Of a stretch of DNA of 64,000 bases, positions 1 through 64,000 are shown one piece after another. The position numbers were made by a program, and so were the translations under genes. Origin of the DNA: Spinacia oleracea. Its lineage: Eukaryota > Streptophyta > Magnoliopsida > Caryophyllales > Amaranthaceae. Position 1 is the stretch's first letter, and every line of letters starts with the position of its first letter. Where the stretch lies: contig NC_079492.1 in the NCBI RefSeq assembly GCF_020520425.1, forward strand, positions 145,669,861 to 145,733,860, written 5' to 3'. A model generated the notes under the pieces. The model ran no database searches. It saw nothing but the letters and a program-made list of their open reading frames with translations, and had not been told where the DNA came from.

Positions 1-120
1 AATATCTCTTTTATTTAAGACTTAATAAAGATCCCTCAAAAAAAAGAGGGATAAAAACTCAATTTTTGTCATGGACCAAAAAATTCTTACCAAAGAACAA
101 TGGGTCGCTTACAAATACTA

Positions 121-417
121 GCTTCCTCCATTTCTTATTAGGTCATACACTATGTAATAGCTAAAGCTATGCTTTTGGGTCGATCGAGCAATTTGATTTG
201 ACACAATTCATACAAACTTCTTTAACTTTCTTTATGATTTATACTTTAAAAAAAAAAAAGGTCACATGGGTCTTATCAGATTCGTCTCAATAAATATTTT
301 CTAAATATCAATTTTTTATAATTTTTTGCTATATATAATTAGAGATATTGATGTTTGAAATTGTGCATATACAAACATGCTTACATAATTATGTCATCTA
401 AAACAGAACGGAGAAAG
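121..417. mobile_element. Stowaway-related MITE, divergent, TA-flanked
   Basis: It starts GCTTCCTCCATTTCTTATTA after TA and ends AAACAGAACGGAGAAAG before TA. The interior (TTTGACACAATTCA, TCAGATTCGTCTCAATAAAT, ATTAGAGATATTGATGTTTG) matches 8046-8302, with an extra segment near the left end. Confidence 0.65.
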
Positions 418-419
418 TA

Positions 420-1555
420 CTTAACTTTGCTCCCTTGAAATATGCACAACTTTAATTCGAAATGAAAAATGAGTGTTGGATACTCGGATATACCTAAAGC
501 TAGCATAAAACTATAATCATATATTGGTATGGTCTAATGGTTAAATATACTAGTTTTTTGACGGGGAAGAACAATATTCATTAATAATAAGCCATACGGC
601 ATCTACAATGATAAATGGTTGAATATACTAGTTGAATGGATTATACTATACACTTATTGAAAACCTTTTTAAATTAATTTAAGAAGGCATAAAGATTAGG
701 GCAGAGGTATACCTAAAATAGTGGAGGGGAGATTCAAATATGGAATTGGAAGCAATTAAACATCTTGGTTTAACCAACTACCAGCCAAACTGTTAATATT
801 TTTCCATTTGTAGACTATCTATGTTACAGAAAAGCTTCTAGGTATTGACCTAATTACTTGCATTTATAGACCAACCCGTTTAAGTGTAGTTACCAATACT
901 GTACATATATACTCCTTAGTCCTTATACTCCGTATATGTAATTGCATATGATAACACTACATACGATCTACAAAGTACGGAGTAGTACTATAAAATCACA
1001 AACAGTTTTTAGATAATCATTAATTCATTTAATTAATTTTGTGTCACTTCCAGGTGAAATAAACAATAAGATTTTATGAAATTAAAAATAAGGGCGAAGA
1101 AAACATAATCTTAATGGTAAGAAAGATAAAACAATATATTCGTCGGCAACGACACATCTTGAAAATCATACATTTCCTCAGGGGCGGAATTAGGGGGCCG
1201 GGGCTGGCGGGGTCATGGGCCCCCTTAATATGTTTAAAAATTAAATATGTAATACAAAATCACATATCTAATATAGCTCGAGTGGTTATTTTACCTTAAA
1301 AGTTTGAGTTGAGGTTGTTGGAGGTTATTTTATTTTAGCCCCCATCGCTTTTATATTCCCTCTGTATTTTAAAAGAAATACATTTTTCTTAAACAGCTGT
1401 ATTTTGAAAAGAGATACAATTTCCTTTTTTGACATGTTTTGATCTCCACTTTCAATTATATTAACATTTCTCTTTTTCTTGTGGTCCCCGCACTTATTCA
1501 CAATAATTCAACCACTATCCAACTTAATTTCATCTTATTTTAATAAATTGGTTTT
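420..1555. other. Intergenic, AT-rich, no gene seen
   Basis: Mostly unremarkable AT-rich sequence. At about 1177-1220, AGGGGCGGAATTAGGGGGCC looks like one end of a hAT-type element of the CAGTGGCGGA kind, without a partner end. At 1353, TTCCCTCTGTATTTTAAAAG looks like a lone Stowaway left end. Confidence 0.5.
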
Positions 1556-1752
1556 GGATCCTCTAGAGTTCTAAAATAACTCTACAAGGTAAAGTTTGAG
1601 CATATCAACCATTGAATGAAAAATCAATGGTTCATATATTATCTTTCCAAAATCTCCCCTATTTTTCTCATCAATATGAGCCATTGATTTTAAAATGTAT
1701 GGTTTAGATACAACTCTATCTTGTAGAGTTTTATTAAAACTCTAGAGAATCC
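1556..1752. mobile_element. Fold-back MITE, about 197 bp
   Basis: The left half (GGATCCTCTAGAGTT, then ACTCTACAAG, then AAATCAATGG) is the imperfect inverted repeat of the right half (CCATTGATTT, CTTGTAGAGTT, AACTCTAGAGAATCC). Almost the whole element can fold into one hairpin. I could not read a clear target duplication, so its superfamily is open. Confidence 0.65.
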
Positions 1753-1862
1753 GGACTCGACTTTTCGTTGTACTCTAACTGAATGCTCCAATGAAATTGA
1801 ACATAAAATGACGGCTGGAAAAATGTGGCAAGCTGGCAAGACAGGAATTGGAACCTTGGATA

Positions 1863-2134
1863 CACTAGAAGTAATTGTACCAGTAACAACGAGAAATCCC
1901 GTCGTTAAAGGTCAATAATCGTTGATTAAAGACGGGATTTCCTATTGTGAACCCGTCATAAAAGGGGACCGTCGTTAATGGAAAATCTTGTCGTTAATCC
2001 GTGGTAAAAAAAACATTTGCTACGATTGTTCCCGTCTTTGTTTGATTGTTTACCCTATCGTAAGAGGCTTTTTACGACGGAATTTTTAACCCGTCGTAAT
2101 TAGATTGTCGTTACACATACAAATTCTTGTAGCG
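1863..2134. mobile_element. Mini-CACTA element, TSD ATA
   Basis: Ends CACTAGAAGTAATTGTACC and ATACAAATTCTTGTAGCG, flanked by ATA (1860-1862 and 2135-2137). 272 bp. The interior is almost wholly made of CCCGTCGT/ACGACGGG-like motifs. No transposase. Confidence 0.85.
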
Positions 2135-2137
2135 ATA

Positions 2138-4958
2138 TAATTATATATATACGACATGCAGTATATCGTTGAGAGTTAAATGGAGGCAAAGATAGGAAGG
2201 GTTGTCGCAAAAGTGTCAAGCTTTACAAGGACAGACAAGCCACCTGCAGCCAACCATGCATGCAAATCCCACATTAAGTTATGTTCCTATATATAACTCT
2301 ATAATCTAGTTAAATGCTACTCACTATATATATAGCTAGGTATAGCCCATATGACCTAATTATAATCACCAATCTGACTCTACATTGCCTTTATATTTCA
2401 TTTGCACCTTACCTAGCTACCGACCTACCTACACCTAGCTAAATGCTACTATACGGAGTATTATAGCCAATAGGAAATGAATACTTCTAGCTTTACTATC
2501 TAATTCTACTTTATGGTCCAACCTTAATTAACCCCAAATTATTATGCTCATTATCTTTAAGTTTAACTCAAATAATTGTGGTAATCGTGCTTAACTTTAG
2601 TGCCCTTATATAGCTTGGTTGTTTAATTTGTGGATCTAGATCTTATAAGTGTACTCATTTCAAAGTGCTTTTCTAGAAGTTGGTTTGTTTGGTTTGACGT
2701 TAAATATTTTCATTGAAATTATGGAAAACATTTTCAGTAATTAGTTACACATTTATTTGGAGGCCTAGCTAGTTGTTGAAAGTGTGTATGATCACGACCC
2801 ACGAAGACGCCACATGTTAAAATTTAACCTCCTCCATGAGGGAGGAGCATTCCTTATCTGTAGCTCCTGATGCTAAACCAGCGCATGATTATATTAAATA
2901 TATATATTTGTGTGATTCTGAACCACAAAAGTAGTTATCCAGATGTGATTCATTTCAATTCAAATGTGTACGTTCGGACAACAATAATAAATTTATCATT
3001 GGTTTATAGTTGGCAGACCGGTCTGGATTGGACAAGACTTAACCTATTTACTATCTATGATTGAGTAGGTAGAAAAATGTAATGGTTATCATTTTGTCCA
3101 CGGAATGCCCATATGTCTAAAAGCTAATCTAGCAATATGGAGTAATAATTAGAGTTTGTACTTTCTTCATTGGCCCTTCTAAGCTCTTGTTTATATATAT
3201 AGTGAGAAATGTCAACAATTGATCGAGTACATTGTACATTAATTTGTACGGCTTAATTATTATGTGAAATAGAGAAGTGTTATCCCTCTCATTCTCTCTG
3301 GCAATACACAACTACACAAGTACAAATGTTGTTATTTTTGTTTCTATACATTTGGCTAAATTTTATTCAATGGTGTCAAGAAACATAGCTAACTTATTTG
3401 TGTGCAATATCATTCCACCAATTCATGTATGTATAGTACTTGCTAGCTCGATCATAATCGTAGTACTACGTACGTTTAATTTGTATTCAATAATATAATA
3501 GTGCCATCCCAACTTATATATGGACCACGTACTTTCTTATCACAATTTATACTTTTAGAGTTTTAGGCCATTTACTTCTTGGATAATAGACTTCAATCTA
3601 CAAGTTAAACCAAATTGATGAAAGTATAGTAGTACTCACTACTCAATGAGCGTAGTTCATAGGTCGGCCGACCGGCTTCCATGAAAATAACCTAACTAGT
3701 ATCCTCCCTCGCTTTAGTCTGATATTAACTACTCTGGTTGATACTTAATTAACGTAATTTGAATTACTATTTTTTTTATTAGAGCTCAAGGATACAGAGG
3801 TGCGGCCTATATATAGAATTGTACATTCATGTTCAAGTGTGATCGTTAATTTGAATTACTGACAACTAATTTGGCACGAGAGGTCGATTATAATTTCGAT
3901 CTAGTTCAATTCAGAAATTTCATTGTGAAGATATAGTAAAATAACGCGATATTATTGTATTGACAATAGTACGTACTACGTATTGTTTTAATTTGTGAGA
4001 TAATGTTACAAGAGAAGTTACACGTACTAAAGTGACTTCATGCACAACACGCACATGCCGCTATATATACATGTCACACACATGAACTTGCCTTATACGT
4101 ACATGTAACTACACTCGTCTATTCAGTCATGCATAAAGGTTTAATTTATTTCTATGTTTACATACATGTAATTACACTCGTCTATTCAGTCATGTATTAA
4201 AGATTTAATTTATTTCTATATATGTTAGTATAGTCAAATACTCTTTAGCTAATAAAACACCTTATCCCCGGCCCAACTATAATTATTGGACCATTATTAA
4301 TTATCAATTAAGCGTAAATGTTTACGTAAAGAATATTTAATTTCGTTGACATTGATTTGAACTAGATAGGTTAGTTTTAAGGGAAACTATAAAAAAATTG
4401 CCAAAAAAAACTCAAAAGGGTTAAAAAATTTGCTATTTCAAGCAATTAGTAACGACTTGTAATTAAGGTAATCTTATTTACATCAATGCCCTTTGAAAAT
4501 TCTAATGACATAGACCTACCAATCAAAATAAAATTACAAGTAATTGATGGTGAAATTGATTGATGAGAGCTAGTTCAGAAATTAAAAAGGCAAATAGTAT
4601 GAACACATTGTGTCATTAATCCTTCAAGTAGGCGCAGCTGGATGAGTACTTCTCAGACTGCTGCTCACCAACTTAATTTCTTTCCTACCAATCAGATATA
4701 TATATAAACCGTTACATTATTATTGCTTTCCATTCTTTAATTATTTATTTTCTGCAGATATGATATGATGCTTCCCATTATTATAAATAGGACACTTTGT
4801 ATATTTCCAAAAATAGTACGTACTCTTTTATCAAGCTTGGGCTTTATCATGTAACCACGCAATATTATACGTAGTACACTGTTTCTTGGATGTCAACTGG
4901 TTTAGTTGATTAAAGTTACAGTGGAGTAACATACTGCAAGGTATATATTTGTGACTTT
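2138..4958. other. Intergenic, AT-rich, one short tandem duplication
   Basis: No gene recognised. A unit of about 60 bp (ACATGTAA.TACACTCGTCTA, then TTCAGTCATG) is present twice, at about 4096-4155 and 4159-4219. Small open frames near 2870 and 3277 have no recognisable domain or codon signal. Confidence 0.5.
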
Positions 4959-5220
4959 CACTACAAATATTTGTATCTTTAACGACAACCTAATTACGAC
5001 GGGTCAAAAATCCCGCCGCAAAAGCCTGTTACGACGGGGCTAACTGCTAAACAAAGAAAGAAACAACCGTCGCAAATGTCTTTTACGACGTATTAACCAC
5101 GGGATTTCCATTAATGACGGCCCCCTTTTATGACGGGTTCGCGACAGAATATCCCGTTATTAATCAATTGGCCTTTAGTGACGGGATTTCTTGTCGTTAA
5201 TGGTACAATTTCTTGTAGTG
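4959..5220. mobile_element. Mini-CACTA element, TSD TTT
   Basis: Ends CACTACAAATATTTGTATC and GGTACAATTTCTTGTAGTG, flanked by TTT (4956-4958 and 5221-5223). 262 bp, in the opposite orientation to the copies at 1863 and 6537. Confidence 0.86.
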
Positions 5221-5223
5221 TTT

Positions 5224-6536
5224 GTATCTAATCGATATCATCGATCAACATGATCATATAATTAATTAGCCTTATTATCTCCCTACACGTTAGAATTGTT
5301 AATTTTTGTTAATGTGATTAAATTGTTAACTAGTTGGTTCGTTGTTAAACATTTTGTATTTTATTTGCATCTTTGTATACTTAATTTAACCTTTCCAAAA
5401 CATAATGTACTCCGTACTTCATTTGCTCCATGCCTCCATGCATAGTCGTATTCGTCCCACCGTCCTATAATATAGCTAGTGTACCATTGACATTTTAATT
5501 TAACGGGAATTAAAAAACTAGAAAAATATGAAGTACTTGATTAAACATGTAAGTATGTGGAGTAACAAATTGTACTTTAGTAGAAAAGTACATATTTTAT
5601 TTTATTTTTTAAAATAAACAACAACAAAATAAAGGTAGGGAGGAGATCGAGATGAGAGATTGTTGAATAAAAAAGCAATAACAAATTTTCATGGTAGAAA
5701 TATAATTATGACATTACTTTTGAAGGTAAAAGTAGAACAATTTGGGTATTTAAATGGTTTGATCGATAAGGGTATGGCCCTTATTGGATTATGTGGGAAA
5801 AAAATTAACCATCTCTAATCTATACCGTTCATTTCAACACATTTAATCTTGACCATTCATAAAGTTGACCAACAATCGAACTGAATTCTTGGAAGGACTT
5901 TCTTTTAAAACAATACACTAATAAAGTAATAATATTCAAAAAGGTTGAAATGTTGATAATATTAAGTATGAATTTGAATGAGATGGAGAAATATTGAGAT
6001 AGGAAATTGAATGGGGAAGAAAGATGGTTCATGGCTCACGCCATTATTTTCTGCATTCGCTGCAATTTTTCAGCAATTTCATTGTTGTTTGTCGTTAACA
6101 ATAATAAGCGAATTTAGACGCCGTTTACAAATGAATACAATGAATTATCTTTACATCGTCAATTAATTAGTTATTGTTGACACCATTTACAAATGAATAC
6201 AATGAATTATCTTTACATCGTCAAGTAATATGTTAGGATAATCAAATTCATTTTACTTTTGATGAGGGGAGGTTAGTTAATTTTTTTTTTATTTTTTTTA
6301 CACAGGAGTCAAATCTAAAAACGATTGAGATTGCTTATTGGAAATTGACGGTTAAGATTAAAATACTTGTCATAACTACAATTTTATGGTAGCTATTGAA
6401 AAGTATTCCTTTGTACATAATTAATACATTGTTTTATTATATAGGGATCAATAATATCTCCCGTCAAAATATTTAATTTGTACTAATTTTTATGTGCTAA
6501 ATATGTTATGTCGCTAAATTGAAATAATGCACAATT
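5224..6536. other. Intergenic, AT-rich, one short tandem duplication
   Basis: No gene recognised. A 48 bp core containing TTTACAAATGAATACAATGA and TTATCTTTACATCGTCAA occurs at 6117-6164 and again at 6179-6226. Confidence 0.55.
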
Positions 6537-6805
6537 CACTACAAGAAATTGTACTATTAACGACGGGAAATCCCGTCGCTAAAGGTCAATAATTGTTGAT
6601 TAACGACGGGATTTTTCCGTCGCGAACCTGTCATAAAAGGGGTCGTCGTTAATGGAAAATCTCGTCGTTAACCCGTCGTAAAAGACATTTGCGAGGGTTG
6701 TTCCCGTCTTTGTTGGGTTGCTATCCCCGTCGCAAAAGCCTTTTTACGACGGGATTTTTACCCGTCGTTATTAGATTGTCATAAAAGATACAAAATTTTG
6801 TAGTA
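6537..6805. mobile_element. Mini-CACTA element, TSD ATT
   Basis: It begins CACTACAAGAAATTGTACTA and ends GATACAAAATTTTGTAGTA, with ATT at 6534-6536 and 6806-6808. 269 bp, same family as the other four copies. Confidence 0.86.
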
Positions 6806-6808
6806 ATT

Positions 6809-8045
6809 CCCGCCAATCTGGGGTGTCAAGAAATATTTGGTGTAATTGACAAGAGTTTTACAACACCTTATAACAACCTTAAAATCATAGAGGATTGCCG
6901 ATTTAGCTTCTCTTATCCTCCCCCCTCACTTCCGATAGTATGATCTATAGAACTGACTAGCTAATTAAACTAATGAAGTCTTTCTTCTTTAGGTAAAAAA
7001 TAATCCATTTAAGTCCAAATTCCATCACGTGTGTACGTAGTGACTTATGCATTGTATTTGCATCTATTTAAAAAGATAACAAAACAAAAAACTACTCGAA
7101 GGAATTTCAGTATATTATTCCTTGATATTTTTACCTCATAAATCAAAACCAAAAAATAAAAAATTAAAGGACAGTCCCCACCCTATAAAGGCAGGTACGT
7201 GTACTTGGGTATAGGCAGGGGATTTTTTTTAGTAGGGTTAGAATTTTTTGCATCATTTTTGTTTATTTTTTTTCATCATTTATCATTTATCATTTATATA
7301 GGCGTAATCAATGACGGCATTTAATATTTTATATTATTATAATCTAAAAAAAGAAAACAATACGGGAAAATATTGATACGTAGTTTTCAAAGGTGTCCTA
7401 AATTTTGTAGGGTGGTGTACCTAGTACTTCCAAATTCCAATACCATCATCCTATTTTAATTTAATTTTTTTATTTTAATTTTCACAAAAAAATGAAAAGA
7501 AAAAGGACGCGTGCAATTCACTCCATTCCCCTAGAGAACTTTATACGTTAAATATTATTGGCGTATTTGCATTGCATGGACCACGTAACGTTGATCAAAT
7601 TGTTATTGCGCCCATCCTATTTCCGTGAACCCCCCCCTTATTCCTCACCACATCGATTAAATACCGACTTCACATGAATTTATTAAGTTAGTCGTATTAT
7701 CGATCCTCACTCGTAACAACTTCTTTAAAACATCTCTTTTTCAAACTAATCGATGTTAACTATATATATATAAAGTGTATTTATCTCGACGAGTATTAAA
7801 ATTTTACATTACATTACTATACTTTCAGTTTCTTTTTGTTTGTATTCAACTTATTCTAACCTTTTTTTTTAAAAAACGGGATTGATGGAAGTTTGAAAAT
7901 TTAAATAAAGAGATAAATGTCCAAGTAGATGAGTGGTACATGTAAATATATAGATATCCGGGACCAAGCTAAGGAATAGGCCGGTTATCAATTCATTAGC
8001 TAAACAGCTGGTTGAATTGTCTGAGCTGATTCTGAGATGATAATA
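6809..8045. other. Intergenic, AT-rich, no gene seen
   Basis: Contains homopolymer runs and a small CATTTAT repeat near 7274-7300. Nothing else recognised. Confidence 0.5.
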
Positions 8046-8302
8046 CTTCCTCCGTTCTTATTTACATGACACAATTGGATTTATGACACTATTCACACTA
8101 GCTCTTTTGATTTCACTTTGTGATTTATATTTAAAAAAAACATATTTGTGTGGTGTCTTATTAGATTCGTCTCAATAAATATTTTTTAAATATCAAGTTT
8201 TTATAATTTTTTCTTATCCAAAATTAGAGATATTAACATTTGAAATCATGCATTGGGAAACGTGCCTAAATAACTGTGTCATTTAAAAAAGAACATAGGA
8301 AG
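8046..8302. mobile_element. Stowaway-related MITE, TSD TA
   Basis: It begins CTTCCTCCGTTCTTATTTAC and ends AAAGAACATAGGAAG with TA on both sides. This is the best-preserved member of the window's most common MITE family; relatives are at 121, 11418, 51059 and 53756. Confidence 0.75.
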
Positions 8303-8511
8303 TATATAACTTCTCTCGATTGATTACAGCCCCGATATGTTCTAGTCAACATTAGGGGAAAAAAAAACTTACAGGGACCATTATTTCTCTGGTTACATTT
8401 GGATTGCAAGTTAGTTAGTAAGTTAACATAAATTGTAAGTTCAAGTTTGCTAGTTAGGCACGATGTCCTTAATTGACAACATAAGCAATTTAGCGATGAA
8501 TAGTTCACTTA

Positions 8512-9002
8512 GGCTATATTTTATTGAACTTATTTTGATTGAACTTATATTATATGAACTTATCTAAACTTATTTGAACTTAGGCTGCGTTCTATTCACC
8601 TGATTTCCACTTATTTTTCATGAACTTATCTTATCTGAACTGATCTTATCTGAACTTATCTAAACTTAACTGAACTTATCGGAACTTATTAGAACTTATC
8701 AAAACTTATTTTAGTTATAAATTGCACTTGGTCAACCCTTATTTTTCCTGAACTTATCTTATTTGAACTTATCTGAACTTAACTGGACTTATCTGAACTT
8801 ATCTAAACTTATTTTTCCTGAAATAAGTGGAAATAAGGTGAACAGAGCAGGGCCTTATCTGAACTTGTTTTATCTAAAAAACTTATTTTGTCTGAAATAA
8901 ACTTATTTGTGTGTGAAAATATCTGAAAAAAATTATTTTGCTGAACTTAACTTAACTTATTTTGTCTAAAATAAGTTAAAATAAGTTGAACAGAACATAG
9001 CC
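8512..9002. mobile_element. Outer PIF/Harbinger-like MITE, TSD TTA
   Basis: Ends GGCTATATTTTATTGAACTT and AAGTTGAACAGAACATAGCC, flanked by TTA (8509-8511 and 9003-9005). The interior is rich in TGAACTTATCT units. A second element of the same general type is nested at 8583-8854. Confidence 0.78.
8583..8854. mobile_element. Inner PIF/Harbinger-like MITE nested in the outer one, TSD TTA
   Basis: Ends GGCTGCGTTCTATTCACC and GGTGAACAGAGCAGGGCC, flanked by TTA on both sides. 272 bp. It shares the TGAACTTATCT low-complexity interior with its host element. Confidence 0.78.
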
Positions 9003-9172
9003 TTATTTTTTTAATCATAAACTTTGAGTTCAATTTACTTAATTCTTCTTTTGAGTATAACTAGTATAATCCTAGTTCGTGAAAATGTTATTCGCTCATA
9101 GATCAATGTACTATTTAAAACATAGGTATATATGAAGTCGATCTTATCATTTTAGACGTAACTTATTTTAAA

Positions 9173-9463
9173 GGAAAATTTGACATAAATAATCCCACCT
9201 TCCACTCATCTTCTCAAAATAATCCCAACTTTGGAATATTTTAGAATAATCCAAACTTTAAAGGTTACCTTCTCAAAATAATCCAAACTATCAATTTGCC
9301 TATGTACAATAGACCCAAAATGGATTAGTAATGACAAGAAAAAAAGACTTCAGATTATTTTGAGAAGGTAACCCCTAAAGTTTGGATTATTCTAAAATAA
9401 TCCAAAGTTGGGATTATTTTTAGAAGATGTGTGAAAGTTGGGATTATTTATGTCAATTTTTCC
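9173..9463. mobile_element. MULE-type fold-back MITE, 9 bp TSD TATTTTAAA
   Basis: Ends GGAAAATTTGACATAAATAA and TTATTTATGTCAATTTTTCC. The inverted repeats extend over about 110 bp of AATAATCC-rich sequence. Perfect 9 bp duplications (9164-9172 and 9464-9472) point to a Mutator-like element. 291 bp, no coding capacity. Confidence 0.82.
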
Positions 9464-9472
9464 TATTTTAAA

Positions 9473-12400
9473 ATCATGATATTAATATACTTTTCAATGA
9501 AAACGCGACTATATATTTATGAATATTTTTCTTAAAGAATAAAAAATTAATGCATTTTGCGCATATGTAACATAACTATATAACAATAATGTTTTTGAAA
9601 TTCGATTTCCTTGATCTCGACCATATTAAATGTTATTATGTTAAAACAACATGCGTCCCATCGCTCAAATTAAATTTTACGTTAAGTATTGTTATTGTTT
9701 TTATATTATTATTAGAAAAAATAATTGATGGAATAGAAAAAAAATGGAATGTGTTTAGCATTATGAAGACAACGAATTAACGAGATAACAAAGACAAAAA
9801 TGTCTCATCTAGCTCTTAATAATTCGAAATTTCAAAATCAATTAAGAAGGTTAAGGGTTTGGTTCATGATTCAAATTTTCTAATCACGAATCAAATTTGA
9901 TGGTGATTGATCGTCTCAAAGAATTAAAATTGACATTTTTGTAAAGCAACAACTATCAAATTTAAAATCAAGCCCACACTTTGGGACCGATTGATTGATT
10001 AAGGCGGAAGAAATAAAATCCAAAAAAGAAACAATAAGAATGTATCAACATCACTTTGTTAGAATGTATCATTTAAATAGTGAAACAGTCGAATATTGGG
10101 TTGTTCGAGTTAATGAAAAACTTCAACTTAGTAAGAAATTGGAATCAAGATCGACTTATATATTGCTAGTTTTTCAACAAGAAAGGAACAAGATGAACGA
10201 TATTTGAACAACATATACGTACTTCATTTTTCATTTTTTTAGAAATTAGGTATACCTTATTTATAGCCATGCACTAAGAGCAATAATGAACAGTGACATT
10301 TCAGAGTCACTTTTTATTATTATTTGTTTTACTTGATTTATAATAATAATTAGAAACATATTTAATTAGTTGTCTATTTGTACGGACTAATTAGTTTTGG
10401 AAATATGGTCACGGTAAGAGTCCTCGTTTTTATCTTGTACCAAATTGTTGGTAAATAGCTAGCAAAATACGGTTCGTACTATCTTATGAAATTCTCATGG
10501 AATACCCGTATACAACCTTCGTTCTAGAATATTATACACTTCAGAATTATATATATGTTCAAAATATGAAAAGTTGACCGTAATTCTACACAATCATGTG
10601 TAGATGAAAACATTGCTCAATATGTATACTAAAAAATGTCAACTTTTTATAATTTTTGTACATATGAAATTGGATATATTAATAGTCAAATATTATATAG
10701 GAGTCCTACAAATAATGAGTGCAAAAAACTTTTAAAAACGGAGGTAATATATTTACGATATGTACGTAGCATTCACATCTAACATTGTGCACCATGCATG
10801 CATGTTTCACCTAAAATTTCAAGTTATTTATATTACATGTACGCAAACGTAATGTGTTGTTGGTTTATGTCAAACAATTTTGGTGTAGTACATTCGTTGG
10901 ACATTTAAGCATATAGTACCACATTTAATTGTTTCCCATATACATTTATATTTTTCATAATTATTTAGTTTAATTATGTCAAATAGTACTATTGTTTGTG
11001 CAATAAAAAGTTGAGTGTTTAGGTACAAAATTAGACATGAAGATTGAAGAGTATCACATGAATTAAACATGTGCAAACATATATGTATTATCTGAGAATT
11101 GAAGATACGCATGAGAATACTTAGATCGGATGCTCCTATACTCGTACATGTTTCTCACTATTTCCGGATTAGAAGGAGTTAGGTTGGTCTTATTAATCAT
11201 ATATATAGATAAAATATAGATCACTTAAATTTTTTAATTATATCTTCGATAACAAAGAATACTCCACAATATTAAGAGACAGATCTACATTTTAATTATG
11301 CATGGAAGAAATAGTTTAAATCAATATTAACTAATTAACATCTCTGCCTATTTTTCATACAACTAGTTCAACTACACATCAACATTACTTAAATTCTTAG
11401 AGAATAATTAGTACATACTTCCTCCATTCTATAATATTTCTCATGTTTACTTTTTGTATGGTAAAAGTTTAACTTTGACCGGTGTTGGTGATATACATAA
11501 CATACAGAGTAACAAATATTAATTTATGTGATCTTATTGGATTCCATTAAATATAAATTATCTAAATATCAAAGTTACAAGTTTTGCTAATGCGAAACTA
11601 AAGATACTAATGGTCAAAGTAGTGCATTGAAAACCGCGCATAATAAAAAAATTGAGGAACACTGTGGAACAGGGGGAGTAGTAGGAACCATATACTTCTA
11701 TTTTTTGGTAACACCAACTAAAGTCGAGGTGAAACAAATAAATTAATCGAGGTGAAACAAACAAATTAATTGAAATTGAAAATATAGTAGCTGAAACGAA
11801 TATACCTGATTGGATGAGTTATTTGGTAAAACTAATTAATTGGTAAAGAAGCTGAATTGTTTTAAATAATTGTTTTCCTTAAGAAGTTAAAGATAAATTA
11901 CATGAAAAAATTGAGTAACATAATTGAGATTGTATTCAGAGTTCATCTCAATTTAAGTACATTTAAGAACTTTAGTAAACAAATATAATAATTTAAGTTG
12001 ATTTAAAATTCTTATCATTTAAGATGACTGAAACTCCTTGCCAAGCAAAGCCTATAAATAATGGCTTGTCTCTATTCTACCCCTTATAAGGAAATCCTGA
12101 GGTTCTTACGGTAAATAAATTTTTGGTGTCTCCCTATAGAATAAGTCTATAAAGCTCTCGCCCACAATTGAATAATCTAATTATATTACATTTTTAAAAA
12201 TTAAAATTAATGCCAACTAATTAGGGGAAAAACTGAAAGCATTTATTAACATAGTCAATGACATATAAAATAGTGTACTAGCAATAATACTCCATTTCTA
12301 AAGAGTAAAAAAATAGTTTCATCTAATTATTTGTGGTGATTAAACGTAAAACCACAATTTTTTAGCTTTTATATAATCTTATACGCATCGCATGCATATA

Positions 12401-12975
12401 AAATTAGTCTATTCAAAAAAAATATTGGTAATGATACCGGGCCTGGGCGGATCTCATAATAGTGGTATAAGCAGTAAGAAATCGTCACAAATTGGGCTGT
12501 AATCCAGGTGAAATGCTTATGCCCTTGTAGAAATAATAACAAGGATAGTGGGCTTATATAACTCATCTCAAATGTAATGCAGATTCAGTATTGGGCCAGA
12601 ATGATTTGGGCTTACTGGACCCCCAGTTAACCATTACTTTGAGTTTATGATTTCTATGAATTGATCGGAGAAATACGATCTGTATGACCTTATACATATT
12701 TTTTTTTGGCAAATTTGTCAAAAATGACCTTTTATAACTCAAATTTTATGAGATAAGACCTTATATAATTTTTTTTGTAAAAACACACCTTAAAGTAGTT
12801 TCCGGCATTGACTGGGATTTTCCGGCCATTGACTTGCAAGTGAGCAGCACGTGTGGCTTACGTTGGCTAAAGACATTGATTTTCCCGAGTCTTGAATTTT
12901 CAAACTTGATTTTATTTCGATTTTATAATGATTTCCCATTATTTATTATTTATGTGGTCAAAGTTTAATTTGAAA
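9473..12975. other. Intergenic, AT-rich, with degenerate MITEs; no gene seen
   Basis: About 10513-10745 has a Stowaway-like pair (CCTTCGTTCTAGAATATTAT and TTTTAAAAACGGAGG). At 12708-12800, GGCAAATTTGTCAAAAATGA resembles a MULE left terminus without a partner. Short open frames at 9589, 9995 and 10870 have no recognisable domain. Confidence 0.45.
11418..11678. mobile_element. Stowaway-related MITE, TSD TA
   Basis: It begins CTTCCTCCATTCTATAATAT and ends GTGGAACAGGGGGAG, TA-flanked. The interior has TATTGGATTCCATTAAATAT and AAACTAAAGATACTAATGG typical of the family. Confidence 0.7.
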
Positions 12976-13894
12976 CTAGTGTGTGGCCCAAGTGATGTCC
13001 CGGTTGGTTCTTGAATAATTAAAATTCGATATTCTTTTTCAGCTCAATATTTGACCAAAAATACATGTAGTCCATAAAAGCGAAAAGATTCATTTAGTTC
13101 ATCAACTACACATGTACAATAGATCATTTATCATGTCAAATAATTTTGCAATTAAATCATCTTACAATTCGTTTAATTTATTTTCTAATGAAACTAAGTG
13201 CTTCAAATTAATAAACACCAAATTGGATATATGTAGGGAATTTCTATAGTTGATGCTTATGAGACTTATAATATCATGTTTTATTATTTTTATTCCAATA
13301 TAGCCCATAAGAAATAAAATGTAACATAAATATCGATTTAGTTGTTTTAAACTTCATGTTGACATGTGTTAATTATAAGTTAATGTGCATGGATAAACAA
13401 CAATTAGTGGTTGGTCAAGATGGTAAATGATCGAGAGTTATTCTCAAAACTTGAAGTCTTGCGTAAGAACCTTATTTTATTGATTTTGGTTGCTAATAAC
13501 ATCACATAACCTTGGTCAGTAGATGACATGGCGTAAATAGGAGAGTTCTACGTGACACATAAACTTTATTCCGTAATGCATTTTAATGTATTAGAATAGA
13601 TGTGTATTGATAAAAATAATAATTAGTAGTTGATTAAGATGGTAATGAGAATTATCCTCCAAACTCGAGGTCTTGTGTTCGAACCTTATTGTATTTATTT
13701 TTTGGTTGTCTCTTGTATTCGAACCTTATTGTATTGATTTTTTGGTTGTGTCTTGTGTTCGAACCTTATTATATTGATTTTTTGGTTGTCAACAACATAA
13801 CATAACATTGGGTAGTAGATGACGTGGCATAAATAGGAAAGTTTTACGTGACACATAAACTTCTATCGCACGCTTTTTAATAGATTAGTATAGA
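12976..13894 (-). mobile_element. Composite Helitron (minus), two 5' ends and one 3' end
   Basis: Read on the minus strand, a 5' terminus TCTATACTAATCTATTAAAA begins at 13894 and a second, TCTATTCTAATACATTAAAA, begins at 13600. The single 3' end at 12976 is a degenerate hairpin GGGACATCACTTGGGCC, then ACACACTAG and T. No Rep/helicase coding. Both halves carry a block with tRNA-like A and B boxes (TTAAGATGG, GTTCGAACC, plus-strand reading). This suggests tandem or end-bypass amplification of the 5' part. Confidence 0.7.
13667..13790. repeat. Three tandem units of about 46 bp inside the Helitron
   Basis: TCTTGT.TTCGAACCTTATT followed by GTATTGATTTTTTGGTTG is repeated three times head to tail with few changes. 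It lies in the extra 5' half of the composite Helitron. Confidence 0.85.
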
Positions 13895-13947
13895 TGTAAA
13901 TGTATTTGAAGATATTGATGATCAAAAGAATAAAATGGAGCCATGGA

Positions 13948-14721
13948 CAGTGGCGGAACCACGTAGGTGCAAGGGGGTCCACCGACCCCCAAAGAAAAAT
14001 CTGAAAAAAAAACACATATAGCTGAGATCTAAGAGACCTATTATTATGTAAAACCGATCTATCCTAAGAGACCATCCTTTAGAAACAATCGGTCTCTTAG
14101 AGTTTTGAATAGTTGGTAGATAATCCAAAGAGTCCGGTTTTTAGAAATAACTGGTCTCTTAGAGTTTTGAATTTAAATTCCCCCTCCCTTAAATTAAGTT
14201 ATTTTTTTCACCACGCATATGAAACCCATAGAGAATAATTGTAATAATTTTACGGATTTTATTGTAAAATGAATATTTATTAATTTTAGGACGACACATT
14301 TTTTTAGTAATATATTGCAAAAGGTCTTGCGTGCACAAGTTGTACAATAAATTTATTGTGCACCAACATGACTTTAATCCAGTTTTCTCTAACTTTTACT
14401 CAGTTTTCTCTAACTTTTATACTATTAAAAAAAAAGTTAATAGATAAACATTTTAAAGTGTTCAATGATTAATTTTATACATTATTAGTGATTTTCAATA
14501 AATATTTTTTATTAAAATGAAATTTTTTATTACTAAAAGTAGATAACTTTTACATATATAATGGTGACTTTTAAGCATTTTACGTCAACTTTAACTTCGG
14601 TGTATAATATTTATCGTACACCTCATGTAAATAAGAATGAAGATGATCTGACACAACACTCTAAAAATCTTGAGAATGCCACTGCCGACACCCAAAAAAA
14701 AAAATCATGCCTCCGCCACTG
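13948..14721. mobile_element. Non-autonomous hAT element, TSD GCCATGGA
   Basis: Ends CAGTGGCGGAACCACG and GCCTCCGCCACTG, flanked by perfect 8 bp duplications GCCATGGA (13940-13947 and 14722-14729). 774 bp. It contains an inner repeat of CGGTCTCTTAGAGTTTTGAA. No transposase frame; the open frames crossing it are accidental. Confidence 0.88.
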
Positions 14722-14729
14722 GCCATGGA

Positions 14730-17333
14730 GTAGAGGGGTCATCATGTAACGAAAAGACTCTTCTAGGGGGTTGCCCCTCTTGTAGCCAAAAAAAAAAAAA
14801 TCATATATCAAAGGGAGCATAATACACATATACTTTATGTGTTGATGATATTTTAGGAATTTGTATACTCGTATAAATTTATGAGGCTTCAGATGATGTG
14901 TAAAATTGAAAAAGTTCATAACTATCACGACAAACCCTATAATAATTGTTAAAATATATGTAAAAATTGTATCGACATCATTTCTATTTTCAAAGATCAA
15001 AGAAAAATGTCTCCCCACATCTTATAAAACGTAATCGAAAAGGCTTTATGAGTAGGAAACTCAACGTAATTGGCATAGTTTGCCATGGTTTGTGATAGGC
15101 TAAGGACGAGGGGCCTTCCTAGAAAGCATGTTTGCACTAAATATTATTTTGGTGATGAAATTAAATATTTACCAAAAGAAAAGTCGGTTAAAAAATCAAA
15201 AGTTTTTATTTTAGTTTTTGATGGCCTAAATGATATAAAAAAAATACTTGGTAAAAATAGGGACGTTAAAGTTTTCAGTATTATATTGTACATGTATTTT
15301 TATGTATATTTTGATAATAAATTCAATTTATTAATAAAAAATTATACGACATCTCTAAAATAAATTTGAATCTAACAAATTCATAATAATTCGAATTCAA
15401 ATTAATGTAAATATCCTTCTTTTTATAATTTATATTTTAATAACAACTTCCATTATCTTTGATGGATTAGTGTGAGATTTTTGTCTCCATTAACTCGTTC
15501 ATGGACAACATAATGATTGAATTCTTGCCCTCCCCTCCATTTGTGACATTTTTTTTTTAATGTAATAGGAAAAAAAACCCAACAATTAATTCCATTTAAT
15601 ATGAACTTTGTAAAGCAATAATGTAATATAGACATATAGTACAACCGACTAAATCAATGAGCCCACTTGCAACCTGACCCTATCCAGCTCAAAGGAGGAG
15701 CCTTAACCACTTAGGCCCTTAACTAAGATGTGGGCCGCCTTATTATCTCCTTTACAGACGACACGACCCAAATCATAAAATTAAAGTTTGAGCATAAAAA
15801 TTATATAGGCGTATTCGGCGGTAGCGTTTGAATATAGGCGTTTTCGGTGGCAGCGTTTGAAGTAGCGGGTAGCATTTTGACCTAATTAAGACACTGCTTG
15901 TAAAATTCGTAATTGTTTGACAAGGTAGTGGTTTAGGCAATGATTAACAGTAGAGGTAGCTTTTGTCAAATATTAAAATTAATAGCGTTCAAAATTTGCA
16001 GGTAGCGTTTGATAACATTATACTCTTTAGTAAAGTTAAAACTATATCTTTTACTGTATTTAACAATATCAACCGTTATTTTTATCGAGCACTCAAACTA
16101 GTTACCCGCTACCTTGATAGCTATATCGTTACCTGCGACTCGCTACCGCTAGTTTTGCCAAACAGGGCCTATAAATCTGAGTTTTTTTTGTTTTGTTTTT
16201 GGGTGTGTGTATATGCGTGCGAGCAAAGAAAAAAAAGAGTAACGAGTACATAAGTACTAATTCATCTAAAAATACTTATATCATTTTGATTTTCACTTTT
16301 ACACAAACTTTTGATCATCATTATTTTTAGTTTTCTAATAAGAAAAATTACAAAATAGAGTTGTTAATTTTGAAAATATCATTGAACTCAATCTTAATAA
16401 ATTTTCACTCAACCACATTTATTTAATTTCATATTCATATCATATGTCAACAAAAAATACGTGATCATGTTAGTAAATTTATAGTGTAGAGTATAGTAAT
16501 AGTGGTATAACAATTTTTAAATGTTGTTAATAATACTAATGTAAGTAGATGTGAAAAAGATATGCTTAATTAGTTTATACTTGATACTTTGATAGAGTTC
16601 CATAACACATCTAAGAAGCTAATGGGGTCACTAATTGAGTAATTGGGTATTTCACTAGCTAAGATAGGTGGGCAAGCCCATAAGCACTTTTTTTTAACGA
16701 TATGTATCGTATATCTGGGTGATGATAAAGGTAGCAAGTTGCGACATTGTCGCAATCTTACGTGTTGGAATCTAATTGGTACATATAGGCGCCACGTAGG
16801 TTTGCGTCATGACAATATTTTTTACTATCAATGCAATATTTACTATGAAAATATGTAAATAAGGTAATCGATATAAAGAAGGAAACAAATTAGAATATTA
16901 AGATTTTCCTGCCTTTTTTTGAAATATATATAATAGGTTATATAAATACGTTAAATATTTTAGTTTCCAATTTAAATCACGACACATAAGCATGATATGT
17001 CATCATTATGACACGGCTTAAAGGTCGCATGTTGCGACCTTTATCATTTTCGATCCTTCTTTTGTATGAGCGCAATAAAACAACATTCTTAGAAAGTATG
17101 AAAACACATGAAACTTAATTTAGAGATAACACCATACATTTTTGCACTAGAAATGCATATACATGGCTACTATATAGGCATTAGATATTCCTAATTTCCT
17201 ACACCCCTAATTTACTCTTTCTTTAAGAGATTTATAGGAAGTACATACAAAGACTAGTACAAACATACAAAGTATGGAGTAGTATACGTACGTACAAGGT
17301 GTACATATACGAAATACATACATGATTACATAT
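14730..17333. other. Intergenic with fold-back repeats; no gene seen
   Basis: A possible MITE at about 15808-16169 has ends GGCGTATTCGGCGGTAGCG and GCGGTAGCG-complement..GGGCC, within TATA. A second inverted pair lies at about 16721-17050 (GATGATAAAGGTAGCAAGTT; AACATGCGACCTTTAAG-type complement). It ends in a perfect 10 bp hairpin at 17020-17042. The rest is AT-rich and featureless. Confidence 0.45.
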
Positions 17334-19213
17334 TTACATGAGAGTACAAGCATGGACATTATCGTCATTGAACATGTTGCTAACTTTATCATCCCCACGG
17401 GAAGAAATGGGGAGAGACCCGTGCTTATCACCAACATTATAACCATGACGATAATAATTGTAGGTCTCCTTATAATCGTGAGCCATATCCTTAAAATAGT
17501 TATTGGCCGAAGTAAAGTATAAAGGAGGGTTTGGGTAGGGCCAAAACTCCGCCCTCTTTCCCGCCCTTCTTACGGCTTTCAACACCTTATTCCGATCCAC
17601 GTACCCTACTACCGTCACCTTTTCCATCGAAAGCTCTACTTCTATCGAATCCACTCCTGCAAATCAACAAAATTACATTGGTTAATTTATCATTTATATG
17701 GTAACCTTGAGTTTTAATTATGTGGGTGATTTAATTTTATTCTTTTATACATGTATAAAAGCGTATAAATAATGCCTACTATTTGCTCCCTAATGGTTTA
17801 TATGACCCCACTAGCCGAAATGTAGATTGACATTAGTGATTTGATTAAGAAGTAAGTGGATATGATCATCATTCTTCAATCCACTTATATAATTAGGAGC
17901 TTTTAGTCATGACCTACTCTAGCCATTTAGCTTAAACCCTTACACTAACACTAGTATCTAGGCATATAGTACTCAAGCATTAAAATTATCCACACACAAA
18001 GAAATCATGATTTTTGACTTTGTCAATGCTTTAATTTCTTTTTATCCATGCAACTTTTGGAAATTTCATGTTTTTTTTAATACTCTAATGGAGAATTTTA
18101 ATTGAAAAGAATTAAAGGAATAAACAATTTGGATCATCACAACCAATAGCCCTTTATTTTGAATTCTCTATTCTATGAGGAAGTCTTTTTGTTCATTTAA
18201 AATTAAAGGAATCTTTATAATGAACTATAATTTTTGCCCAAACACCAACATACTCTATTAACTCTAACAAATATTTTTTTGAAAAAAAAGGTAAATACGA
18301 ACTACGGAGTATACAAGATCACCAATAAATCTAAAAGTAACGGTACGCTACAGGAATTTGTATCTTTAATGACACTCCCGTCGCAAAAGCCTTTTGCGAC
18401 AGGGCTAATAACAACCAAACAAGGACAACTGTCGCAAATGTCTTTTACACAAGTTAACGACGAGATTTTCCATTAACAACGACCCTATTTTATGACGGGT
18501 TCAAGACAGAAAATTCCGTAATTATATAATCAATGATTATAGGCCTTAAATGGTACAATTTCTTATAGTGGTAGCCGAATAAAACAAGAGTTTATATCTC
18601 GTGGTCATCCAACTAAATAACTAACTATATGCACGATATGATAGAAATGTTATTGGAATATATAAGATACGTATTGTCGTTTTAGTAGAAACTTAGTGAT
18701 AGTGATAAATTGAAGAAGACAAGGAATATTGTTAGCTCCTAGTATAACTGAAATACATGAACTTTTTAAAAAATCTTAAAAATAAATCAAAAGTTTTCCC
18801 CCTAAGAATACTTCGTATGTTTTTGAGAGGACAGTTGTCGATCTTGTCGTCAATCGGACATGAAGAAGATTCTAATTAATACTAAAAGTGTAATTATAAC
18901 ATATATATAGTCCACTAATTTGTACTTATATAGGAGTATATGTGATTGTTTGTGGGATATATAATGTTATCTCAAACTTTCGGTAGATGATAATCATGAC
19001 CCAATAATTAGGTTTTGTTTGTTCTTATGGATGTATTTTATACGTATGTCTGAGGAAAACCTATACACTGCTTTTTGGTACATACTCCGTAGATTAAGTT
19101 CATGGCGTATATATGAGGTATATATAAAGTGAGTATCACTATGAATGATACATGTCACTTCTCGGTACAAAAATTTCCTGCCAAAAACCCATTTCCTAAC
19201 AAAAATATATCTA

Positions 19214-19256
<43 letters not shown>

Positions 19257-22200
19257 AATATGACAATATTGGACTATTTTGATAATATTTTAGTCAAATC
19301 GTCATATCAATAATAGAAAATATATTTACTCAATATTTTGGTCAGATTAACACATTATTTAGTCATATAAATGATTTTGGTCAAATTAGCATATTAAAAC
19401 ATACTACGTATAAAATATATAATACGTAGTAAGGATGAAATTGCATATCTATATAATATATTAAAAGGCGTTGTGAAAATTGTATATGTGGCACGTAGTA
19501 CTCTCCCCTTTACGCCACATTTAGAGCTGGCAATGGGTTGGGTTGGGTCGAAATCAGGTCGACCCATTTATAAACGGGTTGAGATTTTTCCAACCCAACC
19601 CGACCTGTTTAATTAAACGGGTTGAAATTTTCAACCCAACCCAACCCAATTATAAACGGGTTGACCTGAAGTTGACCCGTTTAATTTTTTTTTTCTTCAC
19701 TTTTAAGTGTAAATTGACTTAACTATAGAGTCGCGAGGTGATATTTTTGTGGCATATCTCATAGAAAAAAGTAATACTTAAATATGTATTTGACATGTAT
19801 CAAAATGTCAAATAATTATTCATTTTTGAAGGAAAAATGAGAAATAAAATATTTTAAATAAAATTCTACAGATTTATATTACATACTTGCTTGAACTTAA
19901 ACGGGTTAGGCGGGTTGTTTTCGGGTTGAACATTTCAACCTAACCCAACCCATTTAATTAAACGGGTTGGGTTGGGTTGACCCATTTAATTAAACGGGTT
20001 GAAAATCTTGACCCAACCCTTTATTATTGGGTTGGGTTCGGGTTGGGTTGGTGGGTTGGGTCAATTTTTGCCAGCTCTAGCCACATTATCCACTCACCGA
20101 GTGTTATGCCATGTCATAGACAACCAAAACTAATGCAATGAGATTCGAACACAAGATCTCATGTGTAGATGATAAGTTTCATTACCATCTTAACCAACCA
20201 CTAATTGTTGTTTATTTATTCACATTAATTTATAAATAAATGTTAACATAAGTCTAAACACAACTAAATTTTTACATGACATTTTATTTTCTTTGGACTA
20301 TTTTGAAAAAGTAATAATAATTATAGCATTAAAACAAGAAAAACATGTTGACGTAATTTTTTTATATATATAATTTGGTGTTTAATAATTTGAAGAACTT
20401 AGTTCCACTAGAAAACAAATAATACAAATGGTAAAATGATCTAATTGAAAAATTACTTAGCATGATAAATGACGTAGTGTGTCTTTGTAATTGACGAACT
20501 TTATGGATGTTTTCACTTTATGAAATACATGTATTTTGGTCAAATATTGAGCTCAAGAAAAATCTAAAATTTTAAGTATTAAATGTAGCAACTGGGGCAT
20601 CGCCCGGGCTACACACTAGTTAGATGATTAAATTAGTACGGACTACTTAATTACGCATTACCTTTAACGGATAAATATTACAGTTAAATAATTTATAAAA
20701 AAGATGGTCAAATAATAATTTTTGAATATCCGTGCGTGCACGGGGCGTCGGGACCTGATCTATTTTATCAATATTTATGTCGCTTGATTTTTTTCATAGT
20801 TTTCTAACTTAATTGTTATTATCAATATGGAAAATAAATTCAATGATTTTTCTTATACGTACGTACGTAGTAGTATTATGTAACTACATGTAAGCACTAG
20901 GTTAAAGAAATCGGGCTTGTGTTACGTTGTAAACTTGTACTAGTAATATAATAGGAATAAAATGGTTACATACCTCTAAGTTTCAAAATGGCGTCCTTGA
21001 CAACCCTCTCACATCCAGTGCAACACATACGAACCTTAAGTTCCACGGTCTGCGTAACAAAAAGCCGAAAAGAACAATAATTAAGAATATTTTTTTCTTT
21101 GGTGCGAATGAGCCACTATTAAGAATAGAAAGTGTCGTGTGACATACTCTATAAGAATAAGATCGATATGATGCTATTATATATCGATCACAAATCAAAG
21201 TTAAAAGTCTCTATGTGTAATCGAATAGTAACCAGTAGTTTAGCATATGGCAACTACTATTAACCCTTAATTTCTATGACATATATGATCCTTTTACAGT
21301 TGGGATATTATTTGATTCTTGTACAACTTTACATATATATGCTCCAAGGTGACTAAGGAATGGATCTCAAGAACTTGAATATGATACTCTTATTCTTATT
21401 ATTCAAGTGAGATCATACATGCACATGTTTGGTTATTGGATCTATTTGGAATCATTAATTTGTATTAAGAAAATACGAAACAATTGTCTCTGGTATCTGG
21501 TGTCCACCTGAAATCATTAATTTATACTCCGTATCATTTAAAATGATTATCGGTATAGGTGTCTTTTAAAATTTGAAACATGCATCGTGCACTGTGCATT
21601 TAGTTTACTAATATTTACACACAAGCATATATGTAATGTCCATTAACAAGCACTTATATGCTTTGTTACTTTCACCATGACACCAAGCCATGTATCTTGG
21701 TGGAGAAGCATGCTTTTGATTAATAAAAACCTAATGTCTAAAGTTTCACAAAACAACTCTGTCATGGGATTTATTTTTATTGAGAGGTATATATATTAAT
21801 TACATATTAAAGTAACTTTTTATTCGTTAGGGATTATTAATATCCAAACCAGTGTAAAGCTAAGCTAAATTAAAAATTTAATTATCCCCTATCAAAATTA
21901 CACTAGAGCAAGATTAGCGCTTAATATTTAATTTTAAGTATGCATTTAAGTTTTTTCTGGAAGAAGAAATATTCTATTGGACCAGTACGTCTCACAGATA
22001 AATTGGCCCAACTATTCAACTCAGGTCCTTGGGAATGAGGGAGGGGAGGGGGAGCGCGAGGAGGAAATCACAACGTGATACTTTTAAGCATGTACGTACT
22101 AGTACAAACATAACATATGACTAAACAAAGAGAGTGATGGATAGCTCAGTTGGTTAGAGCTTCCATCCCGGTTTCAAGTGATCCTGGGATCGATTCTTTT

Positions 22201-22719
22201 CGCAAAAAAAAAAAAAAGACCAGACAAAAAGAGATGAAATTAAAACTATACTACAAGTACAACCAACAATTTTTATTTTTACTAGGTAAGAAAAAGAGAC
22301 CCTACTGAACCAACATCTATCACAGGTTAGTCAAGCCAGCTACGCAAGTTTTCGCTTGAGCTAACTGTGCCCCTAACATTTCGTTGTTGATGGGGCTCAG
22401 CTCGGCCCTGTAACCTCCATGCAAGTCACAAGCTGAGTTCCCCACCAACTCTATTAACTTGTATCGTTAAGAAAGACCAACATGCAAAGTAGAAATCAGC
22501 TAGAACAAAGGGAGGAGGATGACAAACCTGCAAAGAGAGCGGTCGAGATGACTTAGGCATGTTGTAGGAGAAATACCTAAAGTTGCTTGAAACTCGTACA
22601 CGATGACTATTATTATGAGTATGATTATGATTATTACTATGAGTATGTTTATACCCAAAGAAACAACAAGAGACAGTTGAGAGGATCAAAGAAATGGCTC
22701 TTTTATAAGTTCTTCCCAT
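17334..22719 (-). CDS. Heavy metal-associated isoprenylated plant protein (HIPP), three exons, 196 aa
   Basis: Exons on the minus strand are 22528-22719, 20974-21049 and 17334-17656. All junctions are GT-AG and the frame closes at 197 codons including the stop. Residues 1-64 are a variable His/Asn/Ser-rich leader. An HMA domain starts at residue 65 with the metal-binding motif M-x-C-x-x-C (M72, C74, C77), split by intron 2 at Gly90. It continues through VTVVGYVDRNKVLKAVRRAG, and the protein ends in the CaaX box CTLM, a farnesylation signal. HIPPs bind transition metals and are tethered to membranes through the lipid. Spacing and the tail (NVGDKHG, RGDDKVSNMFNDDNVHACTLM-type end) fit the HIPP44/45-like clade, by memory only. 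Intron 2 is 3.3 kb and full of transposons. An alternative start is Met54 (MPKSSRPLSLQ), because the nearest TATA-like site lies very close to the first ATG. The family call is secure; the exact orthologue is not. Confidence 0.93.
18346..18570. mobile_element. Mini-CACTA element in HIPP intron 2, TSD GTA
   Basis: A 225 bp element with ends CGCTACAGGAATTTGTA and TACAATTTCTTATAGTG, degenerate versions of the CACTACAAGAAATT/AATTTCTTGTAGTG inverted repeats seen in four other copies here. It is flanked by the 3 bp duplication GTA. The interior is made of the same ACGACGGG/CCCGTCG-type motifs. No transposase is present. It is the most decayed of the five copies. Confidence 0.82.
19218..19254. repeat. 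(AT)n microsatellite in HIPP intron 2
   Basis: An uninterrupted alternating TA/AT tract of about 37 bp, 200 bp upstream of the Helitron 5' end. Confidence 0.9.
19448..20619 (+). mobile_element. Non-autonomous Helitron in HIPP intron 2
   Basis: The 5' end is TCTATATAATATATTAAAA following an A, and the 3' end is a GC-rich hairpin region GGGGCATCGCCCGGGC followed by TACACACTAG and then T. This is the TC...CTAG arrangement inserted between A and T that defines Helitrons. There is no Rep/helicase coding capacity. The body, minus a nested hAT MITE at 19522-20079, is about 0.6 kb and resembles the minus-strand copy at 12976-13894, including a shared block that reads like tRNA A and B boxes in the opposite orientation. 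Confidence 0.8.
19522..20079. mobile_element. hAT-type MITE nested in the Helitron, TSD GCCACATT
   Basis: A 558 bp element with inverted ends TAGAGCTGGCAA and TTGCCAGCTCTA, flanked by perfect 8 bp duplications GCCACATT (19514-19521 and 20080-20087). Eight-base duplications and this terminus type indicate hAT. The interior is dominated by GGGTTGG/CCAACCC runs in both orientations, so it can fold back. It has no coding capacity. It landed after the Helitron. Confidence 0.88.
22137..22215 (+). repeat. tRNA-like SINE head fragment with A-tail, in HIPP intron 1
   Basis: The stretch GATAGCTCAGTTGGTTAGAG is an A-box-like sequence and GGGATCGATTC, about 45 bp further on, is B-box-like, followed by a run of A at 22205-22216. 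The acceptor stem does not pair as in a functional tRNA, so this is more likely a 5' SINE remnant than a tRNA gene. It lies within the 1.48 kb first intron of the HIPP gene, opposite to its transcription. Confidence 0.45.
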
Positions 22720-22744
22720 TTTGTAAACGTGCAGGAGGTCTATG

Positions 22745-22766
22745 TATTTATACGAATCGTATATAT
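22745..22766 (-). promoter_or_regulatory. Candidate TATA boxes of the HIPP gene
   Basis: On the minus strand TATAAATA occupies 22745-22752 and a weaker GATATATAC lies at 22758-22766, 26-45 bp upstream of the first ATG (22719). If the first site is used, transcription would begin almost at that ATG, which would favour translation from Met54. If the second is used, the 5' UTR would still be very short. Inferred from sequence only. Confidence 0.35.
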
Positions 22767-25700
22767 CTTAACTAAGTAACCCCTTAATTAATTTATATTA
22801 TAAAAAATATATAAATATCAAGAAATGTATCAAGAAATAAAAGCAGAGTAATCTGATTAAGGAAAGATAAAGATGAAGAAAAGATGGCTTAGCCCCTGAT
22901 CTGAGGCAGAGGTTGAGGGTTGATCTGAGGTAGAAGATATTCTGTTGTCACCTGTACTTGCAGGGCATCGCTTCTTCTACCACCCTTTTCTCTATTTTTC
23001 TGAGATTATATTCCAAAATTAAAATGCTTAATGCATGTGTTGTCTATTTTTGAATGTGAATATAACTTCAATTCCTAGCTTGTTTGATAGCTTCTCTCTT
23101 AACTAGAAGAATGAATGAAAGAGATTGTGTTTAAATCAAGTTGATTTGGGGTAGCTTATTTAAAGTTGTAAATTTGGGTGGGTGCCCATATGTATTACAT
23201 TATGATTCCTCATTTTTATGTTTTGGTTCCCCCTTTTAGTTATTCTTTATGTTAATTAATCGGAGACATCAGAGCTGTTAAAAACTAATCTGACCGACTT
23301 GACAATGATGAGTCAAAAGTTAAAGTGACTTGAATATGGGGGAGAATGTGTACGATGTGCAATTAGGGACGTCAGTAGAGTGGTTAAGTGAGGGTGGATA
23401 AAGATTCGGTGACCTGGATGCATGATGGGGCGGAGGTGGAGGGTGCCTAACCTGACCGACTTGACAACAATTAGTCAAAAGTTAAAAGGGACTTGAAAAA
23501 CTTGTGAATGTGTACGATCTGCATGTAGGGATGTCAGTGGAGTGGTTAAGTGAGGATAGATAAAGATTTTCTGGATGACTGGGGCGGAGATGGAGGGTGC
23601 CTAGGTCGTGCCTTTTGTTCATAAGGGTTGTGACAAATGCGCAAAGACAAACTCAAGTTAGGTTGTTTCATGTTTTACGTACGTTGAACCAATTAACCTA
23701 GAGGGAATGTTTAACTAGACCCGACTTGCTATGTACACAAGATTTGATAAATTGACCTATACGAAAATTAATGCCAATAAATCTAGATATGCCCGACTTT
23801 ACGACATAATTCACACGAATTACATAGTTCACTTCTGAATATGACTCAAATCAAACTCAATCAACAGATCTTCTAACTTCTTATACTCTATACTCTAGCC
23901 TTTCTACATGATGTATCATCTCATCTCTTATTTGATAACAAAAATTGAATATCATCTTTCAAAAAGCTTGATTATAAGCTAATTAATATAACCAAGCATT
24001 TGCATTTTTTAATCATATTTTGTTCCCATCCAAATATAAAAAATTAGAAGTTGATTAAAAGTCCTAAAGAAACGGCAGAAAAGAAGGAACCAAAACCCTT
24101 TTATGCAGAGAATAGTATCCTACACAACAACATTAAATATGTGAATTAAAACTAAAATATGCTTCAGATTTTACAATTAATTAAGGAAAACCAATTAAGA
24201 AAACAAAGTGGTGTGACAATGGGATGGGAACAAAATGGGTCACGGAATATGAGGGTGCTTGAAAATGGATATGAATGAAATAGTTAGTAGTAATGAAAAG
24301 GAAACTAAGTTGGTTTTGGTATTAGTGGTTGCTCATTCTGTTTTTTAATTAACTGGATGATGAGTCCAATTCCAACATTTTGATAAAAAAAAAAGTTATT
24401 CGTCAGCCCTTTACCCTTTATTGGACCATGCGAGACGAGAGTATCATGCTGCGTTAATGAGTCTCCGTTTGTTTCAATGGAGAACGATTTTCCATGAAAA
24501 GCGATTTTCAACGAAAATTTTAAAACAATTTTCCTTTGATTTTTTGCAAATACGGAAAACTATAGAGAAAAAAAAAATAGAAGTGGAAATGAGGGATAGT
24601 TGGGGAAAGAGAGAAGAAAACAAAAGTATAAGCGAGTAGAGAGGGAGGCATGCCATGTTTTTTCAGCGAAAATTCTACCTTGAGAAAGTTGTTTTCCGCC
24701 ATAATAGCACCATGTGACATAAAAACAAAGGAAAATGAGAAAATCACTTTCTAGAAAAGTGTTTTATGTCAAAACAAATGAAGGCTAAGTGAAAATAAAG
24801 TAAACAGAACATGACCTTAATAAATCTGTCGACGGATGTCACCTTGGTACATAAAAAGAGAATATTAATGAAAAGAATAATAATTTATTCGGAAAACCGA
24901 ACATATATTCTTTAATATCTCCTTTATGCGACACCTATTAATAATTTTCTAATCCATCAAACTCACTACTCCAACAAGCACCATCAATTTTTTATCTACT
25001 TGATCACTCTTAAAAAGTTTAAATATATTCCCATTTTGTAAAAAAGGGTATTTCTTGTAGTATTATCAATTTGTATTTATACTGGAATTGATAACTCACG
25101 CGGGATTCTTATTCTATTTTTCTATAACTTTAATTGGGTTTTCTCAAACAAATATCCAAGTCAATTTGTAGAAGTTTTTGGACCATTTTCTATGATACAT
25201 AACATGAATAAAAGTATATTAGAATGTACTAATTGGATGATACATATATTCCATCCCATGATGGAGGATGAGTTTATAACGACTCGATCAACACCTCAAT
25301 TTGTGCTGGAAGATAAGTTTGTATATTTTTGTTTATAATTATTGAAGAATTAAGATCGAATACAGATACAAGTGCCGTAAAGAGAACAGAGCCTAAAAGT
25401 CTGATCTGACTCACCAACCCGTAATACAAGTACTCCATACAATTATTCACGAGTAGTGACAGACCTGTCGACAAGTCTTTGGGTCTCATGGTGATTGGTG
25501 ACTAGTGAGACAATATGTATACACGTACAACGTTACATACCTAGCTCATATTTTTTTTTTTTTTTTTAACACGAACGTTACATACCTTCTTTTTTTTTCT
25601 TTTTTTTTTTAAGGTGGACATTACATAGTCATAACCCTACTTGTGTAACTTTGTGTCCGATCCATCTAACAATATATTTTTGTGAATAATTTACAAAGCT

Positions 25701-26045
25701 TATATAAAAAGGTCAAAAGAGACACTCAACGTAAGTTATACAAGTATGGAAGGAGCTAGGTTTAGTGCAACAAAATGCACAATCGAGAAATTATAGGCGA
25801 GTAATTATGGTGTGAACTAGTCCTCATAGTTGTCACAAATATAGGACTTCCATTTTTTACAATAAAATGTAAATGCTTCTAATATTTTTCACACTTATTT
25901 TACCTTTCTAAAAATGGAAAATTGGCTAATAAGGAAGGAAATAAACTAGAGAAGGACCGTTAAATTTGCTGTCTTCTTAAAACTTAATTAAAAAATTGCC
26001 CTAACTAGTTATTATTATTAATATTATTGTTATAATTATTAAAAA

Positions 26046-26093
<48 letters not shown>

Positions 26094-27498
26094 GTTTATT
26101 GTGATTATTAAGAACCATAAATGGTGAAATCCTCACATTTTTCCTCCTTTCTATTCTCCCTTTTTCATTTTTACCACATTAATCGCCTCTTGTGCGTTTC
26201 ATCTTTCTGCTAATTAATTTCCTCCTTTTCTCAAACTTTTCACAAACTTTTTTAATCTTTGAGGTAAAATTATCAACATTTTAACTTGAAGGATGAAATG
26301 ATCCATGGTACTATTATCAATCCTAATGCACTGAAACGATGTGCTTTTATCGAAAAGAAGTGATTTCTTCAGAATTTTGAGGTACGTTGGTGTTACAATC
26401 AATCCATCATACTCCGTACAACACTCATTTTCCACAGATTAATTCTTTAAAATCACTAGTTCTTTTTTTTGGTGGAGAAATAAAATTTAGCTGCCCATTC
26501 GGTGTTAATTTGAGGATGAATGTGTTGTAAATCTAACAATTTTTTCTCGTATACCGGATTATTATAAATATTAGTTAGATATTAGTATCGAAAAATATCC
26601 GTAGCATGCATGATTGAAATTTTATTAAGAATTAACTCGATCTAGGACATTTGTAAAAGTGCGAATCATAATGTTCAAAAATCTATTGCCAGAAAGTTAT
26701 TCATGTATGTCCGAATTATAGTTTTTGAATCACAATTATTAAGACAATAATTTTCTAGGTACAATGTACCCAATTCATTGCAATCCCTTTTTTCTTTTTT
26801 AAAATTTTAGTTTGCGAATGAGCTACAAAGGTGATACAGATAACAACGTGAAGTTTTAGATGATAGAATGTCACATTTTAAATGTGTTTGGTAGACTGTA
26901 ATGGACTAATGCACTACGTAATAGATTTGTGGATAATTTTGTACGTAAGAACGTGCTAACCATTTTTTGGGCAATAAACGATCATGGTCATATTCATATA
27001 AGAGTTGGTGCACTTGGATCAAATCAAGATCAATCTAACGTAACTAGTTCCTTATCATCCTTAGTTACAATACCGCAATTTGAATTATACATTGTGCACC
27101 CTGATACACATTCATTTAGAATCTAATGAACACGGATAATGATTTCATTGTACATGTACAAGTCGAATATTTGAAATATATGTTTTTGGGTTTGAACTAT
27201 ATGTTCATTTGCTATTTGTTCTTTGAGTATGAATAATATGTTCTTTGTATTTGAACTATATGTTCATTTATAAACAGGGTGCACAGTAAGTATTGTGCAC
27301 CCGGGTACATAAATCATATTTTGGTAACAACACAATTAACATATCATAGATAGATTAATACAATTTTACCTAATGCATTAACATCATTTCAGGATCAATG
27401 CACAAGAACACTTGAAGATTTTGGATTATTTTGATATTACTTCTTCTTATCAACAAACCAAACTCAATTAATCATAATCATAACCATAATCATAGAAA
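22767..27498. other. Intergenic between divergent HIPP and PMT genes
   Basis: No gene recognised. A tandem duplication of about 160 bp (CTGACCGACTTGACAA, GTGGTTAAGTGAGG, GGAGGGTGCCTA) lies at 23285-23449 and 23449-23603. A degenerate TIR element is possible at about 24455-24815. Poly-T runs at 25551-25612, (ATT)n at 26046-26095, and a GGGTGCACAGTAAGTATTGT/GCACCC hairpin near 27278-27302. Confidence 0.5.
26046..26095. repeat. (ATT)n microsatellite
   Basis: About 50 bp of ATT/TTA triplets. Confidence 0.9.
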
Positions 27499-30400
27499 AT
27501 GGCAAGGGAACATGGAGGAGGATCTCCAAAACCCCATTACCACACTGAAGCAAAACGAAAACGCCTGACTTACATATTTGCAGTAAGCAGCCTCTGTGTT
27601 CTGTTCTACATCCTCGGCGTCTGGCAAGGCAAATCACCCAGCTCTGTTGCCAACAAATTCAACCTCCAATCCAACAACAACAACAACGATTGCACAAACA
27701 ACAACAACCAATCCCCTGAATTGTCAACAACAACAACAACAACAACAACAACATCAAATCTAGACTTCGAAAGCCATCACCAGTTAGAATTAAACGAAAC
27801 AAACGAAGCAGAAATCAAAGAGTTTCCCCCCTGTGACATGTCATTCAGTGAGTATACACCATGCCAAGATCCAAGAAGGGGCAGGAAATTCGACCGTTAT
27901 ATGATGAAATACAGAGAAAGACATTGTCCTGTTAAAGAAGAGTTGATGCAGTGTCTTATACCACCTCCACCAAAGTATAAGACTCCATTTAAATGGCCTC
28001 AAAGTAGAGATATTGCTTGGTATGATAATATTCCTCATAAAGAACTTAGTATTGAGAAGGCTATTCAGAATTGGATTCAAGTTGAAGGTGATCGTTTTCG
28101 GTTTCCTGGTGGTGGTACTATGTTTCCTCGTGGTGCTGATGCTTATATTGATGATATTAATAAACTCATTCCATTGACTACTGGGAGTATTCGAACTGCT
28201 ATTGATACTGGTTGTGGGGTAAGTTATTACATAAACTTCTCTTGTTTGATGTGTAGTCTTTTCTTAGCTAGCTTTTGATCTCATGATGCATTTGTGTTTT
28301 ACAAGTTCTTTTGTGTTAGTTTAAGAAACAAGACCACATTGTTTACGATAAGTAAAACAGACCTTAAAGGCTCTATTATCTTCACCTTATTCTTATTGCT
28401 TCTTAGATCAGATCAGACCAGACCAGACCAGACCAGAAAAAGTAAAATACACTCGCATAAGACATTCAGATCAGACCAAACTAGAAACTCAAAAAACCTA
28501 ACCAAACCATGTGAGTAGAACAAAGCCATTGACACTGGCTGTGGGGTATGTAATTACAAAAACTTCTCTTATTTCATGTATAGCCTTTCCTTAGCTAACT
28601 TTCGATCTCATAATGGACCTGTGTTTTAAGAAATTAAACCACGTACACTATTAACGATAAGTGAAACCGGTTTTAATTTACCTAAAGGCCTTGTTCTCTT
28701 ACATGGTCTGGTTTTCTAGTTTATGGTATGCTTTGATCTGGTTTGGTCCGAATGTTTTCTATGTGTGATTTTTGCTTTTTGTGGTCTGCACTGAATGTTT
28801 TTCATGAGTGATTTTTGCTTTTTCTGGTCTGGTTTGGTTTGATCTAACTTTTTCTAATAAGCAATAAGAATAAGGTGAAGAGAACAAAGCCTAAGAACAA
28901 CAAACACGTGTAGTTTATCTAGTTTCTGTCATTTTTCGATTCTTCTGTTTCTGTTTTCAGACATCTGAAAACTGAAACCAGTATATACGTAAACATTCAT
29001 TGATTACCACCTTTCTTAAACAAACTTCAGATTCAAAGCAACACTATTAGCAATAAGGAATGCAATCTAGCTAAGCTGAGTGACTAATTGATTCCCACTT
29101 CCTTAAAAAAGTGTATACATATTATACAACAGCTTGAATCATTTATTTATTTGTTGGATGATGAAGGTTGCAAGTTGGGGAGCTTACTTATTAAAGAGAG
29201 ACATTGTTTCAATGTCTTTTGCACCACGAGACACACATGAAGCTCAAGTGCAGTTTGCTTTGGAGAGAGGAGTTCCTGCTATGATTGGCATCATGGCTTC
29301 CCAGAGGCTTCCTTATCCTGCAAGGGCTTTCGACATGGCTCACTGTTCCCGTTGTTTGATACCCTGGAACAAAAACGGTATGTTTTTTTCTTAAAATCAT
29401 CAAAAAATTGAAGAAAACAGTAGATAATAGCAGTACATGCAGTTGTTTGATTGACAATAACACAAGTTAAAATTACAATGAAGTATGGCAAAAACTGACC
29501 AGACCCCAGAATGACCTAAAACACTAGGTCTTGAACAAGATTTTGTGACCTGTAACCCGATTTTATCCGAATCGGAGCAACCAAAAAGTAATGGGCCAAA
29601 ACCCAATTTGAACATGTTTTTGACCCGACTGATTAAAAATCATAGTATTTATAGTAGATCATGAAGAATTTTAAGTATAGCAAACACGTTGTTGTTAATA
29701 TTGTTGGGTGTAATATGATTTTAATTTGAATTATACGTCATTTTATAGTTGAATTTGTTTAAATATAAACTTGTGTAGGAAAAATTTGTTAATTTGTGCC
29801 CATATATTTATTACCTAATTAATGAAAATACAATACGTGTTTAAACTCTTTCAACCCTGGGTTGACCCGAACTCGAAAGTTTTGGGTCTTGAACAAGCAT
29901 TTGTAAACCTGAACCCGAACAATGTTTTTCAACCCGACCAACCCGTTTGACAGATCTATATGTGATTGATATGTGTATTTAAACCTCTGCAGATGGATTG
30001 TATCTGATGGAAGTGGATAGAGTGCTAAGGCCAGGAGGTTACTGGATTCTTTCCGGACCTCCAATCCGCTGGAAAAAATACTGGAGAGGTTGGGAAAGAA
30101 CTCAGGAAGATCTCAAACAAGAACAAGATTCAATCGAAGATGTTGCAAACCGTTTATGCTGGAAAAAGGTCATTGAACAGGGTGATCTTTCCATTTGGCA
30201 GAAACCCTTTAATCACATTGAATGTATAAAGAGCAAGAAAACTCATCCAACCCCACATATTTGCAAATCAGACAACACAGATGCTGCATGGTATTACTCT
30301 AAATTACAGTTTCTATCTTTCATCCTAAGTTTACTCCTGAAATAATTCTAACTTTTTCCTGGTTTGTCAATGGAAAAAGGTACAAAGATTTAGAGGCTTG

Positions 30401-31701
30401 CATAGCACCATTGCCAGAAGTAAGCAACTCAAATGAAGTAGCAGGTGGAGCTCTTGAAAAATGGCCTGAACGCGCACTCGCTGTACCTCCTAGAATAAGC
30501 AGCAATTCTGTTCCTGGAATTTCTGCTGATAAATTCAGAGAAGACAATGATTTGTGGAAGGATAGAGTTGCATATTATAAGAGGATTGTTCCTCCTCTAC
30601 CACAAGGAAGGTATCGTAATGTGATGGATATGAATGCATACATGGGTGGTTTTGCAGCAGCTGTTGTTAAGTATCCTGTTTGGGTTATGAATGTGGTTCC
30701 TGCAAATTCTAATCCTGATACTCTTGGTGTGATTTATGAGCGCGGTTTTATTGGAACGTACCATGATTGGTGTGAAGCGTTCTCTTCGTATCCAAGAACT
30801 TATGATCTTATTCATGCTGGTGGTGTTTTCAGCATCTACCAGGACAGGTAATCAATCCCTCCCTTACTTAGTACTAATGAATTCGGGGGCTGTTTGGTTG
30901 GGGTATTCAAGAAAGGGAAGGGAATGAGCAGGATTCATTTCCTTTGTTATTGTTTGGAACACCATTTCAATCATTCCCTTTACCCTCTCTATTCCCCAAA
31001 CTCCTCCACCTTGATTCCACCCAATGGTTTTGTATTCCCTTTCCCCAGGTAGTCTGAAAGGGAGTTTGGAGTCAGACTCTTGAAATAATTTGGTAAAAGA
31101 CTTTGACAACTGTGGACGTGAGTTTGAAAATCCAAGACTTACTCAAGACTCGACTCTACTTATGTTTTTTTCTCCAACCAAATTAAAAAATCATGCCACG
31201 TCATCAAACTTTTTCCTATTTAATAATAGGGAGAGTCTTGTGTGAGTCTGAATAATGAAAAAGTACGTAAAAATAAGTGGAAAGCTAATGTGACAAATCT
31301 AGAGTATGAGAGATAAACTCACCCTTATAGCACTGGAAAACAATTGCCTACCACATAGACTCTCAGTACATGCAGCCGACCCAATCTCTTTGTGTATTAG
31401 CCTATGCTTTTGTTGTTCTTATAGAAACTTTTTTTTTGCTAAGCAATGTTTTTTGTTTTGGTTTCGAAGGTGTGATATTACCTACATTTTGCTCGAGATG
31501 GATAGACTGCTAAGGCCGGAAGGAACAGTGATATTCCGAGACACAGTAGAAGTTCTGGTGAAGATTCAAGCAATCACCAAGAGAATGAAGTGGAAAAGCC
31601 ATATTGCAGATCATGAAAGTGGCCCCTTCAACCCTGAGAAAATTCTGGTTGCTGTCAAAACATACTGGACAGGCGGCGATGCACCTGAGAAAAACAGCTA
31701 A
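27499..31701 (+). CDS. Probable methyltransferase, PMT family (PMT15/16/18-like), five exons, 642 aa
   Basis: Exons are 27499-28218, 29167-29377, 29993-30290, 30380-30847 and 31470-31701. All junctions are GT-AG and the total is 643 codons including the stop. The protein is a type II membrane protein: a short basic cytosolic tail, one membrane segment at about residues 24-42 ([17 protein letters not shown]), a low-complexity Asn/Thr stem, then a double methyltransferase domain. The first half carries [16 protein letters not shown], the SAM-binding motif AIDTGCG (residues 234-240, ending exactly at exon 1), [20 protein letters not shown] and [10 protein letters not shown]. The second half carries [15 protein letters not shown] and [14 protein letters not shown]. 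Family members are Golgi proteins implicated in methyl-esterification of wall polysaccharides, with QUA2 as the best-known relative. Length is usual for the family. Introns 1 and 4 hold MITE sequence, and intron 1 also holds a duplicated exon fragment. Confidence 0.95.
28198..28692 (+). repeat. Tandem partial duplication of exon 1 end plus intron start (PMT gene)
   Basis: Sequence at 28198-28366 is repeated with roughly 80-85% identity at 28525-28686. The first copy is the real 3' end of exon 1 plus the donor and start of intron 1. The second lies inside intron 1 and still reads AIDTGCG followed by GGGGTATGTA, a usable-looking donor. The differences within these seven codons are all synonymous. 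Each copy is followed by the same kind of TTA/TAA-flanked MITE edge (AAAGGC), so the duplication probably included part of a MITE. Confidence 0.75.
28367..28891. mobile_element. PIF/Harbinger-like MITE sequence in PMT intron 1
   Basis: The left part (28367-28510) and right part (28686-28891) share inverted sequence: CTTCACCTTATTCTTATTGC on the left and its complement at 28860-28880. GATCAGACCAGACC runs occur on the left and GGTCTGGTTTGGT runs on the right. Boundaries adjoin TTA/TAA. The middle is interrupted by the duplicated exon/intron segment, so the element is compound. Exact ends are uncertain. Confidence 0.55.
30885..31050. mobile_element. Fragment of the GGGGGCGTTTGGTT-type MITE in PMT intron 4
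   Basis: It begins GGGGGCTGTTTGGTTGG and shares the block ATTTCAATCATTCCCTTTA with the complete element at 34296-35173. I find no matching right terminus, so it is a truncated relative. The following bases to about 31320 resemble another repeat, also seen at 39070-39230. Confidence 0.6.
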
Positions 31702-32422
31702 AGATTAATTAGTTCATAAACAAAAAAAATTAACAGTGGCAATTAATCTTAGATAGACAATATCAGGGTATTAAAAACTATAGGATTCCTGATTAATCAA
31801 TCTTGTTGCATGATGTTGTTTCACATTGAGTAAGTCAGTGGAAACAGATCAGAGTAGAGTTAGACTATTCCAATTAACCTCAGGTGAAAGCATTAGTAAA
31901 TGCTCACTTTTTGGATTTGTTGGTTTATTGTTAAGCAAATTTTGGTTGCTTCTTTATTAGTAACATTCACCATGTCAAATATACCTTATTTCTTCAGGGC
32001 GCGTCCTGATTTGTCCTTGCAGTACCCTTTGAGAAATGTGTATCATACTTATCATTCATGCTTGGTGTATAATCGTCATGTTTCTTCACACCCTAAACGA
32101 AAAGAAATTATACTTAAAAATTAAATCGTAACAATTGCTTGAAATAAGAAAAATAAAATAGTCTTGTTTGTATCTTGCAAAGTACAACCGGTTGTATAAT
32201 AAAAATTGTCTTATTATTTGTGATTGTCTTGCAAAGTACAACCGGTTGTATACTAAAAATTGTCCCCTTTTTTTTTTTTTTTTTTTTCTAATCTTTGATT
32301 CTTTGTTTGACTACAATTAAACAAAAACTCCCTTTCTTGTACTAAATATTTCCTTTGTTTTGACTGCTCTAATTAAACAAGAACCATCTTTCTTGCACTA
32401 AACATTTTTTCTCAGGGAAGTA
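31702..32422. other. Intergenic region between PMT and PPR genes, with two short tandem duplications
   Basis: This holds the PMT 3' flank and PPR 5' flank. A block TCTTGCAAAGTACAACCGGT occurs at about 32172 and again at about 32227 (55 bp offset). A second block, ATTAAACAA.AACC/TCC..CTTTCTTG, occurs at about 32315 and again at about 32372. A run of T lies at 32270-32287. No TATA box stands out. Confidence 0.6.
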
Positions 32423-34132
32423 ATGCAAAGAACACTCTTCAGAGCACTTGAAAATCACTTCCAAAATTACAATCTTTTTCTTCTTTCTCCCTCCTCTACC
32501 TCTAAAACCCCAATCAGCTTTACCCGTAGAAACCATACTCATGATACTGGAGTGGAATTTTCTGGGGTTCGCGAAACAATCAGATGGGAAACCAACCCAG
32601 ATGGTTTTACATTGGTACAGATGATTCGAAACTGTATCAATCATAGATATGTTTCTCATGGAAAACAGCTTCACTGTTATGCTTTGCAATCTGGGTTTGC
32701 TTCAAATGTCTACGTTAATACAGCTTTGGTTAGCTTTTATGCCAAAGTTGTGTCTTTGGATGATGCACACAAACTGTTTGATGAAATGTCTCAACCAAAT
32801 GTTGTCTCTTGGAATTCTATAATTTCTGGGTATGTACATTCTGGGAATTTGTATAAAGCTCTATCACTCTTCCTTGAGCTTAATCAATCTGACCTCCTAC
32901 CTGATGCATACTCTTTTACTTCTGCATTAGCTGCGTGTGGTCAGTTGAGTTTGCTGCTATTAGGAATGTCCATACACTCGAGAATAATTCTTTATGGACT
33001 AGAATCAAGTGTTGTTGTGGCAAATTGTTTGATTGATATGTACGGGAAATGCAGTTCTGACGATGGTGCAATTCATGTGTTCAATGAGTTGAAATACAAG
33101 GATGTAATTTCATGGAATACAGTTATTGCAGCGTGTGCCAGAAATCGAAGGCTAGAACTAGCATCTGACTACTTTTATCAGATGCCTTACCCTGATACCG
33201 TCACATATAATGAAATGATTAATGGTATTTCACAGTTTGGCGACATAGATGAAGCTATTAAGATATTGAAGAGCATGCCAAACCCGAATTCATCATCATG
33301 GAACGCGATTATATCAGGATACGTGGTAAAAAACAGAGCATGGGAAGCTCTTAATTTTTTCACTCAAATGAAAGCAAGATCAGTAGTTATGGATGAATTT
33401 ACATATTCAAGCATTTTGAGTGGGATTGCGTGTATTTCAGCTCTACGGTGGGGTACATTACTCCATTGTTGTGTTATTAAACAAGGTTTGGTTACTTCGA
33501 TGATGATCGGGAGTGCACTAGTAGACATGTACTCGAAATGTGGGCAGGTAAAAGATGCAGAAATGTTGTTTCAGTTCATGCCCAGAAAAAACATTGTTAC
33601 TTGGAATGCATTAATATCTGGTCTTGCAAATAATGGGGAATCACACAAGGTAGTTCAATATTTCGAGGAGTTGAAAGATGCAAAGGGATTGAAACCCGAT
33701 GATATCACTTTCGTGAATGTTTTGGCAGCTTGTTCGCAATGTCAAATGCCATTGGAGAGAGCTTACGAGTATTTGATCTCCATGAACGATGATTATGGAA
33801 TTAAACCAAAGCCTAATCATCTAGCTTCTATTATTAGACTTATGGGACACCATGGACAGCTATGTAAAGCTGAAAGTATGATTTATGAATTAGGGTTTGG
33901 GTCATGCCCGTCTGTTTGGCGGGCTTTGCTTGGTGCTTGTGGAGCTTGTGGGGATTTGGATGTTGCCAAGGTTGCAGCTGCAAAGTTGAGAAGATTAGAG
34001 GATAATGAGGTCGGGTATGTAATTTTGTCGAACATAAACAAAGATCGAGGCAATTGGGTTGATGCAACTGCTGTTTGGGATCTGATGAGAGATGAAGGGG
34101 TGGTAAAAGAAGCTGGCTTTAGTCGAATATAG
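32423..34132 (+). CDS. Pentatricopeptide repeat protein, PLS class, E subgroup, 569 aa, intronless
   Basis: A single uninterrupted frame. After an N-terminal segment of about 60 residues that could act as an organelle transit peptide, repeats run from roughly residue 75 to 480. Typical motifs are NVVSWNSIISGYVHSGNLYKA, DVISWNTVIAACARNRR, SSSWNAIISGYVVKNRAWEA, IGSALVDMYSKCGQVKDAE and NIVTWNALISGLANNGESHK. The C-terminal part (PSVWRALLGACGACGDLDVA through YVILSNINKDRGNWVDA to EAGFSRI) is an E motif and stops before any DYW domain. Such proteins bind organellar RNA sequence-specifically and, in the E subgroup, usually guide C-to-U editing with a partner. Possibly orthologous to At5g47460, from memory and not checked. 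Only about 720 bp separate it from the PMT gene upstream. Confidence 0.92.
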   Translation: MQRTLFRALENHFQNYNLFLLSPSSTSKTPISFTRRNHTHDTGVEFSGVRETIRWETNPDGFTLVQMIRNCINHRYVSHGKQLHCYALQSGFASNVYVNTALVSFYAKVVSLDDAHKLFDEMSQPNVVSWNSIISGYVHSGNLYKALSLFLELNQSDLLPDAYSFTSALAACGQLSLLLLGMSIHSRIILYGLESSVVVANCLIDMYGKCSSDDGAIHVFNELKYKDVISWNTVIAACARNRRLELASDYFYQMPYPDTVTYNEMINGISQFGDIDEAIKILKSMPNPNSSSWNAIISGYVVKNRAWEALNFFTQMKARSVVMDEFTYSSILSGIACISALRWGTLLHCCVIKQGLVTSMMIGSALVDMYSKCGQVKDAEMLFQFMPRKNIVTWNALISGLANNGESHKVVQYFEELKDAKGLKPDDITFVNVLAACSQCQMPLERAYEYLISMNDDYGIKPKPNHLASIIRLMGHHGQLCKAESMIYELGFGSCPSVWRALLGACGACGDLDVAKVAAAKLRRLEDNEVGYVILSNINKDRGNWVDATAVWDLMRDEGVVKEAGFSRI

Positions 34133-34295
34133 AAGGGAGAAAGTTCAAACAAAGACAGAGTAACGAGAAGCTGAGAAATGTGTTCCTTGTGATAATGCAC
34201 CGGATTTTTACGCTTTGGTGGTGTATTTTTTATGTGAATCTGTGATGGAAGATGAGAACTCCCAAATTTTGTTCCTTGTTACATTAATTCTGTTA

Positions 34296-35173
34296 GGGGG
34301 CGTTTGGTTGGTGGTATTCAGGAAAGTGAAAGGGAAAAGGAATCAACACCTCTCATTCCCTTTGTTGTTCTTTGTTTGTCCATTTCAATCATTCCCTTTA
34401 TCCCTCTCATTCCCCAATTTTCCTCTACCATGATTCTCCACCCCCCTAGGGTATCATTCTTACCCCCAAACTCCTCTTCAACTCATCTTCCTTGACCAAC
34501 ATTGACCAACTTATACACCACACCACCACCCATCTCCAACACTACAACCACCCCGAAATCAACCAACCACAACCACAAGCAACCACCCTAAAAACAACCA
34601 CCACCCACAATCGCCCCGAAACCAGCCACCACCACCCACAACCTCCCCGAAACCAACCACCACCACCCGCAACCACCCCGAAACCAACCACCACCACCCG
34701 CAACAACCCCGAAACAAACCACCACCACCCGTCATCAAAACCAAAGGGAGGAGAGAAAAGGAGAGAGAACGTGGCGGTGGGCGGAGGGAGAAGGAGAAAT
34801 AAGGGTCGCGATAGGAGGGAGATGGAGAGTGAAGGACGGCGGGAGGAGGAAGAAACGACGGCGACAGAAGGATGGAGAAACCGCAGAGGCTGGAGGAGGG
34901 AGAAACGACGTCGGCGCAAAGAGGGAGAAACGGCAGAGGTTGGAGGAGGGATAAACGACACCTGCGGGAGGAGGGAGAAATAGCAGCGGCGGGAGGAAAT
35001 TGACGGCGGCAGGAGGAGGGAGAAAGAGAGAGAAGGAGAAGAAGGAGGGAGAAAAGTGAAGGGAATGAAATCTCACCCAAACAACTTAGCAAATCAAAGG
35101 GTTTTTCATTCCTTTCCCCTTCTTTCCTTTTGTTGATTCCATTCCGTTTACCCTGTTCAAACCAAACGTCCCC
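34296..35173. mobile_element. PIF/Harbinger-like element, TSD TTA, with purine-rich core
   Basis: Ends are GGGGGCGTTTGGTT and AACCAAACGTCCCC, each flanked by TTA (34293-34295 and 35174-35176). This is the 3 bp target and terminus style of PIF/Harbinger (Tourist-like) elements. No transposase frame is present. The 878 bp interior has a CCACCACC/AACC-rich stretch (34510-34735) and a GGAGGGAGAAA-type minisatellite (about 34745-35050). The long open frames here are artefacts of low complexity. It sits 160 bp downstream of the PPR stop codon. Confidence 0.82.
34745..35050. repeat. GGAGGGAGAAACGACG-type purine-rich minisatellite
   Basis: Irregular repeats of GGAGGAGGGAGAAACG-like units of about 36 bp, interspersed with GGCGGCAG/CGACGGCG. 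The strand is almost all purine, with higher GC than anything else in the window. It lies wholly inside the Harbinger-like element. Confidence 0.75.
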
Positions 35174-35971
35174 TTAGGATTTAGGAGTGGTCTCAGCCTG
35201 AAGGGCACGTTTAAGGATCAAGCAAAGAGACAGTGAGGGAAACTCATTAAAGATGGATGTGGGCCGTGTGAGCCGGGCCGGTCCCAGGCCCCTGACACAA
35301 AAAAAAAAGCCCGGCCTAGCCTGAGCACAAAATCGTGGCCCGTGATTTTTGGAAAATTCACGACAAGGGTCCGAAGTTGATTTGCACTGAAGAAAATGCT
35401 GGAGCTCTACAAATAGTTAGACTTGTGACTTGTGAGAGTGAAATGAACCGTGGGTTTGAACTACGAGCAGAAGTCTGCAAGAGGAGAATGAAATGAAGTT
35501 CTCTATTTGAAAGATGAATTGGGTTTGTTTAGAAAAACAACTGTGATGGATGGAAAGAGTGACTTCAAAATATTTCTCCAGATGAAAGAATAATGTAATT
35601 TCTTAACAAGGTTAAAACATCTATCTATCAAAATTCTTACTTTCTCTTCATCTAAAAGCCAATTCTAGTTTTGAACAAGGACATATTGGTAAATAGACTA
35701 ACTTGGAAATTAATGGTACAGCATTTGCTGCAATGGGGAGACACAGAGACAAGGCAAAAACTAAAAAATAAAAATGCAAGAATGCCAAATTATTCCAGTG
35801 GTTAAACTTTCAAAAGTAAGTACCTTTACATCCAATATTTGATCAGCAAAGAAATTCAATGATGCTGATTAGAGGATTTGTACAGTTTACATTTAACTTT
35901 TTTGGTAGCAAAGAGTTGTTTTTCCAATCAAATGCAGACAGCTTCTGGAATTAGCGATGATCTGCTAACAG

Positions 35972-38278
35972 TCACCTGGGTACGGACAGACCAAGCTCTA
36001 GAGCAAACAGAAAATAAATATTGATCAGAAACTGCTATGAGAAGTAGCACTTCAATATCACTAATTATGATTGAATATGGTCTTTTGACTTAAATCCGGT
36101 AAGCTGTTGTCATAAAGAAGAAAAAAAGTTTCATCTGCACTGCTACAGATTTGCTCCAAAAGAATGTACAGATATGACTTTTGCATCAGACATACTATAT
36201 TGGTAAATCAATATAGCTAAGGAACATGGAAGCACTGGTGAATTGAGCAACCTCCACACCTCTCACGTACCATCAATTTCATCTGGGGAAAATAAGCAGG
36301 TATGTCACTACAACATCCTCATGGATCTAAGATCAGTTACTAACAGTGAAACAATATTTCAACTATTACAGTTATTCTCTCACTAAATTACTAAGAGAAT
36401 TCATTTTGAACTATTAAGCTAAGTAGTGCATTAGTGTTGGGGGATTAAAGACCGGTTGTTTGCAGATAGGATGCAGAACAAGTTTTTAGCGTCTGAACTC
36501 TGAAGTCGAAAGGCCCATGTTCTTTTCTAATCATAATCAGAAACTAATCTTCGAGTATACCACCTAAATGTCTTTTCATCTGAGTGATCTACCCTAGATA
36601 TCTCAAAAGAACCCAAGGCATATTGGTCACACAACAAAACCAGTGTGGCAACAACCTTTTCATTGTTCATGCCTAAGACACAACTGTGAGTTTCACTCAT
36701 CTAGTTCACAACCACTCAATAGATTTTCAGCCAAATGGTAATGAGACAGGTATAAAATCAGGAGTGGATAAAGTTCAACCATCAAAACACTGTACTACTA
36801 ATTCTTTTTCAACAGCTCTAAAAATGAGCTATTACAAAATAGAATGGGGTGTATTGTTATATAAAAATGACATACAATGTCTCCCTTAAAAACATTCGTG
36901 ATTTCATACTTGAGAATGACGCGAGGGTTCATGATTGGCAGGTTCCATGACCATATATTTCTTTCAAGCATATTGATATTATGTGCCTGCAGGAACCAAA
37001 TACCCTAGTCAGCTTGACATTTGACACTTGAGTCACTTGACACATGAATATCCCCCACCCATCTCATTTAACACTTCTCTCTTCAAACAAAAAGTAATAT
37101 TCACAGGCTTGAAAGTCTGAAGCTAAACCCAAAAGGATCTAATTGTCCAGATATGTAACCTACACTTTCTCATAACTTGGTAAAAGGAAATGGAAAAATT
37201 ACTTAACAAGAATTCACATGGCACGGCATTTTTGCTGCAGTAAACAATGATGCTGCCTACAAATTGCAGTCTTTAGTCGTTATTTCCTCTCGTCTATATA
37301 ATTCTCAATCCCAATAATAAAAATGCTTCTTGCATTTAGATTCTAACAATGTATCATAGTAATGCACATTCAATGAACAAAACCACAAGAAACAATTGTA
37401 CACACCAAATTCAGTCTTTCATTAGAAAACCTATAAGCAATAACACATTAACACTACACCTTGAATACGCCCCATTTATCCAATGCGACGGTTGAACCCC
37501 TAACATGATATTAAGCTTAGGAACAGCTGGTTTCTTTCTATAGAATAGGGGATGTGACAGGGTTGCACCACTAACATATGGTTTGGCCAATCTATGATAA
37601 ACTGCCACTACATATAAGTTATATAACCTTCTTATCTCAAACATTATCATCCACGCCATAACCAATAAGGTAAACTAAGCTGGAATCAAAACGTTCTCAA
37701 CTCTGATCTAATTCATTTCATATCTAAATTCAACAATTCTAAGAATGATTATTTATAGAAATCAAGGAAAACCTAAACATGAATTGAATTTATAATAGTA
37801 TCAAATTATCAATTAATCACACAATCAATCAAATGCAAAATGGACAAACCTAAAAATAAGAATATTAGAGGTCGGGAGAGGTACGGCAGAGTGTACCCTG
37901 TGAGAGAGCTCTGGCACTCCTGGAAGTCGTACTTAAGCATGACGTCAGCCTCGCCACTGATACGGCGCTGTGCAGCGGCAGCAGCGACTGCGCTCCTCCC
38001 AACTCCTTCGGCAATCTTTCAACGAAAAGAAAAACGAAAAATCAAATTAGATGAGATAAAAAAAAAAATAGAAAAATCAAATCGAAATCAATGTGAAATT
38101 AGGAGAGGGAAAGAGACCTTGAGAAGCTGAATCGAGGAAGAGGTGAGGAAGTGGATCTAGGAAGAGGAGATGCAGCGGGTTTTGGGGAAGACGATGCAGA
38201 TTTAGCAGCGTTTTTAATGGAGGATTTAAGAGAAGATAATGACGCTCTGTTCATGAATCTGCCGCATTTTGACGCCAT
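35972..38278 (-). CDS. NFD6: NUCLEAR FUSION DEFECTIVE 6-like mitochondrial protein, with alternative C-termini
   Basis: Minus-strand exon 1 is 38118-38278 (MASKCGRFMNRASLSSLKSS...) and joins by GT-AG to exon 2 starting at 38015 (LPKELGGAQSLLPLHSAVSV, then ARLTSCLSTTSRSARALSQ). Reading on through exon 2 gives the ending GTLCRTSPDL and a stop at 37865-37867 (103 aa). Using the donor after 37897 and the acceptor before 35997 instead gives the ending ELGLSVPR and a stop at 35972-35974 (101 aa). Both endings match isoforms I recall from NFD6 relatives. The Ser/Arg-rich N-terminus is a typical mitochondrial presequence. NFD6 is required for polar nuclei fusion in the Arabidopsis female gametophyte; its biochemical role is not established. 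The last intron (about 1.9 kb) would be retained in the long form. Real 3' ends are not determined. Confidence 0.88.
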
Positions 38279-38375
38279 TGATGGATATAATTTTTTCTAG
38301 ATCGAATTGACTTTGAGTGGAGGTGATAACTGATAATGGAGAATTGTTTTGTTTCTTGGTGGTGAGAGAAAAGAG

Positions 38376-38389
38376 GGGTTTAGGGTTTA
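38376..38389 (-). promoter_or_regulatory. Telo-box in NFD6-like promoter/5' UTR
   Basis: The minus strand reads TAAACCCTAAACCC about 100 bp upstream of the ATG. Telo-boxes (AAACCCTAA) are common near the transcription start of plant genes for translation and mitochondrial biogenesis. This matches the expected localisation of the product. Confidence 0.6.
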
Positions 38390-38425
38390 GTGGTTGTTTT
38401 TTTTCTTTTTTTTAAGTTTTGTTAG

Positions 38426-38486
38426 GTGGGCTTAGTTAAGCTGAATAATCCGTTCGCTTGGTTGGTTTCAAATGTAACCATGGGCT
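38426..38486 (-). promoter_or_regulatory. Two site II (TGGGCY) motifs upstream of the NFD6-like gene
   Basis: TGGGCT occurs at 38427-38432 and 38481-38486 (given on the plus strand; orientation is not critical for these motifs), about 150 and 205 bp upstream of the ATG. Site II pairs together with a telo-box are a known signature of TCP-regulated nuclear genes for mitochondrial and ribosomal proteins. Confidence 0.5.
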
Positions 38487-38529
38487 TGAAGATAGACTAA
38501 AAAGTCTACAAATTTACGACTTAAGGTTC

Positions 38530-38690
38530 AGTAAGAGTCAGCTAGCTTAGTTGGTTAAAGACTTTGAATTATATGGCCATATGGGTGATATAATTACTTC
38601 TCCGAACTCAAGACCTAGAATCTATAGCAAGTACTCCAAATATCATTTGTCTTTGTTGCTCCTCCTGCAATAAAAGAAATTACCCAAAAT
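38530..38690 (+). repeat. tRNA-like SINE fragment (tentative)
   Basis: GCTAGCTTAGTTGGTTAAAG resembles a pol III A box and is followed about 55 bp later by CCGAACTCAAGACC, a poor B box. The stretch ends in TTGTTGCTCCTCCTGCAATAAAAG. It could be a decayed tRNA-derived SINE between the NFD6 promoter and the next intergenic region. Weak evidence. Confidence 0.3.
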
Positions 38691-39817
38691 TGTTAGAAAT
38701 TATTTAGCTTTGATATGATGTGTGATGAACTTTTTTTTATTTTTCTTTTTAAGGTAAGATGAAGTGTCCTGATGGGTTAGAATTGTCCGGGTTAGCAAGA
38801 TAGAAAGTTTAAGAGTGGGGGATGGTAAAGGAAACTCTCCCTCAAAGTGCCCCTGCCCCTGATGGAGATTGAACCCCCCTCCCTTTTGGTTGGAAGGTGG
38901 AATCCTTTGCATTAAGCCAAGTTATTGATTCATAATGATAATGCACTTCTACTCCCCAATACAATGAATGACGTGTGATTGTCTTCGAGATGGAGATGTG
39001 ATTTATCGTATCTAAATAATGTTTTGGGGAAAAAAATGTAAGGGTACTTGAGTTTATCCCAAATCGTAAGGTGAGTCTCGAGTCTAAGTCTTGAGATTTT
39101 ATAGTAAAAGACTACAACAAATCTTGGAGTGAATTTGAAAATCCAAAACTCATTCAACACTCACTTAAAACTTCATTTTCTCAGGGATAAGTTGATGTGG
39201 CGGAGTCTGAAAAATAAACTCACCCTAAGTAAGTGTGAAGACCATATGAGAAAAATATAATATAACTGAAACTGGAAACTATGGCATGCCAAAAATAGAA
39301 ACTGTAACTCATTAAATTACAAAGGAAGTATTTGTGTGTGAAAATACATGAAAAAAGACTATCATCATTCTTTGGTTCTTCCATCAAATTAAAGAAAGTT
39401 TTTAGGGGAAATCATCATCACCGGCCTGTTTCATCCCGTTAATAATAACAACATACTTAATATCAATGGTCTAGATTTAAAAATTAAGCAAATTTATCGA
39501 ACACTAACTTATAAATTTGGGTTTTTTCGAAAAAAGTTGTAATTAACTACTAGCTTATAAAAAAATAAAATTGAATGGCACGTAGCATATATATGGTAAT
39601 TAAAGTCAATCCCGAAATTTCAATCCATCGTTCATAGTTTGGAAAAAAAGGTAGTGTTTTTTTATAAAGTAGTTTTGGACAAATTTATCTAAAGATTATA
39701 CAGTACCACATATTAATTAACGAAAATAATTCGTTTAAATTATCCAGAAATACGACCTTAATTTATTAATGTTAGAATAATTCCTTGAATCGGTCAAGTC
39801 CCTTACAGTATATGTTA
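38691..39817. other. Intergenic upstream of NFD6-like gene
   Basis: No gene recognised. 39070-39230 (AGACT/AGTCTTG, TGAATTTGAAAATCCAA, AATAAACTCACCCT) is related to 31075-31325 in PMT intron 4, so this is a dispersed repeat of unknown class. Confidence 0.45.
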
Positions 39818-39910
39818 CTAGTATTTTATGCACGCGATGCGTGCGTGAATTTTAGAAACTTTATTGTGCCTATTATTTCATGCACGCGATGCTTGCGAAA
39901 TTTTACAAAT
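39818..39910 (-). mobile_element. Helitron-like 3' terminus (minus orientation)
   Basis: Read on the minus strand the sequence is GCACGCATCGCGTGC (hairpin), then ATAAAATACTAG and T. This is the hairpin plus CTAG end of plant Helitrons. A second near-copy of the hairpin region lies at 39868-39892. I did not find the matching 5' TC end, so the element's length is unknown. Confidence 0.5.
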
Positions 39911-40229
39911 TTTAGACACTAATAATCATTCGCAAAGTCCATATTTTGCGACATTGAGGTCATACAATACTCGTAGCCTTACATGACGAATTTAAAGCTA
40001 TTAAAAAAAATTAACATTATTTTGATACAACTAACATATCCTATTGAAAAATCAAAATTGAAGTACATACAAAATAGTAAATATCATTTTCTTTTTTTGC
40101 TCGCAATATATTTGTTTAACCACATGCACTCCTCCGCCCAATCGACATGCAACACATATCCAACCGTATACGAATGTTCAGGATTAAAATCTCCAATTGG
40201 TGGATGTAGCACCCATGAAAATCAAAATG

Positions 40230-40448
40230 TATATGTTATTCTGAACTAGGGTTATTTGTTTTGGGCCTATTTTCTGGGCTTTTTCGCATCTGGCTAGAGA
40301 GTACTATATAAACTCTCTAGGTCATAACCTAGTTGTATTCTGTAATCCGTACTCCTCATGATCAATAAAACTTTCTCTCCCATGGCTGTGGACGTAATGT
40401 GTTCTTTAATTACGTTATTTAATCTTTTTTTGCATCCGTTATAACAAT
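40230..40448 (+). mobile_element. Possible solo LTR or LTR fragment, Copia-like
   Basis: The stretch has an LTR-like order of signals: CTATATAAACTC, then GTATTCTGTAATCC, then AATAAAA, then CATGGCTGTGGACGTAAT, ending GTTATAACA. This resembles the U3-R-U5 layout of many plant Copia LTRs. The left boundary is unclear and I see no target duplication. An old fragment, low confidence. Confidence 0.35.
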
Positions 40449-41056
40449 TTACTTTTCTTATAAATTGTTTATCCTATGCTCCCAAGTCTCAGCAAATACT
40501 TCTATCATTGCATACGTTCATTGTCACAAATATACACGAAGTATTAAATGGTGATTGCATGACTTCTTTTTTTTTTGTTCAAACCACATGACTGATTTTT
40601 TTATTTTTTTTCTTTTTTTGCATGATGTAATTTTGACCGGAGTGGGAAATTAGATAAATGAACAGAATCGGCGAACTTTTTAATTAGGTTACAAATTTTT
40701 GGGCAAAAACCGCAAATTATTTTGTGCATTTTTCTTTTGGAAATCTCCTTTTAGCGACGAACTTTTAAATGAGCTTGCGTCGACTAATACGTAGTACTCC
40801 CTCCGTCCCGGAATACTTGACCTGTTTTCCTTATCGGGCCGTCCCTTAATACTTGACCTGTTTCTAAAAATGGAAATATTCTAACAATATTATATTATTT
40901 CTTACTCCACCCCTATTAACCCACCTACCCCCTACTCCATACAAAAAATAATTAAAAATTCAACCCCTACTCTCCCCCAACCCCACCTCTTAACCCACCT
41001 CCCACTAACTACATTAAAATAATACTCCACTATCAACTACTACCTATTAAATTAAA

Positions 41057-43314
41057 CGGTTTTTTCATGAAATGCCCCTGAGGTTTGCAAAAACGCACCA
41101 AATACCCTCGCGTCTTTTGAATCACATAATATACCCCTATTTTTTCATACTGTTCATGAGATGCACTTGGAGTTAACGGACGTTAGTCCTCCGTTAGCTG
41201 CAGTTTACCATTTTGCCCTTAATATATATTTTTCGACCTAAAATCAAAAAAAAAAAAATCTCAAACTTCTCTCCAAACTCTTCCTTCGATTCCCTAACCT
41301 CAAACATATCTCCCTTTCCGATTTCCATGGCGAACCCACTTCAATTCTTCAATTCATTTCACTTTCCTTGGCCTATCTAATCACACCGATTTCCCTTCGA
41401 ATTCGATTCAACAATTTCCCAATTCATCTCTCAAGTCGATTAAATCGCTCAAGTTGCACAATTTTTCAATTGTTACTGATTCCGATTTGGGGGTTATTTC
41501 CCAGTTCATCACAAATTTGGAGGAGTTCTGAACATTTCAACCGTATATGGGGATCAGATTCAACAGGGGATAGTGCTGTTGAATTAGATACAGTTCCTGC
41601 AATGTATGGAATAGTTCTCAAGTTCTCATCCTCAGCTCCATATGGTTCTATACCATCATATCATATCCCATTTCTTCTTGGCGAATCGGCTTTTGAGATC
41701 CCCCACAAGAAAGAGTCATTGGACATTGTCCCAGCTGGAATTCAGTCCAATGAAAAGTCAGTTTCTAGTTCACTTGTTACCATTGAATTGGAACCCCGAG
41801 AACCTGTGCCAGGTCTTGTGGATGTTTCCATTAACGCGAATGCAGAAAATGGTCAGGTTGTTAATGGGAAGCTTCAGGGGGTCTCAGTTGGCATCGAGGA
41901 CATGTTTCTCAAGGCTGCTGCCCCAGCTGAGATTCTAGAAGACACAGTTCCAGGATATTACTCCGCCCTTTTTGATGCTTTGTGGGAGGTATGTGGTGCC
42001 TCTTCCAGTGCAGGTCGGGAAACATTTTCACTAAAAGGAGGTAAGGGGTTTGCAGCAATCCATGGAACACAATCAGTTAAGCTTCTCGAAGTTCCTTCAA
42101 CCTTAGCAATTCGTGTTGTTGAAAGATATTTAGCCCCCTTTGTTGTTGGTGTGATTGGTAGACCTCTGGTGGAGGTTGTGAAGGACGGTGGCTTAATCCA
42201 GGATGTGGCATGGATAGATATGTTTTCAGGTTCTGCTAATGAGAATAACTCGGTTGCGAATTTTGATGGTGGTCCACTATATTTGACATACTTTGAAAAT
42301 GAAGATGGTAAGATCAACATTGGTAAGACAAACATGGGTTGCTTTCTTGTGTTGATATTCCTACCACCCAGGTATCATCTTCTCTTTCGGATGGAAGTTT
42401 CTGATATTTCAACATTGGTCCGAATTAGAACAGATCACTGGCCTTGTTTAGCCTACATTGATGATTATTTGGAAGCTCTTTTTTCTTTGTAACCGGGGTT
42501 AGTCTTTTCTGCTGCTATATACTCATTCCATTGAGAAAGGAGTATGTTCTGTTCTCTTTTGTTTGCGTTACAGCAGTTGGTTACATATTTTCTGTTCAAA
42601 TTCTTTTCCCAGATTGTTTTTTACTTGGGAAAATATTCTTTTTGCATCAGAAATAAAAAAATGTATATATTCTAGTGTCAATCATTCACCAGCTGCACTT
42701 TTGTACAAGAAATTTATACAATCAGTTCTGAGAGGTGAAATACTTGTATTTTGGTTGTATACTTCTCTGAGAGTATGATGTTAACATGTAATTCTACAAT
42801 TAGTGTTTAGCTTCTGGCTGTTTGGTTGTCAGGTGCCTTTTGTTTCGAACTTCAGCTGAGATGTGAGATCATTTGATCAAAATCTAACGAAGGCCCAATA
42901 TGTTATACTTGTATGTTTTTTGTTAGGATTCTGGGTATTGTTCCTTGATTAAGAATCAACAAACTATACAAGCAGCAAGTTTGGATGAAGAAAACATGGT
43001 TGTTACGCAACTTTCTTTCTTTTGATAGTATAAAACTTACTGGACTAGCCATTTGAATCAAATTCTGCCGTTTAAAAGCAGTTTGGGTATTTCGTGCAAA
43101 TAAGTTTACAAGTAGGTGTATATTGTGTAATACGTTTATAAATAGGTGCATTTGATGAATTATAAACATGACTTAACGGAGGACTAACGGAAGGTCGGCT
43201 TAGGGGTATTTGGTGCAAACTTAGGCAAAAATAGGGGTATATTATGTGATTCAAAAGACGCGAGGGTATTTGGTGCGTTTTTGCAAACCTCAGGGGCATT
43301 TCATGAAAAAACCG
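41057..43314. mobile_element. Pack-MULE carrying a TPLATE gene fragment, 9 bp TSD
   Basis: A 2,258 bp element with perfect inverted repeats of 88 bp, starting CGGTTTTTTCATGAAATGCC and containing CACCAAATACCCTCGCGTC. It is flanked by identical 9 bp duplications TAAATTAAA (41048-41056 and 43315-43323). Long identical TIRs plus a 9 bp duplication identify a Mutator-like element. No transposase is present. The interior instead holds the C-terminal coding region of TPLATE. Identical TIRs and TSDs imply a recent insertion. Confidence 0.92.
41368..42492 (+). CDS. Captured TPLATE C-terminal fragment, open for 374 codons
   Basis: From about residue 80 (YGIVLKFSSSAPYGSIPSYHI) to the end (RIRTDHWPCLAYIDDYLEAL) this matches the C-terminal quarter of TPLATE, the large subunit of the plant endocytic TPLATE/TSET adaptor complex (about 1,160-1,180 aa in full). 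Clear landmarks are VTIELEPREPVPGLVDVS, GVSVGIEDMFLKA, LKGGKGFAAIHGTQSVKLLE and NMGCFLVLIFLPPR. Residues 1-79 have no TPLATE similarity that I recognise and may come from another source or from noncoding sequence. The first ATG of the frame is 41368; an upstream ATG at 41328 leads only to a short frame. There are no introns across the fragment. The reading frame is intact, so recent capture or selection is possible. It lacks the beta-adaptin-like trunk, so it cannot replace TPLATE. Confidence 0.8.
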   Translation: MAYLITPISLRIRFNNFPIHLSSRLNRSSCTIFQLLLIPIWGLFPSSSQIWRSSEHFNRIWGSDSTGDSAVELDTVPAMYGIVLKFSSSAPYGSIPSYHIPFLLGESAFEIPHKKESLDIVPAGIQSNEKSVSSSLVTIELEPREPVPGLVDVSINANAENGQVVNGKLQGVSVGIEDMFLKAAAPAEILEDTVPGYYSALFDALWEVCGASSSAGRETFSLKGGKGFAAIHGTQSVKLLEVPSTLAIRVVERYLAPFVVGVIGRPLVEVVKDGGLIQDVAWIDMFSGSANENNSVANFDGGPLYLTYFENEDGKINIGKTNMGCFLVLIFLPPRYHLLFRMEVSDISTLVRIRTDHWPCLAYIDDYLEALFSL

Positions 43315-43548
43315 TAAATTAAATAAGTCAATTCAAGCCCCTTAAACTCTGTGCCGGTCAAACCGGGTCGAGTATTCCGAGACGGAGGGAGTAGTACTCT
43401 ACGTCCAAATATTTGGCAAACCAACAAATAGAAGATGTTGAACTAATTCAACTTCCTTTTGGATTTGATTCTGTCTGTTTTGTTGTTCGCATCATTACTA
43501 CTTCGTACATAATGGAAAGACTTCTTGGGATGAGATTTCATAACTAAA

Positions 43549-44170
43549 CTAGTGTGTGTCCCGGGCGATGTCCCGGTTACAATGTTGGATAATATAAGAA
43601 ATTTTTACGCATTGTTTACATGTGTTGTCTATGCGAGTTTGAACTTTTTTTAATAACTATTTGGAGATCGTTTATTTTATTTGGATATATGTGATGTATT
43701 GTATGTAGTACGTATCAATTTTCAGTAATAGTGTTCTTCCCTTTTTGGGTTGTTAATTTATATTTGTAAATCATGTCCAATATCTAATAAATATTTTGTG
43801 TATATATATATATGTTATGATCCACATATGCTAATTACACAAATGTTAACTAATTAATGAAAAAACGTGTTCTATTATATATAGAAAACGAACAAATTAA
43901 AATGCAGTCTTTATTCAAAACCATTTTCAATAATGGTAATAAAATTAAATTTTCTTGCAATCACTATGTGGTGAAATTAGAAAATTAATAACATAAACCA
44001 TGTGAAAAAATAGTGTAAATACACGTACACTAATCCTATCCCACTTAAATATATTTGAATAGAGTTAAAAGACATAAATAATAGTATAGCTAAGATGGTA
44101 AGCTTTCTACTACATTTCTTGTTAGTTCCATGTTCGAACCCTAATTCATGCTTAGTTTTCTTCTTATTTT
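43549..44170 (-). mobile_element. Helitron 3' end and partial body (minus orientation)
   Basis: On the minus strand the sequence ends GGGACATCGCCCGGGACACACACTAG followed by T (given in parts: hairpin GGGACATCGCCCGGG, tail ACACACACTAG). This is the same terminus family as at 12976 and 20619. A block TAAGATGGTAAG...GTTCGAACCC at 44091-44150 matches the internal tRNA-like block of those copies. The 5' TC end was not found, so the right boundary is approximate. Confidence 0.5.
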
Positions 44171-45830
44171 TTCATTGTTTTCTCTTCCTGTTTTTTTTTT
44201 TTCTTCTTTTCTGTTGGTTTTGTTCCCATTTGATTCTTGGGTTGCCCACGATTTATTTTGGTTTTTCCTAGATTTTTTCGAAATTCATTGCTCGTGTCAA
44301 GCTAGAAGCGGTGTAGTACGAGCTTGATTTAAGATGTAGAATAGTAATTGTTTTGATTGTAACAATTATGTATTTTATTTGAATATATGTGTGGTATGCT
44401 GATCTATTTTATCATTGTAGACATTGTATGGTTGATTATTAATGATATCGTTCTTTCCTGTCAAAGAAATCTTTAGAAATGAGTTTAAACCCGATCAATC
44501 TCTGAGATTAGTGTTTTAATCATATCAACCACGTAAAAATCAGATCGACATGATCCGGTGTTGTAGAGTAAAATTCTTCTTGCTCAACCGGTTTAGAATG
44601 GTTGTAAACCTATTTCTATATATTTTTTGTTTTTCTAAAATTATGGTAAAAAGGAAAAAAAATATATACTTCGTATAAAAAATCAATTATTTAAGAGGGT
44701 TTTTTTTGGAAGCTAAAATAAAATATATCACAATATAGTAATATTTACAACATATAAATGAGAGAAATAAATATTTAAATAGTTTATATTATATTTTATT
44801 AAGGAAAAATTGGTTTGGTCCAAAAACTGACCAAACCACACCGAAGCTAGACCAAATAATGATATTTCTCGACCCGAAGACCGGACCAATTGCCTTCGGT
44901 CCAGTCCATTTTTTTTTGTCCGGACCACTTTTTGCACACCCCTAGTTGTTAGTTATGCATGGGGTGGGCCTGGCCTCCCGGACGAAAATGTTTGTAGTGT
45001 ATTTTTAGTTACGCCCCTTAGAGTTTGTATATAATGGTATAAATTACATAGTATATTGGTTAATTGTTCAAGATCAACCACAGTCTGAAACAGTCCTCTG
45101 TTTGGCATTATGAAACTAAATTTCGGTGGGGCCGAAAGAAGAAGCTCCAGCACAAGCTAGGTATCATTTTTTCGCGATGAAAATGGAAAGATGTTGATGG
45201 CCGCGAGGTTAATTAAGACTCTCCATTCGGAGGTTTCCATCGTTTTTGCTGAAGATTTGACACTCCGATGAGGAACTAAATTCAAATGTGCGGTTGTGAG
45301 CGAGGGGCTCATAAATCTCATTATTGAGGGGACAATTTGGCGGTGACCAATTCAATGAACTATGTTTAGTGAGTACTAATCAATCAAATCTCAATTCTGT
45401 TTCTATCTATAATGTTATGATATCAACTTTTTGTAATTTTTTTCTATTATATATTTAGTACAATCCAAAATCAACGTAAATGAAATACTAACAAAGTATT
45501 GACAAAATTGAGAAAGCATAAATCATGGATAATCTTCCTCGTTATACATTCAACCAATTATACGGATAAACCTAATGTGCATAGAAGGTAGTATATGAAA
45601 TATACACAAGTACGTCCCGTATTGTATAAATATGTACCACTAAAAACATTTCATAAAAGAATGAACTCGATCCTATATCTCTTTTCTATATGTATAACTT
45701 ATAAGTGTATAAATTAACCAATAATAAATAAGGTTTGAAAAATCTACAATCTAAATTTTGTAACAACCAACAACAACGACCCACGTTTTTTTTTAAAAAT
45801 AAAATTATTCACATTCGACATTTGGACCCT
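44171..45830. other. Intergenic downstream of the metalloproteinase gene
   Basis: No gene recognised. Around 44800-44945 there is a pair of GGTCC/GGACC-rich arms ending TTTGCACACCCCTA, which looks like the right end of a hAT-type element without a clear left end. The remainder is AT-rich. Confidence 0.4.
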
Positions 45831-46937
45831 CTAAAAATATATGAGTTGAGTTAAGGTGAAAACGACGATCCATAACCCGAATACTGTCCTTCTGCCACCG
45901 TCACCGGCGCCGCTGTTAAAAGTTTCCTGATCGGACTCCAACAAAGACCCGTAATTAAAATTCGGGTTTGACCCGTATAAAGCTTGGACTCCTTGAACAT
46001 CATCAACCCGTAAATCCACTTTCCGGCTCCTCGGTCTCAAACTCGGGTACATGATAGCATCACTCACAGAAGAATGGGCCAACCCGAGCACGTGACCTAT
46101 CTCGTGCGTAGCTACTGATTCCAAATCAATGGCCACCCTAGACCGTTCTCTTTGAAAATCAACGGCCCAAGTTTCAGCTGCGTCTAAATGAAGTCTTCCA
46201 TTTTCCGGTGAAAAAGCATGGGCTAAAACTCCGAGTTCGCCGTCGAACGGTTCTCCGTCGCCGTGATCGCCGCTATGGAACCCAATACGGATATCAGCCA
46301 TACGATAATTTTGTATCTCTGTGAAATTTACGAGAATAACCTCGGACCACCGTGAAAAGGCGCGTGCGAACACCGCCCGGATATCTTCCTGACTGATGTA
46401 AGCAATCGTATCGTCCGGCGAAAAAGAATAAGTCAAAGTCATCGGTGAAGACTGACTCCACCGTGGTTCCCCGTTAAAGAAGGCGTAACGACGCGTTTGG
46501 TGGAGGCGGCTGGCAGTGGAGTTATGCATATGGGAATCGCCGAGGCCGCAACGTGGGGCCATGATGAGGTCAATAGTATCGTTATCGAGTTTTCCGGTGA
46601 CTGGTATACCGAGGTTCCTTTGATAAGTTAAGATGGCGGATTCGAGGTCGGAATCAAAGTCATCGGAGAAGTTCCCGGGGGCCGGTGCCGGGAGGTAGCC
46701 GAAGTGGTTGAGATAAGTCTTGAGATCGCATATTCCAGTGACGTGGCTTCCTTTCTCGAGGTTGGCAAACTTTGCAAAGTTGCCCCACGGGGTGGAGGTG
46801 GTGGAGTTGAAGGCGGAGGCGGTGGTGGCGTCAAAGTTTGGGATAGTTGGTTGCGGGAAAGTTCTGGCGGGAAAGGCTGAAGGTAGTTGTAATAATAAGA
46901 TGAAGAAGAAGAGCGAAAAGGGTAATAGAAAGTGCAT
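45831..46937 (-). CDS. Matrix metalloproteinase (plant MMP, M10A), 368 aa, intronless
   Basis: A zinc endopeptidase of the apoplast or cell surface. In order: signal peptide (about 1-23, LLPFSLFFFILLLQLPSA), a propeptide with a peptidoglycan-binding-like fold (about 55-127), the cysteine switch PRCGLGD at 128-134 that keeps the zymogen latent, and a catalytic domain (about 150-322). The calcium/structural zinc segment is HSGDHGDGEPFDGELGVLAH (221-240). The catalytic motif HEIGHVLGLAHS is at 278-289 with the three zinc His and catalytic Glu, and the Met-turn AIMYPS is at 294-299. The C-terminus ends in a hydrophobic stretch (FGLWIVVFTLTQLIYF) after Ser/Gly-rich sequence, as expected for a GPI anchor. 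There is no hemopexin domain, as in all plant MMPs. Length and single-exon structure fit the family. All key residues are present. Confidence 0.96.
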   Translation of the reverse strand: MHFLLPFSLFFFILLLQLPSAFPARTFPQPTIPNFDATTASAFNSTTSTPWGNFAKFANLEKGSHVTGICDLKTYLNHFGYLPAPAPGNFSDDFDSDLESAILTYQRNLGIPVTGKLDNDTIDLIMAPRCGLGDSHMHNSTASRLHQTRRYAFFNGEPRWSQSSPMTLTYSFSPDDTIAYISQEDIRAVFARAFSRWSEVILVNFTEIQNYRMADIRIGFHSGDHGDGEPFDGELGVLAHAFSPENGRLHLDAAETWAVDFQRERSRVAIDLESVATHEIGHVLGLAHSSVSDAIMYPSLRPRSRKVDLRVDDVQGVQALYGSNPNFNYGSLLESDQETFNSGAGDGGRRTVFGLWIVVFTLTQLIYF

Positions 46938-48892
46938 GGCTAACAGGCTAAGCTAAGATAAAAGATGATCAAATGATCAAATCCAAAAAATGGGGAAAGT
47001 TAGTTATGTTGGAAGTTGAGCCTTCAAAATCTTATTAATTGTTAAGGTTTATAAGGAATGTTTTTAAAAAAAATTGGTGAAAATGAGATGATTAAATAAA
47101 TAAAAATGAGTAAGAGAAGAATGTGGGGAGGGTGGAAGCAACCATTTGGGGTTTAATTTGAAGGAGAGAGAAAGTTAGGAAGATTCTGCCGTGCTTTGAA
47201 TTATCAATTTTCAAAAAATGGGGATTAAGCAAAGGTTGATGATCTAATCAAGTATGGTGGGTGAACAAACTACTGTGTTAGGAATTCACTTCGTATATAT
47301 TAAGTACTTTCTATATTTTAGTTTGTCTCATTTAATTGATTTGCTACAATTATCGATCTGTCATTAACCATTCAATTATTCAACGCACATCTTTAACCAT
47401 TGTTACTATGTAGTATGTACTTGATCAAAGAAACCAATAGCGTAACTAAAAAACAAAATAATTTGGCGGTCAGAACCCTGATATCATAATAGTGGCATAA
47501 TTTTGGATTAGAAAAGTAAAATACATAGTACAATAATTAAAAGATATATCAATGTTGGATCTTCTAAGATAGCATGCTATAGACTATGTGATGAACTTTG
47601 AACAAGTATAAGAAATTAGTAAAATAGTTTAATATAGTTGCATCTGACTCTGTTTATTGTTGACCAAATTTTATAAAAAGTAATCGTATGACAATAATTG
47701 ACAAATTCTAAGACTAATAGTGGATGGATATTACATACTTCGTATTATTAAGGGTTAGAAAAATGGTGATTAAAGAAGACTTTTGAACAAGGGTTTTGGT
47801 GTAAGGGTTTTTTTGGATGACTTGTCAAACACGACAATTCCATGTATGTATGGTCTTTTGGGGGTAACTTTAGATTAACGGTTTTATGTCTAAATAATTT
47901 TGAGATGGGATCAGCGAGTCAAGAGGCATGGATTTGATTTCCTGACTGTAATGTCGTCCAAGTTCTTTGTTAGTCGTCTCTTATTACTCGCATGAATAGG
48001 AGAAATTTCCGAGTAACCCTTTAATTTTTTTAATTACATTTTTTTTCTGTCTTATTTTACTTTTGGACCTTTGTAGTCAAATAATGCATTATCAATGATA
48101 ACACAATTATACGAGATTTATTTAAAACAAAAATATTTCATTAAATTACAACAATAACATAGAAATAGTACGTGTATGTAACTACATACATTTGTTCATG
48201 TACACCTCGATCATAACCACTACTTAACAAATTAACATCCGTTCTAATTGGCTTTAATTTCCAGTAGGGGTGGTTCACGGGGTGGGTATGAGGTGAGCGA
48301 CGACACGTAGCCTCAAATTTCAGATATAATATTATTAGTTTCCTAAGTATTAAACAAAAATAAAACTCCTGTCAAGCGACAACTGGATAGGCTTTTCTGC
48401 AGGTGTGTTATTTATAAGGTTGATCGAGAGCAGGTGCAGGAGGAGCATGATTGTACAAGGAATGCAGTTCAATGCAGTCTGGTTTTATTTTTGTTTTTTC
48501 TTTCTTGTAATTTTCCTAAATGTCAAAAAAAAAAAAAAAAAAAAAACTGAAATAGCGGTTAATTTAAGGTGGTGTTATGTTAAATGTAATACTCAAGGAC
48601 ATGGGTACGTACGATGCTTAACAAACTCTTTTTTTTATTCTCCTTCCCTTTTTTTTTCCTTTAATTGAATATGGACCTCATTTTGAGAAATTGCACATGG
48701 CCTTTACTAATAACGTTAAAGTAGCTCCGACACTGTTGCCTGACAAATTTCATATTCCCCGTGAGAGTCGATAATCGTCTCCGGTCACCAAGGGGAAAGA
48801 TGAGAGAATCGGTGCTTTTCTTACATGATATCCTCTTTAAACATATATAGTTTCAAATTGTAAGTTATGATAATATATATATATATATATAT
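46938..48892. other. Intergenic upstream of the metalloproteinase gene
   Basis: No gene recognised beyond the candidate TATA box. A pure A run of about 21 bp at 48526-48546, after TTTCTTGTAATTTTCCTAAA, could mark the tail of a processed or SINE-like insertion, but I cannot define its start. Confidence 0.4.
47048..47053 (-). promoter_or_regulatory. Candidate TATA box of the metalloproteinase gene
   Basis: The minus strand reads CCTTATAAACC about 112 bp upstream of the ATG at 46937, a reasonable distance for a TATA box with an 80 bp leader. No other TATA-like element is closer. Confidence 0.4.
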
Positions 48893-50135
<1,243 letters not shown>

Positions 50136-50658
50136 GTTGCTAAATCATGCATGATGTCAAAGTGTAGCTCTTGCTCTAGCACTTTTCAGCTAATTAACGA
50201 AAAGTACCAATAACAAGTGTTTAAGGTGCGTTTAATCTAATCACATATAATTTGATTACTTTTTGGGACATAAAATTAATTGGTGGATCACCAGTTTTAA
50301 TTTTCACGTAACAATCAGTTTATTGTTGCAAGTTGCAACCAGAAAAAAAGACCTGAAGAGCAAATCAACTGACCTAAACCAAAGAATTGGCGGCTCTCAG
50401 TATATCTGTACGTATATATATATTATTTTATTCCCCACACGGAACTAATGAATAATTCTTCATTTGTATGCGTCTTTTTCAGTCAACATTATCAAATTTC
50501 ATGAACACAAAAAAAAAAGTCTGATTATTTGGGCTTATTGCTGATGTAACAAATTATTTATTTACATTATTATTGGTCAGAATTTTACCTAATTAACTAC
50601 TCTAATTTTCCTCTATTATATTATTCTTAAATACGCCTTATATTTTACATTTTTACTA

Positions 50659-50941
50659 CTCCCTCCGTATTTATTTAAGAGATACACTTGGTCAGGCACG
50701 AGTATTAAAAAGAAGAATTAAATGAAATAAAGTAATAAAACAAGTGGGGTTGAGTAGATATTTTAATAAGAAAAACAAGTGGGGACCATGTCATTTTAGG
50801 GAATGAGGGGTGGAGATGGGGTGTAGATAGATTATTTAATTAGATAGTTGGGTTGATAAGTTACTAAAAATAGCAAGTGTATCTCTTAAATAAATACGGC
50901 CGGAAAAGACAAGTGTATCCCTTAAATAAATACAGAGGGAG
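50659..50941. mobile_element. Stowaway MITE, TSD TA
   Basis: Ends CTCCCTCCGTATTTATTTAA and TTAAATAAATACAGAGGGAG are flanked by TA on both sides. At 283 bp with no coding capacity, this is a textbook Stowaway layout. An inner repeat of the right terminus (AAGTGTATCTCTTAAATAAATACGG) precedes the true end by about 40 bp. Confidence 0.85.
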
Positions 50942-51058
50942 TATTCAATATCCATTCTCCATCATTTCTCCTTATGTGATGTACATTTACTTCTAGATGC
51001 ATCTTTATTTGTTTTTGGCTCCATCGTGTCACTTTTTAAACACTGCACTTACAGAGTA

Positions 51059-51309
51059 TTTCCTCCGTTCTTATACAATTGGATTTTCGACACTATTCAC
51101 ACAAGTTCTTTTGACTTCCTTTTGTAATTTATACATAAGAAAAAACATAGTCGTGTGGATCTTATTAGATTCGTTTCAATAAATATTTTTTTAAACAACT
51201 TTGTATAATTTTTTTCCTATCCATAAATAATGGAAGATGTTAATGTTTGAAATCATACATTGGCAACCGTGTCTAAATAATTTTGTCATTTAAAAAAGAA
51301 CAGATGAAA
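51059..51309. mobile_element. Stowaway-related MITE, divergent
   Basis: It begins TTTCCTCCGTTCTTATACAA after TA and ends near AAAGAACAGATGAAAT. The interior (CTTATTAGATTCGT, TCAATAAATATTTTTT, TTTGAAATCAT) matches the copy at 8046-8302. The right end is eroded. Confidence 0.65.
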
Positions 51310-51775
51310 TATTACATAACTAGGCAAAAGGGTTGAAATTATTGTCTTTTATTTTATTTATTTTATTACGAACGAGTCTTGAATTTTCAAACTCGCCTCT
51401 AACCTCGTTATTTTTACCACATTATACCAAAAGTCTGAGTCTAGACTCCCTTCCATACTCCCCACCGGTCTAAGGATATCAAATGGGCATGGGACGACAG
51501 GGAGCCCATCAAGGATGTAGAGATATTATGATTATTATCTACGTACTTTGAGTCTAGCTAAGAGGATGTTCAAACCTAAATAAAACCAATTAGTCATGGG
51601 AGTAGCAGTTCCGAAGCTGGTAACCTTTCCCTCTTCTTCGACGTGGGATAACTCATCATACTGAACATTTTAATCATGGGATTTCAACCTCTCAACATAG
51701 ATAGAATACTATATTTCACGAGTAATGTCCGAAATTATTGAGAAATATTACATTTTTTTTTTTCAATTGATGTAT

Positions 51776-51777
<2 letters not shown>

Positions 51778-51813
<36 letters not shown>
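51778..51813. repeat. (TA)n microsatellite
   Basis: About 34 bp of alternating TA. Confidence 0.9.
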
Positions 51814-51816
<3 letters not shown>

Positions 51817-53755
51817 TCACATCCAAAAAAAACACATAAAATTATAAAATAAGTTGTGATTTACAAGTAATAATGCTCCAAATACAAGTTAATCGAAAGA
51901 AAGAGATAAGTGTTTAATTCTCCTCACGTAAATGAATAAGTTCCCTATACTCTAAGAATATCTTGGCAAGTACGGTGTATGAGGAATTGAGAAGTTGAGA
52001 ACTCAAACATAGGTTAGTGGATTGCTAACTATAACAATCCAGTTTGGGCTTTTCCTAATATAGACAAACTAGTTCGGCCCAAATTAAAGTATGGCGTTGT
52101 GGACATGTTTCAGTCCAAACTATGTTTGGGCCAAGAAACTTCGTTATTACAATGGCAAACAAGCCCATTGCCCATTGCCCATTGCCCATTGCCCATTGGA
52201 CCATACATGTGAAATATTAAAGCCCGATTGATTGGTATGACAATTTGGCAATCCAAACAACATCTACTTATATAGCTCTCCTAAAAAAGAGTTTTTGGAA
52301 TAGTGAATAATTCATCCGTTTCTTTCTAGTTCACACGTTTTGAATTCGGCACTACTCAGGTAAGTTACATGGATTTACTTTTGTGATTTATACTTAAAAA
52401 GAAAATAATTGTCATACATAGGTCAAATATCAACTTTTGCAAGGTCTTGTTAGATTTGTCTCAATACATTTGTACCACATATCAACTGTTGATATTTAGT
52501 ACTTATTGATAATGAATAGTGTTTGAAATCGATACAATGACAAACGTGCTTAAAGAAACGTGACAACCTACATATCATGCTGAAACATATCTCATACACC
52601 TTGTAACGAGAACAAAATTCGAATCTAAAGATAAAATAGTACTCCGTAATACGGAGTATTTTAACTATCTTCTGAAAAAAACGGGGTATTTATTTTAACG
52701 AGAAGAAATCGCGTTGACCATTGAAGGACGTAAGAGTAAGACCAACGTGTTTCATGAAATTAGAGTTGCGCCAAGATGCTAGTGCCCATATCTTGGCTGT
52801 TGCACATAAAGATGCATACGACCAAAGCAAACAACAAGTTTAAGTTTGTCTTGTATACTGCCATCAAAACTTTAAAAATAGAAAGATTAGGTTTCAAATC
52901 TGCATAGGGTAAATATAACTAACTATTTCCGTACTTACAAATAAGATTGAAGCATATTTCCTGACATATAATGTTGTAGTACTACTACTACCTACAATGT
53001 AGGGTTTTCCCTGAGATTGAGATTTTGTGGAAAGAGACTTCCCACACTTCGATGATTCCATGACGAAAAGAAAAAGACACAAATATATGCACACCATAAA
53101 ATGATAAAATTGATGGATCACTTAAAATCGCTTTATTTCTTTTATGCATCAATTTTAAATATCTTGTTTAAAGAGTCGGCATAAACTTTGAACATGAATA
53201 CTCCGCATATTATTTGATACTCATGCGATATGAAGTTGAGCTCGGTGAGGCGGCATGTTGTGATGTGTAACAGTGTGAGTAAACACATCACAGCGTCAAA
53301 CATGTACCATTTGTTGAAAAGAGAGTACAATTTCATTAAAAAAAAGAGTACTACGGAGTATTTCGTTAAACAAAGTATCATTTAGATAAAAACATGTACC
53401 ATTTCGTTAAAAAAAGTATTATTTCATTAAAACCATAGTACCATTTCGATTAAAACATGTACCATTTCATTGACTTTTTTAACAGACTGCGATTTTTACT
53501 TCCTCTATGAAGTTTTGTTAGTTTCGATTTAATGTATAGTTTTAAAATATATATAAACGACATCACTTATTACTTAAATTAAAGTTGATTTTAAAAACAT
53601 GTATATTGGTGAAAGCTCTCTAATTAGCTCTTTACTTTCTCTCGTCCACCAACTCTCTACAAGATACTCTCAAACCATGCATGGCCTTTTCAAAAAAGAA
53701 ACTTCTTCAGTAGAGTTTCAATCTCTTGCTTACTATTCGGTGGTCCCATATTATA
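51814..53755. other. Intergenic, AT-rich, no gene seen
   Basis: Contains the GCCCATT tandem repeat and, at about 53300-53470, several irregular copies of TACCATTTCGTTAAA / TATCATTTAG. Possible eroded Stowaway-type copy at about 52313-52565. Otherwise nothing recognised. Confidence 0.45.
52163..52199. repeat. (GCCCATT)5 short tandem repeat
   Basis: GCCCATT is repeated five times head to tail with no mismatches, preceded by unrelated sequence and followed by GGACC. Confidence 0.9.
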
Positions 53756-54016
53756 CTTCCTTCGATGTTTAATACTTGCAACGTTTAGACTTTTTACACT
53801 ATTCACATATGCTACTTTGACTATGGTTGGTGATTTATATGTAAGATAAAACATAATCGTGTGTCATCTTATTAGATTTATTTCAATGCGTATTTTCAAA
53901 ATATCAAGTTTTTATATTTTTTGCTTAAAGATATTTACATATAATAATGATCAAAGATGTGCATTGACATGCATGAAAGTGACAAACGTTACAAGTAAAA
54001 AAAAAATCGGAGGAAA
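53756..54016. mobile_element. Stowaway-related MITE, divergent
   Basis: The left end is CTTCCTTCGATGTTTAATAC after TA. The right end has AAAAAAAATCGGAGGAAAA. The interior carries TCTTATTAGATTTATTTCAA and ATCAAGTTTTTATATTTTTT as in the 8046 copy. Boundaries are approximate. Confidence 0.6.
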
Positions 54017-54577
54017 ATTATTTATTTATGCAACCTCATAATTAACTGTCTTTCATAAACAATCCACATGCTAACAAGAATCAATTTTTGGAGGTGTCTT
54101 GGACAAAAACTACCTTGAAATAACTTTTCATAAAGAGTTACTCAAGAGCCCTAATACTGACCACGAGATAGTTCTTGTTTAAAAGCTAATTGGAGAACCA
54201 CTTCAAGAGCCTGAAATCCCAACGTACATGCGCGCTTTTAGCTAGCTAAAGCAACTATGAATGTCTAGAATTGTTGGTACTTTGATTAGTTACTTTGATC
54301 TCAAACTTTTTTCTTCTTTCTACCGAACATACCCTAGCTAGGTGAGCATCAATTCTTATTTACCCACTCTTAACGTCTCTCCTCACCCACCTTATAAGTC
54401 ATCCCCATCTCTTAACAAGAGGAGTTTTCTACCAAGAAATGGACTACCTCTTACTTCTCTTTTCTTATTTACACTATCTCTTGAATTACCTTTTTACTTC
54501 TCCTTCTTTTTTTCTAAAACAAAATAAAATAAAAAACAAGCACCAAGCTCCATATCACACCCATTTAAGAGCTACTA

Positions 54578-54828
54578 CATCTGTTTTAAAAAAATCTTTA
54601 CACTTACTATTTGCACGGACTCAGATGTAATGTTTAACCATTAATACATCTAATTATGTACGACAAAAAATTATAAAATTTTGATGTTTATAAAATAAAT
54701 ATTGAGACAAGTCTAACAAGATATCTCATGATAATTTTTTATAGATATAATAGTGAGAATTTAAGGTCAAAGTTTTGTTTATTGGACACATTCTTTAAAG
54801 CGTAAAGAACTTAATGAAAAGGAGGTAG
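54578..54828. mobile_element. Stowaway-related MITE, divergent
   Basis: It begins CATCTGTTTTAAAAAAATCT after TA and ends with AATGAAAAGGAGGTAG before TA. The interior has the family's GTCTAACAAGATATCTCATG block in inverted orientation. It lies immediately beside the LTR retroelement that starts at 54857. Confidence 0.55.
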
Positions 54829-54856
54829 TACCTCTCATTTAGAGAATGTCTCAATT

Positions 54857-55273
54857 TGTAACACCCCCGATTTACTAACTAGAAAGAAATAAGAATATAA
54901 AAGACTTTATAATAAATTTGCGGAAACTTACACCTAAATCGGAGGTATCACCGCCACACTTGATCACATTGTCAAGTGCTAAGGCTTACAATACTCAAAC
55001 TATTACAACTCGATTACTAGGTGGTCTATTTAAACTAGAAGTATTAAACGGTCATACACGACAAAACGATAATATTGAGCTCTTTCAACTTGTAATTGCA
55101 TCTTTCACGATCCATCTGCTCCAGTCAATCTTGACTGCTCACCATAGTGGACAAATTCCAAAAGGATCGTCGCAGGGCCACCATAAGAAAAAGACATGGC
55201 CGCAAACACACATAACAAATAAACACACACGTCAGCAAAAGCTGAGTAATCAACGCTTATTGAATAAGCAGAC

Positions 55274-55359
<86 letters not shown>

Positions 55360-57558
55360 TTAACAAACACATAAGTACAAATTGATAAACAATTCTTATA
55401 AAACTAGTACATATAACCATAAGTAACAAGGGTTTATTTTTAATTTCTTATAAGTTCACCATTTGAGTATTGTGGATCGAGTCCACCACCCAATAGTATA
55501 TATTGAACTATTGGATGTAACCACCAGAGAGATGTGGATCGCGTCCACCACCCATTAGTATATATTAAACTATTGGATGTAACCACCAGAAAAATGTGAA
55601 TCTAGTCCACCACCCAATAGTATTGGACTATTGGATGTAACCACCAAACAGGTCTTAGTCTTTAAGTGTGCACACCCCCAGTGAGTGTTTTTAACTCAAA
55701 GGAGTAGAATAAGCCTAGGTCGTGCTAGTTAGCTCCGACTAAAATATTAAGACACGATGTGTCATACCACCAATGTGTTCATCACCTTAGGGGATCCTGC
55801 CTAAGATGTCTTACCGACCAAGTGTATTACATTTTAAGTACTTATATTTTAATAGAGAGTGTGTATGATTGTACATGCATAACCAGTTATCAACAAGCAA
55901 TTATTTTGCACTTTTACGCAAGGTCATTTCGAAAATCAAGGCAACTTACTACCACCTACATCAAATTGTTAACATATAAAAATATTAAAGGGGTTTTCTA
56001 ACACTTCTAATCTCACTGCATACCCATATATATATATATAAGATACATTAATAAGCTAAGCACATATCTGACTATCGTATGTCACGGTTCAACCATTCCG
56101 ACTAACAAAATATGTATAGTATAATTCGATAAGTCACATGCCGTAATAATCTTTAACATAAAATACCAAGCAAACAACATATCACACGTATTCACGTAAA
56201 AACCATATTTCTTTATAGGGTTTACAAAGTGGTGAACATAGTAGCTTACCTTAACTGCTTATATAGTTTCAAAGATCGCGTACACGCACACTAATAGGGA
56301 TCTTCCCGCTCTACGGATTCTACAACCAAGTATAACATAACCAGTGTCAAATACCATAGTGGTCGTAACCTATGTAATATATATAGTAGACATATTTTAC
56401 GATACATATATGTGTGTGTGTGTGTACGATGCGGGTGTGAAAGGCCTTGTTATAATCTCTGTTAGATTAGTGGGTGGATAAAATATTTAAATCCAAAATA
56501 TGATAACCTTATTACTATAATAAGTCAAAATTATAAGGAAAGCTAAATCAACCTAGCATCTAAATACGTAGCAGTGTTAGAATCGATTTCATAAAAAAAA
56601 GAATTTGTTTATTTATAAATATAGTACCAAAGTTTAATGAAAACAGAGGTTAATAATGAAATCCTTTCTCTTATGTGACTCAAGAGAAAAGGATGAACCC
56701 TCAAGAAAAGAGTTAACTTTACGTAACCAAGACACCTAAAAAAAATGCAAAAGAATAGTCGAGCAACCAAGCCAATTTCGGAAAGGAACACTACCTTCGT
56801 TACCGGTCGGGTTTCTAAAATGTAAAGCCAAATGTGTAGGGGATGATGCAGACTACAAGGTAGTGTTTTTCACGGTAGTATTCGGTGTAATTTAGTGGTG
56901 TTTCGGTGCAGCCGAAAGTAGGTAGAAACCAACTTCCGCGATCGAGGTTTATCTTTAGTTTTCTTGAGTGGTTCTTCTGGAGAGGATGTGAGGGAGTAAT
57001 ATGTTTTTGCAAAACCCTAGGAATGATGACAAAGTCAGTATTTATAGGAAATCCTAAAAGTGTGAAGTTAAGGGTTAAAATACTAATTAACCGGGATAAG
57101 ATGATGATAAGCATTGCTAAAAGATAAGTAGCTAGTTTGTTAGTTTCGGGAAGTTTGTTAGAGATGGATGGAATAAGATCACGGTGGATTGGGTTATGAT
57201 CCTAAGTTTGTTGGACAATTCAAATCATAATAAGATTGAGATGAGTTAAATCTTGAGGCTTGATCACGTATGCGAGATACTAGGGGTTACTTGGTGATGG
57301 AGGTTAATGAGTCATACGGTTTCTTTGGTGTAGGTGCCTCCCACTAATTGTCTAGGTAAAACAAAAACAATTTATAATAAGTCAATTTTATAATAAGTAG
57401 ATCATGATAATTATTAGAATAATAAAGTACTACTTTTAGATTTAAGATAATAGCTAATATTTATAAAATTTAATAAAACAATTATGTTTATTGATAAAAT
57501 AGTATTTTATTTTACTACAATAATTAGCATTGTTAGAGATAAAATAAGGGTTATTACA
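54857..57558 (-). repeat. LTR (3' copy relative to minus-strand transcription)
   Basis: It contains an AAT microsatellite (about 55276-55358) and three tandem units of about 62 bp (55470-55650) sharing GTCCACCACCCA and ACTATTGGATGTAACCACC. Short open frames in it, for example at 54918-55331, are repeated in the other LTR and show no recognisable domain; I treat them as noncoding. Confidence 0.9.
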
Positions 57559-58055
57559 ATCTATCCCCCTTAAAAGAAGTTTCGTCCCGAAACTTAAAGT
57601 TAGAAAAATATAGGTATTAAAATCTACCCTCCTTAAAAGAAGGTTTGTTCGGAAACTTTTAGTTATAAAAATATAGGGTATTAAAATCTACCCTCTTTAA
57701 AAGAAGTTTCGTCCTGAAACTTAAAGTTTGGAAAATTTAATACTTTGAAACTCTTTCTAAAATAAAATCAATAAAATTTTGCAACATTTTGAACCATAAA
57801 ATATTAAGGATATTACATTCTATCCCCCTTAAAAAAAGGAGTTCGTCCCCGAACTCTAATTACACTAGTCACATAATCATGTAAGGAGAATCACATACTA
57901 ACAAGTAAAAGGAGATAGTCTCTTCAATTAAACGGCTTGTCCTATAACTTTTAACTTCACTCTTAATTAGTCATTTTAATCCTAGACAACTCAAACGCTG
58001 AGATGTGAAGATCTCTGCGTCAATCCCAAAGAGCGATTTGGCTCTGATACCATTT
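57559..58055 (-). repeat. Internal region of the LTR retroelement with amplified PPT-type repeats
   Basis: Only 497 bp. Four blocks of the form TCTA[TC]CC[CT]C[CT]TTAAAAGAAG followed by a TTTCGTCC.GAAACTT-like stretch occur at about 57560, 57623, 57687 and 57818. On the minus strand each is a purine tract preceded by the conserved sequence that normally lies once, just before the 3' LTR, in Gypsy elements. The primer-binding site is at the other end. Confidence 0.8.
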
Positions 58056-58472
58056 TGTAACACCCCCGATTTACTAACTAGAAAGAAATAAGAATATAAA
58101 AGACTTTATAATAAATTTGCGGAAACTTACACCTAAATCGGAGGTATCACCGCCACACTTGATCACATTGTCAAGTGCTAAGGCTTACAATACTCAAACT
58201 ATTACAACTCGATTACTAGGTGGTCTATTTAAACTAGAAGTATTAAACGGTCATACACGACAAAACGATAATATTGAGCTCTTTCAACTTGTAATTGCAT
58301 CTTTCACGATCCATCTGCTCCAGTCAATCTTGACTGCTCACCATAGTGGACAAATTCCAAAAGGATCGTCGCAGGGCCACCATAAGAAAAAGACATGGCC
58401 GCAAACACACATAACAAATAAACACACACGTCAGCAAAAGCTGAGTAATCAACGCTTATTGAATAAGCAGAC

Positions 58473-58564
<92 letters not shown>

Positions 58565-60763
58565 TTAACAAACACATAAGTACAAATTGATAAACAATTC
58601 TTATAAAACTAGTACATATAACCATAAGTAACAAGGGTTTATTTTTAATTTCTTATAAGTTCACCATTTGAGTATTGTGGATCGAGTCCACCACCCAATA
58701 GTATATATTGAACTATTGGATGTAACCACCAGAGAGATGTGGATCGCGTCCACCACCCATTAGTATATATTAAACTATTGGATGTAACCACCAGAAAAAT
58801 GTGAATCTAGTCCACCACCCAATAGTATTGGACTATTGGATGTAACCACCAAACAGGTCTTAGTCTTTAAGTGTGCACACCCCCAGTGAGTGTTTTTAAC
58901 TCAAAGGAGTAGAATAAGCCTAGGTCGTGCTAGTTAGCTCCGACTAAAATATTAAGACACGATGTGTCATACCACCAATGTGTTCATCACCTTAGGGGAT
59001 CCTGCCTAAGATGTCTTACCGACCAAGTGTATTACATTTTAAGTACTTATATTTTAATAGAGAGTGTGTATGATTGTACATGCATAACCAGTTATCAACA
59101 AGCAATTATTTTGCACTTTTACGCAAGGTCATTTCGAAAATCAAGGCAACTTACTACCACCTACATCAAATTGTTAACATATAAAAATATTAAAGGGGTT
59201 TTCTAACACTTCTAATCTCACTGCATACCCATATATATATATATAAGATACATTAATAAGCTAAGCACATATCTGACTATCGTATGTCACGGTTCAACCA
59301 TTCCGACTAACAAAATATGTATAGTATAATTCGATAAGTCACATGCCGTAATAATCTTTAACATAAAATACCAAGCAAACAACATATCACACGTATTCAC
59401 GTAAAAACCATATTTCTTTATAGGGTTTACAAAGTGGTGAACATAGTAGCTTACCTTAACTGCTTATATAGTTTCAAAGATCGCGTACACGCACACTAAT
59501 AGGGATCTTCCCGCTCTACGGATTCTACAACCAAGTATAACATAACCAGTGTCAAATACCATAGTGGTCGTAACCTATGTAATATATATAGTAGACATAT
59601 TTTACGATACATATATGTGTGTGTGTGTGTACGATGCGGGTGTGAAAGGCCTTGTTATAATCTCTGTTAGATTAGTGGGTGGATAAAATATTTAAATCCA
59701 AAATATGATAACCTTATTACTATAATAAGTCAAAATTATAAGGAAAGCTAAATCAACCTAGCATCTAAATACGTAGCAGTGTTAGAATCGATTTCATAAA
59801 AAAAAGAATTTGTTTATTTATAAATATAGTACCAAAGTTTAATGAAAACAGAGGTTAATAATGAAATCCTTTCTCTTATGTGACTCAAGAGAAAAGGATG
59901 AACCCTCAAGAAAAGAGTTAACTTTACGTAACCAAGACACCTAAAAAAAATGCAAAAGAATAGTCGAGCAACCAAGCCAATTTCGGAAAGGAACACTACC
60001 TTCGTTACCGGTCGGGTTTCTAAAATGTAAAGCCAAATGTGTAGGGGATGATGCAGACTACAAGGTAGTGTTTTTCACGGTAGTATTCGGTGTAATTTAG
60101 TGGTGTTTCGGTGCAGCCGAAAGTAGGTAGAAACCAACTTCCGCGATCGAGGTTTATCTTTAGTTTTCTTGAGTGGTTCTTCTGGAGAGGATGTGAGGGA
60201 GTAATATGTTTTTGCAAAACCCTAGGAATGATGACAAAGTCAGTATTTATAGGAAATCCTAAAAGTGTGAAGTTAAGGGTTAAAATACTAATTAACCGGG
60301 ATAAGATGATGATAAGCATTGCTAAAAGATAAGTAGCTAGTTTGTTAGTTTCGGGAAGTTTGTTAGAGATGGATGGAATAAGATCACGGTGGATTGGGTT
60401 ATGATCCTAAGTTTGTTGGACAATTCAAATCATAATAAGATTGAGATGAGTTAAATCTTGAGGCTTGATCACGTATGCGAGATACTAGGGGTTACTTGGT
60501 GATGGAGGTTAATGAGTCATACGGTTTCTTTGGTGTAGGTGCCTCCCACTAATTGTCTAGGTAAAACAAAAACAATTTATAATAAGTCAATTTTATAATA
60601 AGTAGATCATGATAATTATTAGAATAATAAAGTACTACTTTTAGATTTAAGATAATAGCTAATATTTATAAAATTTAATAAAACAATTATGTTTATTGAT
60701 AAAATAGTATTTTATTTTACTACAATAATTAGCATTGTTAGAGATAAAATAAGGGTTATTACA
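58056..60763 (-). repeat. LTR (5' copy relative to minus-strand transcription)
   Basis: Same content as the first LTR, with the AAT tract (about 58475-58563) longer by two triplets and the 62 bp tandem units at about 58676-58855. No other difference was noticed on reading. Confidence 0.9.
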
Positions 60764-60820
60764 CAATTAACCTCTAAATAAGAGGGAGCCAATACGCTTA
60801 AAAGTTATACGTTCATTACT

Positions 60821-61087
60821 CACTACAAGAAATTGTACCATTAACGACGGGAAATTCCGTCGCTAAAGGCCAATAATCGTTGATTAATGACAAGATTCCT
60901 GTCGCGAACCCGTCATAAAGGGGGACCGTCGTTAATGAAAAATCACGTTGTTAACCAGTCGTAAAAGACATTTGCGAAGGTTGTTCCCGTCTTTGTTTGG
61001 TTGTTAGCCCCGTCGCAAAAGGCTTTTGCGACGTAATTTTAACCCGTCGTAATTAGGTTGTCATTAAAAATACAATTTCTTGTAGTA
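60821..61087. mobile_element. Mini-CACTA element, TSD ACT
   Basis: It begins CACTACAAGAAATTGTACCA and ends AATACAATTTCTTGTAGTA, flanked by ACT on both sides (60818-60820, 61088-61090). 267 bp, no coding capacity. It lies 50 bp from the right target duplication of the LTR retroelement. Confidence 0.88.
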
Positions 61088-61167
61088 ACTACAGGGTTTA
61101 TGTCGGATTTCGAACTCTTTAAGAGTGGGCTAAGAGTAGCCACTTTTGAGGCTCTAATAGTTTATTA

Positions 61168-61360
61168 CCTCTGTTTTAAAATTATCTTTATAATTACTAT
61201 TTGCACAAATATTACTCCGTAAGACAAAATAGAAAAAGTGTGTAAAAATGTGGATGGATATGAATATAATATAATCGAAATATAATATAATATAATATAA
61301 AAAACATTATGAAACAGAGTAAAACAAAAGGGGTAAAAACCATTTTAAAACGGAGGAAAT
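61168..61360. mobile_element. Stowaway-like MITE
   Basis: Ends CCTCTGTTTTAAAATTATCT and CCATTTTAAAACGGAGGAAA are inverted and flanked by TA. About 193 bp, with an internal TATAATATAATATAA tract. Confidence 0.7.
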
Positions 61361-61362
61361 AG

Positions 61363-64000
61363 TTTGCAACCGGTCATTAACTCGATTAATTACTGTTTAT
61401 AAAGAACAAGCTTTATAGCCGTTTATATACAAGTAAAATATTCAAATCAAATTAAACAATGTTTCTTTTGTTGTTGGTTTTGACCACGGGCGCATAATCA
61501 ATTAGAAAAAACAGAAAAGCAAGGAAAAAGAAACAAAAAGTCAGACAATAAAACCCAGATGAACATCATTTCCGTAGTCACCCACAATCACAATCACAAT
61601 TCATGTTTATTTAATTAGTCTAAACATCATTAGAAAATTTAGAAAGTCAGCTTTTATGGAAAACTTATTTTATACTTTTACTGTGATCAATGTAGGGACT
61701 AATTTGAATTCGTTAGGATACTCCCTAATAATAAGCTAGCATTATTCACAGTTTTATATTGTAATGTTCATTGTATCTTGTATCTTGGATCAATAGTGGA
61801 GGATCTATCAATGATAATTTCACTTGATTAAATAAAATAGTGTTGGATAACATTTCTATAAGATTCAATGATTTTTTTTTATTTTTTTGTTAGAATAGGA
61901 AAAACTAGTGCAAATTGGGTGTTTAAATTAACATGTGACCTATTGCGTAAAAGAATTAGTGTCAGACTGCCAGTCAGTATGTCAAGACCTCATTAGATCA
62001 AAGATATTGGGTGGGATGCAAGAAGTAACACCAACTAAATGAGCGTACAAGGCACCACACTAATTAACTATAAATATTGTGTTAGTCCAATGACATAACG
62101 TGACAGGTCATAACTTCCTCTAGATTTTTGTTGAATTGAATCTTTCTATTTTTGGCGAGGCGGGACTAGCTAGCTTGTGTGGGAGATTGGGAAGTATGAG
62201 GAGGAAATTAAATGAAGGTTTTGATGAAAGTGGTTGGCCTGGTAGGGATTGTTCGACATCTATACGAATATATCGTTAAACACATTATCATTAAAGGTTC
62301 GTGGTGTTATCATATACTCCTTATACAAATACAACCTTTTTATTTTGTTTGATACACTTTACTATCATGCATAAAAAAAGTTTCAAGTTGATAGAACATT
62401 CTAAAGATCATTCATTTTTGCTACGGATGCATTATCTTCGACGGATTAGACTTGGACTTTTTTAACTAGAACAAATCTGAACTTGTTGGACCTTATTATT
62501 GACTTGATTGAACCCCGATTGAAATTTATATGAACTTGTTAGATATGATTGATACTTAATTATTGGATAACACATGACTTGAATGCAAGAAAGTAAACTT
62601 AAAAAAGTAAACTTACTCCGTATTTGTACCTACCTAGCTAGCTAGTCTGATCAGAACTATTGCAAGAGATTAAATTTATTAGACCTTACCTACTTGATTA
62701 AAATTATCTGAACTTATTAGAGTTAATACAATTTTCTAAACCCGAAAAAACACCCTATATAACAAAAACACAAGTTAATGCTAATTTTTTTGGGAGTGTA
62801 GATGCATGCTTCCTTATAACCCAAAGCTAGATAATGGATTAGTGATGTCTCCACTAGAAGAAAAACAAAAAAGTACTGGCTGAATTCTCCAAGCTTTAAT
62901 AAGAAATAAATTACTTGACCTAAAAGTGAAGATAATATTAAAGCTACAAAATAAATATGGTAACATTATTGTTAATTTATTACAAAGAGAACAGTAAATG
63001 ATGCAAAAATAATTGGATATTGGTATACCAAACCTTGAAACTCAATTAAATCGAGAAATTACTAGTGGTTAGAAAGTGACACACTGACCTATAGCAAATG
63101 TTGCCCATGTTGTGGGATCCTCATTTCTGTTTTTTTGGTCCTCAAATTTCCATTAAATTCGTCTATGAACTTTATTATTTCTTCACTTTTGTGTTTTTTA
63201 GGTACAGAAGGGCAATTTGGGACAACACAAAGAGGGACAAATTTGGGACCGTAGTGAGTGATTGCTTTGGTCCATCACTTGATTGGTCACATAAAAAAAA
63301 GACAATATAAAATATATGACCATTCAAAAACTTGTTTATGGATATTAATTATGGATTATGTTTAAGTTTATGGAGTTTTGTATTATTTAACCATGCAAAG
63401 CTAGCATCATTAGTATCTTTTTTTTGGAAGTAATTGTCAATCCCTTTTCATAGTATACACTGTGTTAACCCTTTTCATATAATCCAGTATGCATTAAGAC
63501 TCGACTCATTTGTCAACGAGTTGAATTTTTCAGAGATATTTTGAGTAGTAGGTTCATACTAATTAGAACCAAGTATGACCAGTTTCAAAAAACTTAATCT
63601 AAAACTGATCTTATTTTCCGTTCATCTCACTTTTAAGGTAGAGTAGGCGAGATATGTTAGAGAATTATGACATCTCCCCATTTAGATTGACGAGCTAGCT
63701 AGATTCGAGTCTAACTCATGGATCACTCATGCATGTAGCTAGGTCTCATATTCATCCAACTCTATACAAATTAGATCTCCTACTTCGTAGATTTCGACTT
63801 CTATCTTATATCATATAGCCCAGTTATAACATAAACTCTACTACATATGATATTCTATCATCTAGGATAACTACGTTATCCGAGAGAAATGTGGGAGAAT
63901 ACGTGCACGATGTACTCAGATGCATCTTAGATGTGCCGATAAAGGACTAGCCTATGAAAAAGAGTAAGGTTACACCAGATAAATTAAGGGTAACATGTAA
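61363..64000. other. Intergenic to window end, no gene seen
   Basis: AT-rich. 62420-62730 is enriched in GAACTTGTT/GAACTTATTAG-like words, resembling the interior of the TTA-flanked MITEs. 63826-63882 shares ATATGATATTCTATC.TCTAGG and ATAACTACGTTATCC with the Copia-type fossil interior at 49440-49478. Confidence 0.45.

Follow-up and report, generated by a model that had tools for sequence, protein, structure and literature searches.

The closest described counterparts of the element reported here are the rice Pack-MULEs, which combine MULE ends and a 9-bp TSD with fragments of host genes, are amplified, and may be chimeras of two genes. Rice Pack-MULEs prefer the 5' ends of genes. Among MULE-derived putative genes, 5-10% have been assigned at least two parents (PMC4858842), and 36% of rice Pack-MULEs are multicopy, as cited in PMC8277862. 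For animal Pack-TIRs, the latter source describes gap filling and FoSTeST template switching, with microhomologies of 1-36 bp (median 2), and calls it worth exploring whether these models hold for Pack-MULEs. A tandem-insertion model, made for Pack-CACTA, has been extended to Pack-TYPE elements of all DNA superfamilies (PMC8903248), and a further account allows that an undiscovered mechanism for such captures may exist (PMC13317346). How plant TIR transposons acquire unlinked gene pieces is still debated, to judge from the competing models set out in these three sources.

The element lies in a 64,000-nucleotide stretch of Spinacia oleracea DNA (NC_079492.1, positions 145,669,861 to 145,733,860), hereafter the window, to which bare coordinates refer. 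It shares with rice Pack-MULEs every feature listed for them above, with the difference that its captured piece is the 3' end of a gene, against the 5' preference in rice. A second difference is that, in spinach, pre-capture siblings, the donor gene and post-capture copies survive together in one genome; the cargo swap is therefore polarised and its junctions are readable. Animal Pack-TIRs offer parallels in filler from another chromosome (in some of them), in short microhomology and in multiple copies with distinct TSDs (PMC8277862), whereas here the element is a plant MULE that was already loaded when one segment of its cargo was exchanged. Common ends enclosing new inner DNA recall the products of the tandem-insertion model (PMC8903248), from which the spinach case differs in that the 34.7 kb read around the donor gene show no flanking siblings. 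The element is thus ordinary in kind, being a chimeric, multicopy Pack-MULE, and its before-and-after record of capture is unusually complete and clear. No cargo swap of this sort in spinach was found among the titles listed in a literature survey, which is no proof of absence.

The element and its insertion site

The limits proposed for the element in a preliminary description, 41057-43314, proved exact (2258 bp), as did the perfect 88-bp TIRs (100% identity) and the perfect 9-bp TSD. The parts of the locus are as follows.

40797-43391 (40797-41056 and 43324-43391): MITE, presumably Stowaway-like, split by the Pack-MULE (inverted ends; uninterrupted copies)
41048-41056: left TSD, TAAATTAAA (sequence; a single occurrence in each of the eight empty sites read)
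41057-41144, + strand: left TIR, 88 bp, perfect (100% against right TIR)
41145-41260, + strand: MULE subterminal sequence common to siblings (the element's first ~167 bp are 83% like the transposase-bearing locus L053)
41261-41523, + strand: LRR gene fragment (parent at C6:149.74 Mb), shortened here by a 321-bp deletion
41524-41527: AGTT microhomology marking the 321-bp deletion that only the window copy has
41524-42492, + strand: AP5B1 C-terminal coding fragment, open; 322 codons and natural stop (Pfam; comparison with parent)
42493-42995, + strand: AP5B1 sequence 3' of the stop, co-linear with parent (2 differences in 503 bp)
42992-42995: 3' junction of the capture, with AAAC microhomology
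42996-43226, + strand: 3' subterminal region of the element, common to 11 siblings
43227-43314, - strand: right TIR, 88 bp, perfect (100% against left TIR)
43315-43323: right TSD, TAAATTAAA (sequence; empty sites)

When the flanks are joined without the element they form a MITE of ~330 bp with inverted ends, from which we take it to be Stowaway-like; its outer limits, 40797 and 43391, were placed by eye. Within the same genome, all 40 uninterrupted MITE copies scored (1135 candidates) cross the insertion point at 98-99% identity, and each of the eight such loci read carries a single TAAATTAAA. Since the empty copies hold the target once, insertion and duplication are here matters of observation and not merely of deduction. 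By the same 98-99% identity of the 40 scored copies, the MITE family that was struck itself looks young.

Three genes were noted in the vicinity: a matrixin-type metalloprotease ~2.5 kb from the element (45831-46952, - strand), a PPR protein with an E motif (32402-34132, + strand), and the exons of a Methyltransf_29 gene (27496-30851, + strand).

Identity of the captured gene

The fragment scores 43.7 bits to AP5B1_C (E 4.7e-11; Pfam cut-off 21.9), and among solved structures, with E values up to 1 admitted, it matches the AP-5 beta-1 subunit alone (E 0.001). The AP5B1_barrel family stays below threshold, at 20 bits and at 18.5 bits in the parent frame (Pfam cut-off 21.9). A six-frame search of the genome with the fragment returned six places, of which five are elements and the sixth is a locus on C2. 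Two open frames upstream at the C2 locus encode the AP5B1 middle domain (57.8 and 47 bits; cut-off 24.5), and a far larger share of the gene is therefore present at this locus than in the elements. No Pfam family is matched at 0.01 by the initial 160 residues of its front frame. On these matches the cargo is identified as a C-terminal fragment of AP5B1, the beta-1 subunit of AP-5, a complex of late-endosome retrieval.

The preliminary description had read the fragment as the C-terminus of TPLATE. AP5B1 and TPLATE are both adaptor-like large subunits, but there is next to no chance that the fragment is TPLATE, given the Pfam assignment and the AP5B1 middle domain in the parent. A TPLATE C-terminal region, provided that the letters used for it are right, shows no similarity to the fragment that the comparison could detect; it belongs to another Pfam family and finds its own locus on C3, not C2. 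A TPLATE locus can thus be placed, as had been proposed, yet it is not the parent, which is the longer AP5B1 gene on C2. The measurements change accordingly: the 295 matching codons become 322 codons of AP5B1 (41524-42489), and the 374-codon frame could not be reproduced, the frame being 416 codons from stop to stop (41242-42492) with an ATG-started ORF of 296. It does run to the gene's natural stop, as described, the gene being AP5B1.

Siblings that preceded the capture

A family search with the first 264 bp of the element as query, in which 40 of 1972 candidates were scored, yielded 30 loci. These comprise five copies bearing AP5B1, 11 siblings without it, five older relatives, and nine loci that match at the termini only. 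The siblings are 1573-1739 bp long and agree at 98.6-99.9% with a full AP5B1 copy over 782 bp on the left and 323 bp on the right. All 11 have perfect 9-bp TSDs, every one different. The older relatives reach 92-96% in the left part.

In the place of AP5B1 the siblings carry a 620-bp middle, which is complete in five, complete with a short repeated stretch in three, and interrupted by an inner gap in three. Most of this middle, from both halves, is matched at 89-98% by three of the five older relatives (L030, L031 and L033); a fourth (L034) matches its first part only, and the fifth (L032) has no match to it in the sequence compared. Short pieces also occur in two of the nine terminal-only loci (L035, L036). 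The presence of the middle in older relatives indicates that it is ancestral and that AP5B1 replaced it, and AP5B1 as the ancestral cargo was rejected on the same grounds. Copies showing that the fragment predates the element would, by the preliminary description's own test, have spoken against its reading; the outcome favours capture, with 11 siblings lacking AP5B1 and a longer AP5B1 gene elsewhere. A LINE origin for part of the sibling middle, where a motif was thought to be recognised, was set aside, two peptides having no Pfam match at 0.1.

One sibling, L019 on C4, has a 1-base deletion in common with the four of the five AP5B1 copies that could be compared, the window copy having lost the stretch. 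This suggests a close link between L019 and the AP5B1 copies, although the base lies in a T run, where the deletion could recur.

An earlier capture from an LRR gene

The front part of the frame had been thought to differ in origin and the element to be a chimera; so it is, with MULE sequence and an LRR piece preceding AP5B1. The parent of this left cargo is an LRR gene on C6 (L052), open over 600 codons and with LRR families reported by Pfam. An F-box-like start of this parent, a mere impression, was not reported by Pfam. The captured LRR fragment, whole in L019, is identical to the parent at 539 of 608 aligned positions (89%), with 27 gap positions, a divergence that makes the LRR capture far older than that of AP5B1. 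Both cargo pieces are in the same sense. The 'MANPLQ...' start was considered as a native gene start and rejected, the long frame of the LRR parent reading this stretch differently. Elsewhere, two decayed LRR copies with stops (C2:9583956 and C6:76193958) are 58% like the captured fragment and possibly represent older captures.

Copies, age and junctions

The AP5B1 cargo of the window copy spans 41524-42995 (1472 bp: 322 codons, the stop, and 503 bp). Over this length the five copies, which stand at five places on C1, C5 and C6, differ from the parent by 3 (window copy), 2, 2, 3 and 4 bases, which bears out the view that the insertion is very young. Sites specific to the window copy are the A at 42958 and the deletion scar at 41524-41527. 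In the C1 copy, 1483 of 1486 bases are identical to the parent, one of the three mismatches falling at the junction. The frame is open in all five copies. Only one codon of the coding part differs from the parent (P/S at fragment codon 70), leaving a Ka/Ks comparison without power.

Seven private substitutions over the five copies correspond to roughly 43-80 thousand years, and the two shared differences from the parent to 52-97 thousand years, at assumed rates of 1.3e-8 and 7e-9, respectively for the lower and upper figure; the 95% Poisson ranges together extend from 6 to 350 thousand years. The rate of 1.3e-8 is one used for rice (PMC4858842).

Perfect TSDs flank three of the five AP5B1 copies (the window copy, L008 and L011), although that of L011 consists almost wholly of one repeated base and, taken alone, is weak evidence. 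In L009 (C5:4893000-4902900) the duplication is imperfect, TTGATTAAA against TTGATATTAAA, and a TSD looked for at L010 (C6:142274000-142283900) was not found. These two contrast with the siblings, whose TSDs are perfect in 11 of 11. Plain transposition therefore does not cleanly explain every copy; the two sites may have been damaged after insertion, or the elements may have arrived there in some other way.

Donor and recipient share TTT (3 bp) at the left junction, which survives only in the four longer copies, and AAAC (4 bp) at the right. In 200,000 trials with breakpoints placed at random, 3 bp or more were shared in 6.2% and 4 bp or more in 2.1%. Short microhomologies at these chance rates favour template switching without proving it. 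The window copy is 322 bp shorter than the 2580-bp copies. Of these, 321 bp were deleted between two copies of AGTT, a repeat of 4 bp or more having a chance of 2.2%; the lost stretch reaches a few bases into the AP5B1 piece, and the remaining base was placed in an A run. Intron loss through reverse transcription was rejected as the cause of the shorter copy, the missing 321 bp being LRR-derived and bounded by AGTT.

Origin of the capture

It is very probable that the Pack-MULE was assembled stepwise, an LRR-loaded element having had its middle swapped for AP5B1, spread, and suffered a deletion. The starting point was an ancestral element with the LRR piece and a 620-bp middle of other origin, as found in siblings. 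In one copy this middle gave way to 1.48 kb of the AP5B1 3' end. The product of that step is at hand; as for the process, a break within the element was probably repaired from a template, with synthesis switching to AP5B1 at TTT and returning at AAAC. The new version now stands at five places, with transposase probably supplied in trans by a 5.1-kb MULE family with the same ends. The window copy, for its part, lost its 321 bp between the AGTT repeats, and it sits in the MITE with its 9-bp duplication. It is in our estimate an even call whether the family preserves a complete natural record of one capture, with recipient class, donor and product all nearly unmutated, from which it would follow that such elements renew their cargo by template switching guided by microhomology, an inner segment being exchanged within an existing element and nothing being inserted at the donor gene.

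Two other routes deserve consideration. Under tandem insertion and remobilisation, two siblings would have come to flank the AP5B1 3' end, the inner end of each would have been deleted, and the outer ends would have mobilised the gene piece. The retained parts, 782 bp on the left and ~320 bp on the right, could indeed stem from two copies, the siblings being too alike to tell. However, neither a family end nor any part of L019 or L053 was detected at E 1e-3 or better around the captured stretch in this genome, over 26.5 kb on its upstream side and 6.7 kb on its downstream side; the parent on C2 accordingly stands without flanking family ends in 34.7 kb, as expected for the donor of a Pack-MULE. 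Tandem insertion would also call for two insertions and two deletions against one repair event, and one of these deletions would have to end within the AP5B1 coding frame. We therefore regard it as unlikely.

Copying of an AP5B1 transcript into the element would suit a piece that is the coding 3' end running past the stop, and the common sense of both cargo pieces. The match is nevertheless co-linear with genomic DNA, extends 503 bp beyond the stop and has no poly-A tail at the junction, so that this route is very hard to credit. Where the piece is coding, the parent has an uninterrupted frame, and hence offers no intron there against which RNA-based capture might be tested. The family provides a polarised and very recent capture with exact breakpoints, at whose known loci the rival models predict different, checkable outcomes. 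Resequencing of 305 spinach accessions has been reported (PMC8668906).

Possible products

In the 416-codon frame the first in-frame ATG, at 41602, is an internal methionine of AP5B1. It is preceded by six ATGs in the window copy and by 11 in the full C1 copy, which makes a protein product unlikely; the dominant C-terminal peptide once envisaged finds no support here. A functional chimeric gene, acting through an AP-5 beta C-terminal peptide or through small RNAs that interfere with AP-5, might be argued from the open frame of all five copies and from a near-identity that would match the parent transcript. With the frame of the window copy opening at an internal methionine behind upstream ATGs, we consider such a gene improbable. 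The piece is, moreover, so young (one codon differs) that no conclusion on selection can be drawn from its open frame. The element is most likely a mobile, selectively near-neutral gene fragment which might, at the very most, give rise to small RNAs against AP5B1.

The MULE family and a transposase-bearing relative

The exact terminal 32-mer occurs 393 times in the genome (198 forward, 195 reverse) and not once in a backward control. Among the matches listed (100 of 393), at least five facing pairs are separated by 5142-5187 bp. One such pair delimits L053 (C1:70908880-70914060), a 5.1-kb locus with the same 32-nt ends, flanked on both sides by TTAAATCAA, a perfect 9-bp TSD read by eye. L053 encodes MULE (6.7e-10), DBD_Tnp_Mut (6.9e-10) and SWIM (1e-9) domains by Pfam, and its two ends, over 171 and 237 bp, are 83-84% identical to the full AP5B1-copy query. 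The transposase of L053 is divided among separate reading frames, perhaps because of introns or decay. The one ORF scanned in the window element has no transposase domain in Pfam. Taken together, the ends, the duplication and the relatives establish the window family as MULE, and the designation Pack-MULE, already given in the preliminary description, is upheld by the TIRs, the TSD, the ends shared with L053, and a host gene parent that is unlinked.

Some further features of the family were noted. On its opposite strand, L053 contains a 136-codon GRF-zinc-finger-like frame that scores below the Pfam cut-off. At least four more facing pairs, again among the matches listed, have about the spacing of L053. 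Exact family ends also face each other ~15.6 kb apart in two places, C1:88464225-88479881 and C1:105530186-105545781, which could be large elements or adjacent insertions.
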